Assembly (NCBI GenBank): GCA_039679645.1
Contig: JBDKUO010000066.1
Coordinates: 1-64,000, forward strand
DNA from: Armatimonadota bacterium
GTDB taxonomy: Bacteria; Armatimonadota; UBA5829
Direction: 5' to 3'
Length of the DNA stretch: 64,000 nt
The notes under the pieces were generated by a model that saw only the letters and a list, made by a program, of their open reading frames with translations, did no database searches and was not told the DNA's origin. The number at the start of each line of letters is the position of its first letter. Within the stretch, counting starts at the first letter, position 1. Made by a program: the position numbers and the translations under genes. This document shows, one piece after another, positions 1 to 64,000 of this stretch.

Positions 1-10
1 CAGGTTGCTC

Positions 11-147
11 TAATCGCGAAAACACGAAAGGGCGAAAACGCGAAAGGATCAGCGAGTGAAATGAATTCCAATGCAATTTATGGTTTGCTTCTATATTAAG
101 ACCATATCCTATTTCGTGCTTTCGGAAGTTTCGCTCTTTCGCGATTA
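11..147. repeat. Imperfect palindromic intergenic element (CGAAA-rich)
   Basis: The left arm (about 11-47) repeats the pattern GCGAAAACACGAAAG and the right arm (about 112-147) reads its reverse complement, so the two can pair over some 30 bases with interruptions. The segment between them is AT-rich. No ORF or RNA gene is evident. I infer a dispersed extragenic palindrome upstream of hydE. A weak promoter-like TATAAT at 208-213 lies between it and the gene. Confidence 0.55.
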
Positions 148-243
148 ATAATCCGTGAATTTGACACGCACCCTTCCTCTCGACTTAGCTGCACAAAACA
201 AGTAAAATATAATTGTGAAAATAACAGCTCCATGGGTGCTTAA

Positions 244-1287
244 ATGAGTTTGGATGCAATTATAGACAAGTGTATAGGATCCGGAGACTTGTCCAGAGAT
301 GATATAGTTTATCTGCTAAACCTGGACAACAAGCAGGATGTCGATGGCATTCTTAAAGCCGCCGATAGTGTCCGCAAGTCGTGCTGTGGTGATGCTGTTC
401 AGATCAGGGCACTGGTGGAGTTTTCAAATATATGCGCGCGTCAATGCAATTATTGCGGGCTTCGCTCACCAAATAAAAAAGTCACCCGGTACAGAATGTC
501 CCCGGATGAGATTGTTGACCTAGCTGCAAAATTAGGTGCCAAGGGGCTGAAAACTATAGTCCTTCAATCAGGTGAGGACCCATATTATACCGGTGAGATA
601 ATGGCCGATATCGTGCGCCGGATCAAGTCTTCAGCCGATATGGCAATCACTCTGAGTGTTGGCGAGCGGCCTTATGAAGACTATAAACTCTGGAAAGAAG
701 CAGGAGCCGACAGATATCTGCTCAGGCACGAGGCTGCAAATCGAGAGCTGTATAAGCAACTCCATCCGGACAGCGATTATGATAACCGTATGCGATGCAT
801 TCAATCACTGCGCGAACTGGGATACCAAGTCGGGGTGGGGTGCATGGTCGGCGCTCCTGGCCAGACTATCGAGCATCTGGCGGATGATATCGAGTTTTTC
901 AAAAAATTCCAACCCGATATGATTGGCATAGGTCCATTCATATCACACCCCCAGACTCCATATGCAAATGAACCCGGCGGGACGGTCGAAATGACTTTGA
1001 AAATGGTCGCGCTCGCCAGGATCGTAACTCGTAATGCTCTGCTGCCTGCTACAACTGCTATCGGCTCAATCGAAGAAATGGGCCGCGAGATGGCTCTAGA
1101 AGCAGGGGCGGACGTTGTGATGCCAAACTACACTCCTCTCAAATACCGCGAGAATTATGAAATATACCCCAACAAGCGCTGTATATCCGAAGACCCGGAG
1201 CAGTGCCACTCCTGCATGCGTCTGAGAATCCAGGCTATAGGGCGCACCGTTTCCACTGATCACGGCCACTCACGCAAAAATATCTGA
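244..1287 (+). CDS. hydE: [FeFe] hydrogenase H-cluster maturase HydE (radical SAM)
   Basis: The 347-residue protein has the radical-SAM CX3CX2C motif at C64, C68 and C71 (CARQCNYC), which binds the [4Fe-4S] cluster that cleaves SAM. The C-terminus has a second cysteine set, CISEDPEQCHSC (C-x7-C-x2-C), known from some HydE proteins as a second, non-essential cluster site. HydE works with HydF and HydG to build the organometallic H-cluster of [FeFe] hydrogenases in the cytoplasm. Length is normal for the family. HydF, HydG and the hydrogenase are not in this window, so the gene stands apart from its partners. The closest alternative is a related radical-SAM enzyme such as PylB or BioB; motif spacing and overall sequence favour HydE. 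Confidence 0.88.
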   Translation: MSLDAIIDKCIGSGDLSRDDIVYLLNLDNKQDVDGILKAADSVRKSCCGDAVQIRALVEFSNICARQCNYCGLRSPNKKVTRYRMSPDEIVDLAAKLGAKGLKTIVLQSGEDPYYTGEIMADIVRRIKSSADMAITLSVGERPYEDYKLWKEAGADRYLLRHEAANRELYKQLHPDSDYDNRMRCIQSLRELGYQVGVGCMVGAPGQTIEHLADDIEFFKKFQPDMIGIGPFISHPQTPYANEPGGTVEMTLKMVALARIVTRNALLPATTAIGSIEEMGREMALEAGADVVMPNYTPLKYRENYEIYPNKRCISEDPEQCHSCMRLRIQAIGRTVSTDHGHSRKNI

Positions 1288-1349
1288 TTCAAGTAAGAAT
1301 TATCGCTTCCCCGTTAGAACCGTGCGTAAAGTCTGCAGTTGCAAGTTGA

Positions 1350-1410
1350 ATTTTGCGTGCACACAAAATGGTTAACCACTCTTGACAAGCTGTCAAAACT
1401 CAGCTATACT
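1350..1410 (+). promoter_or_regulatory. Sigma-70-type promoter with two overlapping dyads, upstream of the prepilin-like gene
   Basis: TTGACA at 1382-1387 and TATACT at 1405-1410 are separated by exactly 17 bases, a near-consensus housekeeping promoter. The -35 box is part of the inverted repeat TTGACAAGCTGTCAA. An imperfect 20-base palindrome centred on GTGCAC (1350-1369) lies just upstream. Both dyads look like operator sites. The predicted transcript begins near 1417, leaving a leader of about 140 bases before the start codon at 1558. Confidence 0.7.
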
Positions 1411-1557
1411 CACAATAGTAAAAGATGTAGCATCTGTAAATGTGCGCATACATCAATTTGCTGTAAAATCCTTTTGTTCCCCTGTTTTTGGGGTGTAGTT
1501 TGAGTGCTGGCAGGCGGCTCATCAATGCGGGCAACTAGTAAAGAAAGGTTGCTTAAT

Positions 1558-2208
1558 ATGAAAAGAAGAGGGTTTACATTAATTGAGTTGCTGGTGGTAA
1601 TTGCCATTATTGCAATACTTGCCGCGATTCTGTTTCCGGTCATCACTAATGCAAAAGAAAAAGGTAGACAGGCACAGTGCTGCAGCAATATGAAGCAGTT
1701 GGTAGTAGGTGTGCGTATGTATTGCGATGACAACAATGGCTACATGCCGTTCTGCTTTCCGAATGAGCATGACTGGGCAGGAGCAACTGTGTGTGCCCAA
1801 CCAAGCCAGTGGCACGTAGACCAGTCGCCTGTATTCCAATACGTTAGGAATGCTCGCATTTTTAAGTGTCCATCGGATTCTAGAACAAATTATCCGCTGT
1901 CCTATTCTATGAATCCTTCAATTGCGAGTCTTTATGGTAGTACACGCAGAAAACTCGAGCCGGCTACGGCAGGTCGTGCTTCAAGGATTGTCATGTTGGT
2001 TCAGGAAAAGAGTAATAATGACAGCTACTGCTCATGGTGGGATCCCGATCACTCTGATGATTTCAGCAAAGTTCATCTTGATGGAACAAATGTTGGCTGG
2101 GTAGATGGTCATGTGAAATTTGAAACCGAAAAATACTTGAATTCGGAAAAAGCAAAGGGCTTGGCTAGTAATGCGGATTGTATTTGGAAAGCTAATCCAG
2201 GTTATTAG
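1558..2208 (+). CDS. Prepilin-like protein with N-methylation domain and H-X9-DG C-terminal motif
   Basis: The ATG at 1558 begins MKRRGFTLIELLVVIAIIAI, a type IV prepilin leader: a basic start, cleavage after the G of RRG, then F+1, E+5 and a hydrophobic helix. It is preceded by AAAGAAAGG. An in-frame upstream start at 1504 would add residues that do not fit a prepilin leader. The C-terminal part carries H-x9-DG followed by GWVDGHVKF, the mark of the DUF1559-like pseudopilin family that is much expanded in Planctomycetes, Lentisphaerae and Armatimonadetes. A pilin or type II secretion-like role at the cell envelope is expected from the leader; the exact function is unknown. It has its own strong promoter and terminator, so it is probably monocistronic. 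Mature length is about 210 residues. Confidence 0.82.
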   Translation: MKRRGFTLIELLVVIAIIAILAAILFPVITNAKEKGRQAQCCSNMKQLVVGVRMYCDDNNGYMPFCFPNEHDWAGATVCAQPSQWHVDQSPVFQYVRNARIFKCPSDSRTNYPLSYSMNPSIASLYGSTRRKLEPATAGRASRIVMLVQEKSNNDSYCSWWDPDHSDDFSKVHLDGTNVGWVDGHVKFETEKYLNSEKAKGLASNADCIWKANPGY

Positions 2209-2238
2209 TCCACCTATACAATACATACGGGTTTTTAA

Positions 2239-2273
2239 TGAGGCTGCCACAAAATGGCGGCCTCAATTTTTTT
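2239..2273 (+). terminator. Rho-independent terminator after the prepilin-like gene
   Basis: An 11-base stem (TGAGGCTGCCA with TGGCGGCCTCA, one G-U pair) with a 5-base loop is followed by seven T residues. It separates the prepilin-like unit from the flagellar cluster. Confidence 0.9.
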
Positions 2274-2391
2274 GTGTGTATCCATAATTTCGGATACAGT
2301 TTCTTGTGCTCACAACTCATAACACGTAACCCTCAAATTTGCTGGCACACAAATTGCTATCAGTTGCTCCTGCAAGAAAGGGGGGACTCCA

Positions 2392-2775
2392 TTGTCATCA
2401 GAGTTCTTTTCAGATATTGCGTCAACAGTGCTTTCAAAGTCACTCGACGCCTCGGCTGCTCGGCAAAAGACAATTGCAAATAACATTGCAAATGTCGAAA
2501 CACCGGGTTATAAGCGCAGCTACGTAGATTTTGAGACCGAGCTTAAGAGGGTTATGGACCTCAAAGATGGTCACGATCAGCGAAAGAGCCTGCGTGAACT
2601 TGAACCGGTCCGCCGCACAGACGTTGTGAGTCCCGCGAAACCGGACGGCAATAACGTCAACATCGACGGTGAAATTGCCGATCTGGCGAAAACTCAGGGC
2701 ACCTACAGAGCTGCAACTACCTTACTTGAAGATAAAATTGCACTTCTACGCACTGCAATAAAGGAGGGCAAGTAA
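2392..2775 (+). CDS. flgB: Flagellar basal-body rod protein FlgB
   Basis: The 127-residue protein has the rod/hook family N-terminal pattern ARQKTIANNIANVETPGYKRS near residue 23, and the C-terminal helix AKTQGTYRAATTLLEDKIALLRTAI that packs with it. FlgB forms the proximal rod outside the cytoplasmic membrane and is exported by the flagellar type III apparatus. The start is TTG at 2392, set by the strong AAGAAAGGGGGG just upstream. It is the first gene of the flagellar cluster; no clear sigma-28 site is visible in the gap after the preceding terminator. flgC follows after 3 bases. Confidence 0.93.
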   Translation: MSSEFFSDIASTVLSKSLDASAARQKTIANNIANVETPGYKRSYVDFETELKRVMDLKDGHDQRKSLRELEPVRRTDVVSPAKPDGNNVNIDGEIADLAKTQGTYRAATTLLEDKIALLRTAIKEGK

Positions 2776-2778
2776 GAC

Positions 2779-3198
2779 ATGGGACATAATTCCGCATTTG
2801 ATATAAGCGCATCGGGGATATTTGCCCAGCGTACACGAATGGACGCCATTGCAAACAATATCGCTAACGCAGATTCAACACGAACTGAAGAGGGTGGGCC
2901 ATATCGCAGACAGACGGTTACATTTAAGGCTGTCTATGACGATGCTGTGGGCAACCAAGTAGTTCCGTCTGGTGTGAAAGTTGACAGCGTTCAGGAGAGT
3001 CCGACCGACTATCGCACAGTATATGACCCCGGACATCCTGATGCTGACGCAAACGGATATGTGCGTATGCCTAATGTGAATGTAGTGGAAGAGATGGTTG
3101 ATATGATATCTGCCACACGCGCATATGAGGCCAACGTGACAGCCCTGAATGCCGCAAAGCAGATGACATCATCGGCGATAGATATCGGAAAGGCCTAG
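2779..3198 (+). CDS. flgC: Flagellar basal-body rod protein FlgC
   Basis: At 139 residues this is a typical FlgC. It has the family motif MDAIANNIANADSTRT near the N-terminus and the C-terminal signature NVNVVEEMVDMISATRAYEANVTALNAAKQM split across the last third. It polymerises in the proximal rod with FlgB. An AAGGAGG overlaps the end of flgB. The spacing to flgB (3 bases) and fliE (11 bases) shows co-transcription. Confidence 0.95.
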   Translation: MGHNSAFDISASGIFAQRTRMDAIANNIANADSTRTEEGGPYRRQTVTFKAVYDDAVGNQVVPSGVKVDSVQESPTDYRTVYDPGHPDADANGYVRMPNVNVVEEMVDMISATRAYEANVTALNAAKQMTSSAIDIGKA

Positions 3199-3209
3199 GG
3201 AGAATATAA

Positions 3210-3590
3210 ATGAGAATCTCACCAGTCAATTTTCCCGGGCCGATCAGTCCGCTAACCAGTGTGAATTCCCCATCGGCAAATTCTACGGTTAACGGTTCAG
3301 ACAATGGCAGTTTTAGCAAGGCATTGAATGTCAGTATCGATGAGCTCGATGATGCGCAGGACAAGAACGACACCTCAGTGTCAGAACTTGTCAAAAAGGG
3401 TGTCAAGGAAGTCAATAACCTGCAAAGCCAGGCAGATGATTTGGCAGAGAAGCTGGCGTCAGGAGATATCGAAAATGTCCATGAGGCAATGATCGCGATG
3501 CAAAAGGCCAAACTGGCATTCGAGTTTACAGTGCAGGTAAGAAACAAGGTCATTGATGCCTACCAAGAGATTATGAGGATGCAAGTCTAG
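3210..3590 (+). CDS. fliE: Flagellar hook-basal body complex protein FliE
   Basis: The protein has 126 residues. The C-terminal half (VNNLQSQADDLAEKLASGD, then ENVHEAMIAMQKAKLAFEFTVQVRNKVIDAYQEIMRMQV) is the conserved FliE region that links the MS ring to the rod. The N-terminal 45 residues are Ser/Asn/Pro-rich and variable, as is usual. GGGAGAA precedes the ATG at 3210. It is the third gene of the conserved flgB-flgC-fliE unit. Confidence 0.94.
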   Translation: MRISPVNFPGPISPLTSVNSPSANSTVNGSDNGSFSKALNVSIDELDDAQDKNDTSVSELVKKGVKEVNNLQSQADDLAEKLASGDIENVHEAMIAMQKAKLAFEFTVQVRNKVIDAYQEIMRMQV

Positions 3591-3591
3591 G

Positions 3592-3689
3592 GATTTGATA
3601 TTGAGTATTGCGTATTGAGTATTTGTGCCGTGAAACATGGCATCTGTATGTCAACAAAATAATCAATACAAAATACCAAATATCAAATC
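3592..3689. repeat. AT-rich inverted repeat between fliE and fliF
   Basis: The left arm (3592-3617, GATTTGATATTGAGTATTG and so on) is nearly the reverse complement of 3664-3689. The left side also contains the short tandem unit GTATTGA. An inner stem, TGCC/GGCA, lies near 3627-3643. No gene fits here. It looks like a dispersed palindromic element that interrupts an otherwise compact operon and lies just ahead of the fliF ribosome binding site. Confidence 0.5.
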
Positions 3690-3702
3690 AGTTGGGGGTT
3701 GT

Positions 3703-5325
3703 ATGGATCAGATAACAAAATTCGGCCCATTAGCGGCTTTAGCAAAAATGTGGAGCGAGCTCACCGTGACACAGCGCGTTGTTGTCACGGCTTTTGGGGT
3801 TTTGGCTATTGCTTTGATGCTCTTTGTCGGCATAGCCGCCACAAAACCGCGGATGTCTGTGCTGTTTTCGAGCCTTGCTCAGGAAGATGCAGGCGCAATA
3901 GTTCAAAAGCTTGAAGAGCAAAAGATTTCATATAAGCTCTCTGGCGATGGAACCACTATCGAAGTGCCTGAGAATAAGGTTTACGATCTGCGCCTCCAAC
4001 TCGCAACCCAGGGACTTCCTCAAGGTGGAAACGTAGGCTTTGAGCTTTTTGATAAGACAAACTTTGGCATGACCGAATTTACCGAGAAAGTGACCTATCA
4101 AAGAGCCGTGACGGGAACGCTTACGCGTACTTTGTGCCATCTCGCGCCTGTTATGGATGCCAAGGTCTTGCTGAGTATGCCTGAACAGAAGATATACTCA
4201 TCCGAGCAGGAACCGGCCAAAGCTTCAGTCGTGCTCAAGCTCCGCAGAGGAATGCCGCTGAGTGACGAGCAGGTGGGGGGAGTCGTGCATCTCGTTTCAT
4301 CTGCGGTTGAAGGCTTGACTCCGACCAATGTCACTGTGCTCGACACGGACGGCAATGTGCTTTCCGAAGGTGCCGGTGCAGGCGGCAGTGGTCTTATGAC
4401 GGCAAGCCAGACCAAGATGAAGCGTCAGTATGAGTCCGAATTGTCTCAAAATCTGCAGAGTATGCTCGCGAAGATAGTAGGTGCAGACAAGGCGGTTGTC
4501 AGAGTAAGCGCAGATATGAGTTTTGACCAGACTCAGACCAAATCGGAAGAGTATGATCCTGCCACACCCGCACAAGGTGCAAATGGGGAAGCGAAGGGTG
4601 TGCTCTTGTCTGAGGACAAGACCAGTGAGACATATGCCGGCGGTGTGTTGCCTCCGGGCGGTGTGCCTGTCACGAATGCCTCCGGCTCAGCAAAGGACAG
4701 TTATCGACGGACACAGTCTACAGCGCAATATCAGGTTACAAAGCGAATTCAAGAAACCGTGAATGCGCCGGGCAAGCTGCAAAGGCTGTCGGTTGCCGTG
4801 CTTGTTGATGACAAGGTTGAGCCTGTCAAGGTCGAGGCCATTAGGGAGGCTGTAATTGCAGCTTCAGGTATTGATGCAAAACGTGGTGACCAGGTTACGG
4901 TTCAGAGGGTAGGATTTGACACGGCATCGGCAAAAGCGGTCGATGCTGAGATGGCAAAGGAGTCGAGAGCCGAGCTAATTCAGACAATTGTCAAGAATGC
5001 CGGCGCAGCCCTGCTTCTGATAGTGTTCCTGGTGTTCTTGAGAATGATAATCAAGCAGATAAAGGTCCAAGTGCCGGCAGCAGAGTTGCCGGTGGATGCA
5101 GCGCAAGAACCAGGTCTTGATGCTGGTTCCACTCTTGTGCCAAATCCCGCAAAATTATTAGATACGGCTGGCAATCAGGCGTTTGCACAGACGCCGCCGT
5201 TGAAGCAGCCAGCAGATGGATTTAGCACTGATCAGCCACAGAAAAACACACTGCCGCCGGAGATAACGCAGTCAAGCCCTGAAGACCTGGCCAGACTGGT
5301 CAGAAACTGGATGGCAGAGTCGTAA
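3703..5325 (+). CDS. fliF: Flagellar MS-ring protein FliF
   Basis: FliF forms the membrane-embedded MS ring. From the ATG at 3703 (after GGGGG) the protein has 540 residues. A first membrane segment (VVVTAFGVLAIALMLFVGIA) is followed by the ring-building domains with the family motif TQGLPQGGNVGFELFD, then ALEGTLTRT-like and TVLDTDGNVLS segments. A second membrane segment (ALLLIVFLVFLRMIIKQI) precedes a cytoplasmic tail ending in DLARLVRNWMAE, the FliG-binding peptide. An upstream in-frame ATG at 3637 would start inside the intergenic repeat and is unlikely. fliG starts 12 bases later. Confidence 0.95.
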   Translation: MDQITKFGPLAALAKMWSELTVTQRVVVTAFGVLAIALMLFVGIAATKPRMSVLFSSLAQEDAGAIVQKLEEQKISYKLSGDGTTIEVPENKVYDLRLQLATQGLPQGGNVGFELFDKTNFGMTEFTEKVTYQRAVTGTLTRTLCHLAPVMDAKVLLSMPEQKIYSSEQEPAKASVVLKLRRGMPLSDEQVGGVVHLVSSAVEGLTPTNVTVLDTDGNVLSEGAGAGGSGLMTASQTKMKRQYESELSQNLQSMLAKIVGADKAVVRVSADMSFDQTQTKSEEYDPATPAQGANGEAKGVLLSEDKTSETYAGGVLPPGGVPVTNASGSAKDSYRRTQSTAQYQVTKRIQETVNAPGKLQRLSVAVLVDDKVEPVKVEAIREAVIAASGIDAKRGDQVTVQRVGFDTASAKAVDAEMAKESRAELIQTIVKNAGAALLLIVFLVFLRMIIKQIKVQVPAAELPVDAAQEPGLDAGSTLVPNPAKLLDTAGNQAFAQTPPLKQPADGFSTDQPQKNTLPPEITQSSPEDLARLVRNWMAES

Positions 5326-5337
5326 ACGGAGAAGAAG

Positions 5338-6273
5338 ATGGCACTCAAAACGCATGATTTAACAGGTATTGATAAAGCTTCCGTGCTGTTGATGTCGCTT
5401 GGAGCATCAAGATCAGCTAAGGTGTTTGAGCATCTGGACGCATCTGAACGTGAGTTGCTGGGTGCGCACATCGCCGGGCTTCGACATGTTGATGATGTAA
5501 TTCGGCAGGTGGTTTTTGAAGAGGTGAGTTGTTACATAAAGAGCGGGCATCAGGCTGAAATCGAAAAAGATGCTGTAGGTTCGGACGAACCACTGAAGTG
5601 GCTGGAGAAACTCGATCCTTGCGATGTTGCTTTATTGCTTGGGTCAGAAAGACCGCAAAATGTAGCGCTTGTGTTGGCGCATCTGGCTCCTCAAGCGGCG
5701 GCATTAGTGCTTTCAAATCTCGGCGAAGGTCTGCGAAATCAAGCGACCAGCCGGTTGATAGGCATGAGGCCGCCATCACGTGAGGTTGTTGAGGCAGTAG
5801 ACGAGGCTATGCGCAAACGGTTTGCCGGAACGTCCGGGCGCGCACAAACAGCAGCCCGCGAGACATTGTTGGGCTTATTGGGAAATGCTAAAGAGCGTGT
5901 GAGAGAGTCAATTGTGGGTGTGGTTTCCAAACCTGAGCCAAAAGGGATGTTTGTTGGAAATGACGATTTTGCATCTCCTGAGGCTCTTGTGAGCTTTACG
6001 GATTCCGAGGTGCGCAAATTTATATCAGAGATAGACAGAGAAGATTTGTATCTTGCACTGAGGGTTGCCAGTGATGACCTCAAATCGGTGATTGTAAGAA
6101 ATGCGCCGGAAGACCTGGCCTTGACCATTCACCGTGAACTTGTTTCTCCGCTTCAAGCACGTTTGAGGGAGATTGAGTTTGCGCAGGAGCGCTTTGTCAA
6201 TGTGATGCAGCGGATAAAGAATGAAACAGGTTCGGACTTGTCGGTTTCATCTCTGGAGGTTTCTGTTGACTAG
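5338..6273 (+). CDS. fliG: Flagellar motor switch protein FliG
   Basis: The 311-residue protein begins with the FliF-binding domain (DLTGIDKASVLLMSLGAS). Its middle ARM repeat has ERPQNVALVLAHLAP in place of the usual EHPQ motif. The C-terminal torque domain contains the charged helix DREDLYLALRVASDDLKSVIVRNAPE that meets MotA. The length is slightly short of the usual 330-340 residues. GGAGAAGAAG sets the ATG at 5338. The 3' end overlaps fliH by 8 bases. Confidence 0.93.
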   Translation: MALKTHDLTGIDKASVLLMSLGASRSAKVFEHLDASERELLGAHIAGLRHVDDVIRQVVFEEVSCYIKSGHQAEIEKDAVGSDEPLKWLEKLDPCDVALLLGSERPQNVALVLAHLAPQAAALVLSNLGEGLRNQATSRLIGMRPPSREVVEAVDEAMRKRFAGTSGRAQTAARETLLGLLGNAKERVRESIVGVVSKPEPKGMFVGNDDFASPEALVSFTDSEVRKFISEIDREDLYLALRVASDDLKSVIVRNAPEDLALTIHRELVSPLQARLREIEFAQERFVNVMQRIKNETGSDLSVSSLEVSVD

Positions 6274-6952
6274 CGTTATCAAGTATGACAAGAACTCATG
6301 TGTACTTGCTGGGCCGGTGAAATTACAGCATCTGGATATACCTGAGCCTCAACCTGGAGAGAAAATAGATCCTGTTGCAGATGCGATTCGCGAGGCTGAC
6401 GCAATAGTATGTCGAGCACAAGCTGAAGCAGAATCTATCAGGGAAGAGGCGCAAGCGCAGGGATATAAGATCGGTCTGAGTGAAGGCAATGAGCGCTTTC
6501 AGAATCTGATGGAGCGCTTGGAATCGGATATACAGGCGCTGGTCGAAGATAGGCAAGCCATATTGGGTGCCATTGAGCCTGATGTGCTAAAGCTATGCGT
6601 CGCATCTGTCGAGAAGATAGTTAGGCATGAAATAAAAACCGATCCTAAAGTCGTGCTTCGAGTAATCAAATCTTGTCTGCGCAGATTAAGAGATACATCT
6701 GACGTGCGGATAAGAGTGAGCGTTGCCGAACTCGAAGAAGTAAGAGCAAAACGAGATGAGCTGTTGAGTTTGGCTGATGGCCTGAAATCAATCAGTATTA
6801 TAGACGACCGTCGAGTATCGCCCGGCGGCTGCGTTATTGAGACTTCATCCGGCGATTTTGACGCAACAGTCGAAAACCAGCTGGACCGGATTAATAAGAA
6901 ATTGGGAGAGACTTACGAAGATGGCCGTGGCCAATGTCCCGGATCTGACTAA
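6266..6952 (+). CDS. fliH: Flagellar export apparatus stator FliH
   Basis: FliH holds the export ATPase FliI. The protein has 228 residues from TTG at 6266, chosen because GGAGG lies 6 bases upstream and the start overlaps the fliG stop. An upstream ATG at 6221 lies deep in fliG without a ribosome binding site. The N-terminal half is a charged helical region (ADAIREADAIVCRAQAEAES), and the C-terminal half matches the V-ATPase E-subunit-like domain (ASVEKIVRHEI, DRRVSPGGCVIETSSGDFDA). It overlaps fliI by about 30 bases. Confidence 0.88.
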   Translation: MTSVIKYDKNSCVLAGPVKLQHLDIPEPQPGEKIDPVADAIREADAIVCRAQAEAESIREEAQAQGYKIGLSEGNERFQNLMERLESDIQALVEDRQAILGAIEPDVLKLCVASVEKIVRHEIKTDPKVVLRVIKSCLRRLRDTSDVRIRVSVAELEEVRAKRDELLSLADGLKSISIIDDRRVSPGGCVIETSSGDFDATVENQLDRINKKLGETYEDGRGQCPGSD

Positions 6953-8258
6953 ATATAGCCGAGCGATTGGCGCCTTGGATACTGTTCAGCAAAACGGCCG
7001 AGTATCACAGGTTATCGGTGTGCTCGTCGAGTCGTGTGGGCCGACATGCGGGGTTGGCGAGATATGTGAGATTCACAATTCTCGCAGCGAACCGCCTGTG
7101 CTTGCCGAAGTTGTCGGGTTCAGAGAGTCAAGGACTCTGCTGATGCCTTTTGGAATCGTAAGCGATATTCGGCCCGGAAGCCCCGTGATAGCCATGGGGT
7201 CGTCTTTGCGTGTGGCGGTCGGGCGAGAGCTTCTTGGCAGAGTGCTGGATGGTCTTGGTAGGCCGCTGGACGGCAAGGGCGGAATCGTCAAGGAAGCTGA
7301 AGTTACGGCCGCATGCCAACCTCCGCATCCGCTCTCACGTCGAAGAATATCGAGCCCGTTGACATTTGGCGTGCGCACTATCGACGGCCTGCTGACTATC
7401 GGCAAAGGACAGAGAATTGGAATTTTTGCGGGAAGCGGCGTCGGCAAGAGCACTCTTATGGGCATGATAGCCCGAAATACTTCAGCGGATGTCAACGTTA
7501 TAGCGCTGATCGGCGAACGAGGCCGTGAAGTGCGCGACTTTCTTGAAAAGGACCTTGGGGAAGAGGGTTTGGCGCGCAGCATTGTGATTGTCGCGACTTC
7601 CGACCAGGTTCCGGTCGTGCGTTTGCGAGGCGCACAGGTAGCCACAGGAATCGCTGAGTATTTCAGAGATTGCGGTCTGGACGTTTTGCTGATGATGGAT
7701 TCAGTTACGCGTGTTGCTTGGGCGCAGCGAGAGATCGGGCTTGCTTCGGGAGAACCTCCGACTACCCGCGGCTATACGCCGTCAGTTTTTGCGACTCTGC
7801 CTCAGCTTTTGGAAAGAGCAGGGACATCCGAAAAAGGCTCGATAACCGGATTATATACCGTACTGGTCGAGGGTGACGATATGAACGAACCTGTCGCCGA
7901 TACTGTCCGAGGTATACTAGACGGCCATATCGTTCTCAGCCGCGCTCTTGCAGCAAAGAATCATTACCCGGCTATAGACGTTCTTTCGAGTGTGAGCCGA
8001 GTTATGCCTGATGTGACGACCAAAGAGCACAGAAAAAATGCGGGCAAGCTCAGAGACACATTGGCTACATACAAATCGAGCGAGGATTTGATTAATATAG
8101 GCGCTTATGCTCACGGCAGCAATGCAGGTATCGATTACGCTTTGAGCAAGATCGATGACGCTAATGCATTCTTAAAGCAGGCTGTTGATGAGCCTAGCGA
8201 TTTCGATACAACGGTAGCGACCTTGAGCAGGATGTTTGGAGACAATGAAGCGGTTTAA
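6921..8258 (+). CDS. fliI: Flagellum-specific ATPase FliI
   Basis: The 445-residue protein has Walker A GSGVGKSTLMGMIARN, a Walker B-like DVLLMMDSVTR and the family motif ASGEPPTTRGYTPSVFATLP. It is the cytoplasmic hexameric ATPase that drives flagellar type III export, related to the F1 beta subunit. I place the start at the ATG at 6921 (MAVANVPDLTKYSRAIGALD) with GGGAGAG upstream. The longer in-frame start at 6837 is wholly inside fliH. A type III secretion ATPase (SctN) would look similar, but the neighbours settle it. Confidence 0.95.
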   Translation: MAVANVPDLTKYSRAIGALDTVQQNGRVSQVIGVLVESCGPTCGVGEICEIHNSRSEPPVLAEVVGFRESRTLLMPFGIVSDIRPGSPVIAMGSSLRVAVGRELLGRVLDGLGRPLDGKGGIVKEAEVTAACQPPHPLSRRRISSPLTFGVRTIDGLLTIGKGQRIGIFAGSGVGKSTLMGMIARNTSADVNVIALIGERGREVRDFLEKDLGEEGLARSIVIVATSDQVPVVRLRGAQVATGIAEYFRDCGLDVLLMMDSVTRVAWAQREIGLASGEPPTTRGYTPSVFATLPQLLERAGTSEKGSITGLYTVLVEGDDMNEPVADTVRGILDGHIVLSRALAAKNHYPAIDVLSSVSRVMPDVTTKEHRKNAGKLRDTLATYKSSEDLINIGAYAHGSNAGIDYALSKIDDANAFLKQAVDEPSDFDTTVATLSRMFGDNEAV

Positions 8259-8688
8259 GTTCAGGCTGCAAACACTGCTCGACCGGCGTAAATCGCGTGA
8301 AGAGCAACTTCTTGCACAACTGGGTGAGTTGAGGCGTGAAGAGGCCAACGAACTCGAGCGCCTGAATGCTCTTTGTTGTCGATTAGATACGGCATGGCTG
8401 GATGTTGAAGAGGCACTGGGTAGAAATGCCCCTGCTGAGGAGCTTTGCCGCCTTGACGAGTATGCGAAGACTACTCGCGACGATATTAATGTTCAGAAGC
8501 TGACTCTGGAAGCTGTGCGAGAGAGAGTGGAAGCGAAGCGCAAAGAACTTGTGAACGCAATGCAGGAGCGTCAGGTGCTGGAGGCTCTGCGCGATAAGCA
8601 GGAGCACGAATATCTGATGGATATCGCCAGAGCGGAGCAAAATGAGCTTGATGAGATGGCTTCGGTAAGATATGCAAGAGGAATGTAA
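8245..8688 (+). CDS. fliJ: Flagellar export chaperone FliJ
   Basis: The protein has 147 residues and starts MKRFKFRLQTLLDRRKSREE, the usual FliJ opening. It is almost wholly a long charged antiparallel coiled coil, like the gamma subunit of F-ATPase. It couples FliI to the FlhA gate. The start overlaps the end of fliI by 14 bases. A TTG at 8236 is a possible alternative start with 3 more residues. Confidence 0.85.
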   Translation: MKRFKFRLQTLLDRRKSREEQLLAQLGELRREEANELERLNALCCRLDTAWLDVEEALGRNAPAEELCRLDEYAKTTRDDINVQKLTLEAVRERVEAKRKELVNAMQERQVLEALRDKQEHEYLMDIARAEQNELDEMASVRYARGM

Positions 8689-9294
8689 ATGCTGGAAAAT
8701 GTGACGGCCGTCATGGCACGCGTTGAGGAGATAAAGTCGCGTTTTCAAAGCGCGCGGGCTAGTGGGGAGGTTACTATTGCTCCCCATTCAACTGCGTCTG
8801 CGCCATCTCAGACACAATCGGCGTCGCAGTCGGCATCGGTCCAGCCATATTTTCCGAGCTATCTGGTTAAGCAGGCGCAAAAAGTCGGCAAAAACTCAGT
8901 CTGCGATATCTCGTCATATCAAAACATAATTGATACAGCCGCATCCAAATATGGTGTCGATCCGGCACTTCTTAAGGGTGTGATCCGAGCTGAAAGCGGG
9001 TTTAGGTCAAACGCTGTTTCAAGCGTAGGAGCGCAAGGGTTGATGCAGTTGATGCCGTCAACAGCCAAGGCGCTGGGTTGCTCGGACCCGTTTGATCCTA
9101 AGCAAAACATTGATGCGGGGGCGAAGTATCTGAAGCAGCAAATAAATAGGTTCGGCAGTGAGGAGCTAGCTCTTGCGGCCTACAATGCCGGTCCGGGTGC
9201 TGTTGCAAAATATGGCGGAGTACCGCCTTACCGCGAGACACAAAACTATGTGCACAAAGTGCTCTCATACCGCGACGATTATTCGTCGCAGTGA
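8689..9294 (+). CDS. Lytic transglycosylase (SLT domain) of the flagellar cluster
   Basis: The 201-residue protein has an unstructured Ser/Gln/Ala-rich N-terminal half and a C-terminal SLT domain. The SLT motifs are all present: the catalytic Glu in IRAESGFRSNAVS, then GAQGLMQLMPSTA, NIDAGAKYLKQQI and ALAAYNAGPGAV. Such enzymes cleave peptidoglycan to let the growing rod through. No signal peptide is apparent, so export by the flagellar apparatus itself, as for FlgJ-type enzymes, is my inference. The ATG directly follows the fliJ stop. It occupies the place that a FlgJ-like or MotE-like gene takes in other clusters. Confidence 0.88.
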   Translation: MLENVTAVMARVEEIKSRFQSARASGEVTIAPHSTASAPSQTQSASQSASVQPYFPSYLVKQAQKVGKNSVCDISSYQNIIDTAASKYGVDPALLKGVIRAESGFRSNAVSSVGAQGLMQLMPSTAKALGCSDPFDPKQNIDAGAKYLKQQINRFGSEELALAAYNAGPGAVAKYGGVPPYRETQNYVHKVLSYRDDYSSQ

Positions 9295-9329
9295 GATAAC
9301 ATCCTAAGAAGAAAGGAGGTGAACAAATA

Positions 9330-10799
9330 ATGACAGACGCAATAACTGCAATTGCTCCTCAGAGCACTGGAACGGTGAATACAGCCGGGCAGGGAAGCGG
9401 AAACACAGGAAAAGATGGCTCACTGTTTTCCGATGTTCTCAGCAGCACAATCAAGGAAGATAAACAGGTTCAGGCAAAAGATGCCAAGCAAACTGAGAGT
9501 CAGGCAACTGAGCAAAATGATGATAAGCAGGCTGATTCACAAGCAGTAGAACTTACTGACGGCAAGCAAGCTGACGTAGCCGATGCGCAGATTGCGGCAC
9601 AGTTGATGGCTGTTGTTAATGCTCCGGTTCAACAATCGATTCCGCAAACGGTTCAAAAGACTGATGTGAGCGCTTCGGATATGGCAATAACCGAAGTTGC
9701 GGCGGATGTTAAGAATGATTCTAAAACGACGATCCAAACTCCGGTATCGCAAGCCGAAGAAGTGTTGCAGGGACCGAGTGAGGCTCTACAAGCGATAGTC
9801 GATGGCACAAACGCCGTTTCGGGCAAGGAAGCCGATAAGCAGCCTGTTGTAGATATGATGGGCAATCAGGCCAATGATGGAACTAGGCTTGTCGAAGGTG
9901 CGATGAAGAACACACAGACAATGCGTGTTGGTCCGGATGTCAAGATGGTTGAAGTCAATGCGACATCAGAATCTGCAAACACAAATCAGAGCGCGAAAAC
10001 GGTTGATACATCAATGAAAATGCCGGATGGCAATCAATCAGCCACGGATAACAAGGTTTCTCTCGATGCTTCGTCTCAGACAAGGATCGAAGTGACCGCA
10101 TCCGCGGAGCCGTCGCGTGAGTTTACTATCAAGCCACAGGTTATGAGTCCCGTGAGCGGCCAAGCTGAATCTGCAAATACTCTGATCAGTGATGCTGTCA
10201 GTCAGGTCGCATCAACGGAAAAAAGCGGTGTCAATGCCGATACATCAGGTTCGCAGAACAATCTGACGGCGTTGTTTACAGGTCAGACACTTTCAGATAC
10301 AACAGTGAAGCAGACCACGCAGGCTCAACCGACGCAGGCCACGACAAATGCCGATCAGCCGTTGCATACACGAATAATCGATCAGATTGTCCGTGATGTT
10401 AAGCTGATCAAGCTGCCGCAGCAAAACGATCTGGTGGTCAAGCTCTCGCCGCCTGAACTCGGCGCTCTTCGTGTGCAGATTACTCAGGCCGAGCAGGGAC
10501 TGACCACGCAAATTCAAACCAGCGGTGATCAGGTACGTGGATTGTTACAGGCTCATTTGCCTGCACTCAATCAAGCTTTCTCAGATGCTGGGCTGAAGAT
10601 GGACTCGGTGTCGGTAACTTCGGGCACATCATTTGGATCGCTGATGCAGGACTCAACAAATGGCAACGCGCAGCAGCAATCAGGCAGCCAAAGCCGACAC
10701 TATTCAGGTTCGCAGGATGCAAATGGTAATCTGGCAGCAGCAAATATGCCGACCTTAGCTACAGGTGGTGAAACCACAACATACAGTTGGTTGGCGTAG
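9330..10799 (+). CDS. fliK: Flagellar hook-length control protein FliK
   Basis: The 489-residue protein has a long, low-complexity Gln/Ala/Thr/Asp-rich N-terminal ruler. The conserved C-terminal domain (NDLVVKLSPPELGALRVQI, HLPALNQAFSDAGLKMDSVSV) switches export from hook to filament proteins. The N-terminal third has an irregular repeat, TEQNDDKQADSQAVELTDGK. The ATG at 9330 has an excellent AAAGGAGGTGAA upstream. flgD follows, the usual order. Confidence 0.9.
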   Translation: MTDAITAIAPQSTGTVNTAGQGSGNTGKDGSLFSDVLSSTIKEDKQVQAKDAKQTESQATEQNDDKQADSQAVELTDGKQADVADAQIAAQLMAVVNAPVQQSIPQTVQKTDVSASDMAITEVAADVKNDSKTTIQTPVSQAEEVLQGPSEALQAIVDGTNAVSGKEADKQPVVDMMGNQANDGTRLVEGAMKNTQTMRVGPDVKMVEVNATSESANTNQSAKTVDTSMKMPDGNQSATDNKVSLDASSQTRIEVTASAEPSREFTIKPQVMSPVSGQAESANTLISDAVSQVASTEKSGVNADTSGSQNNLTALFTGQTLSDTTVKQTTQAQPTQATTNADQPLHTRIIDQIVRDVKLIKLPQQNDLVVKLSPPELGALRVQITQAEQGLTTQIQTSGDQVRGLLQAHLPALNQAFSDAGLKMDSVSVTSGTSFGSLMQDSTNGNAQQQSGSQSRHYSGSQDANGNLAAANMPTLATGGETTTYSWLA

Positions 10800-10810
10800 G
10801 AGGTAATGAA

Positions 10811-11635
10811 ATGTCAACAACCAGTGCAGTATCAGGTACTTCGAGCACAAGCTCGGGTACTACAACAAGCACTACGCAAAAGACGCTTGATCAAAATGCT
10901 TTTTTGAAGCTATTGATGACAGAGATGCAGAATCAGGATCCGCTAAGTCCTATGGACAACACGGAATATGTCGCACAGCTTGCGCAGTTCTCATCGCTGG
11001 AACAAATGCAGCAGATGAATTCCGCTCTGGATTCTATGAACACGTCTTATAGCTCAAATCAAGCTCTGAGCCTTGTGGGTAAGACTGTCACTTACCAATC
11101 ACCGGACGATGCGACTGCCACCCTGACAGGCACAGTCAGCGGAGTTGTGTTCGAAGACGGCACAGCAAAGCTCAAAATCGGCTCAGATACGGTGGGTTTG
11201 GATGCAATTGAGCAGATTTACACAGACTCATCGCTTGGGGTGGGGCAAAAGTCCCAGTATGCGCTTCAGCTTATAGGGCAAACTGTCGATTACTATACCA
11301 CTTCCGGCGAATATGCCACTGGGAAAGTGGATAGTGTATCGTATGAAAACGGTTGGCCAACGCTTAATATAGGTTCGGATTCGGTGTCGTTGAGCAACGT
11401 GGCAGGCGTTCACCAGAGCGCTGATGACATTGAATCAGATCAGGCTGCTACTATTGCAGCAGCGATGGTCGGCAAAAATGTCGTATACACCGATCCATCA
11501 GATTCAAACAAGACACTTACCGGTGTGCCGTCGAGTGTGATGAAAGACAGCGATGGAAAAGTGCAATTGCTGATCGGGACCACTAAAGTTGATCTGGCCG
11601 ATGTGGTCAAAGTATATGCAAAGAACGAGTCATAG
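10811..11635 (+). CDS. flgD: Flagellar hook capping protein FlgD
   Basis: FlgD caps the growing hook. The conserved N-terminal part is QNAFLKLLMTEMQNQDPLSPMDNTEYVAQLAQFSSLEQMQ. After it come two or more similar beta-rich segments (LVGKTVTYQSPDDA, LIGQTVDYYTTSGE, MVGKNVVYTDPSDS), each followed by a G-x-x-x-V-x-L turn. The protein has 274 residues from the ATG at 10811 behind AGGAGGTAATGAA, longer than the common 220. The three related segments look like an internal repeat of the Tudor-like domain. Confidence 0.92.
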   Translation: MSTTSAVSGTSSTSSGTTTSTTQKTLDQNAFLKLLMTEMQNQDPLSPMDNTEYVAQLAQFSSLEQMQQMNSALDSMNTSYSSNQALSLVGKTVTYQSPDDATATLTGTVSGVVFEDGTAKLKIGSDTVGLDAIEQIYTDSSLGVGQKSQYALQLIGQTVDYYTTSGEYATGKVDSVSYENGWPTLNIGSDSVSLSNVAGVHQSADDIESDQAATIAAAMVGKNVVYTDPSDSNKTLTGVPSSVMKDSDGKVQLLIGTTKVDLADVVKVYAKNES

Positions 11636-11721
11636 GCTGACAATCAAACGGCAGCCATTAGGCAGGTACGGAAATTGCTGATATGGTTCCGAGTGTCAAT
11701 CTATCTGAAAGGAGAGACAGG

Positions 11722-12105
11722 ATGTCTCCAGTCAGGCTAAACACAAATATAGCTGGTGTAAACAGTGCGTCGGCAAGGCAAACCTCCGGGAGGTCTATTC
11801 AGGGGGACAAGTCTTTCCAGTCGCAACTGCAGACCGAGCTATCGAAACAGACAGGGATCAAATTGTCTGCTCATGCTCAGAAAAGGTTTGCTGAGCGAAA
11901 TGTTGAGTTTGGTGAAAATGAGCAGGCAAGGCTTGAATCCGGTATGGACCGAATTCAGGCGAAAGGCGCGGATAAGTCGCTTGTTTTGATGGACAATCTC
12001 GCCTTTGTCGTCAGCGCTCGAAATAGAACCGTGATTACTGCAGTCGATTCGGACAATGCGAAAGACGCAGTCTTTACCGGAATTGAGAGCGCGGTAATAG
12101 TCTGA
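11722..12105 (+). CDS. Flagellar operon protein (TIGR02530 / Flg_new family)
   Basis: The 127-residue protein has the family core GIKLSAHAQKRFAERNVEFGENEQARLESGMDRIQAKGADKSLVLMDNLAFVVSARNRTVITAVD (split here by eye, not a match score). Such proteins sit between flgD and flgE in Firmicutes and several other phyla; their role in hook assembly is not well defined. The ATG at 11722 follows AAAGGAGAGACAGG. A longer in-frame start at 11683 lacks a ribosome binding site. Confidence 0.8.
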   Translation: MSPVRLNTNIAGVNSASARQTSGRSIQGDKSFQSQLQTELSKQTGIKLSAHAQKRFAERNVEFGENEQARLESGMDRIQAKGADKSLVLMDNLAFVVSARNRTVITAVDSDNAKDAVFTGIESAVIV

Positions 12106-12135
12106 GACTTTTAGATCTCAGTATCTGATATATTA

Positions 12136-12204
12136 GCACTGGACCTCTGATGAGGAAGTGCGGGGCTGCCGACCTATTGAAGCAGCCCATTTGAAATTGG
12201 GAGG
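12136..12204 (+). promoter_or_regulatory. Structured leader upstream of flgE
   Basis: Three stems can form. GCACT/AGTGC (12136-12161) encloses CCTC-TGAT-GAGG. GGGCTGC/GCAGCCC lies at 12163-12188. A short CCCA/TGGG stem then covers part of the GGGAGG ribosome binding site at 12199-12204. There is no T-run, so it is not a terminator. It could control flgE translation or protect mRNA ends. It does not match the cyclic-di-GMP-I core as I know it. Confidence 0.45.
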
Positions 12205-12214
12205 TCAAATAAAA

Positions 12215-13486
12215 ATGATTCAGGCAATGTATAGTGGCATCACTGGCATGAAGGCGTTCAAAACACAGCTTGATGTCATTGGTAACAATATTGCAAACGT
12301 TAACACGACTGCCTACAAGGCAGAAAGCATATCTTTTCAAGAGACGCTTACACAAACAATAAAAGGCGCCAGTGCGCCTACAAGCGATAACGGTGGTATA
12401 AACCCATCTCAAGTCGGACTAGGTGTCGCAGTCGGCACAATAAATATAGACAATAGCCAGGGCAATAAGACAGCCACAGGCAAAGACACCGACCTTGCTG
12501 TTGATGGCAATGGCTATTTCGTGTTGGGTAACAGTGATTCTGTTGCCTATACACGTGATGGCAGCTTTGCCCTCGATTCTCAGTATAACCTGGTTTCTTC
12601 TTCCTCAGGAATGAAAGTCCTGGGCTGGCAGGCCGACCTGAACACCGGTGTGCTCGATACCTCGAAGGCAGTAGCCAGCGATTCCGGTATTAAAATTCCG
12701 GTCGGTGGGCTATCACTTGCTCAACAGACATCAAAGGTTACTCTTGCCGGTAATCTCGATGCATCGGCTGCAGACAATACTGAATACAAAATGCAGTTTG
12801 ATGTCTACGACTCATTGGGTGTAACGCACCAGGTTCATGTTAAGTTCAAAAAGTTGCCTGTTGATGAAACAGTAACTCCTGCTGTCAAGCCCTCTACTTG
12901 GGGATATGAGGTAACCAGTCCTGATGTGACCGGCACTATAACCAGTGGCAATATAGCATTTGATGACAAGGGCTATAGCACACTTGATACTATTAATCTG
13001 TCCATGACTTTGGCAACACCAGACGGGTCTAAAGATCCGCTTGTGGCTTCAATCAATGTTGGTGATCTCAGCCAGCTAGATGCCACCACAAGTAGTGTCA
13101 ACATGTCCTATCAAGACGGTCTTGCTTTAGGTACTCTGGAGTCATACGGTATTGATTCCAGCGGCACAATAGTCGGCACATTTACCAATGGCTCTTCCAG
13201 AACCCTTGGCCAGATTGCTTTGGCTGGGTTCAATAATCCCGCTGGTCTGGACAGAGTCGGCAACAACCTGGTGATGGAAAGTCCCAACTCAGGCAATGCG
13301 ATAATTGGTGTTCCGGGTACAAACGGCATTGGGACCGTATCCTCAGGTTATCTTGAAGCCTCTAATGTTGATCTTGCGAATGAGTTTGCCAACATGATTA
13401 CTGCTCAGCGTGGTTTTCAGGCAAACTCCCGTATTATAACGACTTCTGACGAGGTCCTTCAGGAACTCGTATCTTTGAAGAGGTAA
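12215..13486 (+). CDS. flgE: Flagellar hook protein FlgE
   Basis: The 423-residue protein starts MIQAMYSGITGMKAFKTQLD and has the rod/hook motif VIGNNIANVNTTAYKAES, the second family block DGNGYFVLGNSDSVAYTRDGSF and the C-terminal helix NVDLANEFANMITAQRGFQANSRIITTSDEVLQELVSLKR. It forms the universal joint outside the cell. The ATG at 12215 is chosen over an in-frame ATG at 12158 because GGGAGG lies 10 bases upstream and the family begins here. Confidence 0.94.
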   Translation: MIQAMYSGITGMKAFKTQLDVIGNNIANVNTTAYKAESISFQETLTQTIKGASAPTSDNGGINPSQVGLGVAVGTINIDNSQGNKTATGKDTDLAVDGNGYFVLGNSDSVAYTRDGSFALDSQYNLVSSSSGMKVLGWQADLNTGVLDTSKAVASDSGIKIPVGGLSLAQQTSKVTLAGNLDASAADNTEYKMQFDVYDSLGVTHQVHVKFKKLPVDETVTPAVKPSTWGYEVTSPDVTGTITSGNIAFDDKGYSTLDTINLSMTLATPDGSKDPLVASINVGDLSQLDATTSSVNMSYQDGLALGTLESYGIDSSGTIVGTFTNGSSRTLGQIALAGFNNPAGLDRVGNNLVMESPNSGNAIIGVPGTNGIGTVSSGYLEASNVDLANEFANMITAQRGFQANSRIITTSDEVLQELVSLKR

Positions 13487-13499
13487 ATTGATTAGTCAT

Positions 13500-13536
13500 T
13501 AGCTTCCCTCCAGGTATCTAGCTTGGAGGGAAGCTA
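13500..13536 (+). promoter_or_regulatory. Strong hairpin between flgE and flbD
   Basis: TAGCTTCCCTCC pairs perfectly with GGAGGGAAGCTA (12 base pairs, 13-base loop). No T-run follows, and the flbD ribosome binding site begins immediately after. An mRNA-processing or stability element is more likely than a terminator. Confidence 0.6.
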
Positions 13537-13549
13537 TGAGGAAATAGAT

Positions 13550-13813
13550 ATGATTAAGCTAACGCTCTATAACGACGCAGATGTAATCGTGAATGCGGAC
13601 CTGATTGAGTCCGTGGAGCGCACACCTGATACCCTGGTTACTTTGACAACCGGCAAGAAAATCATGGTGCGTGAAGCGGTTGAAGATGTTGTCTCAAAGG
13701 TTGTTTTTTACCGGCGACTGATAGCTAAGAACCATAGAGTCTTTGGCGCAAAGGGTAACAAGGGCAACAGCTTGCTCAGAGCAGATGTGAAAGGTTATGA
13801 GAGATGGACCTAG
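13550..13813 (+). CDS. flbD: FlbD/SwrD family flagellar protein
   Basis: The 87-residue protein has the family pattern MIKLTLYNDADVIVNADLIESVERTPDTLVTLTTGKKIMVREAVEDVV (opening, NADLIESVE and TLTTGKKI blocks). Small FlbD/SwrD proteins sit between flgE and motA or fliL; in Bacillus SwrD increases motor torque. The basic tail of about 25 residues is longer than usual. The ATG at 13550 follows GAGGAAA; the longer start at 13523 falls in the hairpin. It overlaps motA by 10 bases. Confidence 0.82.
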   Translation: MIKLTLYNDADVIVNADLIESVERTPDTLVTLTTGKKIMVREAVEDVVSKVVFYRRLIAKNHRVFGAKGNKGNSLLRADVKGYERWT

Positions 13814-14607
13814 CGACTGTCGCTGGCCTCGCGCTGGCATGGGGTGCACTATTTTTAAGCTTGAACATGGAAGGCGGATCTGTAAAAGATCTGTTTAATC
13901 TTCCAGCGCTTGTGCTTGTGGTTTGTGGCACTATCGGCGCGACCACTATCGGTTCAAGCGTAAAGATTCTTTCAACAATACCCTCCATTTTGAAGAATGT
14001 ATTTGTAAGCACAAATTTGAATCAGACCGAGGTTATAGACCTTATGGTCGGGTTTGCAAAGATTGCGAGACGTGAAGGGGTATTGGCGCTGGAGGAAGCT
14101 GCCGAAAAAATAAACAACAGGTTTTTGCGTAAAGGCGTCGAGCTGGTTGTTGACGGAACTCCAAGCGTTATGGTGCGCGAGATTCTTGAGACCGAGATAG
14201 TTGCTATGCAAGACCGGCATAAGATGGGTGAAACAATATTTTCAACTCTTGGAGGGTTCTCGCCGACCCTTGGTATCATCGGAACGGTTATGGGTTTGAT
14301 AAGCATGCTGGCCAAGCTCAATGAACCAGGGAAAATGGGGCATGCCATAGCAGCGGCATTTGTTGCAACACTATATGGTGTTGCTTTTGCCAACCTGGTA
14401 TATTTGCCGATTGCAAGTAAACTTAAATCCAGGACGGCCGATGAAGTGCTTGCTTATGAGATGATCATCGAAGGCGTTATGTCTATTCAGGCGGGAGACA
14501 ATCCCAGAATTGTTGAGACCCGAATGATGGCTTACCTTCCGCCCGCTATGAGAGCAGAAAGGGAGAAGGCAAAAGTCGAACGTGGTCGGGAAAAGATGGC
14601 GGCATGA
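13804..14607 (+). CDS. motA: Flagellar motor stator protein MotA
   Basis: The 267-residue protein has four membrane segments: AGLALAWGALFLSLNMEG, LPALVLVVCGTIGATTIGS, then TLGGFSPTLGIIGTVMGLISML and AIAAAFVATLYGVAFANLVYLPIA after a large cytoplasmic loop. The family's Pro-Gly pair near TM3 (SPTLGIIGTVMGLI) is present. With MotB it forms the ion-conducting stator in the inner membrane. The short MotA type without an extended loop resembles Firmicute MotA. Confidence 0.94.
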   Translation: MDLATVAGLALAWGALFLSLNMEGGSVKDLFNLPALVLVVCGTIGATTIGSSVKILSTIPSILKNVFVSTNLNQTEVIDLMVGFAKIARREGVLALEEAAEKINNRFLRKGVELVVDGTPSVMVREILETEIVAMQDRHKMGETIFSTLGGFSPTLGIIGTVMGLISMLAKLNEPGKMGHAIAAAFVATLYGVAFANLVYLPIASKLKSRTADEVLAYEMIIEGVMSIQAGDNPRIVETRMMAYLPPAMRAEREKAKVERGREKMAA

Positions 14608-15398
14608 GGAGAAAGTCGGAAAATGAAGAGCATGGCAGTTCCGAACGCTGGCTGCTGACATATGCAGATATGATCACGCTGCTGATGGCGTTTTTCATTA
14701 TGATGTATTCGATGTCCGTGCTCAACTTGTCCAAATTCCGAGAAGCAGCATTTTCGATACGTTCAGGGTTTGGCGGGATGATAAATGGTCAAGGCAAATC
14801 GCCGCTTGGAGCAAGTGGAATGTTTGGTCCAAAACCATCGGCAGTTCAGGGGGATACTGCAGGTGTGTCATGGAGAGTCCTAAAACCGTTGGTGAATTTT
14901 ATCGAGAACACATCGGGTGATAATACAGTCGCAATTGGTGAAGACCAAAGAGGCATAGTAATTACGATAGGTAGCGATGCCTTATTGTTTAAGTCAGGCA
15001 GTGCGACAATACGTGAAAATGCCTACCCGCTGCTCGATAAAATCGCCGGCACGCTAACGCAAACTGATAACCTTGTTCAGATAGAAGGGCATACATGCAA
15101 TTTGCCGACCAGATCATCAAGATATCCCAGCAACTGGGAACTCTCAACAGCGAGGGCGACAAATGTCTTGAGATATCTTGTGGAGCGCAAAAAATTGCAG
15201 TCATGGAGATTTGCCGCCGCAGGATACGGAGATGTCAGGCCGGTGGCGATGAATGATACTGATGCAAACAGACGAAAGAATAGAAGGGTCGAGATAGTGA
15301 TCTTGCGTCCCGATACTATATATGGCAAGGAAGCAAAGGAGAGTCCTAGAAGGATCAGCAATCCTGAGGATTCGGTTATACAAAGGAGCTTAGATTGA
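14604..15398 (+). CDS. motB: Flagellar motor stator protein MotB
   Basis: The 264-residue protein has a single membrane helix (LLTYADMITLLMAFFIMMYSMSVLN) with the ion-binding aspartate at D22, a plug/linker segment and a C-terminal OmpA-like peptidoglycan-binding domain. Blocks are VQIEGHTCNLPT, SNWELSTARATNVLRYL and ANRRKNRRVEIVI. Tyr20 before Ala-Asp and the absence of polar TM residues typical of sodium stators suggest proton coupling, a weak inference. Its ATG overlaps the motA stop. Confidence 0.94.
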   Translation: MRRKSENEEHGSSERWLLTYADMITLLMAFFIMMYSMSVLNLSKFREAAFSIRSGFGGMINGQGKSPLGASGMFGPKPSAVQGDTAGVSWRVLKPLVNFIENTSGDNTVAIGEDQRGIVITIGSDALLFKSGSATIRENAYPLLDKIAGTLTQTDNLVQIEGHTCNLPTRSSRYPSNWELSTARATNVLRYLVERKKLQSWRFAAAGYGDVRPVAMNDTDANRRKNRRVEIVILRPDTIYGKEAKESPRRISNPEDSVIQRSLD

Positions 15399-15844
15399 TG
15401 ATGAACAAAACAGGCATGGGCAAAACGATAATGATCATTGCATTGGGGGTTGTTGTCGTTTTGGGCGGAATCGGGTTCATGGCGTTCAAATCCAAAGGGG
15501 ACGCGAAAGATGCAAAAGCAGTGAAACTCCCAACAACTGAAATGGAGCTTGGGGACTTTGTCGTCAATCTTGCCGATACATCGCAGGTAAGGTATCTGAA
15601 AACGACCGTGGTTCTTGCAGTAGAGGGAGCGAAGGCTAGTGGTGGTGGAGAAGGCGAATCAGGCGGAGCTGACGCTCGCATCAGAGACGCTGTCATAGAA
15701 GTGCTCAGCAGCAAGACATTTGCTCAATTATCTCAGCCGAATGGCAAGGAAAAACTGAAGAAAGATATAATCGCGGCTGTCAACGAACGCCTCGAAGAAG
15801 GCAAGGCCGTGGAAGTATATTTTAATGAATTCGCAATGCAGTAG
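15398..15844 (+). CDS. fliL: Flagellar basal body-associated protein FliL
   Basis: The 148-residue protein has one N-terminal membrane helix (TIMIIALGVVVVLGGIGFMAF) and the FliL domain: MELGDFVVNLADTSQVRYLKTTVVL, then DARIRDAVIEVLSSKTFAQL and KDIIAAVNERL. FliL surrounds stator units and affects torque. AAGGAG lies 9 bases upstream of the ATG at 15398. A Gly/Glu-rich insert (GGGEGESGGAD) splits the domain. In the common gene order fliM would follow here, but it does not. Confidence 0.9.
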   Translation: MMNKTGMGKTIMIIALGVVVVLGGIGFMAFKSKGDAKDAKAVKLPTTEMELGDFVVNLADTSQVRYLKTTVVLAVEGAKASGGGEGESGGADARIRDAVIEVLSSKTFAQLSQPNGKEKLKKDIIAAVNERLEEGKAVEVYFNEFAMQ

Positions 15845-15868
15845 GCATATAGCTCAGGAGGTGAAGAT

Positions 15869-16378
15869 ATGGGAGACGAAGTAATTTCTCAAGCCGAAAT
15901 AGAGGCTTTAATAAGTGGCGCTGCACAAGCCAATGCTCAAGCAGATGGTGAACAGGCAGCGGATGCATCATCTGCAGCGCCGGAGCCTGAAAAGGTGGAA
16001 GCAGCGCCTGCTGCAGCGGCGGAGCCGGTGATAACGGTCAGTTCCGCGCCTGAGCCGGCAGTGCGTGCCGCAGCTTTTGCGCCGGTGGCTTCTGTTTCGG
16101 GTCCCGAACCCCGAAATGGTGTTGAATTGATAATGGATGTCCGGCTTAATGTGGCTGTCGAACTAGGCAGATCGACACTATCGGTGCGTGAAATATTGGC
16201 GTTGGGTCCGGGCAGGGTTGTTGAACTGGACAAGCATGCCGGCGAGCCGGTCGAGGTTGTCATTAACAACAAGACTGTTGCGCGCGGAGAAGTCGTTGTG
16301 ATAGATGAGAACTTCGGTGTAAGGATAACCGAGATTGTCGGGGCAAATGAAAGGCATATCAATGCTAAGGCTGCTTAA
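15869..16378 (+). CDS. fliN: FliN-type C-ring protein with a FliM/FliY-like N-terminal motif
   Basis: The 169-residue protein ends in a SpoA domain typical of FliN: IMDVRLNVAVELGRSTLSVREILALGPGRVVELDKHAGEPVEV and then NNKTVARGEVVVIDENFGVRITEIV (blocks). The first 17 residues contain ISQAEIEALISG, close to the CheY-P-binding peptide (LSQAEIDALL) at the start of FliM and FliY. A Pro/Ala/Glu-rich linker of about 70 residues joins the two. The CheC-like middle domain of FliY is missing. No fliM lies beside it. AGGAGGTGAA sets the ATG at 15869. Confidence 0.88.
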   Translation: MGDEVISQAEIEALISGAAQANAQADGEQAADASSAAPEPEKVEAAPAAAAEPVITVSSAPEPAVRAAAFAPVASVSGPEPRNGVELIMDVRLNVAVELGRSTLSVREILALGPGRVVELDKHAGEPVEVVINNKTVARGEVVVIDENFGVRITEIVGANERHINAKAA

Positions 16379-17036
16379 AATAGCTGGCATAGTTCTTGCT
16401 GTGATCATGCTGCTTGCAGTAGCTGTGCCTTGCGTGGCTTCTAAGCCTGATGTGAAGAAGTCAGACAAGAGCTCGTCTCAAACGACAGTCGCGAAAGCAA
16501 ATAGTGGAGAGCAGGACTTTCTTGCGTCGCTGGAATCGGCGAACAAGGAACCTTCGGATGAAAAAGAGGCTCCTGTTTATGTTACGGCCTTGAGTTTCAT
16601 CTTCAAGCTGGCATTGGTGCTGGCTCTGGCCTATGGGACAGTCGTTGTCTTGAAGAAGTTTACGAACTTCAAGTCAACAATGGGTGCAAGTCAGGGACGG
16701 ATAAGGGTCATCGAGCATTCCGCACTCGGAGCGAACAAGTCACTTCATCTTGTGGCGGTCGGCTCTAAGAGACTTCTGGTGGCATCGACCGCAAACCAGA
16801 TCAGTCTGGTTGCGGAGCTTGACCCCGAAGAAGTTACTGAGACTGATGCAAATGTCCCCACCGGCGGCGAGCCGGCAGGCGGGTTTAAGGAACAGCTATC
16901 GATGTTTCTTGGCAACAAGACAGACACGACTGAGAGCGCAAAAACCGTCGCTCAAATGCTGAGGGAATCCAGTTCGTTTCTGCAAGACAAGGTGAGGGAA
17001 GTAGGATGCTTCCGAAGGACTTTTAGGGATGTCTGA
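16362..17036 (+). CDS. fliO: Flagellar biosynthetic protein FliO
   Basis: The 224-residue protein has an N-terminal signal-like helix (MLRLLKIAGIVLAVIMLLAV), a charged periplasmic stretch, a second membrane helix (VTALSFIFKLALVLALAYGTVVVLKKF) and a cytoplasmic FliO domain (IRVIEHSALGANKSLHLVAVGSKRLLVASTANQISLVAEL in blocks). FliO helps assemble the FliP-FliQ-FliR pore. The ATG at 16362 has GAAAGG upstream and overlaps the fliN end; a TTG at 16335 is an alternative. The overlap with fliP is 8 bases. Confidence 0.86.
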   Translation: MLRLLKIAGIVLAVIMLLAVAVPCVASKPDVKKSDKSSSQTTVAKANSGEQDFLASLESANKEPSDEKEAPVYVTALSFIFKLALVLALAYGTVVVLKKFTNFKSTMGASQGRIRVIEHSALGANKSLHLVAVGSKRLLVASTANQISLVAELDPEEVTETDANVPTGGEPAGGFKEQLSMFLGNKTDTTESAKTVAQMLRESSSFLQDKVREVGCFRRTFRDV

Positions 17037-17907
17037 GTTTCGCTCTACACAAATAGCAAAACGTATTACAGCCGTCATTCCGAGGAGGAACAACAAGGAA
17101 TCTGCTGTTAAGGATATAAAAAGGCAAATATCCCGCATCGCTCGAAATGAGCAAGCGATCGTTGTGTTATTTGTATTGATGGTTGCGTGCCTTGTATTCG
17201 CTAGTGCGCCCTGCTTTGCTCAAAGCGGAACACCTGTGCCAAAGATAGACATAGGTGTGGGAAGCGCAAAAAGCCCCGAAGAGGTATCTAGTAGTCTGCA
17301 GATACTGTTTATATTGACCATTCTATCCCTTGCTCCTGCGCTGCTGATCATGCTGACATCATTCACACGGATTATTATCGTGCTCTCATTTACACGCAGT
17401 GCAATAGGCTCTGCTCAAGTCCCGCCCAACTCGGTTCTGGTCGGCCTTGCATTATTTCTGACATTCTTTACTATGGCTCCTGTGTGGCAGCAAGTTAATA
17501 CAACCGCGCTTCAGCCATATATGAATCATAAGATATCGTTTGATAAGGCGACAAGCAATGCCACAGGCCCTATTAAGGACTTTATGCTGAAGCAGACCCG
17601 TCCAAAGGATATTGGCTTGTTTATTAACCTGTCGAAGTCGCCAAGACCGCATACTAAAGACGATCTGCAGATGCATGTGCTCATTCCTGCATTTCTAATC
17701 AGCGAACTCAAGACAGCTTTTACCATCGGTTTCGTAATCTTTATCCCATTCTTGGTAATCGACATGGTTGTCTCCGTGACTCTGATGTCGATGGGTATGA
17801 TGATGCTGCCGCCGGTAATGATATCACTGCCTTTTAAGATACTGCTGTTCGTGCTTGTAGACGGCTGGCACCTCATAGTTCGCTCGCTTGCTCTGAGTTT
17901 CCACTAG
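17029..17907 (+). CDS. fliP: Flagellar export gate protein FliP
   Basis: The 292-residue protein has an unusually long basic N-terminus (about 45 residues) before a signal-like helix ending at the CFAQ site. The conserved FliP core follows: ILTILSLAPALLIMLTSFTRIIIVLSFTR, PPNSVLVGLALFLTFFTM, KTAFTIGFVIFIPFLVIDMVVS and LMSMGMMMLPPVMISLPFKILLFVLVDGW. FliP is the main pore subunit of the flagellar type III channel. A terminator-like hairpin follows, splitting fliP from fliQ. Confidence 0.93.
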   Translation: MSEFRSTQIAKRITAVIPRRNNKESAVKDIKRQISRIARNEQAIVVLFVLMVACLVFASAPCFAQSGTPVPKIDIGVGSAKSPEEVSSSLQILFILTILSLAPALLIMLTSFTRIIIVLSFTRSAIGSAQVPPNSVLVGLALFLTFFTMAPVWQQVNTTALQPYMNHKISFDKATSNATGPIKDFMLKQTRPKDIGLFINLSKSPRPHTKDDLQMHVLIPAFLISELKTAFTIGFVIFIPFLVIDMVVSVTLMSMGMMMLPPVMISLPFKILLFVLVDGWHLIVRSLALSFH

Positions 17908-17932
17908 CTCGTTTTTTATATCTTGTTTTTGA

Positions 17933-17959
17933 TGGTCCGGGTCTAGGCCCGGACTTTTT
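17933..17959 (+). terminator. Hairpin with T-run between fliP and fliQ; copy of a palindromic repeat
   Basis: GTCCGGG (17935-17941) pairs with CCCGGAC (17948-17954) and is followed by TTTTT. This has the form of an intrinsic terminator inside the flagellar cluster. Its sequence GATGGTCCGGGTCTAG is almost the same as one arm of the 50-base palindrome in the RNase P RNA gene (36258-36307). It is therefore probably a dispersed repeat that may also attenuate transcription. Confidence 0.65.
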
Positions 17960-18066
17960 ACTGTACGCCTTATAGCTGCCCCAAGACACCCTGGCCCGAA
18001 AATTGCTATAACCACGTCTGGTGCAATTCGTAATGCACAACTAATAACTCACAACGGAGTAAGTAA

Positions 18067-18336
18067 ATGACTGATGCCGGAGTTCTTGATCTAGCACAGC
18101 GCGCGGTTATGATAGCGCTTATGATATGCGCGCCGGCTTTGGGTCTGGGAATGGTTGTAGGTCTGGTGGTGAGCGTGTTTCAGGCTGCTACTCAGATTCA
18201 AGAGATGACACTTACATTTGTGCCGAAGATACTTGCTGTCGTGACTGCGCTTGTGGTCTTTGGGCCATGGATGCTCAGGAGCATGGTGTCTTTCACAACT
18301 AAACTATTCGTCAGTCTTCCCAATCTGGTGCACTGA
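18067..18336 (+). CDS. fliQ: Flagellar export gate protein FliQ
   Basis: At 89 residues with two membrane helices (VMIALMICAPALGLGMVVGLVVSVFQA, FVPKILAVVTALVVFGPWMLRSMVSF) this is a standard FliQ. ATQIQEMTLTFVPK between them is the family loop that plugs the pore. GGAG precedes the ATG at 18067. The 159-base gap before it is wide for this cluster and holds the fliP-fliQ hairpin. Confidence 0.93.
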   Translation: MTDAGVLDLAQRAVMIALMICAPALGLGMVVGLVVSVFQAATQIQEMTLTFVPKILAVVTALVVFGPWMLRSMVSFTTKLFVSLPNLVH

Positions 18337-18354
18337 CCGTCTTTGCGTCTAAAT

Positions 18355-18390
18355 GTCATAACGTTCCACGTCTAATCTCGACGTTATGAC
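18355..18390. repeat. Perfect inverted repeat between fliQ and fliR
   Basis: GTCATAACGT (18355-18364) and ACGTTATGAC (18381-18390) form perfect 10-base arms around a 16-base loop, flanked by GCGTC/GACGC-like extensions. There is no T-run. It lies in the only gap between fliQ and fliR, and fliR has no obvious ribosome binding site behind it. Confidence 0.6.
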
Positions 18391-18422
18391 GCACGACGCA
18401 GTGACGTTGTGACTCAATAATT

Positions 18423-19199
18423 ATGGATATCCTCGGATTTGGTATAGCTCAAATATTGACCTTTCTGCTTGTGCTTGCGCGAGTGGGTGGTATATTCACG
18501 TCAGCGCCCATATTCGGCAATACGAATGTGGCGCCGATGGTGCGTATCTGCATCGCGCTGGCGCTTACATTTGTGTTTTTGCCGATGGCGCAGCCCTGGA
18601 GCGCATCATTCGATCTGCTGCCGTTCTTTTTTGCGATTATAAAGGAGGCTATGATCGGAGTGTTGATGGGCTTTCTAGCTTCATTGATGTTTGCAGCGAT
18701 TCAGATGGCCGGAGCCTATATCGACCTTTCGATGGGTTTTGGATTTGCGCAAGTAGTTGACCCGATGACCAAAGAGCAGAACGCTGTGCTCGGCCAGCTT
18801 CAAAACCTGGCAGCCACACTTGTTTTTCTTGCGGTGAACGGACATCACATAATGATAAGGGGCCTTGCGGATAGTTTTGCGATACTGCCTCTAGGCCAAA
18901 TGGGTTTTTCACCGGAGACTGGTGCCGGTATGATGCAAATATTCGGAACGATCTTCCTTGCTGCTTTGAGGATAGCGGCTCCGGTTGTTGGGGCAATCTT
19001 CCTCACTGATGTCGCACTGGGTATTCTTGCCCGCACCGTTCCCCAACTCAATGTATTTGTCGTGGGCTTCCCGGCAAAGCTTACTGTTGGCCTTGTTGCA
19101 ATGATGGCTGTGCTGCCGATAGCGGTGGGTGTAATGGTCGGTTTGTTTAGTGGAATGCATGGCGACATTATCGCTCTGCTGAAGCATTTGAAGGTATAG
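18423..19199 (+). CDS. fliR: Flagellar export gate protein FliR
   Basis: The 258-residue protein is very hydrophobic with about six membrane segments, including ILTFLLVLARVGGIFTSAPIF, IKEAMIGVLMGFLASLMFAAIQMAGAYIDLSMGF and the C-terminal VGLVAMMAVLPIAVGVMVGLF. These match FliR, which completes the FliPQR export channel. The start ATG at 18423 lacks a clear Shine-Dalgarno sequence. flhB starts 3 bases after its stop. Confidence 0.93.
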   Translation: MDILGFGIAQILTFLLVLARVGGIFTSAPIFGNTNVAPMVRICIALALTFVFLPMAQPWSASFDLLPFFFAIIKEAMIGVLMGFLASLMFAAIQMAGAYIDLSMGFGFAQVVDPMTKEQNAVLGQLQNLAATLVFLAVNGHHIMIRGLADSFAILPLGQMGFSPETGAGMMQIFGTIFLAALRIAAPVVGAIFLTDVALGILARTVPQLNVFVVGFPAKLTVGLVAMMAVLPIAVGVMVGLFSGMHGDIIALLKHLKV

Positions 19200-19202
19200 C
19201 GG

Positions 19203-20264
19203 ATGGGACTTGAGGACAAAACCGAGTCGGCGACCCCCCGTAGGCGGCAAGAAGCTCGTGAAGAGGGACGCGTTGCGCGCAGTGTGGAGCTAAACTCGGC
19301 ATTAATCTTACTTACGTCGCTGATTATCTTGCGCGTGACCGGTCCTATGGTCGTCGACAGACTTCGCGGCGTGGCAGTTGAATCATTTACTCGTTTTCCG
19401 ACACATGATCTCGTGATTGGCGACGTCAGCTCACGGGTGGTACGGTTATTGCTGGCAATAGGCCCGGCGATTGCTCCTTTGGTATTAGGTGTGGCCGTTA
19501 TCGGATTTGTGGCGAATGTACTACAGGTTGGGCTGACTATATCAGGCAAAGCGCTGCAGTTCAAGGCTGAGAGGCTGAACCCGCTCTCCGGTATAACCCG
19601 AATGTTTTCGATGCAGGCCGGGGTAGAACTGGCAAAGTCTGTAGCAAAGATTGCAATTATAGGATATATTGTTTTCTCATTTATTCGAGACAAATATACA
19701 GAGATCGCAAGTTTGACTGGCGCCGGATATTTTACAACTTGTTCTGTTATCGGACAACTCGTATGGCAGGTGCTTCTTCGAGCGGCGATTGCACTGTTTA
19801 TCATCGCCGCGCTTGACTATATGTTCCAGCGTCATCAGCTCGAAAAGAGCATAAAAATGACTAAGCAGGAAGTCAAGGAAGACTTAAAACGGTCTGAAGG
19901 AGACCCGCTGATTAAGAGCAAGATCCGTCAAAAGCAGCGCCAGATGTCTCAGCGGAGAATGATGCGCGAGGTGCCTAAAGCGGATGTTGTCGTTACCAAC
20001 CCGACGCATTTTGCGGTTGCTCTTAAGTATGATTCGGAGAGGGGCTCTGCGCCGATTGTCGTGGCCAAGGGCCAAGACCTTATTGCTAAGCGGATCAAGG
20101 AAATTGCAGGCGAAAACAATGTTCCCATTGTTGAAAATGTCCAGTTGGCCCGAGCGCTGTATGCTTCGGTTGAGATCGGTGACGAGATTCCAGCCGAACT
20201 CTACCAGGCAGTGGCTGAGATTCTTGCTTATGTATACAAACTCAGCAAGAAGCTGGCTAGATAG
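19203..20264 (+). CDS. flhB: Flagellar export switch protein FlhB
   Basis: The 353-residue protein opens with DKTESATPRRRQEAREEGRVARS, has four membrane helices and a cytoplasmic domain with the autocleavage motif N266-P-T-H in VVTNPTHFAVAL. Cleavage between N and P changes substrate choice from hook to filament proteins. KMTKQEVKEDLKRSEGDPLIKSKIR is the conserved linker (in blocks). It is complete and of usual length. Confidence 0.95.
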   Translation: MGLEDKTESATPRRRQEAREEGRVARSVELNSALILLTSLIILRVTGPMVVDRLRGVAVESFTRFPTHDLVIGDVSSRVVRLLLAIGPAIAPLVLGVAVIGFVANVLQVGLTISGKALQFKAERLNPLSGITRMFSMQAGVELAKSVAKIAIIGYIVFSFIRDKYTEIASLTGAGYFTTCSVIGQLVWQVLLRAAIALFIIAALDYMFQRHQLEKSIKMTKQEVKEDLKRSEGDPLIKSKIRQKQRQMSQRRMMREVPKADVVVTNPTHFAVALKYDSERGSAPIVVAKGQDLIAKRIKEIAGENNVPIVENVQLARALYASVEIGDEIPAELYQAVAEILAYVYKLSKKLAR

Positions 20265-20307
20265 TCAAAAAGTTGAGCGCTTTCCGACTGACTTATTAAG
20301 GTGAATA

Positions 20308-22413
20308 ATGGCTGTAGCAGTTCCACAACAACAGGATAAGTCTTCCTCGCCGCTTGGTGCGATGAGTCGTCACAGTGATGTGATGATTGCGGGCGTGGCG
20401 GTTATGATCGTCGGAATGATGATCCTGCCGCTGCCGCACTGGGTATTGGACATGCTGCTTTGCGCGAATATTGCACTTGCGCTCTCAATTCTACTCGTCT
20501 CGATGTATACCTCTGAGCCTTTGCAATTCAGCTCGTTTCCATCGCTGCTGCTGATGACGACGCTTTTCAGATTATCTCTAAACATATCCGCAACCAGGCT
20601 TATTCTGCTGCATGCTGATGCCGGTGCTGTTATATCCGCATTTGGTTCGGTCGTGGTCGGCGGTAACTACGTTGTCGGTATAGTTGTTTTCATAATCTTG
20701 ATCATAATTCAGTTTGTGGTTATCACAAATGGTGCGGGACGTGTCGCTGAAGTCGCCGCGAGGTTTACGTTGGACGCTATGCCCGGCAAGCAGATGGCAA
20801 TTGACGCCGATCTCAACGCTGGAATCATTGATGAAAAAGAAGCACAGCGTCGACGAAAAAATGTGGGGCGCGAAGCCGATTTCTACGGAGCCATGGACGG
20901 CGCCACCAAATTTGTGCGTGGTGATGCTATTGCGGCTATAATAATGATCATCGTGAACATCCTCGGTGGGTTTGCCGTGGGTATCGCCCAGCACGGGATG
21001 GACATAATGCAGGCTCTGCAGACTTATACGCTGCTGACCGTTGGTGAAGGTCTGGTCACTCAGATTCCTGCGTTGCTCATCTCTACTGCTACAGGTTTGA
21101 TGGTAACTAAGAACGGTTCTGAGAAGAGTCTTGGCTTGGAACTTATGACCCAGATATTCTCCAGACCTAAAGCTATCGCAATAACGGCCACTGTTTTTGG
21201 TGTGCTTGTGATCGTGCCGGGAATGCCTAAAATTCCACTGCTTTCGGCTGCCGGGCTTGCCGGATTGGTCGCCTATTTCCTGGCTCAGAATGAGAAGCAG
21301 ACTGCCATTGATGCGGCTAAGGCAAAGGCATTGAAAGCGGCTGCTCCAGCGCCCACTAACCCTGAGTCGATGACCGATCTGATTGGTGTCGATCCTTTGG
21401 CTTTGGAAGTCGGTTACGGCCTGATCCCGCTTGCCGATCCCAAACAGGGCGGTGAACTGCTTGACCGCATCACTATGATTCGCAAGCAGGCAGTTATGGA
21501 CATGGGCGTTCTGGTTCCGGCTATTAGGGTTCGTGATAATGTCCAGCTCGGTGCCAACGAGTATGTACTAAAACTACGCGGCACTGAAATTGCGCGTGGG
21601 GAGGTTTTCCTCAATCAATATCTCGCCATGAACCCGGGTGGGGCTACTGAGAAGCTCAACGGGATAGATACGGTCGAACCTGCGTTCAATCTTCCAGCCA
21701 CCTGGATATCGGAGTCTCAGAAGATGTTTGCTGAAGTTGCGGGATACACTGTTGTCGATCCGACGACTGTTCTAGTCACGCATCTTACCGAACTTGTCCG
21801 CAAGCATGCTGCGCAACTGCTCACCAGGCAGGAGACACAGCAGTTGATTGACGCCGCTAAAGAAGAGGCTCCGACTGTGGTGAGTGAGCTTATACCAGAA
21901 GTCATGGGTGTTGGCGATGTTCAGAAAGTATTGCAGAACCTGCTCGCTGAGCGAGTCTCAATTCGCGATATCGTTGCCATACTCGAATCACTGGCCGACT
22001 TTGCGGGAGCCACCAAAGATACTGATATTCTGACGGAATACACGCGCCAGCGTCTTGCGCTTGCGATCTGCAGGCAGCATCAGGGTCCGGACGGCAAGAT
22101 TTCCGTGTTTGGCCTGCATCCGAGTGTGGAGCAGATAATCACTGATAACATCAGGCAGACCGAGCTTGGAGCACGGTTGATTCTGGATCCAAGCCTGGTA
22201 CAGGAATTGCTATCTGCTATACGTGTTCAGGTAGAGAACCTGACTGAGCGGGGATTTACTCCCATTGCACTGTGCTCCCCAAGGACGAGGATGCACTTGC
22301 GGGGACTGGTTGAGCAATCATTCTCCAATCTTACGGTTCTCTCATATGCGGAGATCGCACCTGATATCAATGTTGACTCTATAGGAATGGTGAAGCTTAA
22401 AAATGCGAATTAA
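20308..22413 (+). CDS. flhA: Flagellar export gate protein FlhA
   Basis: The 701-residue protein has eight N-terminal membrane helices and the FHIPEP-type loop (AEVAARFTLDAMPGKQMAID, then ADLNAGIIDEKEAQRRR), followed by a large cytoplasmic domain that docks chaperone-substrate complexes. AAGGTGAATA precedes the ATG at 20308. It overlaps flhF by 11 bases. Length and order (flhB-flhA-flhF-flhG) are canonical. Confidence 0.96.
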   Translation: MAVAVPQQQDKSSSPLGAMSRHSDVMIAGVAVMIVGMMILPLPHWVLDMLLCANIALALSILLVSMYTSEPLQFSSFPSLLLMTTLFRLSLNISATRLILLHADAGAVISAFGSVVVGGNYVVGIVVFIILIIIQFVVITNGAGRVAEVAARFTLDAMPGKQMAIDADLNAGIIDEKEAQRRRKNVGREADFYGAMDGATKFVRGDAIAAIIMIIVNILGGFAVGIAQHGMDIMQALQTYTLLTVGEGLVTQIPALLISTATGLMVTKNGSEKSLGLELMTQIFSRPKAIAITATVFGVLVIVPGMPKIPLLSAAGLAGLVAYFLAQNEKQTAIDAAKAKALKAAAPAPTNPESMTDLIGVDPLALEVGYGLIPLADPKQGGELLDRITMIRKQAVMDMGVLVPAIRVRDNVQLGANEYVLKLRGTEIARGEVFLNQYLAMNPGGATEKLNGIDTVEPAFNLPATWISESQKMFAEVAGYTVVDPTTVLVTHLTELVRKHAAQLLTRQETQQLIDAAKEEAPTVVSELIPEVMGVGDVQKVLQNLLAERVSIRDIVAILESLADFAGATKDTDILTEYTRQRLALAICRQHQGPDGKISVFGLHPSVEQIITDNIRQTELGARLILDPSLVQELLSAIRVQVENLTERGFTPIALCSPRTRMHLRGLVEQSFSNLTVLSYAEIAPDINVDSIGMVKLKNAN

Positions 22414-23575
22414 GACCTTTGAGGCTCCGACGATGCAGGAAGCGCTCGTACTTGCCAAGATGGAACTTGGCGAGGATGCGGTGGTGCTCAATACCAAGCA
22501 TGTAAAGGCCGGAGGGCTGCTTGGCCTGGGTGGACATGGAAAAGTGGAGCTTATGGCCGCCATTGAAGATATAGCGGAGAGTGGAGAGCAGAGAGCAGAG
22601 AGTACGGATATGCAGATGCCTCGATTCCAAGGCGAAGCGGCTGAGCCGAAGCCTGTAATGCAGGCTCCACAAACAATCCCGTCTGCAGCACCGCTAGCCG
22701 CAAAGCTCTATGGCACAACAGCCGTCGCAACAGACGGTGGGTCTGAGATTGGTCAACTTCGCTCTGAACTAAAAGAACTCAGCGCAGTTGTGGAAAGGCT
22801 TCTGGCAGGGCAGTCGATTCAAAGCCCATCCATAAGCCAGGATAAACCTCTTCTAATCAGATGTGGAGTAGATGAGGGGATAGCGCGAGGAGTGCTTTCC
22901 GATCTGCTTTCAATAGAGGACCCTACTCAGCTTGCCTCTATGCTTGCTGCAAAGATGCAGGGATTTGCAACACCGCTGGTGCTTGATAGACGTCAGGTGA
23001 TCGCAGTCGTCGGGCCGACCGGTGTGGGGAAAACCACCACACTGGCGAAACTTGCCGCAAAGTTCTCTCTGGAGCAAGGCAAGAAAGTCGCGCTGGTTAC
23101 GGCAGATACATACAGAATCGGCGCTGTGGAGCAGCTACGCACTTATGCCAGAATTATGGGCGTGCCATTGGAAATTGCTCTTTCACCTGAAGAAGTGACT
23201 GCCGATGTTGCCAAGCACCAGGACAAAGACGTTGTGCTTATCGACACGGTCGGGCGAAGCCAGCGCAGTGACGAGCATCTTCAGGAACTAAAAGCATTTG
23301 TGGATGCCGCATCGCCGACCGAGACGCATCTTGTTATAGCAGCGTCGCTGGCGCCTGAGATTCAGCAAGAGGCAGTGGAAAAGTTCAAGGTCCTCTCGCC
23401 TACCAGACTTATAATCACAAAGCTGGATGAATCGCCCAGCAGAGGGTGTGTAGTTAATCTGCCTCTGCGGACTGGGCTTGGTATTTCATGCCTCACGGCG
23501 GGGCAGAATGTCCCACAGGACATAGATTTTGCCGATGCGGGCAAGATTGCCCGAGTAGTGTTGGAGGTTGTTTGA
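22403..23575 (+). CDS. flhF: Flagellar SRP-like GTPase FlhF
   Basis: The 390-residue protein begins MRIKTFEAPTMQEALVLAKMELGEDAVVLNTK, the family's B domain, followed by a variable linker and an NG GTPase domain. GTPase motifs: G1 GPTGVGKTTTLAKLAAKF, G2/3 TADTYRIGAVEQLRTYA and DTVGRSQ, and TKLDES. FlhF sets the position and number of flagella with FlhG. It ends in a TGATG overlap with flhG. Confidence 0.94.
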   Translation: MRIKTFEAPTMQEALVLAKMELGEDAVVLNTKHVKAGGLLGLGGHGKVELMAAIEDIAESGEQRAESTDMQMPRFQGEAAEPKPVMQAPQTIPSAAPLAAKLYGTTAVATDGGSEIGQLRSELKELSAVVERLLAGQSIQSPSISQDKPLLIRCGVDEGIARGVLSDLLSIEDPTQLASMLAAKMQGFATPLVLDRRQVIAVVGPTGVGKTTTLAKLAAKFSLEQGKKVALVTADTYRIGAVEQLRTYARIMGVPLEIALSPEEVTADVAKHQDKDVVLIDTVGRSQRSDEHLQELKAFVDAASPTETHLVIAASLAPEIQQEAVEKFKVLSPTRLIITKLDESPSRGCVVNLPLRTGLGISCLTAGQNVPQDIDFADAGKIARVVLEVV

Positions 23576-24444
23576 TGCTTGATCAGGCCGAGGCTTTAAG
23601 GGAGCTTGTTCGAGACAGGGTTATGTGCTGCGGGTCAAATTTACGGCCACCAAAGCTCTATACTATAGCCGTAACAAGCGGTAAGGGTGGGGTAGGTAAG
23701 ACCAGCATTGCTGTAAATCTTGCGCTGCTGCTTGCTCGTTCAGGAAGACGTGTGCGGCTGGTGGATGCAGATTTCGGTTTGTCCAACGCCGAAGTGCTGC
23801 TGGGTATTGCACCGAAATATACTCTCAATGATGTGCTTCGCGGCAAAGTCGATGCGTCCGACGCATGGAGTGACGGCCCCGAGGGTTTGAAACTGCTTTC
23901 GTCGGGATCGGGTTTGGAGGATATGGCGAACCTTGATGGGCAGGCAGGAGTCAGCCTGATTGATTTCGTTCTCAGGACGGCCACTGACGGTGAGATAGTC
24001 ATAATAGACACTTCACCCGGAATCAGCGAGTCAGTCTCCTCAATCTTAGCATTTGCGGATGAGGTAATGGTAGTGACCACGCCTGAGCCGACATCCATTA
24101 CCGATTCGTATGCTGCGATGAAAGTGCTGGTTTCCAGGCTTCCCGATGCTCAAATTACGCTTGTCGCCAACTGCTGCGCATCTCCCGCGCAAGCGAGCGC
24201 AGTCGCCGACGGATTGAAGAATGTATGTGAGCGATTTCTTGGCAGGAGCTTTCAGAGATATGAATATCTGCCCAGTGACGGCACTGTAGGGTGGGCGATC
24301 CGCACGCAGAAGCCTCTAGTGCTCTCATCACCGCAGTGTGCGGTTGGGCCTTGGCTAAGGAAGATGGCGATCAAGTTGGACGACAGGATTCGCAGGCGCG
24401 AGTTTATATCGGCTCCTATGGAAATGGAACTGGTAGGGGTGTAG
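23575..24444 (+). CDS. flhG: Flagellar number regulator FlhG (MinD-like ATPase, FleN/YlxH)
   Basis: The 289-residue protein starts MLDQAEALRELV. The DQAxxLR motif is known to stimulate the FlhF GTPase. The deviant Walker A is TSGKGGVGKTSIAVNLALLL, and VDADFGLSNAEVLLG and IIDTSPGISESV complete the MinD-type site. The ATG at 23575 overlaps the flhF stop (TGATG) with GGAGG 7 bases upstream. A longer in-frame start at 23488 lies inside flhF and is rejected. The C-terminus lacks an obvious MinD-style amphipathic membrane helix. Confidence 0.92.
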   Translation: MLDQAEALRELVRDRVMCCGSNLRPPKLYTIAVTSGKGGVGKTSIAVNLALLLARSGRRVRLVDADFGLSNAEVLLGIAPKYTLNDVLRGKVDASDAWSDGPEGLKLLSSGSGLEDMANLDGQAGVSLIDFVLRTATDGEIVIIDTSPGISESVSSILAFADEVMVVTTPEPTSITDSYAAMKVLVSRLPDAQITLVANCCASPAQASAVADGLKNVCERFLGRSFQRYEYLPSDGTVGWAIRTQKPLVLSSPQCAVGPWLRKMAIKLDDRIRRREFISAPMEMELVGV

Positions 24445-24445
24445 G

Positions 24446-24676
24446 ATGATCCAGTCCGTGTGGAAGCTGATAAGCCTGCTGATCGGGCTGGTTGTGTTCC
24501 TCAGTGTCGGCATGGTGTTGTGGCTGGCCGGTGAGGATCTGATATGGATTGTTATAAAGTCCATAGGTGCATTCTTTGTTTGTTGGATTGTCTTGGGCCA
24601 GCTAGGCGGTATGCTGGTGGCAGTGTTGAAAAGCTCAACTCAGCAAGAAGAAGATGCTGAGTCACAAGAGTCATAA
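24446..24676 (+). CDS. Small two-helix membrane protein in the flagellar cluster
   Basis: The 76-residue protein has two predicted membrane helices (VWKLISLLIGLVVFLSVGMVLWLAG and WIVIKSIGAFFVCWIVLGQLGGML) and an acidic Gln/Glu tail. Its ATG is one base after the flhG stop, and fliA follows in 26 bases, so it is co-transcribed. I do not recognise the family. The position between flhG and fliA suggests a flagellar or membrane-regulatory role, but nothing in the sequence proves it. Confidence 0.75.
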   Translation: MIQSVWKLISLLIGLVVFLSVGMVLWLAGEDLIWIVIKSIGAFFVCWIVLGQLGGMLVAVLKSSTQQEEDAESQES

Positions 24677-24702
24677 GAAGTAATCAGAGAGGTTGATTGA
24701 CC

Positions 24703-25461
24703 ATGGTTCAGCGAGAGAAGCTGTGGCGGGAGTACAAACAAAATGGAAGTGAACAGGCAAGGGACGGCCTCATCACCGAGTACGCCTACCTGGCGAAATA
24801 CGCCGTAGACCGTCTCAACCTGTCGCCTTCGGGCGCATTGGGCTATGATGACCTGATCGGTCATGCAGTCATTGGGCTAATTGACGCAATCGAGAAGTTC
24901 GACCCCGAGCGCAATGTCAAATTTGAGACCTATGCGCTGACTCGAATCCGGGGCGAAGTGATCGATATCATCAGAAGCTTGGACTGGACCCCCAGGTCTG
25001 TGCGAAGAAATGAGACAATTCTTCGTGACGCGTATGCCCGGCTAGAAATGCAGTACAAGCGCCCGCCAACTGATTCTGAGGTTTCCCAGTATCTTGAGAT
25101 CGAAGTTACGGAGCTTGAGAAGATGCTTGCTGATGTCGGTCAATCGGCTTTGCTCTCGCTCGACGAAATGATCGCCAGCGGTGGTGATATCCTTGCCAGA
25201 GGCGATAGTGAATTTGATGACCCTGCATCATGCGCGGAGCGCGCTGATCAAAAGAGGCTTCTTGTTAAGTCGATAGATGAGCTTCCGGAGCGGGAGAAGC
25301 AGGTTGTAGCTCTTTATTACTACGAAAATCTGACCCAGAAAGAAATTGCCGCAGTGCTCGGAGTAACCGAATCGCGTGTGTGCCAGATTCATACAAAGGC
25401 CGTGCTGAGACTTTCGGGCAAACTGTCAAGAACATCGGCATGCTTTGCAATGGCTGCTTAG
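24703..25461 (+). CDS. fliA: Flagellar RNA polymerase sigma factor FliA (sigma-28/SigD/WhiG type)
   Basis: The 252-residue protein has sigma region 2 (LSPSGALGYDDLIGHAVIGLIDAIEKFDPERNVKFETYALTRIRGEVIDIIRSLDWTPRSVR, in blocks), region 3 and a region 4 HTH (LPEREKQVVALYYYENLTQKEIAAVLGVTESRVCQIHTKA). Four domains without region 1.1 and the DIIRSLDW-PRSVR block mark the FliA group. AGAGAGG favours the ATG at 24703 over a TTG at 24697. No anti-sigma FlgM gene lies next to it. It ends the cluster before a strong terminator. Confidence 0.94.
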   Translation: MVQREKLWREYKQNGSEQARDGLITEYAYLAKYAVDRLNLSPSGALGYDDLIGHAVIGLIDAIEKFDPERNVKFETYALTRIRGEVIDIIRSLDWTPRSVRRNETILRDAYARLEMQYKRPPTDSEVSQYLEIEVTELEKMLADVGQSALLSLDEMIASGGDILARGDSEFDDPASCAERADQKRLLVKSIDELPEREKQVVALYYYENLTQKEIAAVLGVTESRVCQIHTKAVLRLSGKLSRTSACFAMAA

Positions 25462-25494
25462 TTTAGCCGATATGGAGGAAAAGAGGAGCTTGAT

Positions 25495-25530
25495 GCTGCC
25501 GGATGGATTTTCATCCGGCAGCTTTTCTTT
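25495..25530 (+). terminator. Rho-independent terminator closing the flagellar cluster
   Basis: GCTGCCGGATG pairs perfectly with CATCCGGCAGC (11 base pairs, 6-base loop), followed by TTTTCTTT. It sits between fliA and the convergent moeA-like gene and could also serve the opposite strand in part. Confidence 0.93.
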
Positions 25531-25533
25531 ATG

Positions 25534-26742
25534 TTAAAGCATTATAATGTTGACCTTGTCGCCTCGCTTCAGTGAGCTGATTTCTGGAGTGGCAATTGCA
25601 ATTGAGTTTATGCAATTGTTTTGCTGCACCCTGCCGGAGGTTATCGGATGCGTTTCATAGCATCCGTTTTTGTAGATTGTATTGGAGCGAATGTAATGAG
25701 TGCTGCCTGGGACTAGACGCAGCGGCTCGCCGAGTGTCGCGCTGACAATTCTCCTGTCAATCTCAGCGCGGCCGAGCGATTTTTGTAAGGCCGGCCTGAC
25801 TAGAGCTTCAAATGATTCCAATGCATATGAGCCGGATGTGATGAAAACAGGTCGGCCTTCGACCATTCCGAATGCTGTGGCCAGCCCAGGTGAAATATGA
25901 ATACCGGCAAATCGAACATCACCCAGATTCGCAAGAGCGTTCACAGCAATTTCGTGCTTGTCTTTGTCGCCGAGCGAGACAACTATTATTTCAGAATCCA
26001 GACTCTCAGATATAGCCTTTTCAATGCCGATTCTTCCGTCTCTGACATGAATCAGCCGTCCCAAATCACATCCCGCCTCCATGATCATGCCGACTATTTC
26101 GTAGCGAGCCTTGTTTCTTGTCATACCCGGCTTAATTTTCTCGACGATCTCCACGACATCTGCTCCAGTGGTTATAATTGCTACTCGTGGTTTGCGCCTG
26201 ACGCATATGCCCGGTTTGCCGAGATGCGCCAAAAGCGACATCTCACCAGGACCGATGACAGTGCCTTTGGTGATCATGACAGTGTCTTGTTGATCATGTG
26301 CTTGTGTTGATTGAACGTTGCAGGCTGGTTTGACCTCAGCAAGGATCAGTACTTCGGGCCCGCCATCCGGTCTGTATGTCTTTTCTGACGGCACCACCGT
26401 GTCCGCGCCTGTGGGCAGGCAGTCACCGGTATGCACAACTATAGCTGTGCCCGGTTCCAATACTTTTTCTGGAGAAATCGATTCTGCGAGGATACCAAGG
26501 CTGCACGGGTGTTTATCACTTGCACCGATGGTGTCCGATGAATGTGCTGCATATCCATCGGTCAAGGCAATATCACAGACACTCCGAATCGCACCACGCA
26601 TTATCGGTTCAGCGAGCGTTCTGCCGAACGTATTAATGATGCCGGTCTGTTCAGTTCCTGTTTCGTTAATAGATTCGAGCACACAAATGCGAGCACGTTC
26701 AAGCTCGAGCACGTTGCCGTGCGTTATTTTTGACTCAATCAC
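25534..26742 (-). CDS. MoeA-like molybdopterin molybdenumtransferase homologue, divergent motifs
   Basis: The 402-residue protein has the MoeA domain order. The N-terminal part keeps ALTDGYA and VHTGDCLPTGADTVVPSE. Then comes the MoaB-like domain (PRVAIITTGADVVEIVE) and a C-terminal beta domain. Canonical active-site blocks are altered: the usual GGVSVGDYD reads VVSLGDKDKHE, and the LPGNP segment reads FITSGSYALES. So ligand binding is plausible, but normal molybdate insertion is doubtful. GTG at 26742 has GGAGG 7 bases upstream. A 54-codon gene precedes it in the same direction. Confidence 0.75.
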   Translation of the reverse strand: MIESKITHGNVLELERARICVLESINETGTEQTGIINTFGRTLAEPIMRGAIRSVCDIALTDGYAAHSSDTIGASDKHPCSLGILAESISPEKVLEPGTAIVVHTGDCLPTGADTVVPSEKTYRPDGGPEVLILAEVKPACNVQSTQAHDQQDTVMITKGTVIGPGEMSLLAHLGKPGICVRRKPRVAIITTGADVVEIVEKIKPGMTRNKARYEIVGMIMEAGCDLGRLIHVRDGRIGIEKAISESLDSEIIVVSLGDKDKHEIAVNALANLGDVRFAGIHISPGLATAFGMVEGRPVFITSGSYALESFEALVRPALQKSLGRAEIDRRIVSATLGEPLRLVPGSTHYIRSNTIYKNGCYETHPITSGRVQQNNCINSIAIATPEISSLKRGDKVNIIML

Positions 26743-26775
26743 TCTATAGCCTCCGCGACGGCTTTGCGTCTCGGA

Positions 26776-26940
26776 CTAATCTTGCCCGATGCTTTCCTCA
26801 ACCTCGACCACGGCATCTTCGTCCAGATCTAAAACCAGTTCCTCGATTGCTTCTTTTACGTCACCTTCGGTGACACGCTCTCCCGACTCGGGAGACCAGC
26901 CAATGGTAATAATAAATTTCTGTCCAATTATCTCTTCCAC
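26776..26940 (-). CDS. Small acidic protein, 54 residues, unknown
   Basis: GTG at 26940 has an ideal GGAGG 7 bases upstream and the frame runs 54 codons to TAG. The protein (starting MEEIIGQKFIITIGWSPESG) is strongly acidic, with 15 Glu/Asp in the last 32 residues. It ends 33 bases before the moeA-like gene, so the two are likely one operon. I do not recognise a family. Its brevity explains why it would be missed. A small molybdopterin-related or toxin-antitoxin-like partner would be guesswork. Confidence 0.65.
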   Translation of the reverse strand: MEEIIGQKFIITIGWSPESGERVTEGDVKEAIEELVLDLDEDAVVEVEESIGQD

Positions 26941-26964
26941 AAGTGATCCTCCTTATCCACTTGT
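26939..26964 (-). promoter_or_regulatory. Hairpin presenting the ribosome binding site of the 54-codon gene
   Basis: ACAAGTG (26939-26945) and CACTTGT (26958-26964) form a 7-base-pair stem. The 12-base loop contains the AGGAGG ribosome binding site, and the first bases of the GTG start codon lie in the stem. Such an arrangement can tune translation initiation. Whether a factor binds it is unknown. Confidence 0.45.
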
Positions 26965-27056
26965 TTTGGATTAGCGGTACAAACTGTGCCGCATATTGAT
27001 AATTCCCCAATGTATATGCGATTAACCTTCACGATTTTTAACACTGAAGAAATCTG

Positions 27057-27689
27057 TTAATTAACTCGCCTCTCTGACTCGATCTTCAGCACCCTTGAGA
27101 ATTGCTTTCGATCGGCATCCGTAATTGGACGGACTTTTGCGCTTTTGATTGTGTCGCCCTTTTTAATGGAAGTAACAACGTCCATTCCACGAATCAATCT
27201 GCCGAACACAGTGTACTCATAATCCAACTGTGGCAGGGGCTCGATTAGTATATAGAACACGCTGATGGCGCTGTTGACAGCCTCTTTTCGAGCCATACCA
27301 ATTGCTCCTTTGGTATTGATAAGCCCATCGGCAAACTCTCTTGGTATAGTCTTCAGCGGCTTTTTCGTTTTAGCCAGTCCGGTTTGGATCAGTATTCCCG
27401 GCTCGACACGCTCGAATTTGACACCGTTATAGGAGCCTTTCTCCGCAAGATCGGCAACTCTCTTTGACGACTTCGGGCAGTCCTTGTCGAACAGAACGAA
27501 ATCGATCTCGCCTTTGGTAGTATGGAGTTCGACGACGCGACCAGCGGCCATAGTAGCCTTATTCTGGGGAGTCTTCGGCGGTGGTTTTACTGCCTCTTCC
27601 CGCGTTGGTTCGATTTGATTGCTGGAGAGCCAGTTGTAAGAGATAATCATAGCTGCAAGCAGTGCTATGACAACAATCCATTTTTTCAT
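27057..27689 (-). CDS. Cyclophilin-type peptidyl-prolyl cis-trans isomerase, membrane-anchored or secreted
   Basis: The 210-residue protein starts at MKKWIVVIALLAAMIISYNWL, an uncleaved signal-anchor or signal peptide, followed by a Pro/Lys-rich spacer and a cyclophilin domain. The catalytic Arg is kept in VKFERVEPGILIQTG (usually FHRVIPGFMIQGG), and GAIGMARKE and YTVFGRLIRGMDVV fit the fold. The usual SQFFI reads SVFYI. The likely role is folding of exported proteins outside the membrane. A longer in-frame start at 27800 is not supported by a ribosome binding site. GAGG lies upstream of the chosen ATG. Confidence 0.85.
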   Translation of the reverse strand: MKKWIVVIALLAAMIISYNWLSSNQIEPTREEAVKPPPKTPQNKATMAAGRVVELHTTKGEIDFVLFDKDCPKSSKRVADLAEKGSYNGVKFERVEPGILIQTGLAKTKKPLKTIPREFADGLINTKGAIGMARKEAVNSAISVFYILIEPLPQLDYEYTVFGRLIRGMDVVTSIKKGDTIKSAKVRPITDADRKQFSRVLKIESERRVN

Positions 27690-27887
27690 TGCAATAGAAA
27701 ACCTCGTATTTTGTATTAAATTATACCATGCAGATATTTGCGCTCGGTAGATTATACGCAGCGCAGCCCGAAAGTGTGCCCTTATTTGGCGGCTTTGCAA
27801 TTAAATGGGCAATGATGAACTCGTGTTTCAGTCTAAAGTACCTGTAAGTGGTTTGATTTATGAACCTCATACGAGGAGGACAAGGAT

Positions 27888-28802
27888 ATGAAAAGCATAC
27901 AAGTGATAATAATCTGCATGGTGCTGTGCGCTGCAATGGCTTCACAGGTATTCTGCGAATCCAGCGTTCAGAGGGTAAGCGGCAAGTCCCAGATTGACTG
28001 GACCGATCTGATCTACACTGCCACTGGTGAGGGCGTCATTCCATCGATCAAGGAAGAGCCTAACAGGGCTAAAGCATACCTCAAGGCGAAGGGTTATGCC
28101 AGGATGCAGGCGATAGCAAACCTGCTGGCCGCTATTGAGGGTACAACCATAAGTTTTGAGGCCATCGGCAAAGACTACATGGAAGATGCGGTCATTCGGC
28201 AGAGGATCGAGGGGTATGTCAGGAATGTTGAGGTGGTAGATGAGCGCAAGGAGAAGATTGAAGGCGATACGATGGTAATAGTGACCGTTCGCGCTCCAAT
28301 GTATGGGCAGAGCGCTCCGGGCTCCGTGCTTTTAAGCCAGGCTTTGAATCAGGAGCCAAAGCCCGATGGCGTGAAAGTGTCTCTTGCCGCCGATATCAAG
28401 GCCGCAGATGCCGATGCTCCAACTTCGGTGAAGCCGTCGGTCGATGCTGAGCCATATACGTCCGTGATTTTCAACACAATTGGCTATAAGCTTGACCGAT
28501 GCATGAGCCCAAAGATCCGCAGAGCGGATGGCTCGGAGGTGTGGGGCACTGTTAAAGTGGACCAGGACTTCGTTCTTGAACATGGAATCGCATCGTATGC
28601 GACTTCGATAGCAGAGGCCATGAAAAATTCGCGGTGTGGCTCGAATCCGTTGATCATAAGGGCTATTGGTAAAGCGGGCGGCCGTTTCAACTCCGATCCC
28701 GTTATATCGGACGCGGATGCTCAAGCGCTGATGGCTGAAAATGCCAAATGCGGATTCATGGACAAACTCAATGTTATTATTGTGGAAGACGGCAGATTGT
28801 GA
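27888..28802 (+). CDS. Secreted protein with LPP20-like N-terminal and a repeated C-terminal domain
   Basis: The 304-residue protein begins with a signal peptide (MKSIQVIIICMVLCAAMASQVFCES). Residues about 30-150 resemble the LPP20 type (TATGEGVIP, AYLKAKGYARMQAIANLLAAIEG, VIRQRIEGYVRNVEVVDE, VIVTVRAPMYG). This fold is also found in flagellum-linked FlgP-like lipoproteins, but no lipobox cysteine is apparent. The C-terminal 120 residues (PYTSVIFNTIGYKLDRCMSPKIRR, EVWGTVKV) are closely repeated in the next gene. Strong GAGGAGGA upstream of the ATG. A cell-envelope role is inferred from the signal peptide and proximity to the flagellar genes. Confidence 0.72.
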   Translation: MKSIQVIIICMVLCAAMASQVFCESSVQRVSGKSQIDWTDLIYTATGEGVIPSIKEEPNRAKAYLKAKGYARMQAIANLLAAIEGTTISFEAIGKDYMEDAVIRQRIEGYVRNVEVVDERKEKIEGDTMVIVTVRAPMYGQSAPGSVLLSQALNQEPKPDGVKVSLAADIKAADADAPTSVKPSVDAEPYTSVIFNTIGYKLDRCMSPKIRRADGSEVWGTVKVDQDFVLEHGIASYATSIAEAMKNSRCGSNPLIIRAIGKAGGRFNSDPVISDADAQALMAENAKCGFMDKLNVIIVEDGRL

Positions 28803-28879
28803 CTTGTGTCATATGATAAAACCCCGCATTCATACGAGTTTGGAATTGTTTGTAAGCGCGGAACAACAGGTTAGTAGTA

Positions 28880-28920
28880 GACCCGGCTAACTTGCGAGGA
28901 TCAGGGACGCTGCCGGGTTC
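28880..28920 (+). promoter_or_regulatory. Leader hairpin upstream of the second secreted paralogue
   Basis: ACCCGGC (28881-28887) pairs with GCCGGGT (28912-28918) around a 24-base loop, ending about 20 bases before the start codon. It lies in the 138-base gap between the two paralogues. No T-run follows. I compared it with common riboswitch cores from memory and found no match. Confidence 0.4.
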
Positions 28921-28940
28921 TGATGTGGGGAGTAGAGGCC

Positions 28941-29465
28941 ATGGCTAAATTTGGACTGTGTGTATTTTGCGTTCTCTTGATCGTGCCGTCGGCTTTACCG
29001 GTGTGGGCGGATGGTGAGCAGGATGGCACTGCTGCAAGCATCACGACCGAAAGCGCCAAGGTCGAACTTGCAAAGCCCTCTGAGCCGGGAAGACCGTATA
29101 CTTCACTGATAATAGATGCCAGTGGCATGACTCTAAAGAGGTGTATGAGCCCCAAGATTCGACAGTCGGACGGGACTGAAGTGTGGGGCACTGTCAAGTT
29201 CGATATGGATTTCCTGGAAGATCACGGCATCGTAGTTTATGTGAAATCAATGGAAGATGCAAAGAAAAATGATCGTTGCGGATCAAACCCGATGATTGTC
29301 AAAGCGCTTCGTGTTGACGGAAAGGCTGACTCTGATCCCATAATAGCGGATGAGGATGCAAAGCTGCTTTTGGAAGAAAACTCAAGAGGCAAGTTTTTGG
29401 ACAAATTTGATGTGATATTCCTTCAATGCGAACAGCGGACTGATGTGCAGACTGCTCAACAATAA
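28941..29465 (+). CDS. Secreted protein, C-terminal-domain paralogue of the preceding gene
   Basis: The 174-residue protein has a signal peptide (MAKFGLCVFCVLLIVPSALPVWADG) and then one domain matching the C-terminal half of its neighbour. Shared blocks are PYTSLII-x5-G-x3-LKRCMSPKIRQ, DGTEVWGTVKFD, HGIVVYVKSMEDA, RCGSNPMIVKAL and a DSDPII-x2-EDA tail. The LPP20-like region is missing. The two therefore arose by partial duplication. The invariant Cys in RCMSPKIR and RCGSNP could form a disulfide. GGGGAG supports the ATG at 28941 rather than 28923. Function unknown. Confidence 0.72.
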   Translation: MAKFGLCVFCVLLIVPSALPVWADGEQDGTAASITTESAKVELAKPSEPGRPYTSLIIDASGMTLKRCMSPKIRQSDGTEVWGTVKFDMDFLEDHGIVVYVKSMEDAKKNDRCGSNPMIVKALRVDGKADSDPIIADEDAKLLLEENSRGKFLDKFDVIFLQCEQRTDVQTAQQ

Positions 29466-29501
29466 ATAAAAAGTCTGGGAACTTCTCTCGCCCAGGCTGA
29501 G

Positions 29502-29550
29502 AATCTCCTGGCAAAGTGCAAATCCAACTTGCACCTTGCCAGGAGATTTT
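29502..29550. terminator. Bidirectional terminator between convergent genes
   Basis: A long stem (AATCTCCTGGCAA with TTGCCAGGAGATT, continued by GTGCAA/TTGCAC) has T-rich flanks on both strands. It separates the secreted paralogue from the convergent ABC-transporter operon. Confidence 0.9.
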
Positions 29551-29554
29551 GATT

Positions 29555-30124
29555 TTATGTATTGCTTTTCTTTGCCTGCCTCGTGGCTTGCTCTATGGTT
29601 TTGAGCAGTCTTCTATTTGATTTTCGATAGAAGTCATCATCGCAATACTTCAATGCCAGTTTTGCATGATATATCGCGCGTTCGTAGTTGTGAACTTTGC
29701 GCGCATACATAATTGCAGCAATCTGGTGGAGGTCCCATTCTTTGGGATTATTGTATATGCCTTCAAGAAGATATTTCATCGCCTCGCGATTGTCTTTGCG
29801 CCCGTCCGCATAGAGATATGTTCCTACTGCATAAGCTTCAGGAAAATGTGGATCAAGCTTGGTTATCAGCCTGATCAGGCCCAGTAACTCATCATCTTTT
29901 GTCCAGTCTTTGCCGCGCGCAATGTATTCATGATGATACTGCTCCGCTTTGATCCACAACAAATTCGCAAAAACAGTGCGAAACTCACCGGCAAGCATAT
30001 ACACGGATGATGTGTTTGAGTCCATATCCGTTCTTGGCCTGCTTGAGACGGCGTCATTTTCGATTATGCATGTTCCCGAAAAAAGCAGCGCCATTAGCCC
30101 GGCCATAATCAGTTTGCGCTTCAT
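29555..30124 (-). CDS. TPR-like secreted or membrane-anchored protein of the ABC operon
   Basis: The 189-residue protein has an N-terminal hydrophobic leader (MKRKLIMAGLMALLFSGTC) and helical repeats that look like tetratricopeptides: FPEAYAVGTYLYADGRKDNREAMKYLLEGIYNNPKEW and YERAIYHAKLALKYC (blocks). The Cys after the leader lacks a proper lipobox. The ATG at 30124 overlaps the preceding stop as ATGA, with GAGGAG 9 bases upstream, which settles the start. It is last in a four-gene operon with an ABC exporter, so a role beside that transporter is likely. Confidence 0.7.
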   Translation of the reverse strand: MKRKLIMAGLMALLFSGTCIIENDAVSSRPRTDMDSNTSSVYMLAGEFRTVFANLLWIKAEQYHHEYIARGKDWTKDDELLGLIRLITKLDPHFPEAYAVGTYLYADGRKDNREAMKYLLEGIYNNPKEWDLHQIAAIMYARKVHNYERAIYHAKLALKYCDDDFYRKSNRRLLKTIEQATRQAKKSNT

Positions 30125-30330
30125 CGGCATGCTCTCCTCTTTCGCATTACTATGCTTGTAGCGATTATGGCAAGAGTCAGAGCAGCCATCACTATAAGTT
30201 GAAAATGGATTTCGCCGATGTATGCGTGTGATTGCCAGTGATGACCGAGTTCTTCCGGGCCGCCATCAGCCATTGCCGGAATGGACAATATAGAGATAAT
30301 GCAGACAATGATGTATTTCAGGTATTTCAT
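30121..30330 (-). CDS. Small signal-peptide/membrane protein in the ABC operon
   Basis: The 69-residue protein has a signal peptide (KYLKYIIVCIISILSIPAMADG), a short His-rich exposed stretch (GHHWQSHAYIGEIHF) and a C-terminal membrane helix ending in RKRRACR, so it is probably a small type I membrane protein. The start overlaps the permease stop and its own stop overlaps the TPR gene, showing tight coupling. The His cluster could bind a metal. No family recognised. Confidence 0.68.
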   Translation of the reverse strand: MKYLKYIIVCIISILSIPAMADGGPEELGHHWQSHAYIGEIHFQLIVMAALTLAIIATSIVMRKRRACR

Positions 30331-30332
30331 CA

Positions 30333-31100
30333 CTATATCTCCTTGCGGGAGAAATTAAATGTGCCGAGCGCGAGCACAAATGCCGCATAGCATACACCGT
30401 ATATGGCGACCTGCAGCAAATATGCAACCGGGATCGAATCATTGTGCACGAGTGCGGTTTTTAGATTGAAGCACTCCAGGTTCGGCAGTATATGATATAT
30501 TCCCGAATAAAATATCCTCACGAATGTGCTGCCGGTCCGTTCTATCATTCCTCCAAAGTAGCCTATCTTGACCGACCCGCATACATATATCAAGAAGCTG
30601 ACCAGCGATGTGACCGCAGGGCTTGCCACAGTCGAGAGCGATGTGGCTATGGCGGCTATGATTGCAACTTCCAATAGCGCGAATCCGGTTGCCAAGGGCA
30701 AGAACGTGTCAATACTGCGCTGATATGAGTAGATCAGCACGGCAAACACCAGAGCCATCGCCATAACTCCCATCGCCACCGTCAGGAATGTGCCGACAAA
30801 CTTTCCTGCTACATACTGCGCACGGCTTACCGGGCGTGCGGCAATTGGCTGGAGTGTGCGCTGTTCCACATCGTTTGGAATGCCGGTAGAGCCGAGTGCG
30901 ATTGCCAGCGCAGCTCCTCCGAAGAGTATGCAGCTCATACATAAGTCTTTTAGGATCTTCAGTTTGGTCCCCTCAGTGAAAATCGACAGGAGAGTCGACC
31001 CGGCGATAACAGCGAGCATCAGCAGGCAGAGCACGTGAAATATCTGCTTGCGGCTGTTTTCCAGCAGGGTCATTTTTGCAATAATCCAGATTTTTCTCAT
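30333..31100 (-). CDS. ABC transporter permease, ABC-2 type
   Basis: The 255-residue protein has six hydrophobic segments. It begins MRKIWIIAKMTLLENSRKQIF, typical of ABC-2 permeases of the Nod/Gld/ABC-type IM family, and has the conserved RTLQPIAARPVSRAQYVAGKFVG block after TM2. Substrate is unknown. The ATG at 31100 has GAGGATAAAG upstream; the longer in-frame start at 31229 would lie in the ATPase gene. It pairs with the ATPase directly upstream. Confidence 0.85.
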   Translation of the reverse strand: MRKIWIIAKMTLLENSRKQIFHVLCLLMLAVIAGSTLLSIFTEGTKLKILKDLCMSCILFGGAALAIALGSTGIPNDVEQRTLQPIAARPVSRAQYVAGKFVGTFLTVAMGVMAMALVFAVLIYSYQRSIDTFLPLATGFALLEVAIIAAIATSLSTVASPAVTSLVSFLIYVCGSVKIGYFGGMIERTGSTFVRIFYSGIYHILPNLECFNLKTALVHNDSIPVAYLLQVAIYGVCYAAFVLALGTFNFSRKEI

Positions 31101-31110
31101 TTCTTTATCC

Positions 31111-32022
31111 TCATGCGGCAAGCCGCAAAAATGCTTCCTCAAGAGATTCGCGCTGTGTATCGATCCTGTTGACTGAAATATTCTGGTCTTCCAGGACATG
31201 CATAACATCGTATAAGCTTTTAGGATCAATCTTTAACAATGCGTCATCCCTGCTTCGTTCCACAGATACACCGATAAACCTGAGCCTGTCGCGCGTCTGC
31301 TCATCAATTGGTTCGGTCTGTATAAGCACCTGCGAATTGGAACTGCGAACACAGTCGGGAGCGCCGAGAGCTACCAATTTGCCGGATTTCATGACCGCGA
31401 CTATGTCGCACACATTCTCTATCTCACTCAAAAGATGTGAGCTTAAGAAAATGGTCTTGCCCTCGTTTCTGAGTTCAATCAGTAGATCACGTACGCAGCG
31501 GCGGCCTATTGGGTCCAGCCCTGAGGTCGGCTCGTCGAGTATCAGCAGTTTAGGCTCGCCGACTATAGCCTGCGCCAACCCGACTCTTTGTGTTAGCCCC
31601 TTTGAGAGTTTGGAGATCGGGATTTCGGCGTATTCGGCAATGCCCGCGCGCTCTAGACAGGCCATTGAGAGTTTCTTTGCACTGCGCCGGTCTACTCCGG
31701 CCAGTCCGGCATGCATCGTAAGCACCTCTATTGGCTTGAGGAACTTGTGAAAGTATGGCTGTTCTGGCAGATACCCTATCATACTTCGAGTTGCCGGATC
31801 GTTTGTCGGTTTGCCGAAGATGCTTGCGCTTCCCCGTGTTGGCCTGACAAAATCGAGGACCATCTTTATGGTCGTCGTTTTTCCCGCGCCATTGGGTCCG
31901 AGAAACCCGAAGATTGCCCCTTCGGGAACTTCAATTTCTAGTGAGTCAACTGCTGTTTTTGTGCGGCTTTTGTTGCCGAGGTTGTAGATTTTGGTTAGGT
32001 CTTGTGCTCTTATCGGCTGCAT
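31111..32022 (-). CDS. ABC transporter ATP-binding protein
   Basis: The 303-residue protein has Walker A GPNGAGKTTTIKMV, Q-loop PEQPYFHKFL, signature LSKGLTQRVGLAQAI, Walker B KLLILDEPTSGLDP and an H-loop (IFLSSHLLSEIE). A C-terminal extension of about 80 residues is typical of drug/gliding-type exporters. The start is uncertain between ATGs at 32022 and 32031; AAGGA spacing favours 32022. It heads the four-gene operon. Confidence 0.92.
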   Translation of the reverse strand: MQPIRAQDLTKIYNLGNKSRTKTAVDSLEIEVPEGAIFGFLGPNGAGKTTTIKMVLDFVRPTRGSASIFGKPTNDPATRSMIGYLPEQPYFHKFLKPIEVLTMHAGLAGVDRRSAKKLSMACLERAGIAEYAEIPISKLSKGLTQRVGLAQAIVGEPKLLILDEPTSGLDPIGRRCVRDLLIELRNEGKTIFLSSHLLSEIENVCDIVAVMKSGKLVALGAPDCVRSSNSQVLIQTEPIDEQTRDRLRFIGVSVERSRDDALLKIDPKSLYDVMHVLEDQNISVNRIDTQRESLEEAFLRLAA

Positions 32023-32159
32023 TTGGTCCATCTTCCTTGCAACGGAGAAATTTGTTTCCAAATCAAATTATCGGACAAGCTCACCAACATCTTCAGAAGG
32101 GATTGGGTAATCAAATGTCGAATGCGCACGTTGGTAATCGACTTCGGAGGAAGATTTAT

Positions 32160-33083
32160 ATGGTGAAAATAGAGAAGACTTCGTATCCCGGCTATGGCGG
32201 CTGTTACAGGCTTTCCAATGGGAACGTTGAGCTGTTTGCAACCACGGATGTGGGGCCGCGCATTGCATGTTATCGTTTTATTGGCGGCGAGAACATCCTC
32301 GCTGAGCTTGGTCCCGACAAGAGAGTCGAATCGGATCTGGGGACCTGGTATTCGAGGGGCGGCAGCAGACTCTGGCATGCGCCGGAGGTGCTCCCCAGGA
32401 CATATAGCCCGGACAATGACCCCGTCGAGTGTGAGGTGATCGGCAATGACAGCGTGCGGCTTATCCAGCCGGTGGAGCCTAGTCCCAAGATTCAAAAGGA
32501 GATGTTGATCAAACTCGACCAAGACGGCTCACGTGTGACAATCACATCCAAGCTGACAAACAAAGGTCTCTGGCCGGTGGAACTTGCTCCATGGAACCCG
32601 TCCGTAATGAGAGGTGGAGGCTTCTGCTTCTTCCCTCAGGAGCCGTTTATTTCTCATGACGACTATCTGCTGCCATCACGGCCGATGGTGATGTGGCATT
32701 TTACAGACATGACCGACCCAAGATGGACCTTTGGAAAAAAATATGTGCGGCTTCAGACCGATGAAAGATACCCTGAGCCGCAGAAGATCGGCGCAGCCGT
32801 GAAGCTGGGGTGGGCCGGTTATCACATCGAGGATACGTTATTTGTAAAGCGGTTCCAGTATTTCGAGGATGTCGAATATCCCGATTACGGCTGCAACTTT
32901 GAGACGTATTGTGCGGGAAGCTTCATCGAGGTGGAGACTCTTGCACCGCTTGCAGTGATTGGGCCGGACGAAGCGGTTACGCATGTGGAGAAGTGGCATC
33001 TATTTAAGGGTGTAGATGCCGGGGACAGTGAGGAATCGTTCGACAAGGCTATTATGCCTTATATCGAGAAGACATCTGACTAG
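32160..33083 (+). CDS. DUF4380 family protein (galactose-mutarotase-like fold)
   Basis: The 307-residue protein begins MVKIEKTSYPGYGGCYRLSN and follows the DUF4380 pattern: NVELFATTDVGPRIACYRFIG, GGSRLWHAPEVLPRTYSPDN and ELAPWNPSVMRGGG. The family is related by fold to aldose 1-epimerases; activity is unproven. The ATG at 32160 has CGGAGGAAG upstream. It is a lone gene, divergent from the ABC operon and convergent with larC. Confidence 0.75.
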   Translation: MVKIEKTSYPGYGGCYRLSNGNVELFATTDVGPRIACYRFIGGENILAELGPDKRVESDLGTWYSRGGSRLWHAPEVLPRTYSPDNDPVECEVIGNDSVRLIQPVEPSPKIQKEMLIKLDQDGSRVTITSKLTNKGLWPVELAPWNPSVMRGGGFCFFPQEPFISHDDYLLPSRPMVMWHFTDMTDPRWTFGKKYVRLQTDERYPEPQKIGAAVKLGWAGYHIEDTLFVKRFQYFEDVEYPDYGCNFETYCAGSFIEVETLAPLAVIGPDEAVTHVEKWHLFKGVDAGDSEESFDKAIMPYIEKTSD

Positions 33084-33096
33084 ATCACGTTGTTTT

Positions 33097-33173
33097 GCCC
33101 TGCGGGTGAAACCACGGCAACAACTATACGAAGTCGGCCTGCGCCGACTAGTGTGTCGCTTTAGTCGCAGGGC
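33097..33173. repeat. Palindromic element running into the 3' end of larC
   Basis: Outer arms GCCCTGCG (33097-33104) and CGCAGGGC (33166-33173) enclose a second perfect stem, AGTCGGC/GCCGACT (33132-33149), with a 4-base loop. The right outer arm encodes the last residues of LarC (NKPCD) on the opposite strand. The layout is that of an extragenic palindromic repeat that has reached into a coding end. Confidence 0.6.
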
Positions 33174-34405
33174 TTATTATAAAATTCTGCTATGGCAGTA
33201 TCTCTGACAAGCTTGACAGGTACTTTGTGCTGGGCTGCTGCCGCTTTACAGTCTTCATATTCGGGCTGGGCATTCGTGATCTTGTCATTCTTGCGCGCGA
33301 CTTTGATCCTGATCTGCCCGAATTTAGTATCGATAGTGATAGACTCGCGCGGCAGGCACATGCGTGAGCGCTTGTCGATCCTGATACCAATTGTGGAGGT
33401 CTCCTCAAAGATAATATCGCCCATTACCGCGATGTCCTCGGGGTCGCAGATGATCGATAAGAGGACTGCCGGACGGTTCTTCTTCATCTGGATAGGCGTC
33501 ATATAGACATCCAGCGCGCCCGCTGCGAAGAGTCTTTCCATCACCACTTCATAGATTTGCGGTTCTATGTCGTCTATATTTGATTCGAGTATGGCGACTT
33601 CACTGTGCTTGCAGCACTTGTGCTCATCATTTTGTTGTTTCGGGAAACCCTTATACTGAGACTCCGCCTCGTCATTCTCTCCGATCATCACTCTCAGGAC
33701 ATTTGGAATACCGAAGTCTTTTTTGCCTGCTCCATAACCGGTGGCCTTCAAAGTCGTAGCTGGCATTGGGCCAAAGCCTTCCGCAAGCTCGGCTAATATA
33801 GCTGCACCGGTCGGGGTTACTATCTCACCCTCAATTCCTAGTTCGCGCCAGGGGACGTCTTTCAAGATCTCAGCGGTCGCCGGAGCGGGTAGGGGAAACG
33901 TGCCATGGGCGATTTTAACTGTGCCATAGAATGTGGGGATTGGACTGGCGTAAACCTTATCTATTCCGAGCAGATCGAGACATATGCAAGCCCCGACTAT
34001 GTCTACAATCGAGTCTACAGCACCGACCTCATGGAAGTGAATCTCCTCTAAGCCCTTGCCATGAATTTTAGCCTCTGCTTCACCGAGCCTCTTGAAGATA
34101 GCGATAGATTTGAGTTTGATGCTATTATTCAGGCTGCTTTGCTCTATGAGATGTTTGATATCAGTGAAGCTGCGTCCATGCTGGTGACCGTTATGATGAT
34201 CATGACCGTTATGCAGTTGGACTTGAATATCAGTAGCAGAGATACCTTGGCGCACAACATTGCTTAGGATCAGCTCGTAATCTTCAACACTGAGCTTTGC
34301 CAACTCGAGCTTGAGCTTATCGAAATCAGCGCCAGCATCTACAAGCGCTCCAAGCGTCATATCGCCGCTGATACCTGCAAAACAATCGAAATATGCTATG
34401 CGCAT
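33161..34405 (-). CDS. larC: Nickel insertion protein LarC (nickel-pincer cofactor biosynthesis)
   Basis: The 414-residue protein begins MRIAYFDCFAGISGDMTLGA, the LarC opening, and has the His-rich nickel-binding stretch HNGHDHHNGHQHG. The second half keeps ESNIDDIEPQIYEVVMERLF and ETSTIGIRI. LarC inserts Ni into the thiocarboxylated nucleotide to form the NPN cofactor of lactate racemase and related enzymes. In Lactobacillus plantarum it is made by a programmed frameshift; here it is one continuous frame. Its last codons lie in a palindromic repeat. larB is 18 bases upstream. Confidence 0.93.
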   Translation of the reverse strand: MRIAYFDCFAGISGDMTLGALVDAGADFDKLKLELAKLSVEDYELILSNVVRQGISATDIQVQLHNGHDHHNGHQHGRSFTDIKHLIEQSSLNNSIKLKSIAIFKRLGEAEAKIHGKGLEEIHFHEVGAVDSIVDIVGACICLDLLGIDKVYASPIPTFYGTVKIAHGTFPLPAPATAEILKDVPWRELGIEGEIVTPTGAAILAELAEGFGPMPATTLKATGYGAGKKDFGIPNVLRVMIGENDEAESQYKGFPKQQNDEHKCCKHSEVAILESNIDDIEPQIYEVVMERLFAAGALDVYMTPIQMKKNRPAVLLSIICDPEDIAVMGDIIFEETSTIGIRIDKRSRMCLPRESITIDTKFGQIRIKVARKNDKITNAQPEYEDCKAAAAQHKVPVKLVRDTAIAEFYNKPCD

Positions 34406-34423
34406 CCCTGTGTGCTTTCCCTT

Positions 34424-35188
34424 CTATCGTGGCTTATTGATCATGTGCGCGAGATAGCCCGCGCCAAAGCCGTTATCTATGTTCACCACGCTTACCCCTA
34501 CTGCGCAAGAATTGAGCATTGACAGCAGAGCAGCCAGACCCCCGAAGCTGGCGCCGTAACCGATGCTTGTCGGCACGGCGATGACCGGCCTGTTGACCAT
34601 ACCACCTACCACGCTTGCCAGAGCGCCTTCCATACCGGCCACTGCTATAATCACATTTGCGCCGAGTAAGGTCTCTTTTTGATCTAGCAACCTATGTAAT
34701 CCGGCGATACCTACGTCATAGGATTTCTCCACGTGGCTGCCGAGCACTCTTGCAGTGACTGCCGCTTCTTCCGCCACGGATATATCGGCTGTGCCGCCGC
34801 AGACGATCATAACATATTTCTCATCCTGGGCAAGCTCGTCTTCGGACCGAGCCGGCTTACCGATTGTAATTACTCGTGCCAATTTGTTATAACTCGAATA
34901 CGGAATCTCGGTTCTCACGGCCTCATAAACCTCTGCGCTTGCGCGTGTGCCGAGAATGCACTTATTGCCCTTACAAAGATGTTGCATGATCTCTACAACC
35001 TGCTCCGTGGTTTTGCCCTGGCAGAAGACCACTTCCGGAAAGCCATTGCGCAGGTTTCGGTGGTTATCGAGCTTGGCAAAGCCTATGTCTTCATATGGGA
35101 GCGAGCGAAGGTGATCCATCGCATCATCAACTTCCATGCTTCCGTTCTTTACCATCTCAAGTAGATTTTTGAGCAGTCCTGTATCCAT
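34424..35188 (-). CDS. larB: LarB, pyridinium-3,5-biscarboxylate mononucleotide synthase
   Basis: The 254-residue protein has a C-terminal PurE-like carboxylase domain (IVCGGTADISVAEEAAVTARVLG, VIIAVAGMEGALASVVGGM, PTSIGYGASFGGLAALLSMLNSC) and an N-terminal helical part including FPEVVFCQGKT. LarB carboxylates nicotinic acid adenine dinucleotide in the first step of NPN cofactor synthesis. The ATG directly follows the larE stop. Confidence 0.93.
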   Translation of the reverse strand: MDTGLLKNLLEMVKNGSMEVDDAMDHLRSLPYEDIGFAKLDNHRNLRNGFPEVVFCQGKTTEQVVEIMQHLCKGNKCILGTRASAEVYEAVRTEIPYSSYNKLARVITIGKPARSEDELAQDEKYVMIVCGGTADISVAEEAAVTARVLGSHVEKSYDVGIAGLHRLLDQKETLLGANVIIAVAGMEGALASVVGGMVNRPVIAVPTSIGYGASFGGLAALLSMLNSCAVGVSVVNIDNGFGAGYLAHMINKPR

Positions 35189-35989
35189 CTAAAAAGTGAT
35201 AACCTCGTTCATGCTTCCCATCCGGTATCCAATAAGGTCGAGCGTGACATATTTATACCCCAGGCTTTTGAACTCCCGCACTACGCAGTCGCGAACAAAG
35301 TGGCCTATCATCTTTTCCATCTCGATAGGCATAAGCTCTATGCGCGCGGTGTCGCCGTGGTCTCGAACACGAAACTGGCCGAACCCGAGTTCCTTCAGCA
35401 CAGCCTCAGCTCTCTCTATCCGATATAAAAGCTCTGCAGTCAGGCGAGATCCATAAGGCACGCGGGATGCAAGGCATGCGTATGACGGCTTGTTCCATGT
35501 GCAGAGGCCGATGTCTCGTGATATAGCGCGGATGTGTTCTTTTGTAAGACCTATTTCTTTGAACGGGCTTCGCACGCCAAGCTCACGTGTTGCCTTCAAG
35601 CCGGGTCTAGAGTCGGATTCATCATCCATATTTGAGCCATCAAGGACATATTTGATGTTCCGCTCCTTTGCAATATCGGTCAATCTGGAGAAGAGAGCTT
35701 TTTTGCAGTGATAACATCTGTCTGGTGTGTTGTTCGGCACATTATCCAGTGAGAGCACATCTACGCTCATTTTGACCAGGTTGAAACCAAGCTCTTTAGC
35801 CTGACTGATTGCGTCCTCTATTTCGGACGATGGGACAAAGCATGACTCAATCAGCACGCATACTGCTTTTTTGCCAAGGGCGTCGGTTGCGGCCTTTGCA
35901 AGCAGTGTGCTGTCCACCCCACCGGAGTATCCTATAATTACGCTCTCCATATCTATAAGGAGGCCTTTTAGTCTTTTATAACCTGCCAC
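35189..35989 (-). CDS. larE: LarE, sulfur transferase for nickel-pincer cofactor
   Basis: The protein has a PP-loop (VIIGYSGGVDSTLLAKAA) and the C-terminal block RVRDHGDTARIELMP. Cysteines in PDRCYHCKKALF and KPSYACLASRVPYG give the three-Cys set that I recall for [4Fe-4S]-dependent, non-sacrificial LarE; the single sacrificial Cys of the L. plantarum type aligns with Ala here. It adds sulfur to the LarB product. I set the start at GTG 35989 (266 residues) because a consensus promoter ends just before it, which would make the message leaderless. The longer ATG at 36043 lies upstream of that promoter and has no ribosome binding site. Confidence 0.85.
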   Translation of the reverse strand: MAGYKRLKGLLIDMESVIIGYSGGVDSTLLAKAATDALGKKAVCVLIESCFVPSSEIEDAISQAKELGFNLVKMSVDVLSLDNVPNNTPDRCYHCKKALFSRLTDIAKERNIKYVLDGSNMDDESDSRPGLKATRELGVRSPFKEIGLTKEHIRAISRDIGLCTWNKPSYACLASRVPYGSRLTAELLYRIERAEAVLKELGFGQFRVRDHGDTARIELMPIEMEKMIGHFVRDCVVREFKSLGYKYVTLDLIGYRMGSMNEVITF

Positions 35990-35996
35990 AAGTTTA

Positions 35997-36025
35997 ACTA
36001 TAGCGAAAGTGGCTGCGGCTGTCAA
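35997..36025 (-). promoter_or_regulatory. Sigma-70-type promoter of the larE-larB-larC operon
   Basis: Read on the minus strand, TTGACA (36025-36020), a 17-base spacer and TATAGT (36002-35997) form a near-consensus promoter. The expected start of transcription is about 35990, one base from the GTG at 35989. No ribosome binding site lies between. Confidence 0.7.
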
Positions 36026-36093
36026 AAGATAGAATGATTCCATTCGCGGTAATCATGCCTGTATCCTATTATTTAATTAGTTATAGCGCCGGC

Positions 36094-36122
36094 TTGAAAC
36101 ATACCCGCATGGGTGATAACAT
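36094..36122 (+). promoter_or_regulatory. Promoter of the RNase P RNA gene
   Basis: TTGAAA (36094-36099), a 17-base spacer and TAACAT (36117-36122) lie so that transcription would begin 7 bases later, at 36129. That is exactly the first base of the RNA's P1 helix. Confidence 0.75.
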
Positions 36123-36128
36123 GAAATC

Positions 36129-36508
36129 GAGCGAGTCGGGTGATCGCTTCGAGCCGATTGGCTTGGGGAGGAAAGTCCGGGCTCCACAGGGCAAGGTGGT
36201 TGCCAACGGCAACTGTCCCGTGCGTCGGGATAAGGAAAGTGCCACAGAAAAGAAAACCCTTCCCTGAGATGGTCCGGGGTCTAGACCCCGGACCATCTCA
36301 GGGAAGGAAAGCTGAAACGGTGGTGTAAGAGACCACCAGCTTCGTCGTGAGGCGGAGGCTTGGTAAACCCCACCTGGAGCAAGGCCGAATAGGGGAGGGC
36401 TGAGGCTGCCCGCTGACCTCCCGGGTGTCGCCGCTAAAGCCACGCAGCAATGCGCGTGCATAGATAGATGATCACACTAGACAGAACCCGGCTTACAGAC
36501 TCGCTCAC
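36129..36508 (+). ncRNA. rnpB: RNase P RNA (class A)
   Basis: The catalytic RNA of RNase P, which matures tRNA 5' ends. The universal 5' core GAGGAAAGTCCGGGCTCCAC lies near 36168. ACAGAA and the 3' core ACAGAACCCGGCTTACAGAC lie near 36484-36503. P1 forms from GAGCGAGTC (36129-36137) and GACTCGCTC (36500-36508). Other A-type landmarks are the CACAGAAA...GAAAACC entry to P12, GGTGGTGTAAGAGACCACC (P13/P14 area) and AGGCTTGGTAAACCCCACC. The length, 380 bases, is normal. P12 is replaced by a perfect 50-base palindrome (separate entry). Long ORFs over this region are accidental. Confidence 0.96.
36258..36307. repeat. Perfect 50-base palindrome inside RNase P RNA (P12 region)
   Basis: Two 25-base arms (36258-36282 and 36283-36307) are exact reverse complements meeting at TCTAGA. 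In the folded RNA this would be a very long stem at the tip of P12, a helix that tolerates large size changes. Its inner part (GATGGTCCGGGGTCTAG) is nearly identical to the hairpin between fliP and fliQ at 17932-17947, so it is probably a mobile or recombining palindromic repeat. Confidence 0.85.
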
Positions 36509-36542
36509 GCATTCCAGTGGGTTTCTATGTGCTCATTTGTGC

Positions 36543-36572
36543 TTGACAACTCTCGGCTGGAAGTAGTATATT
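36543..36572 (+). promoter_or_regulatory. Promoter of tRNA-Pro
   Basis: TTGACA (36543-36548), an 18-base spacer and TATATT (36567-36572) precede the mature tRNA by 20 bases. Confidence 0.7.
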
Positions 36573-36592
36573 GAAAGTCCTGAACCAAGCGT

Positions 36593-36667
<75 letters not shown>

Positions 36668-36670
36668 TAC

Positions 36671-36702
36671 GACCCCCTGCGGTAGAAATACCGTGGGGGG
36701 TC
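36671..36702. terminator. Hairpin between tRNA-Pro and the integrase gene
   Basis: GACCCCC/GGGGGTC and CGGTA/TACCG form one stem capped by GAAA, with a single internal mismatch pair. A T-rich stretch follows on the plus strand (GAGTATTTT). It can end tRNA transcription and, from the other side, the integrase message, which stops only 9 bases away. Confidence 0.7.
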
Positions 36703-36710
36703 AGAGTATT

Positions 36711-38117
36711 TTACAGGTCTGACTCGTCTATTGTTATAGAGTCTATAGATAGCCGTGTCTCAAGCCGTATCCACCGTGGCTCTGATGAGTGTACATAAAT
36801 CTCAGGGCACATCGTTAGTAACAATGATCTGCGTTCATCTGTAGACATTCTACCCCAATAATCCTTGATATGCACAGACAGCTCAATCAGGTCCTCTCGG
36901 TTGAACGGCGTGATTTGTGGAGCTGTAGACAATTCAGCTATTTCTTTGTCAATCTCAGCCAGTTGCGACTTCAACTCGTCAATCGTTTCTATGATGCCAC
37001 AAGCATACATCTCTTGCTTGCGCTTTTTGCATTCGCGTAGTGATCGTATACGGTTATCATTATTTCTTTCGGGCTGATCATCCTTCGATATATCGAATTT
37101 AGACAAGTGTGCTTCCAGCGCTTTAGTTAAGCCAATTGGAACTAGCTTATTGAGCCAGTTGCTGCTAAGGCGCTTGCTGTCTCTGCATATTCCACTTTCT
37201 GCTTTACCCCTGCAAATATACATCTCATAGCGGTTACGAGCCTCATGAACCTTGTAACCACATCCGCACTGAGCGCAAGTCAATACGCTTGTGTATGTAT
37301 AAACATTTGGGCTTTTGCGAGCCTGCCTTCGTCGTTTTGTGCCCAGCAGTAGATCGGCGTGTGTAACGAGTTCCGGTGGTACAACGATAGGAACATTATC
37401 GGACTGCAGATCAATGTCGGCGTAGTGTATTCTACCCCTATAGATGGGATTCGTAACCAGGAATGTTACACCGTCATCGCGCCAGAGATTACCTTTTGCA
37501 GTTCGGATTCCACGCGAATTAAGCCTTGACGCTGTGAGGCTCTTGTTGCCGTTTGATTCGATAAATGTCTTAAATACTGCTACAGCGTCACTGCCTCGTG
37601 CTTCATCGACACTGAGGATTTTCGTCTTCTTATCATACGCGAACCCTAGTGGTGGATATCCAGATGGCCAGATTCCGTGTGCGGCAAGCTGGCGGCACTT
37701 TTCTTTAGTTCGTTCTCCTGTAAGGGTGCGTGAATGGTGAGCGAACAATACATTGATGTGTTTGAGCAACCAACCTGAAGAATCTTCTGTATAACGCTCC
37801 GTGGCATAAACAATTTTAAGTTTGTGCTTATGCGCTGCTTCTTCAAATTGCATAAAGTCCAGCATATTTCTAGAAAGTCGGTCAAGCCGTACGAGTAGTA
37901 CGGTATCAAATCCCTTGGGCTTCCGCTCGGCAAGCAAATTTTTGAAGCCGTTCCGTGTGGTTATCGATTTACCACCCGAAACGGCTTCGTCTGAATAGAC
38001 AGCTACAATTTTATACCCCTCACATGATGCAAACTCCATCAAGATTCCGAGTTGAGTTTCAGGACTGTCTTCCTGCTTGTCTGTCGAGCAGCGAAGATAT
38101 GCTGCTGCAGGTATCAT
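36711..38117 (-). CDS. Large serine recombinase (phage integrase)
   Basis: The 468-residue protein has an N-terminal resolvase domain with catalytic Ser11 (AYLRCSTDKQEDSPETQ) and the LLVRLDRLSRN block. A recombinase domain (PLGFAYDKKTKIL, SLTASRLNSRGIRTAKGNLW) and a zinc ribbon (CAQCGCGYKVHEARNRYEMYICRGKAESGIC, four Cys in CxxC pairs) with a coiled-coil tail follow. Such enzymes integrate phage DNA at short att sites without host factors. AGGAGA precedes the ATG. Its 3' end faces tRNA-Pro. Confidence 0.95.
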   Translation of the reverse strand: MIPAAAYLRCSTDKQEDSPETQLGILMEFASCEGYKIVAVYSDEAVSGGKSITTRNGFKNLLAERKPKGFDTVLLVRLDRLSRNMLDFMQFEEAAHKHKLKIVYATERYTEDSSGWLLKHINVLFAHHSRTLTGERTKEKCRQLAAHGIWPSGYPPLGFAYDKKTKILSVDEARGSDAVAVFKTFIESNGNKSLTASRLNSRGIRTAKGNLWRDDGVTFLVTNPIYRGRIHYADIDLQSDNVPIVVPPELVTHADLLLGTKRRRQARKSPNVYTYTSVLTCAQCGCGYKVHEARNRYEMYICRGKAESGICRDSKRLSSNWLNKLVPIGLTKALEAHLSKFDISKDDQPERNNDNRIRSLRECKKRKQEMYACGIIETIDELKSQLAEIDKEIAELSTAPQITPFNREDLIELSVHIKDYWGRMSTDERRSLLLTMCPEIYVHSSEPRWIRLETRLSIDSITIDESDL

Positions 38118-38192
38118 TATGTATTCTCCTAGAAATGTTAGTATAATGCTTCATAAACGTAATGGGGGCAAGGCCAGGATTGCCTCACACTT

Positions 38193-38414
38193 TTATATTT
38201 TGATTTTTGTTGGAACATCGCCGGGGTGTCGCCAGTGGGGAAATAATAGACGATTCCACGCTTGCCTGCGTAATTCATGGGCTTGCTCCTTACTCGATAG
38301 ACGCGAGTTCAAAACAATGGTCTTGTTATCAGGCAGATAAGCGCAGCGCACTCCCTCTCCCAAATCTATAGCGCGCACTTCTATATGACAACGATGAAGT
38401 GAATGATGAAGCAT
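38193..38414 (-). CDS. Small protein between repressor and integrase, ImmA/IrrE-like remnant
   Basis: The 73-residue protein has a first-rate ribosome binding site (GGGAGG, 9 bases before the ATG), so it is expressed. The middle, AYLPDNKTIVLNSRLSSKEQAHELRRQAW, resembles the strand-loop-helix before the HExxH of ImmA/IrrE metallopeptidases, but the zinc motif is missing (HELRR). In ICEBs1-type modules immA lies between integrase and repressor, the same place. It may be a degenerate ImmA or an unrelated small regulator. Confidence 0.6.
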   Translation of the reverse strand: MLHHSLHRCHIEVRAIDLGEGVRCAYLPDNKTIVLNSRLSSKEQAHELRRQAWNRLLFPHWRHPGDVPTKIKI

Positions 38415-38447
38415 AACACAACCTCCCTCTGATTACTGGAATTTGTG

Positions 38448-38852
38448 TTATATGATGTTGTCTTGTTCCTCTATCACCTGCCTTAGCGATGCTTTGATTT
38501 TTTCTATACGAGTTTCTGATAAGTTCTTTGTTGATGGCTCCAAAATCAGCCACGCCCGAGCATAGCGAGTGTCAATATCAAGTTTTTCCTGCCATTCAGT
38601 TGGTATAGGATAGTTGGCAGCGCGCAAGCAGCTACACGTCAGTGCTTTACCATGATCTGTTGATCTGAAGTAGCTCAGGAATTTAACTGCGCTATCCCAC
38701 TGCGGTATGACACCTTTCTGCATCATACGAGATATGTAGCCATGCGATAGCGCTCCCTGAGTGAATTCCTCTGCTGACCAGCCACTTGCACATCCGAATT
38801 CCCTCAAAAGATCATTTATGCAGTTTTTCCAGTCTTCACTAAGCCGTGCCAT
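38448..38852 (-). CDS. Phage repressor-like HTH protein
   Basis: The 134-residue protein has an N-terminal helix-turn-helix of the XRE/CI type (WSAEEFTQGALSHGYISRMMQKGVIPQWDSAVKFLSYF in blocks). The C-terminal half lacks the LexA/CI Ser-Lys peptidase motifs, so induction by self-cleavage is unlikely. It is divergent from the early genes, with operator-like sites in between and overlapping its own start. The ATG has no ribosome binding site but lies 7 bases after a TATACT box, so the message is probably leaderless, as for lambda cI. Confidence 0.75.
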   Translation of the reverse strand: MARLSEDWKNCINDLLREFGCASGWSAEEFTQGALSHGYISRMMQKGVIPQWDSAVKFLSYFRSTDHGKALTCSCLRAANYPIPTEWQEKLDIDTRYARAWLILEPSTKNLSETRIEKIKASLRQVIEEQDNII

Positions 38853-38888
38853 TGACTACAGTATACAACAATATTTTCTGCATGGGAA
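38853..38888 (-). promoter_or_regulatory. Repressor promoter giving a leaderless transcript
   Basis: On the minus strand TTCCCA (38888-38883), a 17-base spacer and TATACT (38865-38860) are followed after 7 bases by the ATG at 38852. Transcription should start at or next to the A of the ATG. An ACTACAGTA site (38855-38863) covers the -10 box and start point, which would allow self-repression. Confidence 0.65.
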
Positions 38889-38965
38889 GCTTAGAAAAAT
38901 TTTACAAAAACCATTGACTACAGTAGTAGATGGTGGTATAAATAAAGGTGTCTACTACAGTAGAC
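38855..38965. promoter_or_regulatory. Operator region: three ACTACAGTA sites
   Basis: The nonamer ACTACAGTA occurs at 38855-38863, 38917-38925 and 38954-38962. The third lies in the dyad GTCTAC-TACA-GTAGAC (38950-38965), and the second in CTAC-AGTA-GTAG (38918-38929). The first two also share CCATTGACTACAGTA. Their places over two divergent promoters fit a lysogeny switch bound by the adjacent HTH proteins. Confidence 0.75.
38914..38942 (+). promoter_or_regulatory. Rightward early promoter of the prophage
   Basis: TTGACT (38914-38919), a 17-base spacer and TATAAA (38937-38942) form a strong promoter. One operator-like site lies in its -35/spacer and another over the expected start of transcription near 38949. 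Confidence 0.8.
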
Positions 38966-38980
38966 GTTTTGGAGAGGGTT

Positions 38981-39208
38981 TTGAGATTACACAAAGCAAT
39001 CACAGCCGAAGATAGGCGAGTGATCAACAAAATCAACAATCGTCGGCTCAAGGGGTGGACATGGGATCACGTGGCTTCTGATCTTAAATTTCATAGTGCA
39101 TCTCACGTTTATAACTGGGTCAATGATAGAGCTATTCTTGATAAAGATACAGGCCGGTATATTGCCATTGACAAGGTAACAATCGCGATAGATCGGCCTA
39201 TAGCGTAA
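38981..39208 (+). CDS. Cro-like small HTH protein
   Basis: The first gene of the rightward early operon encodes 75 residues from TTG at 38981, with GGAGAGG 4-6 bases upstream. An in-frame GTG at 38948 would coincide with the expected transcript start and add 11 residues. The segment NRRLKGWTWDHVASDLKFHSASHVYNWVNDRA fits a helix-turn-helix. By position it is the Cro counterpart of the divergent repressor, an inference. Confidence 0.65.
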   Translation: MRLHKAITAEDRRVINKINNRRLKGWTWDHVASDLKFHSASHVYNWVNDRAILDKDTGRYIAIDKVTIAIDRPIA

Positions 39209-39221
39209 GTGAGGTACTGAC

Positions 39222-39344
39222 ATGACCGTGCATACAGCACAAAAAGAAGTTGATCCTACTGTGTATAAAGCAACCTGTGCGGTTTTGAAGCAAATTGGGT
39301 TGCGCTTGAAAAAGGATGGGATTCTCAACACGAGTAGAAAGTGA
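39222..39344 (+). CDS. Small basic early protein, 40 residues
   Basis: The ATG at 39222 has GTGAGG 7 bases upstream, lies 13 bases after the Cro-like gene and runs to TGA at 39344, with a new ribosome binding site overlapping its end. The product (MTVHTAQKEVDPTVYKATCA and so on) ends in a Lys/Arg-rich tail. No family recognised. Confidence 0.5.
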   Translation: MTVHTAQKEVDPTVYKATCAVLKQIGLRLKKDGILNTSRK

Positions 39345-39355
39345 GGTGTGCAAAC

Positions 39356-39631
39356 GTGTTTGACTTCAATCACCGTATGTCACGCGCCCAGCGAATGCGC
39401 AAAAAGGCAGCCTGGTATTTGAGTGCGGTGGACTGGAAAGAGCTTGTCGGCGTGGTAGGCATTGCCGCTGCGCTTTTCGCATTGGCATGTGCAGTAGGGG
39501 TGGTGGGAACTGTCGGAGGCAAGGCAAGTGGGAGAGATAGCATTTCAGCATCTAGTCAGGCTGGAAGTGCTGTGTGCACAGATAGCCTGGGATCAAATAC
39601 GAGCAATACAAATACTACGAGGGGGATGTGA
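39356..39631 (+). CDS. Small membrane protein, early region
   Basis: The 91-residue protein starts at GTG 39356 behind GTGAGGTG. The N-terminus is basic (HRMSRAQRMRKKAAW), a single hydrophobic helix follows (LVGVVGIAAALFALACAVGVVGTVGG), and the last 35 residues are Ser/Thr/Asn-rich. The topology suggests an inner-membrane protein with a flexible external tail. A superinfection-exclusion role is possible for such phage proteins but unproven. Confidence 0.6.
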   Translation: MFDFNHRMSRAQRMRKKAAWYLSAVDWKELVGVVGIAAALFALACAVGVVGTVGGKASGRDSISASSQAGSAVCTDSLGSNTSNTNTTRGM

Positions 39632-39636
39632 ACAAA

Positions 39637-40296
39637 ATGATTGACGTTCTAAGATCAGCCGAACAGCAATATCTGGATGATCTCAGCGGGGTTAATGTGC
39701 CTGCTGAGGATGAACAATATGGCCGACAGAGCCGACCGTTGATGGCAGTCGGCCCAGTCGTGAACACTGAATTGAAAGTATCCAGAGAGATAATACCACA
39801 AGCAACAGTTGCAAGCAACCAAAGTGCCGGTCAAGTATTACAGAGGTTATCTGCCTATAACAAACAGATTCGTGCTGAGAGCACTTGTCCCGTATGCGGT
39901 AAGCCGCGTGAGGGAATCCGCCGGGGTTTAGGCGGCCGCCTGATCAATACTTTGGATGAAACCGGCTCCGAGTTCCAGCAGTGCATCGGCGGCTATGCCG
40001 AAAGCTATGAGTCTAGCGGGCTGTGCACCTGTGAACGCGCATATTTCTACAATCGGTCAGATGGCCGGAAACTTGTCAATCATCCGGCGCAGGGCGGCAT
40101 TATCAGAGGTTTTCATACCGGTGATCGGGGTATTGTTGCTCTTGACCTCATTGTCGAATCTGGAAATTCAGCACAGCGCTTTTGTGCTGTTGACTTCGAT
40201 GAGCCGGTAAAGGTTGTTGTGTTAGCTCCGGATCAAATCCCTGAAACTGTGATGTTTCCCCTTGCAAATGATTCTCAGCTTGTGGAGGTGGCGTAA
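39637..40296 (+). CDS. Hypothetical phage protein with cysteine-rich, zinc-binding-like centre
   Basis: The 219-residue protein contains CPVCGKPREGIRRGLGG and later CIGGYAESYESSGLCTCERAY. This is a CxxC plus C..CxC set that could bind zinc. The remainder is not recognised. The start is either ATG 39637 or an overlapping GTG at 39628. Its stop overlaps the ATG of the Rad52-like gene (TAATG), which suggests translational coupling and a DNA-metabolism role. Confidence 0.6.
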   Translation: MIDVLRSAEQQYLDDLSGVNVPAEDEQYGRQSRPLMAVGPVVNTELKVSREIIPQATVASNQSAGQVLQRLSAYNKQIRAESTCPVCGKPREGIRRGLGGRLINTLDETGSEFQQCIGGYAESYESSGLCTCERAYFYNRSDGRKLVNHPAQGGIIRGFHTGDRGIVALDLIVESGNSAQRFCAVDFDEPVKVVVLAPDQIPETVMFPLANDSQLVEVA

Positions 40297-41069
40297 TGGC
40301 CGGTCTTACTGACGAGATGGTGAAACGTCTGTGCGCGCCACTGCCAAAAGAGGGTCTATCAATGAAACCCGGCAGCGTGACAAAAGACGGTAGTGCCGCT
40401 CTGGTGCTTACATATATGGACTCACGGACTGCGCAGGCAAGACTTGATGATGTTGCTCCCGGTGACTGGGAGTTTGATTGGGAAGTCGTTCATGAAGAAG
40501 AGAAAAAGCTGACAGTGAAAGGCATTATGACGGTTGCGGGCAAGACCCGGCGCGATGCAGGACAGGCGTCCGATGAGGATGAGATATACAAGTCCGCTGT
40601 GTCTGACGCGTTCAAGCGCTGCGCAGTCATGTTCGGTGTCGGCCGGTACCTCTATGATATGCCTAAGACCTACTGGCCCGGCCAACGCGGACAAAGTGGG
40701 AGGGGATTTTACTTTGATGAGCCTTGGAAACTGGACGCATATATGAAAAACGTCGCCGATGCAGTTGCGCAGGGCAAGGCCATACCGAAAAATCCGATGC
40801 AGGAAGTGCTCGACGGCAACAGAAAGGGCGCAACCAAACCTCAGACATCTCCGAAACATCAATCCACTGTGACCAATGACCCGCATGTCACCACACAGCA
40901 GGCGGCAACGATCAACGACATATGGGCTAAACAGTTCGGCGGTGATGTGGCTGCCTGGAAAGACTTCCAGAGAGATACAATCGGCAGGCTTTCTAAATCC
41001 GAAGCCCTTACCGTCTCCGAGTTTTCCAAACTATACAATGCTGCGCAAAAGCTCAAACGCGCGGCATAA
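40296..41069 (+). CDS. Rad52/Rad22-like single-strand annealing protein
   Basis: The 257-residue protein has the Rad52-type annealing core: RLCAPLPKEGLSMKPGS, LVLTYMDSRTAQARLDDVAPGDWEFDWEV and YKSAVSDAFKRCAVMFGVGRYLYDMPKTYW (blocks). Phages use such proteins for homologous recombination and genome circularisation. The variable C-terminal tail would bind host or phage SSB. No exonuclease partner is evident beside it; the VRR-NUC gene lies further on. Confidence 0.85.
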   Translation: MAGLTDEMVKRLCAPLPKEGLSMKPGSVTKDGSAALVLTYMDSRTAQARLDDVAPGDWEFDWEVVHEEEKKLTVKGIMTVAGKTRRDAGQASDEDEIYKSAVSDAFKRCAVMFGVGRYLYDMPKTYWPGQRGQSGRGFYFDEPWKLDAYMKNVADAVAQGKAIPKNPMQEVLDGNRKGATKPQTSPKHQSTVTNDPHVTTQQAATINDIWAKQFGGDVAAWKDFQRDTIGRLSKSEALTVSEFSKLYNAAQKLKRAA

Positions 41070-41086
41070 ACCATCGTATTTGTAGT

Positions 41087-41111
41087 GCCGCCTGGTCGGA
41101 TGCCGGGCGGC
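41087..41111 (+). promoter_or_regulatory. GC-rich hairpin in the early operon
   Basis: GCCGCC and GGCGGC, extended by GG/CC, form a stem in the 65-base gap after the Rad52-like gene. No T-run follows. It may shape mRNA stability or attenuate transcription. Confidence 0.4.
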
Positions 41112-41134
41112 CTTCATTCAAGGAGGATAAAGAA

Positions 41135-42406
41135 ATGCAAGCTACACTAGAAAGGATCGTAGCTGACGCAGGAAAGCCGGTTAAGGTGATCTTCAGCAGT
41201 AACGATCAGGAACTACTATCCAAATCTGTTGGTGAGTTAAAGCTCTTGCAGGAACAGCCCTGCGTGTTGGACTTCCATTTGGGCTTGTCTGACTCTGACG
41301 AGGAACCCGAATTGCCGTTCGGACAGGCGATGCCAAGCCCCGTAGCCGTTGGGCGGCGGGCTATGTATCAAGCACTGTATGCTGGCTTAGGCTCCACAGA
41401 CTTCATTACTGATCTATGCTCAAAAGCTCGCACACGTGTCGAAGTCGCTGACGCAATCGCTCAGTTGTGGGGTGATGAAGCGCGCAGTGGAGATATAGAG
41501 GGCGTCGGCTGGGTTTCTTACAAGAATGGTGAAACCCCGCACTTGAGCGTAGGTGAACGAGATATTACCGGCGATGAGCTTATAGACCTCGCATTCGATG
41601 TGCTGATGATACCCCGTCTCTCGGAAGAATGGTGCATCGAACAAATACAGGCGGTGTCTAAAACAACAGAGGACCGTCTTAACAGTGAAGATGTCAGAGA
41701 TCACTGCGCAAGTCTTGATACGCCTGCAGAATCCGACATGCCGGACCTTTTCTCTACTCTGCAGTTTGGTGATTACCTGCGATATATCGAGCCTGGCAGT
41801 GATTCATTCAAGATCGTTAAAGTTGTGAGCCCGGACGAAATACGCGATGAGTGGCAGGCTGGTAATGTGGTTGATATTGTGTTTATGGAAAACCCTGATG
41901 CAATTCTGCACCTGACTCGTAAGGAAGCAAACGAGAGGTTGACATATCGTCTGGAAGACTCATACAACCAGGAACTTGCCGAATCCAAACCCGTCGAACC
42001 CACAGTAGTTTCAACTGAACCAATAGTGAAGTCTTTTCCGGCGTCCGACAAGATCGGTGTTGGCGCAATCATAACAAGGGATGATCCCCAAACTGGAACA
42101 GCCCTACTTATTGTAAAGGAAGAGACTGAAACCGGCTGGTTAGTAGCTCATGATAAAGGCGTTATAGATATAACATGCGACGCCATTAATTCTATGTATC
42201 GCCCGATTCACGACGGTGAACTTGTGAGACACGTGCAGGCTTCGCAGGCATACCACCTATGGCCGCATACTGACGACAACAAAGTCGATCTCTGGTATCC
42301 GAATGGCGGCGAAACAGCCACACCTATCGTGATTAACAGATCGCAGTTGGTGCAGTATTGCACACTATCACCTGCAGAGGCGGCAAAGGTTCAGGAGGCA
42401 GCATAA
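41135..42406 (+). CDS. Hypothetical early phage protein, 423 residues
   Basis: The start ATG at 41135 follows AAGGAGG. The product is acidic and mixed alpha/beta with no motif I recognise. Features: an acidic patch (DSDEEPELPFGQ), a helical centre (VADAIAQLWGDEARSGD), then a Pro/Glu-rich hinge near residue 285 and a C-terminal domain (GVGAIITRDDPQTGTALLIVKEETETGWLVAHD). The stop overlaps the next ATG. It is the largest unassigned early protein. Confidence 0.65.
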   Translation: MQATLERIVADAGKPVKVIFSSNDQELLSKSVGELKLLQEQPCVLDFHLGLSDSDEEPELPFGQAMPSPVAVGRRAMYQALYAGLGSTDFITDLCSKARTRVEVADAIAQLWGDEARSGDIEGVGWVSYKNGETPHLSVGERDITGDELIDLAFDVLMIPRLSEEWCIEQIQAVSKTTEDRLNSEDVRDHCASLDTPAESDMPDLFSTLQFGDYLRYIEPGSDSFKIVKVVSPDEIRDEWQAGNVVDIVFMENPDAILHLTRKEANERLTYRLEDSYNQELAESKPVEPTVVSTEPIVKSFPASDKIGVGAIITRDDPQTGTALLIVKEETETGWLVAHDKGVIDITCDAINSMYRPIHDGELVRHVQASQAYHLWPHTDDNKVDLWYPNGGETATPIVINRSQLVQYCTLSPAEAAKVQEAA

Positions 42407-42759
42407 TGATATCGATAGAACTTAAGCAGGATGAAATGCTGATGCAAGATCGTCCTTTCGTGTCCGGTTTGTGGAGTATTGCGGGAGCATTGGTAGCAAA
42501 TGATTATGCGAACAAGAATGTGGCTGTTGTTTTGGCTGGCGATAAGGATAGGCCTGGAATTGGAGTAGCGATTACTGATGGTGAGCATACGCCGCCTTTC
42601 ACAGTTACTCAATTGCACATTGAACCTGGGATGAGTGCTAATGATATATTCTTGCGTGAGTTATTTGATGTAGCGGAAGCTCACATGCAAAAGCTCGACG
42701 GAATACAGCATATGCTTCACAGGATGATACCTGAAGCGCTAACGGGTATGGCACGGTAA
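42406..42759 (+). CDS. Hypothetical early phage protein, 117 residues
   Basis: The ATG at 42406 overlaps the previous stop (TAATG) and has AGGAGG 7 bases upstream, so the longer in-frame ATG at 42358 is rejected. The product (MISIELKQDEMLMQDRPFVS and on) ends in an amphipathic helix, AEAHMQKLDGIQHMLHRMI. No family recognised. Confidence 0.6.
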   Translation: MISIELKQDEMLMQDRPFVSGLWSIAGALVANDYANKNVAVVLAGDKDRPGIGVAITDGEHTPPFTVTQLHIEPGMSANDIFLRELFDVAEAHMQKLDGIQHMLHRMIPEALTGMAR

Positions 42760-42771
42760 GGAAGTGGTTCA

Positions 42772-42969
42772 ATGACACGCTGTGAAACTTGCGGGAAACG
42801 GATACCAGAGTTCACCGGTCACACGCAGTGCCAAGCCTGCAGGCAGCGGCAACTTCAAGCTTCACCGGCACATATGCTGGCGGTGATTATGCCGGATAAG
42901 CGAGACGTTAATACGGTCATTGGCGGTCATATGGTGGTCGGAAACGAATGGTTGCAAGGGATACTGTAA
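42772..42969 (+). CDS. Small zinc-ribbon protein
   Basis: The 65-residue protein has CETCGKRIPEFTGHTQCQAC, i.e. C-x2-C-x12-C-x2-C, near its start, followed by a short strand-rich tail. AAGGAAG precedes the ATG. Such phage mini-proteins usually bind nucleic acid or protein through zinc; the specific role is unknown. Confidence 0.6.
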   Translation: MTRCETCGKRIPEFTGHTQCQACRQRQLQASPAHMLAVIMPDKRDVNTVIGGHMVVGNEWLQGIL

Positions 42970-43046
42970 CCAGGATCGTGGGGCTGGGTTTCCGGCCCGG
43001 CCTCACTTCAAACCTATGTAGTAGTTATTGTAGGGAAGTAACATGG

Positions 43047-43784
43047 ATGGATTGGTTTAGGTTTTATAACGAAGCAGAGAGTAGTAAAAAGGTTGGTCGC
43101 GCTGCGCGTCTTCTGAATATATCCTACCCCGAAGCGCTTGGATACTGGGCACTGATCCTCATAACAGCAAACAAAAGCCCTAAACGTGGTTGGCTGATGT
43201 ATACCGAATCTACCCCGCTGGAGATACCGGATATAGCCGCCGTTCTCCGAGTAGATGCAAATACCGCCAATCACGTAATAGATACATTTATTGATTGTAA
43301 GTTACTGAAAGTAACTCGCAAAAGTCTGGGAGTCGTCGGATGGGATTTGCGTCAACGAGAATACGACTCCAGCACACAAAGAGTCCGAAAACACCGCAAA
43401 TCACGCTCAAATTGTAACGTTTCAAGTCAGTTACAGAAACGTTCCGAGGCTGCTACTGAAACACCTGATGAAACGCCCCAGATACAGAAACAGATACAGA
43501 AACAGAATAAAGAAGAGAAAGAAGAAATCACACCACGCACACGCGTCATACGCGCTGCCGATGACTTGATGGTCGGAACCATGACAGCAAACGCCAGAGA
43601 CAAAATCCACGAATGGACTGATGCTTATGGCGCTGATGTTATGCTCGAAATTGTAGCTGAGCTAAAGTCACTTTCCCCACCACCGCCTAACCCGGTCTGG
43701 GCGATTCAGGATGCGCTGATTGATCGATTTCAGAAGAAGCCTCCCGCAGTTGTCGCAGGCGGTTTCAGGGACTTGGGGATATAG
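43047..43784 (+). CDS. DnaD-like phage replication protein
   Basis: The 245-residue protein begins MDWFRFYNEAESSKKVGRAA, a pattern seen in phage replisome organiser N-domains (winged helix, ending DLRQREYDSSTQRVRKHRKS). A basic, Gln/Lys-rich hinge (IQKQIQKQNKEEKEE) and a C-terminal helical domain that may correspond to DnaD/DnaB_2 follow. AGGGAAG 8 bases upstream sets the ATG at 43047. It lies directly before the helicase loader, the usual arrangement for origin opening. Confidence 0.7.
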   Translation: MDWFRFYNEAESSKKVGRAARLLNISYPEALGYWALILITANKSPKRGWLMYTESTPLEIPDIAAVLRVDANTANHVIDTFIDCKLLKVTRKSLGVVGWDLRQREYDSSTQRVRKHRKSRSNCNVSSQLQKRSEAATETPDETPQIQKQIQKQNKEEKEEITPRTRVIRAADDLMVGTMTANARDKIHEWTDAYGADVMLEIVAELKSLSPPPPNPVWAIQDALIDRFQKKPPAVVAGGFRDLGI

Positions 43785-43787
43785 GCG

Positions 43788-44606
43788 ATGGAAGTTATAA
43801 CACACTCTGCTAATTTTACACAGGAAGAGTTTAACGATTGGATGCTGCGGCACGTGCCTGAGCATCTAAAGCCAAGAATAGAAGCTGTTCTGAACCGGAG
43901 TGATGAGGCGCGGCAGGCTGAAGAGGATCGCACTAAACTCAAGCAGTCAGAACATATGCTTGAGCAATACAGACAGCGTGCTCACGACAATTGCGGTCTC
44001 AGGGGTGATCAGTGGGAAGATACGTGGGAAACATTCAGACGCGCCGGGACTGCAGAGGAAAAAGACTCGCAGACGACTGCGCTGCGCGAAGCTCATAGCA
44101 GGTCTGAGCAATTTCCTGATATCCAGCGCGGCTTGATGTTCGTAGGTCGGCCTGGGGTCGGCAAGGACTTCTTCCTGCACTGCATCGTTCGTGATGTGCT
44201 CGAAAAGACAGCAGTCTATGACGTGCGATATTTCTATTCGCTAAACCTCGAAAAACTCTTCAAACAGGAGTGGTATGGCGATGGTGACAACGATGTTACT
44301 GACCTGGAGATGTGTATGCGCAACTGTAACATTCTCCTGCTCGGTGATCTGCATAAAATCCTGCACGTCAAGAGCGAGGGAATAGTCAACGCTATGACTC
44401 GCGTGCTCAAGCAAATCTGTGACGAAGGACATCCGAAGCTGTTTTGTTCGAGCATGATACCGCTGCGTCACGGGCCGGTTGGGCAGGACGGTAAGCGCTA
44501 CGATTACGAATCTCTGTTCGGCGAGTCGATAGCAAGCTGGCTCGAAGGGTCTGTAGATGAAATCACGGTTTTCGGGCCGAATCGCAGAAATAGAGCGGCG
44601 GCATGA
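43788..44606 (+). CDS. DnaC-like helicase loader, altered Walker motifs
   Basis: The 272-residue protein has a helical N-domain and a AAA+ core: GLMFVGRPGVGKDFFLHCIV at about 115-134, and NCNILLLGDLHKI as Walker B. The Walker A Ser/Thr after the lysine is Asp (GRPGVGKD), and Walker B ends GD rather than DD/DE. The Arg-rich end (VFGPNRRNRAAA) is usual. ATP use may therefore be weakened. No phage DnaB helicase is in the window, so it would load host DnaB. It overlaps the next gene as ATGA. Confidence 0.78.
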   Translation: MEVITHSANFTQEEFNDWMLRHVPEHLKPRIEAVLNRSDEARQAEEDRTKLKQSEHMLEQYRQRAHDNCGLRGDQWEDTWETFRRAGTAEEKDSQTTALREAHSRSEQFPDIQRGLMFVGRPGVGKDFFLHCIVRDVLEKTAVYDVRYFYSLNLEKLFKQEWYGDGDNDVTDLEMCMRNCNILLLGDLHKILHVKSEGIVNAMTRVLKQICDEGHPKLFCSSMIPLRHGPVGQDGKRYDYESLFGESIASWLEGSVDEITVFGPNRRNRAAA

Positions 44607-44983
44607 ATGGTAGTGTTCATTGGACTGTAGACCAGTATCGTGAATTCCTGCGGACTGGCAGGCTGCCGGATAGGTTCACTCCGGCTGTAGACGAGAAACG
44701 GGAAACTGTGTTTCAAGCGAATGTGAGCAATCTCTTTCGCAATTGCGGGTGGCGAACTTATCATACTCACGACTCACGCAGGTCTGAACGTGGTTTCCCT
44801 GACTGTTTCTTCGTGCGAAGTGATCGCATAGTGGTGGCTGAGCTAAAGACAAAAAAGCGCAACCTCACACCCGAGCAGTATTTCTGGTTACTCGACTTAG
44901 TGTATACCGGCAAGGTCGAGGTCTATGTATGGTATGCCGAGAGACAAGAGGATTGGGCCGAGATTCAAAGAGTTTGTTTGTAG
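44603..44983 (+). CDS. VRR-NUC domain nuclease
   Basis: The 126-residue protein has the compact VRR-NUC core: ETVFQANVSNLFRNCGWRTYHTHDSRRS, the catalytic GFPDCFFVRSDRIVVAELKTKK (PD..ExK type, split here), then TPEQYFWLLDL and VEVYVW. Stand-alone phage VRR-NUC proteins act on branched or damaged DNA, replacing Holliday-junction resolvases. Its ATG overlaps the loader stop. Confidence 0.85.
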   Translation: MNGSVHWTVDQYREFLRTGRLPDRFTPAVDEKRETVFQANVSNLFRNCGWRTYHTHDSRRSERGFPDCFFVRSDRIVVAELKTKKRNLTPEQYFWLLDLVYTGKVEVYVWYAERQEDWAEIQRVCL

Positions 44984-44996
44984 GAGGGAAACGGGG

Positions 44997-45221
44997 ATGA
45001 CAACATACAGCAGGGCGGTAGAACGTCAAAGGCGGGAGATACGGGGCACGCTACTCGATGCGCTGCGCGTTCGTGAGCAGATAATCGTTGATAGGCAGGT
45101 TAGTGATGGTCTGGTTTTGCATCCGCCAAAACAGCCGGGCACTCTGCCGTATGTGACTGATTTGCAGGGGCGAGAGTATAACCTTGGGCCGACCGGCAGG
45201 CTTATCGTGGGGCGCAACTGA
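44997..45221 (+). CDS. Hypothetical protein, 74 residues, end of early operon
   Basis: The ATG at 44997 follows AGGAGGGAAACGGGG. The product has an Arg-rich helical N-terminus (YSRAVERQRREIRGTLLDAL) and a strand-rich C-terminus (LPYVTDLQGREYNLGPTGRLIVG). No family recognised. It is the last gene before a 600-base stretch that is almost devoid of genes. Confidence 0.6.
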   Translation: MTTYSRAVERQRREIRGTLLDALRVREQIIVDRQVSDGLVLHPPKQPGTLPYVTDLQGREYNLGPTGRLIVGRN

Positions 45222-45267
45222 CGTTGCACATTGTTACTTGGCAGTTTGATCGGATTCGCACATCTAG

Positions 45268-45276
45268 TGATATAAT
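45268..45276 (+). promoter_or_regulatory. Extended -10 promoter, candidate late or ncRNA promoter
   Basis: TGATATAAT is an extended -10 (TGn plus consensus TATAAT). No convincing -35 lies at 17 bases, as expected for this type. It reads toward the structured region and the late genes. Confidence 0.5.
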
Positions 45277-45321
45277 ACTATAGTTGATAGCGGGAATACA
45301 GGTGAAAGGCGGTGTGAAACG

Positions 45322-45399
45322 ATGACGATTAGAATACATATTTCAAATCATCTGATTTTTATACTCCTGCTTGTGCTGATTAAATTCATCATTAAGTAG
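45322..45399 (+). CDS. Possible 25-residue membrane peptide
   Basis: ATG at 45322 opens a frame of 25 codons (MTIRIHISNHLIFILLLVLI and a short Lys-containing end) encoding a single hydrophobic helix, with GAAAGGCGG about 10 bases upstream. The type fits small phage membrane peptides, but the ORF is too short to be sure. Confidence 0.25.
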   Translation: MTIRIHISNHLIFILLLVLIKFIIK

Positions 45400-45849
45400 T
45401 CTTCGCCTGATGTTCACTGGTTGCGCCTGCACAGTGATATGTGTCTAACAGGTCATTGAAAGGCTGACAAAATCATAAGGCAAAAAAAGTACTCGCTGCA
45501 GTCTCGGAGACTGTATCTTCACATACGTCTCAGATTGCAGTGTCTGAAGACATCTTCAGCTAGGCTGTAATTGCTGAGAGTGAATCATATGATGCCGTGT
45601 GGTATCTGGGAGTTCTCAGATATGGGTCGTCAGTTTACAGTGATGGGGTTACAGTCAGTCGGTGGAGTTATCAGGCGAGTTTTCTGATACTTCACCCGCT
45701 ATCAGCGTTCTCCACTAGCTCTCCTGTATCATTCCCCTCTTGCCAACTTCTGCCCGCGTGTTCTACCCTGCGTTTGATCAATTGATTTCTTTGAAAAACT
45801 TTGCGTTTTTCAAACAGCTCAATAATTCAAACGCATTGAGGTTTTCAAA
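45400..45849 (+). other. Structured, gene-poor region between early and late genes
   Basis: No ORF with a ribosome binding site is seen. Stems include CAGTC/GACTG (45499-45513), GTCT/AGAC nearby, TATCAG/CTGATA (45669-45689) and GTGGAG/CTCCAC (45662-45715), which nests the previous one. Two related segments, CAGTCTCGGAGACTGTATCTTC and CAGTGTCTGAAGACATCTTC (each abbreviated), look like imperfect tandem copies. It could encode a non-coding RNA, for example a cis-acting antitermination RNA for the late operon, or be a relic of lost genes. Confidence 0.5.
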
Positions 45850-46311
45850 GTGCCGCGTGGTGGAGCGCGTCCAGGCGCAGGACGCAAGAAAAGACAGCCG
45901 GATATTGGCCGTACCGGACGTGGGCAGCCTAAAGAGCACGCCAAACAAGCTGCTTCAGAGCATTATGCGTCTCAGGCGCAAGGTCTTATCGATCCGCACA
46001 TTCCTGACCTTATCTCCCTGGGTCTGGAGCTGGCTAACGGTGTCTATTACGAGCATCCGCAATTCCACAAGGTGTATAAGACACTCCCTAACCTCAAGGC
46101 AATCATTTACCTGATGGACAGGGTATGCGGCAGGCCCGTGCAGCAGGTGTCAGAGCAGGTGACTGTTGAAGCTGCTGAATCACTGATCAATAAGCACGGG
46201 CAGGCAGTGCGTGAGGTCTTAGACGATGAGTATGGTGCGGAGGTATCTACAGGGCTATGCGAAAAAGTCCAAGCAAGGTTCGAAGAACTCCTGGCTATCA
46301 GCGAGCAGTAG
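45850..46311 (+). CDS. Terminase small subunit-like protein
   Basis: The 153-residue protein starts at GTG 45850 (GAGG upstream) with PRGGARPGAGRKKRQPDIGRT, a basic opening common in phage terminase small subunits. A helical body follows (LISLGLELANGVYYEHPQFHKVYKTLPNLKAIIYLMDRVCGRPVQ in blocks). It should recognise packaging sites. Its position just before the large subunit supports this; sequence identity is modest. Confidence 0.72.
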   Translation: MPRGGARPGAGRKKRQPDIGRTGRGQPKEHAKQAASEHYASQAQGLIDPHIPDLISLGLELANGVYYEHPQFHKVYKTLPNLKAIIYLMDRVCGRPVQQVSEQVTVEAAESLINKHGQAVREVLDDEYGAEVSTGLCEKVQARFEELLAISEQ

Positions 46312-47674
46312 AGGTCTTCGCCTCAGCGACCGCAAGAAAAACCAGTGTATTCTTGATAACTTAGGGAAACCAAACGAACGACAGTCCCGATTCATCAACC
46401 ACGTTTTATCAGGTGTGCGGTTTCCATTTTATGGTGGCGCTCGTGGCGGCGGCAAGAGCTGGGCTATTCGCTACTGCATGTTAATGCTTCTGCTTATGTT
46501 CCCCGGCACTGTCGGCCTTATCGTCCGCCGCACATACGAAGAACTGAAGCAAAACCATATATTCCCGCTGCTTGCGAAGCTGCCCAAGTGGGCGTATCGC
46601 TATAACAACCAGGAACATACGCTTTACCTGTTCAACGGCTCACGGCTTATTCTGGGATATTGTAAGACTGATTCAGATGTTCTTCGATACCAAGGTAATG
46701 AATATGATTTCATAGCTATAGACGAGCTTACCCAGTGGCAGGAGTTCTGGTTCAACTGCCTGCGTGCTTCACTGAGGTCTGTCAAAGTCGGTGTCAAGAC
46801 AATGATGCTGATGTCCGGCAACCCCGGCGGCATAGGTCATATGTGGGTCAAGCGCCTGTGGATAGACCGCAATTTCAGCAAGCGTGAGAAGCCTGAACAA
46901 TATGTGTTTGTTCCTGCCAAGGTCTATGACAATCCGGCTCTAATGAAGAATGACCCGGAGTATGTCGCAAACCTGGAAGGCATAGCAGATGAAAACCTGC
47001 GCCGGGCGTGGCTCGATGGCGACTGGGATATTTTCGCAGGCCAGTATTTCCACGAGCTTAGACGCGATATACACGGGTTTCATATCGAAGATCTTCCCGC
47101 AGGCTGGACGTTCAGGTGTATGGACTATGGTGAGTCTGCACCTTCGGCTGTCTACTGGGTGCGTGTGGACTTCGATGGCGATTTGTGGCTTTATAAAGAG
47201 CTGTATGGCTCCGGCTATAAGTATTCCGATCTCGCTGAAAAGATCAAGGAAATGACCGATGAGGAGATACGCTACACCGTGGTCAGTCCTGATATTTTTG
47301 CAAAGTCCAAGGGCACGGGTGTAGTCGGTTCTGAGGTTTTAGCGCAAAATGGCGTCCCGGTTGTAGCTGCAGATAACAACCGAATCGAGGGGTGGCGCAA
47401 TATGCGTGAGTGGTTAGGTGATCCCAATGACCTGGAGCGAAAGCGAGCGAAACTGCATGTCTGTGTGGACACCTGTCCCGAGTGGTGGCGCACTGTTCCT
47501 GCTCAGATTTACGATGAGCACAAGGTCGAAGACATGGACGGAGATGGTGAAGACCACGCGGCGGAAGCTACCCGTTACGGCGTGCAGTCCAGGCCGAGGC
47601 CGGATAGAAGAGTTATAGAGAAAGTCGATCCGCTGTCTGCTTCGGCGATACTGGAAGAGATGAGAGGCTATTAA
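46226..47674 (+). CDS. Terminase large subunit
   Basis: The 482-residue protein has Walker A GGARGGGKS (residues 70-78), Walker B DFIAIDELTQW, coupling motif LMLMSGNPGG and a C-terminal nuclease domain (CMDYGESAPSAVYWV, DIFAKSKGTG, DGDGEDHAAEATRYG). It drives headful or site-specific DNA packaging. The start at 46226 has GAGG 9 bases upstream and overlaps the small subunit by 86 bases. No in-frame start codon lies closer to the ATPase domain, so the overlap is probably real. Confidence 0.95.
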   Translation: MSMVRRYLQGYAKKSKQGSKNSWLSASSRGLRLSDRKKNQCILDNLGKPNERQSRFINHVLSGVRFPFYGGARGGGKSWAIRYCMLMLLLMFPGTVGLIVRRTYEELKQNHIFPLLAKLPKWAYRYNNQEHTLYLFNGSRLILGYCKTDSDVLRYQGNEYDFIAIDELTQWQEFWFNCLRASLRSVKVGVKTMMLMSGNPGGIGHMWVKRLWIDRNFSKREKPEQYVFVPAKVYDNPALMKNDPEYVANLEGIADENLRRAWLDGDWDIFAGQYFHELRRDIHGFHIEDLPAGWTFRCMDYGESAPSAVYWVRVDFDGDLWLYKELYGSGYKYSDLAEKIKEMTDEEIRYTVVSPDIFAKSKGTGVVGSEVLAQNGVPVVAADNNRIEGWRNMREWLGDPNDLERKRAKLHVCVDTCPEWWRTVPAQIYDEHKVEDMDGDGEDHAAEATRYGVQSRPRPDRRVIEKVDPLSASAILEEMRGY

Positions 47675-47740
47675 TTCCATTTACGTGATTCGTAAACGGA
47701 ATCGGCAATTCTCCTGCAAGCACACTCAGCAGGAGGAGTA

Positions 47741-47995
47741 ATGACATTTGTCTATTATTGCAGCAAGTGCAAAAAGACGTTCGAGCGCAGGAATGTCCCC
47801 GCTGCGCTGCGGGATTCTCAGCAGTGCGAGTGCGGGCGTGTGCTCAAGCGAGTATTCACCCCGACGCGTAATATCTACGTGCCTATCAACATGCGTGCCG
47901 GTAGTGAGCACGCTCCGGTTACACCTACTGATGATATTCAGAAAAGAACGTGGGAAGAGCGCGGCGCTCAGCCGGTAGCATCGAGGTGGGTGTAA
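47741..47995 (+). CDS. FmdB-like zinc-ribbon protein
   Basis: The 84-residue protein has CSKCKKTFERRNVPAALRD and then CECGRVLKRVF, i.e. two CxxC or CxC pairs in the FmdB regulatory-domain pattern. Phages often carry such a gene between terminase and portal. Its role is unknown. AGGAGGAGT lies just upstream; the TAA overlaps the portal ATG. Confidence 0.75.
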   Translation: MTFVYYCSKCKKTFERRNVPAALRDSQQCECGRVLKRVFTPTRNIYVPINMRAGSEHAPVTPTDDIQKRTWEERGAQPVASRWV

Positions 47996-50112
47996 TGCTG
48001 AAGCTGAGCGAGGAACAGTGCTCTGTAATTAAAGCTCGTATCGCAGCGGCGAAAGACTACCGGGATACTGTGTGGGCTAACTCTGACTCGGGCAGCGACT
48101 TCCGCGATGACCCGGCTCGATGGATGGCGATTCTGAGAGGCCGCTACTGGGCGCATCGCACAAACAAGGCCGGAACCCCGCGCAGGTCAAGTAATCAGAT
48201 ACTTCCTAAGTTGCGCGCCAAGCACGATGTGCTTACGATGGGTGACACCTCTTTCTTCATTGAGGCGCGCTCAGAACAGCTTGAGTCAGTTGAGGATTCG
48301 GCTACCGCTCTGCTACAGAACACCTGGGAAATCCAGAGCATAGATGTGCCATGTGATCGTGCGTCCTGGGATAGTGAGATATACGGCTTTGGAGTGGTGG
48401 AAGTCGGCTGGGCGTGGGAGCGTGATGGTGAGCAGCTTACCGGCGAGCGCGGCGAAGCCACTCTATCACCTGATGCAGTGCCGCTGGTTATCGATCCTGA
48501 TACCAAGGAAATGCTACCGCCGCCTGTGCGCGAGTATGAGACTGAGGCGCAGGCAGAGCAGGCGGCAAGACAACAGCAGCTACAAGAGGATCAGGAGATA
48601 TGGGGGAATCCGCTCAAGGATGATCCTTTCGTGGAGCGTTTCAGCCCACGCCAACTTCTGGTTGATCCTAACTGCACCTGCTGGGATTTACACGACGCGA
48701 GATATGCTATACGTATTCGGTATGAGTATGTCGGGCGTCTCAAGGCAAACAAGCGCCTGCAGCACACCAAGGACTTGAAAGGGACAGTTTACAGCATCCG
48801 TGATGATGACGAAGAAACATACAGCGCTGAGTCGATTACAACAGTCGTACGTGATGATGCAGCCCTTGTGCGGCTCTATGACTGCTATATGTTCTTTGAC
48901 TACAACGGTGATGGTATAGACGAGTTCATACACGTAATTATGTGCAATGAGCACGAACTGCCTCTGTTCTGTGAGCTCAATCCTTACGCCGATGATGATG
49001 AGCGTCCTATCTTCGGTGACAACCCGTATCCATTCCGCGTTTACCCATCCGGCCTGGTTACAGATAATGACTGTTTCTACCCCGATTCACCTATAGACCA
49101 GGTGGCCGACCTTCAGCTTGCATATGACGAGAGCTGGAATACCTGCAATGAGATAAGGCGCAAGAGTCCACGGCAGTATATGTATCCTAAGGGCACGCTG
49201 GAAACTCCGGATATCAAGAAATTGGAACAGGGTGTCGATGGCGCTATGATTCCCGTCGACCCCGGCCTTATCAACCAGATTGTGCCGTTTCCACATACTC
49301 AAATATCTGTAGACATCTACAAGAATCTGGAGGATATTCCTGTTGAGATAGGCAGGCAGTTGGGCGTATCTCCATTTGAAGAGAATATCATTCCGCAGAA
49401 AGATATGTTGGCTCGTGAAGTGGATGCTATGCAGCAGGCAGGTGGCGCGCGGGCGAGTGGTGATGCTGAGCGATATCGCGAATACAGAGAGGATATAGCA
49501 CGGTGTCTTCTGTCTTTGTATATGACATTCGGTGACCGGACTCGGGCATTCAAATACAATGCGCCTGATGGTCAACGCGTATGGGGGCAGGTCAACAATG
49601 CCGACCTGCGTGGTCGTGATCCTGAGTCCGTCTTGCTTCCAATGCCGGATAACTCCACATACTCGGTCAAGATCAACGCAGACAGCGAGGGGCCGAAGAA
49701 TAAGACCTACGAGCAACAGCTTAGAATGAAGTTGCTGCAGATTATCGCAGGCTATGCACAGATGGCTGATCCTGATACCGGCCAGCCCATCGTTAACCTC
49801 AAAACAGCTCTCAGGTCGCTGCTCAAGGCATTTGACGAGCGAGATATAACCGCGTGGATAACTCCCGACCCAACCCCTGAGCAGTTGCAGCAGATACAGC
49901 TTGCCAAACAAGCGCAGGCGCAACAGCAGGTGCAAATACAAGCTGCGGCTGTTCAGAATCAGCAGCAGCAGCAGGCTGATGAGGCTATGCTGCGTCAAGA
50001 AGCTCAACGAAATGAAACCCTCAAGACTCTTGCTGGTATTATCGCCAAGATACCGCCTGAAGAATTGCAAAATCTTTCTTCAGGGGTATTGCCAACTTCT
50101 CATGAGCAGTAA
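47995..50112 (+). CDS. Portal protein, P22-like
   Basis: The 705-residue protein is large for a portal, in the size class of P22 gp1. Its N-terminus (CSVIKARIAAAKDYRDTVW) is helical. The middle has DVPCDRASWDSEIYGFGVVEVGWAWE, and FSPRQLLVDPNCTCWDLHDARY and the C-terminal part is Gln/Ala-rich coiled coil (LAKQAQAQQQVQIQAAAVQN). The ring forms the DNA entry vertex. The start at 47995 overlaps the previous stop (TAATG). Confidence 0.85.
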   Translation: MLKLSEEQCSVIKARIAAAKDYRDTVWANSDSGSDFRDDPARWMAILRGRYWAHRTNKAGTPRRSSNQILPKLRAKHDVLTMGDTSFFIEARSEQLESVEDSATALLQNTWEIQSIDVPCDRASWDSEIYGFGVVEVGWAWERDGEQLTGERGEATLSPDAVPLVIDPDTKEMLPPPVREYETEAQAEQAARQQQLQEDQEIWGNPLKDDPFVERFSPRQLLVDPNCTCWDLHDARYAIRIRYEYVGRLKANKRLQHTKDLKGTVYSIRDDDEETYSAESITTVVRDDAALVRLYDCYMFFDYNGDGIDEFIHVIMCNEHELPLFCELNPYADDDERPIFGDNPYPFRVYPSGLVTDNDCFYPDSPIDQVADLQLAYDESWNTCNEIRRKSPRQYMYPKGTLETPDIKKLEQGVDGAMIPVDPGLINQIVPFPHTQISVDIYKNLEDIPVEIGRQLGVSPFEENIIPQKDMLAREVDAMQQAGGARASGDAERYREYREDIARCLLSLYMTFGDRTRAFKYNAPDGQRVWGQVNNADLRGRDPESVLLPMPDNSTYSVKINADSEGPKNKTYEQQLRMKLLQIIAGYAQMADPDTGQPIVNLKTALRSLLKAFDERDITAWITPDPTPEQLQQIQLAKQAQAQQQVQIQAAAVQNQQQQQADEAMLRQEAQRNETLKTLAGIIAKIPPEELQNLSSGVLPTSHEQ

Positions 50113-50188
50113 TAAAGTCTTGTTAGAGTGTGCTTGCATTGGGTGTCAAGATAGCCGTAAACGCGGCTGCGTATGGGAGTCCAAGTGA
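50102..50188 (+). CDS. Possible 28-residue Cys-rich peptide
   Basis: An ATG overlapping the portal 3' end opens 28 codons with C-x-C-x2-C-x7-C (CACIGCQDSRKRGC), a plausible zinc knuckle. The ribosome binding site (AGGGG) is far upstream, and the frame overlaps a structured RNA element. It may be a mini-protein or chance. Confidence 0.25.
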   Translation: MSSNKVLLECACIGCQDSRKRGCVWESK

Positions 50189-50210
50189 CTCCCTGACACC
50201 TCAACTTTTT
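50142..50210 (+). ncRNA. Three-way-junction RNA element / terminator between portal and scaffold
   Basis: P1 is GGTGTCA (50142-50148) with TGACACC (50194-50200). P2 is AGCCG/CGGCT (50153-50168). P3 is GGGAGTC/GACTCCC (50175-50193). P3 stacks on P1 without a gap. TTTTT follows at 50206-50210. Perfect pairing in all three stems argues for a real structure. It could work as an intrinsic terminator or attenuator that lowers portal relative to coat expression or the reverse. Confidence 0.6.
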
Positions 50211-50224
50211 GTCTGGAGGGACAA

Positions 50225-51064
50225 ATGGACGAAGATGAACGGGCGTTAAATGACGATCCCGAGGATGTAGATGACGAAGAAGACTACACTGGTGAGGATT
50301 ATGATTCGGAGCCGCCGTCCGATGAGGATGAGGAAGAGGAAGAAGACCTGGCAGACTCTGCCGCCGAGGGTGACCAAACGGGCGTTAACAACAACCAGGA
50401 CGATTTAGCCTCTAATCGCACACCTAAAGAGATTCCGTATCCGCGATTTAAGGAACTGCTTGACGATAACAAGCAGCTTAGGGAATCTCACGGGAAATTG
50501 CTCGATGCCGTAACTAAGTTGACCGGGCAAAAGCCACAGGAACAGAAGCAAGATCGGGAGGATGATATCCTTTCTCAGTTGGAAGGTATGGAGCCTCTTG
50601 GCGATGGCGAGGACTTGCTGCGACAGGCAAACACTAAGCTTTTGAGAGAGAATAGTGATCTGAAGCAAAGAGTCGAAGCCATTGAGCAGATGCAGCAGCA
50701 GGTGCAGGTTGATCGTGCTCTATCTCAGTTCGAGAATGTGACGGCCAAACTCGCTAAGGAAGCAGGAATCGAACTGGACCAGTCCGACAAGCAGAAGCTT
50801 TTGAACAGCACGGCTGCATTCGGAAAGATGAGTATTGATCAGGCGACCAGAATCGCATTCCGTGATATCTTCTATGATCGGATTGTTGACGCTAAGCTCA
50901 ACGCTGCTTCCGGCAATCGCACACGACAGCGCAAAGAACGTCTCGGAGGCAGCGCACACAGTGCGTCTCCCGGTCGTGGTACTAAGGGTGCGGAGGAAGA
51001 ACCTGCATCCTTGCATGATGCGATAGTGTCCAGCATACGTGAGGTCAAAGGTAGAAAGCGGTAG
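50225..51064 (+). CDS. Scaffolding protein-like, acidic
   Basis: The 279-residue protein has an extremely acidic first 55 residues (DDPEDVDDEEDYTGEDYDSE and on), a helical, coiled-coil middle (ELLDDNKQLRESHGKLLDAVTKL) and a basic C-terminus (GNRTRQRKERLGG, REVKGRKR), the build of capsid scaffolds. CTGGAGGG precedes the ATG. It lies directly before the coat gene, the standard place. Confidence 0.75.
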   Translation: MDEDERALNDDPEDVDDEEDYTGEDYDSEPPSDEDEEEEEDLADSAAEGDQTGVNNNQDDLASNRTPKEIPYPRFKELLDDNKQLRESHGKLLDAVTKLTGQKPQEQKQDREDDILSQLEGMEPLGDGEDLLRQANTKLLRENSDLKQRVEAIEQMQQQVQVDRALSQFENVTAKLAKEAGIELDQSDKQKLLNSTAAFGKMSIDQATRIAFRDIFYDRIVDAKLNAASGNRTRQRKERLGGSAHSASPGRGTKGAEEEPASLHDAIVSSIREVKGRKR

Positions 51065-51100
51065 AGCAATACCCACAGCAGTTAAGTGAGGTATACGTCT

Positions 51101-52126
51101 ATGTTGAAGTCTGTTTTAGCGACCACTCTCAACAAGTATGGTCGCAAATTGTATGGTCAGATTTGGAGCAGTGTTGTGCTCTATCTCTGGCTTATGGAGC
51201 ATGATCGCGTTTCTGCGGTCGATGGAGGTATCAACATAGTTGAGGATGTTGAAATCTCTATGAATGACTCCGTTGACTGGAGAAATCCTAAGTCTCAGAT
51301 ACCACTTACTGAGCAGGACCCGTTCAGGCAGGTTGCGTGGCCGTGGGCTACGCTCGATGGTGGTTTGCCTATTTATGGATATGATGAGCGCCGGAACAGG
51401 GGCGAGAGTCGCATAGTCGATTATTCTCAGAGCCTGATCAACAACTTCACTCGAACAATGAAGTATAAGGTTGGTTGCGCTTGCTATAGTAATGGCACTG
51501 ATCCGCTGATGATGCAGGGCCTTGATGCAATCTGCTCGGACTCCAATATCTATCCGTTACCAAATCCTGAACAGCAGGTTCCCGGTATTGACCGCAGCAA
51601 GCCCGAGAACGCTTATTGGCGCGCCAATGTTTTCGATACTACAGAGGCGTGGACACTCGACGGCAAGACGGAGAGTTGGGACAATGCGTATTTGAAAGCC
51701 TGCAAGGGTGATCCGCAGGATCAGCCGGACTTGATTCTTTGCACCGGCGCAATATTCAACTGGTATAACGCTTTGCTCCTGAAGAATGAGCGTTACGAAG
51801 ACCCGAAACTTGCTGAGGCTGGTTTCAGGAACCTGATGTATAAGAATACCGTCGTGGTCTGGGATGGTCACTGCCCTGGGCCATCTAACTCCGATATTCA
51901 CTCCGAGTATGCCTCTCTGGCCGGTGAGTCGACCTACATTCTGAACACCAAGTATATCAAGCTCAGACCTGACAGCTTGTGTGCGAAGAAGTTTATAACT
52001 AAGGGCCGTCACGAGATGGAGAACGTAGACGCGGATCGAATCCTTCAGATTTGGGAAGGCCAGATGACCTGCACCATGCCGAACAAGCAGGTCAAGATCG
52101 CTAACAAGACTGCTCCGACGAGCTAA
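51101..52126 (+). CDS. Major capsid protein
   Basis: The 341-residue protein starts MLKSVLATTLNKYGRKLYGQ. The N-terminal arm (LMEHDRVSAVDGGINIVEDVEI) and the long body (MKYKVGCACYSNGTDPLMMQGLDAICSD, LILCTGAIFNWYNALLL, MYKNTVVVWDG in blocks) are in the pattern of HK97-fold coat proteins that bear DGG...I and ADG/DAI motifs. GTGAGGT sets the ATG at 51101. Assignment rests on size, order and fold-like pattern. Confidence 0.75.
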   Translation: MLKSVLATTLNKYGRKLYGQIWSSVVLYLWLMEHDRVSAVDGGINIVEDVEISMNDSVDWRNPKSQIPLTEQDPFRQVAWPWATLDGGLPIYGYDERRNRGESRIVDYSQSLINNFTRTMKYKVGCACYSNGTDPLMMQGLDAICSDSNIYPLPNPEQQVPGIDRSKPENAYWRANVFDTTEAWTLDGKTESWDNAYLKACKGDPQDQPDLILCTGAIFNWYNALLLKNERYEDPKLAEAGFRNLMYKNTVVVWDGHCPGPSNSDIHSEYASLAGESTYILNTKYIKLRPDSLCAKKFITKGRHEMENVDADRILQIWEGQMTCTMPNKQVKIANKTAPTS

Positions 52127-52134
52127 GGGGGTGA

Positions 52135-52632
52135 ATGATATTGGAGTCTATTAGACGTGTTAGTTACGATTATACTGCCGATGACGCAGGACAGGTCATA
52201 ACCGGGCGCAAGGGTGAGGAATACATTGTTGCGTATTGGGACGGTTCTGCTCCCGCGTCTATTGCAAAGGGTCAGCCGGTCGTGATCGGCTATGGTGTCG
52301 ATGGATCGGATAACATTGGTCCGAAAGTGGCTGCTATTACAACCTCTGCAGTTCCACAGAGGCCTGCTGTGGCGCTCGATGCGCTTACGACTGCGGGCTG
52401 GTATGCGTTCCAGGTCACGGGCGATGCTTATGGCTTGGTCACAGGCAGTGCTGATATTTCAGCGGCAGGCAAACTGCTCGAACTGCTGAATGGCGCGACT
52501 TCGTTTACTTATGACGGAGCTGCAAGAACTGTAGGCAGTGCCGCTATATCGGGCGAAGCCTACACTACTGCTAATGCTGCGCTCAAGGCGATTTATCTTT
52601 TTGGTGAACCGGTTCAGATAGCCGCAACTTAG
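52135..52632 (+). CDS. Capsid decoration or stabilisation protein-like
   Basis: The 165-residue protein is Gly/Ala-rich with strand-forming repeats (GEEYIVAYWDGSAPASIAKG, PVVIGYGVDGSDNIG, GAARTVGSAAISGEAYTTAN), a build like head-decoration proteins. It follows the coat gene after 8 bases. ATG 52135 and TTG 52141 are both possible starts behind GGGGG. No specific family recognised. Confidence 0.55.
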   Translation: MILESIRRVSYDYTADDAGQVITGRKGEEYIVAYWDGSAPASIAKGQPVVIGYGVDGSDNIGPKVAAITTSAVPQRPAVALDALTTAGWYAFQVTGDAYGLVTGSADISAAGKLLELLNGATSFTYDGAARTVGSAAISGEAYTTANAALKAIYLFGEPVQIAAT

Positions 52633-52654
52633 TTTCTTCTGATTGATCGGTCGG

Positions 52655-52696
52655 GCTGCTGGTAGTGGTTCCATTCTCCTTTCCACTACCGGCAGC
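52655..52696 (+). promoter_or_regulatory. Long hairpin after the decoration-like gene
   Basis: GCTGCTGGTAGTGG and CCACTACCGGCAGC form a 14-base-pair stem with one G-U pair and a 14-base loop. No T-run follows (ATTAAGG), and that AAGG serves the next gene. It is likely an mRNA-stability or partial-attenuation element in the late operon. Confidence 0.6.
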
Positions 52697-52711
52697 ATTA
52701 AGGTGATTGTT

Positions 52712-52909
52712 ATGTATGCTCCTGATAATTTTAAACCTGTCCCGGATCGTGGGCGTTCTGTGGCTGCTGATTATATCCCTAAGAGCCTGCGTGCTGTACC
52801 GGGTTATGCCAATCCTGGTGAGCGTGATAAAGACAAGGCTGCACCTGAGAATATCGAGAGTCAAGGGCTGAAGCAAAGCAAGCACAGAAAGACAGAGGCA
52901 AAGAAGTGA
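52712..52909 (+). CDS. Small basic late protein, 65 residues
   Basis: The ATG at 52712 follows AAGGTGA; the longer in-frame ATG at 52643 would span the hairpin and is rejected. The product is unstructured-looking: Pro/Tyr-rich at the start (YAPDNFKPVPDRGRSVAAD), Lys/Glu-rich at the end. The stop overlaps the next start (GTGA). Function unknown. Confidence 0.55.
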   Translation: MYAPDNFKPVPDRGRSVAADYIPKSLRAVPGYANPGERDKDKAAPENIESQGLKQSKHRKTEAKK

Positions 52910-53631
52910 CAAAGAAAGACTTGGCCAAACTTGTGCGCTCGCACCTAGATGAACTCAGTGGCACTTGGCTCAAAGATACTTCGTCCGATCCGCTCGGTTC
53001 GTTCTCTATTTACGACTATCTCGACCTCGCGTATAAGCAATATGCGAAAGAGACAGAGTGTTTCAAGGTCAATTATACCAAGGCTGCTGTGGTCGGCACG
53101 GATATCTATAAAAACAGCGACTTCGGCACGAGTGGTGCTGGTGGCCGCATTTTCAATTTGATATATGTTGCATTCAATTCAGTGACTATATATCCGGTCA
53201 CAGAGTCACGGTTGGATGCTTACAATTCCAACTGGCGTTTTGCTGCAAATGGCACACCTACTAATTGGCTCAAATACAGCAATAAGTCTTTCAGGTTGTT
53301 TCCAAAGCCAAGTGCGGCTAGTGATATCTATATAGAAGGTTACGAAACGCCTGACATTTCCTCATTCACGGAGGACACTGAGCCGGATATTGAGGAACTT
53401 GACCATTCGCTGCTTGCAGTCTATGCATCAATCCTGGTCACTGTGCGTGACCCATCTAACACAAATGCTATTCGTGCATCGCAATTATACCCGATATGGC
53501 AAGCTGGCATTGCCGATGCTCGTGACCGTATACATGGGCCTGGCAGTGCAGACGTGGAAGTAGCACGTGAAGCAGGAACGCAACGCGCTATGCCTGTTGC
53601 TGCACAGACAATAACACAGGCAGGAGGATAG
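52906..53631 (+). CDS. Head-tail adaptor-like protein
   Basis: The 241-residue protein starts at GTG 52906, overlapping the previous stop. Blocks such as FSIYDYLDLAYKQYAKETECFKVNYTK and SNKSFRLFPKPSAASDIYIEGYETPDISSF recall phage adaptor/neck proteins that sit under the portal (the place of P22 gp4). The last third is helical (HSLLAVYASILVTVRD). Assignment is by order and pattern, not a clear motif. Confidence 0.55.
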   Translation: MTKKDLAKLVRSHLDELSGTWLKDTSSDPLGSFSIYDYLDLAYKQYAKETECFKVNYTKAAVVGTDIYKNSDFGTSGAGGRIFNLIYVAFNSVTIYPVTESRLDAYNSNWRFAANGTPTNWLKYSNKSFRLFPKPSAASDIYIEGYETPDISSFTEDTEPDIEELDHSLLAVYASILVTVRDPSNTNAIRASQLYPIWQAGIADARDRIHGPGSADVEVAREAGTQRAMPVAAQTITQAGG

Positions 53632-53639
53632 ATAAACTT

Positions 53640-54059
53640 ATGGGTTTGAATGAAAATCTTAATCGTATCCTCGATGGTGAAGGCTCTCAGCGTGTTGCCA
53701 GTAAATGGAAAGACTATGGTCTGATCATTGATGGTGACAATGGCGGCAATGGCAATTGGATTGCCGCTGGCGCATATGTAACTATCGATATATCCGGTGA
53801 CCTTGGATGGGCTAAAACGCCAGCGTTTTTTGGAAAGTCCTCAAACGGCACATCAACGACATGCAAAATGGTACGCGGCGACGGCGCAGGCAATTATGAC
53901 GCCACCGAAACCACGGTTACTCTCTTTAACGATGCAGATACCTGGAAGAGCACTATCAGCACCACACCCTGGTATGTAGGCTGGGGGATGCGAATAAAGG
54001 TCACAAATGGCGGCGGCTCATCTGCATGTGTCTGGCTAAGATTTGCTTTGATCGGATAG
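53640..54059 (+). CDS. Hypothetical late structural protein, 139 residues
   Basis: The ATG at 53640 has AGGAGG 11 bases upstream. The protein is Gly/Asp/Trp-rich and beta in character (VTIDISGDLGWAKTPAFFGK, MVRGDGAGNYDATETTVTLF, TPWYVGWGMRIKVTNGGG), probably a neck or head-tail component. No family recognised. Confidence 0.55.
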   Translation: MGLNENLNRILDGEGSQRVASKWKDYGLIIDGDNGGNGNWIAAGAYVTIDISGDLGWAKTPAFFGKSSNGTSTTCKMVRGDGAGNYDATETTVTLFNDADTWKSTISTTPWYVGWGMRIKVTNGGGSSACVWLRFALIG

Positions 54060-54068
54060 GAGGACACA

Positions 54069-54290
54069 ATGGAACAGTTGATTGCTAATTTAACGAATGC
54101 CGGGTTGATATCCGATGGGGTTATCAGGCTCGATGAGTACCAGTCTGTAGATGTGGCTACATTCGAGTCATTCTTTGGCTCCACAGACGGCAGTTACGCT
54201 CAGCTCTGCGCCGCCGACGACAATGGCGATGGCACTACCAAGGGCTACAAACGGTTCTTCGATGCTTGGAAACAGGCGGGCATACTCTAA
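54069..54290 (+). CDS. Hypothetical late protein with an EF-hand-like loop
   Basis: The 73-residue, mostly acidic protein follows AGGAGG. It contains AADDNGDGTTKGYKRF, whose D-x-N-x-D-G pattern resembles a calcium-binding loop, as found in dockerins and EF-hands. A single loop is not proof of metal binding. It overlaps nothing; the tail gene starts 11 bases later. Confidence 0.55.
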   Translation: MEQLIANLTNAGLISDGVIRLDEYQSVDVATFESFFGSTDGSYAQLCAADDNGDGTTKGYKRFFDAWKQAGIL

Positions 54291-54301
54291 AGGCTGGCGT
54301 C

Positions 54302-57217
54302 ATGCATTTCCCCAACATAGATTTTTCGGGCGGGCAGGTTGATCCCTCACTCTTGTTCACAGACAAGAGTGAGGCTATCAGCATGTCTGGGCTAGATCAT
54401 TCTGCCGGTAACCTACAGGTGATGAAGGCGCCTGAGATGATACCATTCGCGTCCGACAATCCTCTGAGCGGAGACGTGGCAGAGGGCTTTATCACACTCC
54501 GCGACTACGTAACACCAAACGGTGATACAGTCCTGGTCGGCAAGCGCGGCGGTAGTCTCTGGGTCGGCACACAACGGTCTTGGCGCAGAAAATTACTGTC
54601 AAATATGGACTGGGAATTCGATATGCTCGACTCCAATGAGATATCGTCCGGTTATGGTATCAATCTTCCAATTGGCGAGAATCACGGCACTGCTCCATAT
54701 AAGCTCAACAGAAATGGCAATGTCCGTTTCTTCGATGGCAATAGTTTCATCGAAACAAATGCTGCTGACGCTTCTTCTTGTGTTGGCATTATGTGTTTCA
54801 GCGTGTGGGTGAAACCTGATCATTCTGTGCTGGCTAGTGGCGTTGGTGTCAACATTGTGCTGATCAGGGACACTGGTCTTCAGATATTTCTGGCACTGCT
54901 GAGCGGACGAGTTTACGCTTATATCTCAGGGAAGAATAGTTCCGGAACTGCAGTCACATACAATACTTATGCGACTGCTGCATCTACATTAACGTCTGCT
55001 TGGCACTTGGTGCAAATAACTTGGACAAATGGACAGTATCCGGTTTTGTATGTTGATGGAGAAGCAGTTGCTGTGGTGAATACTGGCACGCTTGATATAC
55101 TCGCAGGCGTTTCAGTAAATGCCACAACTAAATTAGGGAAGGCTGATTACTATGGTGGCTTTCTCGGTCTTATGGGCACTGCGTCCTGCTATACGACACT
55201 TGTTCCTGATGGATTTCTTGATCAGTATGCTCACGAACTTCCCCGGTATCAAGATGCTGAGACTCCGATCACATGGAAACCACTGTTGGGACGGGCATAC
55301 TCAGGATCGGACAGCGTATATTTGGATTTACGAACATACTTGGGTGAACCCGAACAGTTTCAACAGGTAGGCAATAACCTATATTGCACGCCTATGCATG
55401 TGGCATCAGAAGACTATCCTATTCGATGGAGTGGCTTTTTTTATGATGCAGGTCGTGCTCAATCAACCAGCACCACTGTTACGCTGACTATACCATCGCA
55501 AGATAAAGCCTATGGATGGTATATAACCATAACTCCACAGAATGCAGGTATTCGTGCTGGCGACACAATCTATTTTGCGACATGGAATACCACTCTGTCT
55601 AGGTGGGTATGGGACTTAAAGAATGGTCGAGTTATCAAGAGTGTTTATTATGAAAGCTTTACCCTGGAGACTGGCTATGATACTACCGGCAAGGGGCATG
55701 CAGATGGTATATACTATGCTACTCAATTGCCGTATGTCATAGTCCGCACGCATCGTGTCGGAATGCCGGAAATGCCTGATCTGACCGCTGCATCGAGCGC
55801 TACGACCGGGACGCTGCCCGCAGGTAAATATGAGTATGTAGCTGAATATGGTAGTGATATGACAGGCTACAGTGGACTTGTCGCAATTAGCAATATTGTC
55901 ACTCTCTCTGCAGCAGCCAGTATTCAGGTCAGTGGATGGTCGACCACTGTGCCGGAAAAGGATGTTGATTGGCTTAAGATATACAGGTCGTATGATGACA
56001 ACTCAGGCTCTGGATTCGATACGCCGAAGCTCGTAAACAAGATTGCGCGAGCAGATATCTACACCGCTTTGACGCTGCCTGCGAACTGGACAGACACCGG
56101 TGTCACTGCGGATTCTGGCAATCCATTAGGTAGTGACTCAGATCTGCGTTCCCGACCTGGTGCGATATCCAATCTGATATATTTCAATGACCGGCTGTAT
56201 GGTTTCGATGGCGCTGACCTGGTGGCGTCTACGCTGGGTTATTACGAGTATTTTCCTACCGAGCAATGGAGCGCAACATCTTCATCGACTATCAATACGA
56301 ATATCGGTTTGCGTGTGCCGATAGGCTCCGGCACTCACGACCCTATTGTGGCTATCGTGCCGGAAGATGGCGCATATGAGACAACAGGTATCAAGGGTAG
56401 TGATCTCCTGCTTCTGCTCCGTAATCGTGCTGTCAGATGGTTCGGTGTCAATCTGGATGATTTTGACCGCGAACCGGCCTTTGCCGAAGGTGGAATATCA
56501 CAAGATTTTGCAATGAATGCCGGTGGTATGATCGTGTTCGGCTCGGATCATCACGTATTTGTGATGGCCTCAGGCAGCAATGCTCCGAACGCGGTGGAGG
56601 GTCGTCGATGGAGTCATGGACTGCCGGTAGGTGCGGATACACTCAAGAGGTGGAAGTGCGCATATTGGAACGGCTGGTATCTCTTCCTTGGAACTGAAAC
56701 TGAGGGTTCAGACCCCGATACATTCTATATGTTTAACGTCGCCAAAGGCACCTGGACAAGTGTTCCCGGCAATTACCTTGATATATTCGTGCCAAGCAAC
56801 GACCCTACTCGCAATGTGCTGGTTTCAGACGCAAATGGCAATGTTTATGATCTCTTTGCCTCAGCTACCGCGCAGAGTATAGAATACAAGACTGGTCGAC
56901 TTTCTCTGGAGTCATCTGCAGATGAGATTGTAGACGTTAAGCATATGCGCTTGGTGCGGATGTTCGTGCGTCCTGCAACTGCCAGTGACGTTGATCTGAC
57001 TATTACGACTTTAGGTGATAATGCAAGCAGCACTTCATCAAAAACTGTTACCGTGCCAAAAGGAACTGATCGGGTTTTAATAAAGGTTGAAGTTCCTATG
57101 GACGCAGTAAACCCGGCGCTTAAGATCACATCGGATACTGCTGTCTGGCCTTTTCAGATAGATATGTGCAATGTCGAATGCGCAGATCCACACGGTGACG
57201 GAACGGGGGTGAAGTAG
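54302..57217 (+). CDS. Large tail protein with an inserted LamG/concanavalin-like domain
   Basis: The 971-residue protein is beta-rich. Residues about 140-325 form a LamG-like sandwich: RFFDGNSFIETNAADAS, CFSVWVKPDHS, AWHLVQITWTNGQYPVLYVDGEAV and GTASCYTTLVPDGFLDQ. The remainder (KRGGSLWVGTQRSW at the start, LLLLLRNRAVRWFGVNLDDF and GMIVFGSDHHVFVMASGS later) has the beta-propeller look of tail nozzle proteins in the place of P22 gp10. The LamG part probably binds surface glycans. ATG 54302 follows AAAGG. Confidence 0.65.
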   Translation: MHFPNIDFSGGQVDPSLLFTDKSEAISMSGLDHSAGNLQVMKAPEMIPFASDNPLSGDVAEGFITLRDYVTPNGDTVLVGKRGGSLWVGTQRSWRRKLLSNMDWEFDMLDSNEISSGYGINLPIGENHGTAPYKLNRNGNVRFFDGNSFIETNAADASSCVGIMCFSVWVKPDHSVLASGVGVNIVLIRDTGLQIFLALLSGRVYAYISGKNSSGTAVTYNTYATAASTLTSAWHLVQITWTNGQYPVLYVDGEAVAVVNTGTLDILAGVSVNATTKLGKADYYGGFLGLMGTASCYTTLVPDGFLDQYAHELPRYQDAETPITWKPLLGRAYSGSDSVYLDLRTYLGEPEQFQQVGNNLYCTPMHVASEDYPIRWSGFFYDAGRAQSTSTTVTLTIPSQDKAYGWYITITPQNAGIRAGDTIYFATWNTTLSRWVWDLKNGRVIKSVYYESFTLETGYDTTGKGHADGIYYATQLPYVIVRTHRVGMPEMPDLTAASSATTGTLPAGKYEYVAEYGSDMTGYSGLVAISNIVTLSAAASIQVSGWSTTVPEKDVDWLKIYRSYDDNSGSGFDTPKLVNKIARADIYTALTLPANWTDTGVTADSGNPLGSDSDLRSRPGAISNLIYFNDRLYGFDGADLVASTLGYYEYFPTEQWSATSSSTINTNIGLRVPIGSGTHDPIVAIVPEDGAYETTGIKGSDLLLLLRNRAVRWFGVNLDDFDREPAFAEGGISQDFAMNAGGMIVFGSDHHVFVMASGSNAPNAVEGRRWSHGLPVGADTLKRWKCAYWNGWYLFLGTETEGSDPDTFYMFNVAKGTWTSVPGNYLDIFVPSNDPTRNVLVSDANGNVYDLFASATAQSIEYKTGRLSLESSADEIVDVKHMRLVRMFVRPATASDVDLTITTLGDNASSTSSKTVTVPKGTDRVLIKVEVPMDAVNPALKITSDTAVWPFQIDMCNVECADPHGDGTGVK

Positions 57218-58651
57218 ATGGGATTGTGGGGAAGCATCAAGAACACTGTAAAGAAAATTGCGAGTCCAGTGCTTACAGTCGCCGGTATTGCTACGGGCAA
57301 TCCTCTTCTGACTAAGGCGGGTCTTGCTGCTGGAACACTATCTGCTCTTAGTTCAAGTGGTTCCGGTGGGACTACTTCAAGCAGCACTGATCCCAATGCA
57401 GTGCTGCAAGGCTATGTCACTCAGATGGCTGACAACAAGCAGGGCTATTCCAATCTATACAACATACGCAATAACCAGTTAGGTGCGGTCGCGAGTGATC
57501 TACTTGGCTATGTGAACGGGGATAGCTCCAATACAAACGGCAGTGCGCCTGCTACGTTGTATGTGCCTACTTCTGACGAAGTGCTGTCGACTCGTCCAGA
57601 GCTGAAAACCTATGAGGGTTCCTTGGTTAATCCTACGAAGTCAGACTACACACTTAGTCCACGAATAGATACAACTACCGACCTGTCGAAAGCCACTGCG
57701 ACTCCAACTTCATCGGCTAATACCAACTTAGGGAAGCTCGGGCAGGTTGCCACGTATGACTCATCCGGTATGCCGAGTGCTGATACTTTACTTGGTGTGC
57801 TGAATGACACTCCAGACCCTGACCAGATAGAGTCCAAAGTTGTCAGGGCTTATAACCAAATCAATGACACTGACCTGAATAAGGAAGTAGCAGATCAGCA
57901 AGCAGAGCTGGACGCTGATGCAGCTCGCAGAGGTCTTACAGGCTCAAATATCAGCAATAGTGCAAAGATAGGGCTTCGCAACTGGCAACGTTCTACAGGC
58001 GCGGAACAGGGTGCTGAAGGTGTCCTTGCCGGTATAAATGCCGCTGCGAATGCACGATCTGAGCGAACGTCTAACGCTGAGGCCGCAGATACTGCTCAAA
58101 TGAACCGTTATGAGCTTGCTCAGGACTTGGCTTCGAAGAATCGGGAAGCACAGGAGAACTATGCCAATTCTCTTGATACGCAGGATACGAACCTGCGCCA
58201 AGAGGCAATCGATAGAATGCTCAAACAGCAGGAGGCTAATCTTGCTGAGAATCAGGATCGCAAAACACAAGACCAGTCACAATCTGATCTCAATAGAGAG
58301 TATTGGAACGATGTAAACAATACTACCGGTCAGAACCGGGATTGGTTCAACGAGGATCAGAGTGCAAAGGATTCCCGTTGGTTGAGCGATGAAGCAATAG
58401 CGTCCGACCTGCACAACGAAAAGACTCAGAATATGTGGAATGCGCTCAATTGGCTCAGCAGCGATACTAACCGATTAGGTGAGGCTGCTGACCTGACACC
58501 ACTTATAAATGCTGAGAACGGTGTCATATCTAATAATAACCAGGCTTCACAGATTGCATCGCAGAATAGTGCCAACAAGAATAACTTGTGGGCTGCCCTG
58601 TTGAGTGCTGCCGGAACAGCTTATGGAGCATACAAGGGGGCAAAGTCATAA
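57218..58651 (+). CDS. Probable ejection (internal virion) protein 1
   Basis: The 477-residue protein starts with an amphipathic helix (MGLWGSIKNTVKKIASPVLT) and a short hydrophobic region (GLAAGTLSALSSSG). A long Gln/Asn/Asp-rich helical body with coiled-coil repeats (EAIDRMLKQQEANLAENQDR) follows, and a small hydrophobic C-terminus (WAALLSAAGTAYGAYKG). This build, and its place after the tail genes, resembles P22-like ejection proteins that enter the host envelope with the DNA. Confidence 0.6.
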   Translation: MGLWGSIKNTVKKIASPVLTVAGIATGNPLLTKAGLAAGTLSALSSSGSGGTTSSSTDPNAVLQGYVTQMADNKQGYSNLYNIRNNQLGAVASDLLGYVNGDSSNTNGSAPATLYVPTSDEVLSTRPELKTYEGSLVNPTKSDYTLSPRIDTTTDLSKATATPTSSANTNLGKLGQVATYDSSGMPSADTLLGVLNDTPDPDQIESKVVRAYNQINDTDLNKEVADQQAELDADAARRGLTGSNISNSAKIGLRNWQRSTGAEQGAEGVLAGINAAANARSERTSNAEAADTAQMNRYELAQDLASKNREAQENYANSLDTQDTNLRQEAIDRMLKQQEANLAENQDRKTQDQSQSDLNREYWNDVNNTTGQNRDWFNEDQSAKDSRWLSDEAIASDLHNEKTQNMWNALNWLSSDTNRLGEAADLTPLINAENGVISNNNQASQIASQNSANKNNLWAALLSAAGTAYGAYKGAKS

Positions 58652-60231
58652 TGAGCAACACCGGATTATCTATAACGGCAGGACTCCTTCAGGGAGTCGG
58701 CAACTATTATGATGCTCTCAATCAGGGTCGTCGGCAGAAACGTCAAGACAAAGAGGATAAGGAAGACCGGGACTATACGATTACGGAACGCAAGAAGAAA
58801 GACCTGTCCGATCTTGCTGCCAACTTTGATGACGTCAATTGGCAACTCTCCACGACGCCCGAGCAGCAGCAGACAGCACTTCAGCAATATAACGCAGGCG
58901 CGGCAGAAGTAGGTCTGCCTCAACGTCAGATACGTGATCTTGTTCCCGATGCTATGCTCAACGATGTGATGAAGTTGAAGCAGGCTGGGTATTGTGCTGA
59001 TCAAACAAAAGTCTTCCTGGCAAAGACATATGGCAATGATCGGCTTCAACAGTTCCTGGGCGGGCAGATGATGCCAAGCGTTCCTCAGTCACAGCAAAAT
59101 CCAGCAACTGCGAGTGATCTTGCCAATGCTTCTACACAACAGGCTCCGGCGAGTGCCGCTGCACCTGGTACGCAGGTTTCCACTCCCCAATATCCTGCAT
59201 ATCTTAGCTCGAACTATCTGGGCGGTTTGGATACCGGATCGATGCAAGACAATCAGGCCGCTCCTACGTCTGCTGTGGCCGGTAGCACTGAAGAGGTAGG
59301 TCAACAGCCATCAGATGCAACGGTATCGTCTGACACGTTGTCTACATTGTTCACTCCATTGAGCAATTCCAAGACTGTGACGGCAGATAGAAAAATGCTG
59401 GGAAGTGCTATCGTAAATGGCACGATGTCCAACAAAGATGCTGTCGGCTGGTGGAGTAAGAATCATCCTGATATTCAGACACCTGACGAACTGTTTTTAC
59501 TCAAACCGAAGCCGTCTGTGACGAACCAAGTCAACAAGTTTTCGGCAGAGGATAAGAAAGATGCTCGCAAGTATTATCGTCAAATGCGACAACAGGCTAT
59601 GCAGGGTAAGGTTTCAAAGGATGAATGGTATAGTGATCCTATCCTTAAGGTAAACAAGTTTCCTGGGCTTTCTTCTGCTGCGCAGTTATCCCAGGATAAG
59701 ACTGAGCAGGCTATGACACTTGCGATGGCTGCAAGCGATAGGGCAAATGCTGCGGCTGATCGGGCGGCGGCGAGGGCTGCACGTGGCAGTGGTGACAGCC
59801 GGAGTGGAAACGGCAGCAAAAGCGGCGTTGGCGGATCATCCGCGTCTAAGATGTCCGCAAAAGACAGAGGTATGGCTCAAAGATATGGCTTCAGCAGCGC
59901 ATCTATCAACGCCGCTCCGCAAGAGGTGCTAAATAATATCGGCGTGATGATGAGCAGAGGACAGATTAAGCATGGTAAAGCAGGAAACTACGTCACTCCT
60001 GCAGGTCGGAAGGCTGTTATGGCTGTAAATGCCAAGTATGGTGGCAAGTCTGTGTCTTCCGTGTCCACTTCATTTAGAACCCAGAGACCAGTGAATGAGA
60101 TAAAATCCGCACTACAGGCGAATCCATCATATACGTGGGGCGAGTTCTGGTCTGACGTCCAGGCAGAGCATCCGGGTTGGAACAAAAAAGCCGTTTATGC
60201 AGTGTATCAGTCAGCCAAGCGAGGTCGGTAA
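58651..60231 (+). CDS. Probable ejection (internal virion) protein 2
   Basis: The 526-residue protein starts MSNTGLSITAGLLQGVGNYY at an ATG overlapping the previous stop, with GGGGG upstream. A charged coiled coil (RRQKRQDKEDKEDRDYTITERKKKDL), Gln/Ala/Pro/Ser-rich linkers and helical Lys-rich parts follow, with a Gly/Ser hinge near residue 400. The last 100 residues form a separate helical domain (YTWGEFWSDVQAEHPGWNKKAVYAVYQSAK). No tape-measure features. The inference of ejection rests on order and composition. Confidence 0.55.
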   Translation: MSNTGLSITAGLLQGVGNYYDALNQGRRQKRQDKEDKEDRDYTITERKKKDLSDLAANFDDVNWQLSTTPEQQQTALQQYNAGAAEVGLPQRQIRDLVPDAMLNDVMKLKQAGYCADQTKVFLAKTYGNDRLQQFLGGQMMPSVPQSQQNPATASDLANASTQQAPASAAAPGTQVSTPQYPAYLSSNYLGGLDTGSMQDNQAAPTSAVAGSTEEVGQQPSDATVSSDTLSTLFTPLSNSKTVTADRKMLGSAIVNGTMSNKDAVGWWSKNHPDIQTPDELFLLKPKPSVTNQVNKFSAEDKKDARKYYRQMRQQAMQGKVSKDEWYSDPILKVNKFPGLSSAAQLSQDKTEQAMTLAMAASDRANAAADRAAARAARGSGDSRSGNGSKSGVGGSSASKMSAKDRGMAQRYGFSSASINAAPQEVLNNIGVMMSRGQIKHGKAGNYVTPAGRKAVMAVNAKYGGKSVSSVSTSFRTQRPVNEIKSALQANPSYTWGEFWSDVQAEHPGWNKKAVYAVYQSAKRGR

Positions 60232-63200
60232 TGAGTCTATTAAGTCGGGCAAAAGCACGCAAGCAAACAGCTTCTAATGATGATGGAGGACTTGTTAAAA
60301 GGGCACGAGCCAGAGCGATACAGGAGAAAGGCGGCTCATCCACCAACTGGCAAGCAGTCGGGAACGGTTCTGCTTCTCATATATATGATCCAAATGAACG
60401 TTCGATGCGTATTATTGCGAATGCGGAGACTGTTCATAAGAATGCACGATCCAAGAAGCCATCCAAGTTCGAGCAACGTTTAGACCAGGCAACTGAAGCA
60501 AAGGCTGACAAGATACTCGGTAAGGACACACGACCCTTGAGAGTCGTTGAAACGCCCACACAAACTGCTGTTCGTGAAGCAATGCCAGATGTCGTGCCCG
60601 TGCCAAAAAGTACACTCGGAGAAAGCCAGAAAACACAAATCGGCAAGATCGGCGATAGGCTTATGCAGCATCCTGACGAAGTAGATGCAAAGATCGCCGC
60701 AGCAAATCTTGATGATGAATCGAAACAATATCTTTCGCAATATATACAAGGTGCGCAGATGCTTGCAGAGCCGTCCAGCCGTGATGTTCTGATTCAGGGC
60801 ATATTGGGCATTCCAGGCTTAAACTTGGTTCCAGCGGTAGGCAAAGCCGGAGAAGCTGTCATAGGCACAATCGAAAAGGGTGTAAGTAATCCCGTCGCCC
60901 GGCTTGCTGCCAAGACTGGTGTGAGAGCGGTTCAAGGTGGTATAGAAGGTGCTGTCGCCAGTGAAGCGGCCAGCATCCCTGATGCCATAGAACATCCGAG
61001 AGAGTGGATTAAAGCACAGCCTCAGATAGTTGGTGGCGGCGCTCTTATGGGTGCTGCCGGTCATGCTATACTCCGGCCTATATTGGAAAGTATCGAGAAT
61101 GCGCCTAAGAAAATATCTGATGCCAAAACACGAGCGATTCTATCTGACGCGGTTATAAAGGCTGAACAAGGTGATAACGTAGCATCCGCCGAGCGTTTCA
61201 ATGAGGGCCTTAATCGTATTCACGAATACAAGAACCTGCCCGAAGATCAGAAAACTAATGTATTTGGAAAGATCATCAATCGGCTTGGTGAGATGTCCAA
61301 ATCGCGGGAAGCAGTTACCAAAATTCCAGAGAGCGCGGAACCAGAAGCCAATACCGCTCCTGAGCAGGTGGAAACTGGCACACCTCATGTGTCTCCTACA
61401 CTGGGTATTGTCGAGCCTACAAAGGTTGTCGGCAAGGATGTTATCGCAAAAACTGAGCGAGGAACATACGTCAATATTCCTGCGGATCAGTTTGACGGCG
61501 TTCCCGTGCATCAGCAGGAAGTCACCCCAGCTCCTGAGCCCGCCGCGCAGGAAGTTCCTCAGTCTCCGACTGATCGTAGGATAAATATACTTTCTAACTG
61601 GTTCAACAAACTTGATGAGGCTAATGCTGACCCTGCGAAGTTCCAAGAAGTAAGTCATGAAGTCCGTCGCGTCTGGGATGCTACAAACGCCAAGCTGCAG
61701 AAGTATTATGATGCTGAGCCTGCGCTGCTGGAAGAGTCTACCCACTATCCCGAAATGACACCGGAACAACAGCAGGCATTCAAGGCTAAGTATGATGCCT
61801 TTTATGAGAACCGAAACAACATGGAGAATATGGTTGAACAGATGCAGGCGCATCCTGTAGTGCAAAAGTTGCAAGCGTTGGATGCTGAGCAGGCACAACA
61901 GGATGCAATCAAGCAGGCTGCTGAGGATGTCAAAGAGCAGAATCGACAGGCCTACCAGTTCGGCGCTCCCAGCAAGTCAGATGTGCCGGTTTTCTCTAAG
62001 AATGATTCGACCGGCGTGATAGGGAAGACCCGCCTGAAAGGTTATGACTGGAATGAGGTCGCCGATTCGCTTGGCATGACCAAAGAGCAGATAGGCGATA
62101 TCATACAAAAGAATGCTCCCAAGATACCGGCGTTCGATAATCGTCGTTATGGAAACGAAGTCACGGGTTGGCGTAGACCTGGGGAACCTACATCCGACTT
62201 CATGACTGTAGAAGAGGCGAAAGTGTTGTCTAGAGCACTTGGCCTTAAGATAAATACCAAGGGAGCAGAACCCACAGCTCCTGTTGCCACGATAAAGCAA
62301 ACTTCGGCAGTTACACCGGAATCGGAGGTTACAAATGATACGCAAAACACCGAAAGGTTACAAGGTGGTCATTCACTCGGTCAAGAACCTGAGCAAGCCG
62401 AACTTGAGCAAGTTCCAAGCGGAGAGACTACTCCAGCAGGTGGAATGCTTCAAGCACCAGGGCAAGTAAAGCCGATTCCTGGTGTGGAAAAACACGTCGA
62501 CCTAGCTAACCGGCTTACCACTAGACTTCATGAGGATAAGCCCATCGACTGGCGCGAACTGACTTCTATGGCCGATGACACGTTCGGTGGCACTGAGGCT
62601 GCGGGAACATACAATGCACGCGACAAGGCCGATGCTCTTGAGGCCGCAGTCAATGCTCATATTCGGGAGAATGCTCCTGATATCATGAGTTGGCCACACG
62701 AGAAGGCTGTGACCTGGCTCGAACATCTGCAATCCAAACTGCCTACCCAAACAGCAAACGATAGGACAGAAACACAAGTGGAGTTGCAGCAGTTCAGCAC
62801 TCCACCGGCAGAGGCATTTGCCGCTGCTAAGGCGTTGGGGGATATCAACGGAAAAACGGCGCTCGAACCGTCTGCTGGAACTGGAAACCTGGCTAATTTC
62901 CTGCGAATTGGTGGCGCGAAGGTTACAACAAACGAATACCCAGGTGAGGGTGGCAACGTGCGTGCCGGGCTTCTTGCTGCTCAGAATTATCCTGTTACAC
63001 GGCAGGATGCGGAAATCCTGAACGCCTTGTCGCCGGAAAAATATGATGTGGTCTTAATGAATCCGCCTTTCTCTGCCACTGGTGGCAGGGTTAAGGCGCA
63101 CAAAACAGCATTCGGTGCGAAGCACGTTGAAGCTGCTCTTGATATGCTGAAACCTGGCGGCCGCCTGGTCGCTATTGTGGGTCGTGGTATGGGCGATAAC

Positions 63201-64000
63201 ACTCCGACCTTCCACAAGTGGTTTGATGATATGAGCAAGCGATATGCTTACAGAGCAAACCTACTTGTTGACGGGTCTGCATACTCAAAATATGGCACGA
63301 CATTCGACAACAGAATACTCGTGTTTGACAATACTGAGCCTTCAGGGTATAAAGAGACTGATCCACAATTGTTCTCTGACGAACCCCTGAGCGTTCAGGA
63401 TGTAGCCGATAGGCTTAAGGAGTTAGGTAAGAATGGACCGGAAGTCACTGAAACAAGCAGTAGCGAAAGCGGATCTACACCTAAAGAGGTTGCAGGAAGC
63501 CAACCAACTGCCCCTAAACAAAGTTGCATACGAAATACTGAGCAAAAATCACTGGATGGAATATTACTTCCAGGGAAGTCTGATCTGGGTGAATCTGGCG
63601 TTCAAGGAGTGGCAGGAAGCAATGGTTCAGGAACAGTGGTTTCCGGACGATCTGGCAAACAACATATATCTGATGTGGTCGAGCGAGAAAGACCCGGTAA
63701 GGGCAACAACGGAAATCACGAAAGCACTTCAGGACGAGGGGTATCAACCGAAGGATCTTCTGGCAATGTCGGGGGACGAAGCAATGGTGACGTTGAGAGA
63801 TCTGGCGATAGAACTGGCACGCAGCCAGATGTAAATGTCGAAGAACACGTAACTCGACAGACTGGCGGCGACAACTCCGTCGTTGAGAACAACGATACAT
63901 TCCAGACCTACAAGGCCGAGATAGGCAACGGCAATCCGCATCCATCCAAACTTGTCGAGACAGGTTCTATGGGCGGCGTTAAGACTCCGCTTGTGAATCT
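60231..64000 (+). CDS. Giant polyvalent protein, DarB-like: virion N-terminus, N6-adenine methyltransferase, start of helicase (partial, runs off the window)
   Basis: The frame is open for 1256 codons to the window end. Residues 1-500 are helical with a hydrophobic patch (LIQGILGIPGLNLVPAVGKA, GGGALMGAAGHAILRPIL) like an ejection protein. Residues about 860-1010 are an N6-adenine methyltransferase: motif I EPSAGTGN at 879, catalytic NPPF at 944-947, then HVEAALDMLKPGGRLVAIVG. A Gly/Ser/Thr/Arg-rich linker follows (1065-1205). From H1237, HPSKLVETGSMGGVKTPLVN resembles the opening of Strawberry-notch-type helicases, as in phage P1 DarB. DarB is packaged in virions and protects DNA from type I restriction. 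The ATG overlaps the previous stop. Confidence 0.8.
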   Translation, partial: MSLLSRAKARKQTASNDDGGLVKRARARAIQEKGGSSTNWQAVGNGSASHIYDPNERSMRIIANAETVHKNARSKKPSKFEQRLDQATEAKADKILGKDTRPLRVVETPTQTAVREAMPDVVPVPKSTLGESQKTQIGKIGDRLMQHPDEVDAKIAAANLDDESKQYLSQYIQGAQMLAEPSSRDVLIQGILGIPGLNLVPAVGKAGEAVIGTIEKGVSNPVARLAAKTGVRAVQGGIEGAVASEAASIPDAIEHPREWIKAQPQIVGGGALMGAAGHAILRPILESIENAPKKISDAKTRAILSDAVIKAEQGDNVASAERFNEGLNRIHEYKNLPEDQKTNVFGKIINRLGEMSKSREAVTKIPESAEPEANTAPEQVETGTPHVSPTLGIVEPTKVVGKDVIAKTERGTYVNIPADQFDGVPVHQQEVTPAPEPAAQEVPQSPTDRRINILSNWFNKLDEANADPAKFQEVSHEVRRVWDATNAKLQKYYDAEPALLEESTHYPEMTPEQQQAFKAKYDAFYENRNNMENMVEQMQAHPVVQKLQALDAEQAQQDAIKQAAEDVKEQNRQAYQFGAPSKSDVPVFSKNDSTGVIGKTRLKGYDWNEVADSLGMTKEQIGDIIQKNAPKIPAFDNRRYGNEVTGWRRPGEPTSDFMTVEEAKVLSRALGLKINTKGAEPTAPVATIKQTSAVTPESEVTNDTQNTERLQGGHSLGQEPEQAELEQVPSGETTPAGGMLQAPGQVKPIPGVEKHVDLANRLTTRLHEDKPIDWRELTSMADDTFGGTEAAGTYNARDKADALEAAVNAHIRENAPDIMSWPHEKAVTWLEHLQSKLPTQTANDRTETQVELQQFSTPPAEAFAAAKALGDINGKTALEPSAGTGNLANFLRIGGAKVTTNEYPGEGGNVRAGLLAAQNYPVTRQDAEILNALSPEKYDVVLMNPPFSATGGRVKAHKTAFGAKHVEAALDMLKPGGRLVAIVGRGMGDNTPTFHKWFDDMSKRYAYRANLLVDGSAYSKYGTTFDNRILVFDNTEPSGYKETDPQLFSDEPLSVQDVADRLKELGKNGPEVTETSSSESGSTPKEVAGSQPTAPKQSCIRNTEQKSLDGILLPGKSDLGESGVQGVAGSNGSGTVVSGRSGKQHISDVVERERPGKGNNGNHESTSGRGVSTEGSSGNVGGRSNGDVERSGDRTGTQPDVNVEEHVTRQTGGDNSVVENNDTFQTYKAEIGNGNPHPSKLVETGSMGGVKTPLVN
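63433..63834 (+). CDS. Overprinted ORF in the polyvalent-protein linker, 133 residues
   Basis: An ATG at 63433 with AAGGAG at 63417-63422 (10 bases upstream) opens a frame shifted by +1 from the giant gene. Its product starts MDRKSLKQAVAKADLHLKRL and has the mix of Trp, Phe, Tyr, Leu and charged residues of a folded helical protein (YYFQGSLIWVNLAFKEWQEA, DLANNIYLMWSSEKDP, MVTLRDLAIELARSQM). The giant frame in the same DNA is low-complexity Gly/Ser/Thr/Asn/Arg. That contrast suggests two functional frames. Function unknown. The alternative is a chance open frame over repetitive codons. Confidence 0.5.
   Translation: MDRKSLKQAVAKADLHLKRLQEANQLPLNKVAYEILSKNHWMEYYFQGSLIWVNLAFKEWQEAMVQEQWFPDDLANNIYLMWSSEKDPVRATTEITKALQDEGYQPKDLLAMSGDEAMVTLRDLAIELARSQM

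What the first reader, a model, noticed from the sequence alone, without database searches (positions are those of the whole stretch)
36258..36307. A perfect 50-base palindrome inserted in the P12 helix of RNase P RNA, related to an intergenic repeat
Two exact 25-base arms replace the usual P12 stem, while all core RNase P motifs are intact. The core GATGGTCCGGG(G)TCTAG recurs in the fliP-fliQ hairpin. A dispersed palindrome has apparently landed in, or been captured by, an essential RNA at a site where a longer stem is harmless. Exact arm identity suggests recent insertion or ongoing repair between arms.
Basis: partly seen in the sequence, partly recalled or inferred. Interest (0 to 1): 0.66.

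Follow-up and report, generated by a model that had tools for sequence, protein, structure and literature searches.

The report
REP-like palindrome in RNase P RNA
In an uncultured Armatimonadota bacterium, a side stem (P12) of the essential RNA enzyme RNase P carries the arms of a small palindrome found at about 30 other places in the genome, which looks like another case of a mobile-type repeat tolerated at the most permissive spot of this RNA.

Summary
A perfect 50-bp palindrome (two 25-nt arms) forms the whole of P12 in a full-length, single-copy class A RNase P RNA gene. Its central arms, GATGGTCCGGG / CCCGGACCATC, belong to a dispersed family. The 11-mer occurs 32 times in this 3.4-Mb genome (about 1.6 expected; 0 for the reversed control), and strict hairpins with the 8-nt core arms occur 11 times (0 control). 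The family looks like repetitive extragenic palindromes (REPs). Most copies are a hairpin with a GATG foot at one end only, often followed by a second hairpin. Y1 transposases named REP-associated by NCBIfam occur in this genome, and in related genomes they are flanked by inverted GAT(G)-footed hairpins with similar stems. Four other species of the genus have different P12 stems without this sequence, although their RNase P cores are about 95% identical where measured. The outer 10 bp and the 8-nt loop of the palindrome are not shared with the family, so only 22 of the 50 bases are demonstrably repeat-derived. Precedents exist: Rickettsia palindromic elements in RNase P RNA and tmRNA, and repeats within cyanobacterial rnpB. 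This is a new member of a known kind, of modest interest.

The parts
36128..36511 (+). rnpB, class A RNase P RNA
   Evidence: RF00010, 264.9 bits (cut-off 100), model 1-367 complete; only match in the genome
36258..36307 (+). perfect palindrome forming P12, two 25-nt arms
   Evidence: folds alone at -51.4 kcal/mol in a 61-nt stretch
36268..36297 (+). REP-like hairpin GATGGTCCGGG-GTCTAGAC-CCCGGACCATC
   Evidence: both arms match the dispersed 11-mer; one of 11 strict GGTCCGGG-N4-12-CCCGGACC hairpins in the genome
36279..36286 (+). centre GTCTAGAC, self-complementary; differs from the ATTTGAAT of most dispersed copies
36258..36267 (+). outer P12 stem, 5' side CCTTCCCTGA, not shared with the repeat family
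   Evidence: absent from the flanks of the dispersed copies
36298..36307 (+). outer P12 stem, 3' side TCAGGGAAGG
17931..17955 (+). fliP-fliQ intergenic hairpin with the same foot and TCTAG loop, followed by T-run; terminator-like
   Evidence: flanking genes FliP 17029-17907 and FliQ 18067-18336

Best explanation
The tip of P12 in this RNase P RNA is a copy of the inner hairpin of a dispersed REP-like palindrome family, GATG foot plus GTCCGGG...CCCGGAC stem. It most likely entered the P12 tip as single-stranded DNA during replication, through REP/RAYT (Y1 HUH transposase) activity or by template switching. It then stayed because P12 is a terminal stem whose length and sequence are free in this family. 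In the RNA it simply extends P12 to a stem of about 23 paired bases, and selection for a closed stem (or arm-to-arm template correction) keeps the arms exact. Shown: palindrome, P12 position, arm identity with the family, absence in four congeners, RAYT genes present. Inferred: the insertion event, its agent, and neutrality.
For: Palindrome and P12 position. 32 copies of the 11-mer arm against 1.6 expected and 0 control; congeners hold 1-11. 11 strict hairpins against 0 control, 0-3 in other members of the order and nearly none elsewhere in the phylum. Broader core GGGAT-N0-8-ATCCC: 93 against 8 control. Only 12 of 2,000,000 shuffles of the arm contain the 11-mer. Copies have the foot on one side (9 of 10 strict dispersed hairpins on exactly one side) and at least 14 are followed by a second hairpin. 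P12 of G001, G002, G003, G004 is short and different; the RNase P core is 94.4-95.5% identical in G001, G003 and G004. Transposases match NCBIfam NF047646 REP-associated tyrosine transposase above cut-off. In G004 and G017 such genes are flanked by inverted hairpins GATGGTCGGGGG..., GTCCGGGG..., GATGTCCGGGG....
Against: Only the two 11-nt arms match the family; the centre, the outer 10 bp and the second hairpin do not. Single BLAST matches to dispersed copies are weak (E 0.06-1.5). No RAYT of the own genome is flanked by this exact hairpin. No strain-level empty site was available. Two related genomes have P12 stems of 67-72 nt that are not repeats in their own genomes, so long P12 can also arise without a repeat.
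Confidence: 0.75

Rival explanations
1. Ordinary stem evolution: P12 lengthened by slippage or template switching within the gene and the match to the dispersed family is coincidence.
For: P12 varies widely in this family (25-83 nt between motifs) and long ones in G011 and G013 are not dispersed repeats. Outer stem and centre are not shared with the family.
Against: An 11-nt arm match in the right register to a family with about 30 copies is improbable (12 in 2,000,000 shuffles contain the 11-mer anywhere).
Confidence: 0.12
2. The hairpin family is a set of transcription terminators or protein-binding palindromes rather than mobile REPs, and P12 borrowed one by recombination.
For: The fliP-fliQ copy scores as an intrinsic terminator, and it shares the TCTAG loop with the rnpB copy only.
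Against: Most copies have no T-run; they have a one-sided GATG foot, a second hairpin, and some are interrupted by an apparent insertion sequence in the loop, all REP-like.
Confidence: 0.1
3. Assembly or binning artefact at the palindrome.
For: Draft assembly in 69 contigs.
Against: RNase P RNA is continuous and complete on both sides, the palindrome ends where P12 should end, and the genome is 99.7% complete with 0.9% contamination.
Confidence: 0.03

Closest known systems
Rickettsia palindromic elements (RPE) in RNase P RNA (M1 RNA) and tmRNA genes (Ogata et al. 2002, as reviewed in PMC2229807)
   Same: A dispersed palindromic repeat inside the RNase P RNA gene, presumably neutral
   Different: RPEs are 105-146 bp and occur in Rickettsia; here a 30-bp REP-like hairpin in Armatimonadota. 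The exact site of the RPE in the RNA was not checked here
STRR repeats in rnpB of heterocyst-forming cyanobacteria (Vioque 1997, cited in PMC2858038; original not held)
   Same: [quoted passage not shown] P12 is described as sometimes dispensable in cyanobacteria
   Different: Short tandem repeats, not a palindrome; that they lie in P12 is from memory
REP / RAYT (TnpA-REP) systems (PMC3733652, PMC6006769)
   Same: Short hairpin, tetranucleotide foot at one end, paired hairpins, REP-associated tyrosine transposase genes flanked by inverted hairpins
   Different: Foot is GATG, not the canonical GTAG/GTGG (or CGTC); no own-genome transposase is flanked by this exact hairpin

Membership tests
Bacterial RNase P RNA class A | Full match to the covariance model with conserved core | tested here: met
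   RF00010 264.9 bits, positions 1-367
REP (repetitive extragenic palindrome) | Short palindromic hairpin in many copies per genome | tested here: met
   32 arm copies, 11 strict hairpins, controls 0
REP (repetitive extragenic palindrome) | Conserved tetranucleotide foot at one end | tested here: inconclusive
   GATG-type foot on exactly one side in 9 of 10 strict dispersed hairpins, but not the canonical GTAG/GTGG; the rnpB copy has it on both sides
REP (repetitive extragenic palindrome) | Mainly between genes | tested here: inconclusive
   Most copies lie outside long ORFs by a mechanical test; two sit in long frames, conserved in G004, and look like chance 11-mers; gene annotation was not available
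REP/RAYT system | REP-associated tyrosine transposase in the genome | tested here: met
   G000 has 4 matches to the RAYT profile; the one tested passes NF047646
REP/RAYT system | Transposase gene flanked by the same hairpin family | tested here: inconclusive
   Similar GAT(G)-footed GTCCGGGG hairpins flank RAYTs in G004 and G017, not in G000 itself
REP/RAYT system | Transposase cuts or moves the hairpin | not testable with these tools
   needs biochemistry

The most novel reading that the evidence does not exclude
RAYT-type transposases target hairpins exposed in single-stranded DNA, and the P12 tip of rnpB is a recurrent landing site for REP hairpins in this order, so that an essential ribozyme repeatedly acquires transposon-derived stems. 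Only a weak second case was seen here: G005's P12 contains GAGCTTGTCGAAGG, which is present 99 times in G017 but only twice in G005.
Probability: 0.1. Interest if true: 0.6.

Novelty: new member of a known kind. Interest (0 to 1): 0.33.

Why it matters
It adds what appears to be an independent case, in a phylum for which one keyword search of the held library found no paper on such repeats, of a repeat-derived hairpin in the RNase P RNA. It also points to an unusually REP- and RAYT-rich bacterial order with a GATG foot instead of GTAG, useful for comparing how these transposases recognise their hairpins.

Tried and rejected
P12 of G011 and G013 tested as dispersed repeats: no. G005 P12 tested: its 14-mer is a repeat in G017 but essentially not in G005, so it is not counted as a second capture. 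Searches of viral contigs for the palindrome and for the family consensus: none. Exact arm identity was rejected as evidence of recency.

Full report
What is there. The window holds a complete class A RNase P RNA gene at 36128-36511 (+), 264.9 bits over all 367 model positions, the only one in the genome. Its P12 stem is a perfect palindrome, 36258-36307, two 25-nt arms with no spacer, the longest exact inverted repeat in the window. As RNA, a 61-nt stretch around it folds at -51.4 kcal/mol into one stem of 23 pairs with a 4-nt loop.

Organism. Several of its relatives share identical hairpin flanks with records titled Armatimonadota/Armatimonadetes (for example G010 = JARYME010000071, G013 = JAOAGX010000019, G016 = JAUSGG010000025), so the window is from that phylum.

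The arms are a dispersed repeat. The 11-mer GATGGTCCGGG occurs 32 times in this genome, against about 1.6 expected from composition and 0 for the reversed control. Congeners hold 1 to 11. Two of the 32 sit in long reading frames that are conserved in G004 (L255/L284, L256/L289), which is about the chance expectation. Strict hairpins GGTCCGGG-N4-12-CCCGGACC occur 11 times (rnpB included) with 0 in the control, 0-3 times in other members of the order, and hardly at all in the rest of the phylum. A broader core, GGGAT-N0-8-ATCCC, occurs 93 times against 8 for the control.

Shape of the family. The usual copy reads GATGGTCCGGGATTTGAATCCCGGACC, then a few bases, then GTAT plus a second hairpin such as GGGGATTTTAATCCCC; at least 14 copies show the second hairpin. 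In the strict hairpins, found without using the foot as a search term, 9 of 10 dispersed copies carry the GAT foot on exactly one side. Four copies break off inside the loop into a common sequence (GAGAGGCTGTCTCAAAAAT and variants), three of them near contig ends, as if an insertion sequence had entered the loop. The rnpB copy differs: foot on both sides, centre GTCTAGAC instead of ATTTGAAT, no second hairpin, and an outer 10-bp stem CCTTCCCTGA/TCAGGGAAGG that is not part of the family. So 22 of the 50 bases are demonstrably shared.

Relation to REP/RAYT systems. Y1-type transposases occur in this genome and its order, and two of them, one from G000 and one from G004, pass NCBIfam NF047646, REP-associated tyrosine transposase. 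In G004 (same genus) one is flanked by GTCCGGGGGATTCTTACCCCGGAC and, inverted, GATGGTCGGGGGTATTCTTGCCCCCGACCA. In G017 one is flanked by GATGTCCGGGGAATCCCTTCCCCGGACA and, inverted, GATGTCGGGGGAATCCCTTCCCCCGACA. This is the arrangement described for REPs and RAYTs (PMC3733652, PMC6006769), but with a GATG foot in place of GTAG/GTGG. In G000 itself no transposase was found next to this exact hairpin; the RAYT at C66:99067 has an altered C-terminus and a different hairpin beside it.

Comparison of P12. With the RNase P core 94.4-95.5% identical, the congeners have P12 CCCCGGCTTGCCGGG (G001), CCCCGGTTTCCGGGA (G004) and CCCTGCTCAGTGATGGGCAGGAG (G003); G002 has CCCTTTGGCGTCTCCGTTTGGAGCCGCTGGAGG, core identity not computed. 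None has the repeat. P12 length is free in the wider family (25 to 83 nt between motifs), and the long P12 of G011 and G013 are not dispersed repeats, so length alone proves nothing; the match to the dispersed family does. Of 2,000,000 shuffles of the 25-nt arm, 12 contained the 11-mer.

The fliP-fliQ hairpin. At 17931-17955, GATGGTCCGGGTCTAGGCCCGGACTTTTT lies between FliP and FliQ genes and scores as a terminator. It shares foot, stem and TCTAG with the rnpB copy; the two form a small subgroup. Whether it is a REP that serves as a terminator or a terminator that resembles one is open.

Mechanism. Most likely a REP-type hairpin entered the P12 tip as single-stranded DNA, by RAYT activity or template switching at replication, and was kept because P12 carries no universally conserved bases and is sometimes dispensable (PMC2858038). 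Exact arms do not date the event: selection for a closed stem or arm-to-arm correction would also keep them exact.

Known precedents. Rickettsia palindromic elements sit in the genes for RNase P RNA and tmRNA (Ogata et al. 2002, reviewed in PMC2229807), and short tandem repeats occur within rnpB of heterocyst-forming cyanobacteria (Vioque 1997, cited in PMC2858038). The kind of event is therefore known; this is a new member in another phylum.

Noticed in passing
L258, L260, L261, L269 (own genome C10:25231, C16:58291, C20:68855, C40:14708): REP-like hairpins interrupted after GATGGTCCGGGATTT by a common end sequence (GAG..GCTGTCTCAAAAAT and variants), three of them near contig ends: probably an insertion sequence that targets the hairpin loop.
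   Followed up: no
window 36593-38117: tRNA-Pro(GGG) directly downstream of rnpB, followed by a large serine recombinase gene (36711-38117, -): possibly one end of an integrated element.
   Followed up: partly
L239 (G015 C39): A RAYT gene surrounded by at least eight hairpins of two alternating types (CGGGCTAAATT... and TGGGCTAGATT...).
   Followed up: no
G017 genome, e.g. C1:32-45: GAGCTTGTCGAAGG occurs 99 times in G017, often near contig ends, and once inside P12 of rnpB in G005.
   Followed up: partly
L211 (G005 C96), 1259-1303: Long perfect-armed palindrome AATATAAATGGCGCGGCGGTC...GACCGCCGCGCCATTTATATT just upstream of a RAYT-like frame.
   Followed up: no

Follow-up and report, generated by a model that had tools for sequence, protein, structure and literature searches.

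A phage methyltransferase-strawberry-notch-helicase gene very likely harbours in its +1 frame, at positions 63433-63834 of the window (the whole 64,000-nucleotide stretch of DNA that was analysed), a second, genuine protein-coding gene, whose product would be a divergent member of a widespread, unannotated protein family. There is no direct evidence that this second gene is translated. The computations do show that the interval carries coding signal beyond chance. They also show, for the family as a whole, that position, start and frame are conserved, that the hidden frame is under purifying selection and that the long frame is kept open. Same-strand nesting at this length, with conservation over deep divergence, has rarely been documented for genes of prokaryotes and their viruses, and gene callers usually reject such genes.

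The enclosing gene

The window is part of contig C66 (115,667 bases), which belongs to a bacterial genome of 3.4 Mb, and the stretch at around 43-71 kb is a prophage. A helicase loader, terminase, portal and major head protein were recognised upstream of the giant gene that encloses the hidden ORF, and an amidase was recognised downstream of it in the same prophage. At window positions 54266-58648, upstream of the giant gene, lie the genes of two large proteins of the prophage, 983 and 477 aa long, neither of which had a PHROG match.

The giant gene likely starts at the ATG at 60231, which overlaps the stop of the upstream gene. This start is inferred; counted from it, the product is 3358 aa. 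The order of its domains is an N-terminal region, a methyltransferase, a linker, a strawberry-notch helicase and a C-terminal region, with Pfam matches to MTS, AAA_34 and Helicase_C_4, the last two of which form the strawberry-notch pair. The Gly/Ser/Thr/Asn-rich long-frame linker separates the MTS match of the methyltransferase from the AAA_34 match of the helicase (Table 1), and in relatives it is poorly conserved, yet always open.

Table 1. Features of the hidden gene and its surroundings (window positions unless stated otherwise)
Feature	Position	Strand	Description
Giant polyvalent gene	60231..64000 in window, on to contig position 70307	+	ORF 60177..70307 on C66
Methyltransferase core (MTS match)	62994..63194	+	NPPF motif at ~63060
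Shine-Dalgarno (SD) sequence of hidden gene	63417..63422	+	AAGGAG, 10 nt before ATG; anti-SD energy -8.7 kcal/mol
Linker, long-frame reading of hidden stretch	63432..63833	+	Gly/Ser/Thr/Asn-rich, open, atypical codon usage
Hidden overlapping gene (very likely)	63433..63834	+	+1 frame relative to long ORF; 133 codons, 133 aa; predicted helical globular product
AAA_34 (strawberry-notch) helicase domain, start	63936..64000, extends past window	+	Pfam match

Coding signal in the hidden frame

The hidden ORF is closed by a TAA at 63832-63834, and an in-frame TAG lies just upstream of its ATG, at 63424. An earlier note, made from sequence alone, had claimed an ATG with a good ribosome binding site followed by 133 open codons in the +1 frame, and a long frame of Gly/Ser/Thr/Asn low complexity between two enzyme domains. 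Both claims held, the ribosome binding site being the AAGGAG of Table 1 and the two domains being those of the MTS and AAA_34 matches.

The training set of a three-periodic Markov model comprised 271 host genes, prophage genes and the remainder of the giant gene. Under this model the long frame scores best on both flanks, and the +1 frame scores best only within ~63500-63740. The +1 frame reached 0.048 bits/nt, compared with 0.073 +/- 0.033 for true genes, and lay above all 173 control +1 intervals (-0.39 +/- 0.14, maximum -0.037), while the long frame over the hidden stretch scored under all 173 true-frame intervals. A comparable Markov signal was absent from the antisense ORF at 63514-63945 and from the remaining frames. 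By a codon score in which stops were ignored, the hidden frame scored 0.172, within the range of real genes (0.147 +/- 0.076), and the maximum among 693 control +1 intervals was 0.045.

Stops in the +1 frame require long-frame codons with a middle T, and hydrophilic linkers are therefore often open in +1, which makes openness alone weak evidence. When the long frame of the window linker was recoded synonymously, 5.2% of the recodings remained open in +1; elsewhere in the genome, 2 of 693 +1 intervals were open. By contrast, the codon score of the hidden frame was reached in 0 of 20,000 such recodings, a composition-aware null.

A conserved family at one site

Scanning viral contigs with a methyltransferase-helicase profile yielded 80 loci, and in most of these the linker contains a +1 ORF 100-160 codons long. 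In cluster-out searches, for which the profile was built without the cluster being tested, 61 of the 80 matched at E<1e-3, and the significant matches were confined to the linker and the +1 frame. The family consensus is NxxPLNxxAxxxL...PxxLxxLQLxxWxLExG, and the start codons mostly lie 117-120 codons past NPPF. Since the first set of start sites had been picked partly by SD score, the test was rerun with starts chosen by position alone; these had a median anti-SD energy of -9.3, versus -3.6 for other +1 ATGs (p=1e-23). At L055/L056, L067 and L108 a +1 ORF stands at the right place with a much diverged sequence, which suggests fast evolution or several subfamilies of hidden protein.

If codons for the hidden protein are drawn at random among synonyms, the long frame stays open with a median probability of 0.002 across members. 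For the window, 0 of 2000 recodings of the hidden protein did so, with 10.5 stops expected. No member has a long-frame stop despite this low probability, and both frames are thus maintained. The calculation takes the hidden protein as given, and if the long frame came first its openness is unsurprising. Even in that case, it remains surprising that the long frame stays open while its residues drift.

Of 13 genomes or records with such loci, 12 have exactly one place that the family profile finds, the known one; the thirteenth had entered the set via a fragmentary locus. Eleven homologues on alphaproteobacterial or Nostoc plasmids (L031, L032, L134-L142) have linkers without a family match. In the helicase tree, all but one of the placeable non-carrier plasmid homologues fall in one clade with the viral loci L109 and L116, and carriers of the hidden gene make up most of the remainder. 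The root of this tree is unknown, so gain versus loss of the hidden gene cannot be polarised. The window sits on a long branch with seven viral loci, the +1 ORFs of which are weak or undetected by the profile.

Selection on the hidden frame

Plasmid homologues from Methylomonas and Methylotuvimicrobium have a linker that is likewise Gly/Ser-rich and likewise open in +1, with a conserved ATG within the codons for EGIRND and a conserved, helical-looking hidden product. All 13 distinct Methylococcales-type plasmid or genome loci have a +1 ORF of exactly 114 codons and share the same hidden ATG and a GGAG-type SD sequence. Methylotuvimicrobium buryatense 5G and M. alcaliphilum 20Z are among the carriers of the hidden gene.

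Close comparisons among these loci allowed substitutions to be classed by their effect in both frames, with rates expressed per site. Changes that are silent in the hidden frame and alter the long frame occurred at 0.551 per site, whereas changes that alter the hidden frame occurred at 0.162 per site if silent in the long frame and at 0.153 if not. Thus, per site, substitutions silent in the hidden frame only outnumber those of the reverse class about 3.4-fold, which shows purifying selection on the hidden frame. The same test shows no detectable constraint on the long-frame linker residues of the Methylococcales-type loci. For changes silent in both frames, all pairs together offered no more than 104 sites, and this class is uninterpretable. 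The bias ran in the same direction in 19 of 19 phage or plasmid pairs, and also in L083/L090, a pair from the window's own helicase clade; the pairs of phage ORFs share sequences and are not independent.

Membership of the window ORF

By position and frame, the window ORF behaves as a family member, being in +1 between the methyltransferase and helicase domains. Its start is also in keeping with the family, as it lies 124 codons after NPPF (~119 in the family) and is preceded by an SD sequence. Support from the protein sequence is modest, and would be weak if taken alone. Against a family profile built without it, the window ORF scored 15.9 bits, above 2000 shuffles of itself, in an alignment that spans residues 18-109 and includes the NQLPLNKVAYEIL motif, and hhalign gave E 2.7e-4. 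The profile E-value was modest, at 0.0018 among 2021 sequences and, in the wider cluster-out search, 0.073 at Z=10,000, and in a whole-genome search with the family profile the window ORF fell short of E 0.001. The profile that separated it from its shuffles was made from a hand-chosen core of 41 members, while an initial one, derived from a loose alignment, had failed to do so; membership by sequence thus depends somewhat on the choice of core. The window ORF also went unrecognised by a profile made from the helicase clade to which the window itself belongs.

Direct searches with the window ORF by tblastn against phages, in viral and genome contigs, in Pfam and in PHROGs were empty. A viral scan started from a single sequence returned that sequence alone. 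One relative genome gave a weak match (28% over 75 aa, E 7.7e-4). The family profile had no match in 250 genomes of the phylum, a null result that says little since the window's own copy is sub-threshold in that search. As the window ORF has no close relative, selection cannot be measured on it alone.

Predicted product and possible function

AlphaFold2, run with the family alignment, predicts a confident helical fold for the window ORF (pLDDT 89.8, pTM 0.81), and a phage member was modelled with similar scores (pLDDT 86.2, pTM 0.81). The two models have corresponding helices in the same order; only the order was compared, without superposition. Having been built on the family alignment, the window model cannot count as independent support for membership. 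No Pfam, PHROGs or NCBIfam family was matched by more than one member of the hidden family, and no fold match was found among PDB structures or in a viral structure library. Over 62 members of the hidden family, the median pI is 4.8 and the net charge -6.

We propose that ribosomes may enter the long mRNA internally, at the AAGGAG...ATG, so that a separate, mostly acidic helical protein of ~15 kDa would be made alongside the giant protein. The disordered long-frame linker would then be a by-product of carrying the hidden gene. The hidden product is likely an accessory protein of the methyltransferase-helicase, an inference that rests on the strict linkage of the two in phages and plasmids and for which there are no functional data. 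Its most likely role, also inferred, would be that of a binding partner or regulator of the enzyme during DNA entry or anti-restriction.

Alternative explanations

Could the hidden ORF be a chance open frame, left open by default and meaningless because a hydrophilic, low-complexity linker lacks codons with a middle T? The 5.2% of recodings that stay open, and the two open +1 intervals among 693, show that openness of this kind does arise. Chance is nonetheless a very improbable explanation, since it does not account for a codon score that 0 of 20,000 recodings reach or for relatives that keep the start, length and protein sequence with selection on the hidden frame, and at the family level it is contradicted by the frame-specific substitution rates. 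Another possibility is that the +1 peptide is an old in-frame domain thrown out of frame by two compensating indels or assembly errors, which would explain a globular frame within a long frame of poor codon usage without a new gene. This can be all but ruled out, as more than 60 loci from isolates, MAGs and viral contigs share the two-frame layout together with the hidden start, SD sequence and stop, and no homologue examined has the peptide in the long frame.

The layout of a phage methylase gene with a stop-free insert and an ordered out-of-frame product is also that of the ShiLan element (PMC11855218), and the hidden gene might accordingly be a selfish insertion, namely a homing endonuclease encoded out of frame in an in-frame insert. 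We consider this very unlikely. No HNH or other endonuclease family or fold was matched in Pfam, PHROGs, NCBIfam or the structure libraries; the gene occurs as one copy per genome at the same site across a deep helicase tree and is not patchy; and it has a strong SD sequence, which ShiLan lacks. It is harder to dismiss the idea that the gene is real and encodes a stand-alone anti-defence factor, such as an acidic DNA mimic acting against restriction enzymes, that merely shares the transcript. The acidity of the family and the DarB-type antirestriction class of the host gene (PMC5512222) speak for it. We still regard it as unlikely, since several members (L053, L074 and L047) are neutral or basic, no known antirestriction protein in Pfam or PHROGs is matched, and strict linkage to one gene suggests a partner. 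A nested gene for an accessory protein of the enclosing enzyme remains the preferred reading.

Relation to known systems

The nearest analogue is the ShiLan domain with its hidden HNH endonuclease (PMC11855218). In both cases a phage DNA methylase gene contains a stop-free stretch that encodes an ordered protein out of frame and reads as disordered in the long frame. ShiLan, a homing HNH insert, lacks a detectable SD sequence, whereas the family described here has one, is predicted to be helical, shows no sign of being a nuclease and occupies a fixed interdomain site in phages and plasmids of many lineages. The Rpn gene-within-gene antitoxins (PMC10327210) similarly arise from an internal translation start inside a larger gene, but they are in-frame C-terminal domains of the same protein, while the hidden gene is in another frame.

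The enclosing gene resembles the DarB-type methylase-helicase dyads of polyvalent proteins (PMC5512222), in which a methyltransferase is fused to an SF2/SWI2-SNF2 ATPase, and it fits that definition, with an SF2 helicase fused at the C terminus of the methyltransferase. That study names a Methylomonas strawberry-notch example of the dyad; the words "overlap" and "linker" do not occur in it, and its sole "reading frame" passage concerns separate ORFs. As the helicase is of the strawberry-notch type (AAA_34 and Helicase_C_4), the enclosing gene is a relative of the DarB dyad and not an orthologue of P1 DarB, and no forward-frame ORF of P1 darB matched the hidden-family profile. The "DarB-like" label of the earlier note is thus refined. 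The comparative data in the family support the note's claim of overprinting, in which one frame is under constraint and the other tolerates change. The note had named as refutation homologues that lack the frame or its start, variation that follows the long frame only and a small product without homologues, and the opposite was found. The function it suggested, a partner of the methyltransferase/helicase or an anti-defence factor, remains an inference.

The hidden gene is unlisted in the annotations and family libraries checked and undescribed in the literature searched; most subscription papers were outside the scope of that search, which is no proof of novelty. A bolder reading is that a large undescribed family exists only overprinted in phage and plasmid methyltransferase-strawberry-notch genes, has a new helical fold and is an obligate, internally translated partner of the enzyme that protects incoming DNA; we would not wager on this reading over its negation, or the reverse. 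With this gene the DarB-type anti-restriction machinery gains an unannotated component, one that is amenable to testing by mutations that are silent in the long frame. The single fixed site amounts to dozens of replicates made by nature, each with one frame under constraint and another that need only stay open, and hence to a clean system for the study of overprinting and of the origin of disordered linkers.

Observations on individual plasmid and genome loci

The gene table of a Thioflavicoccus plasmid (L045 1843-6544), which is known to be incomplete, is blank over the methyltransferase and the first part of the helicase, where the hidden ORF lies. The locus L035, from a MAG labelled Syntrophobacteraceae, is 74% identical to the methanotroph plasmid version, which may reflect cross-phylum transfer or mis-binning. 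In the Methylococcales linkers of L030 (2057-2800) and L043, an extra in-frame segment of ~100 residues with normal composition in the long frame follows right after the hidden stop.
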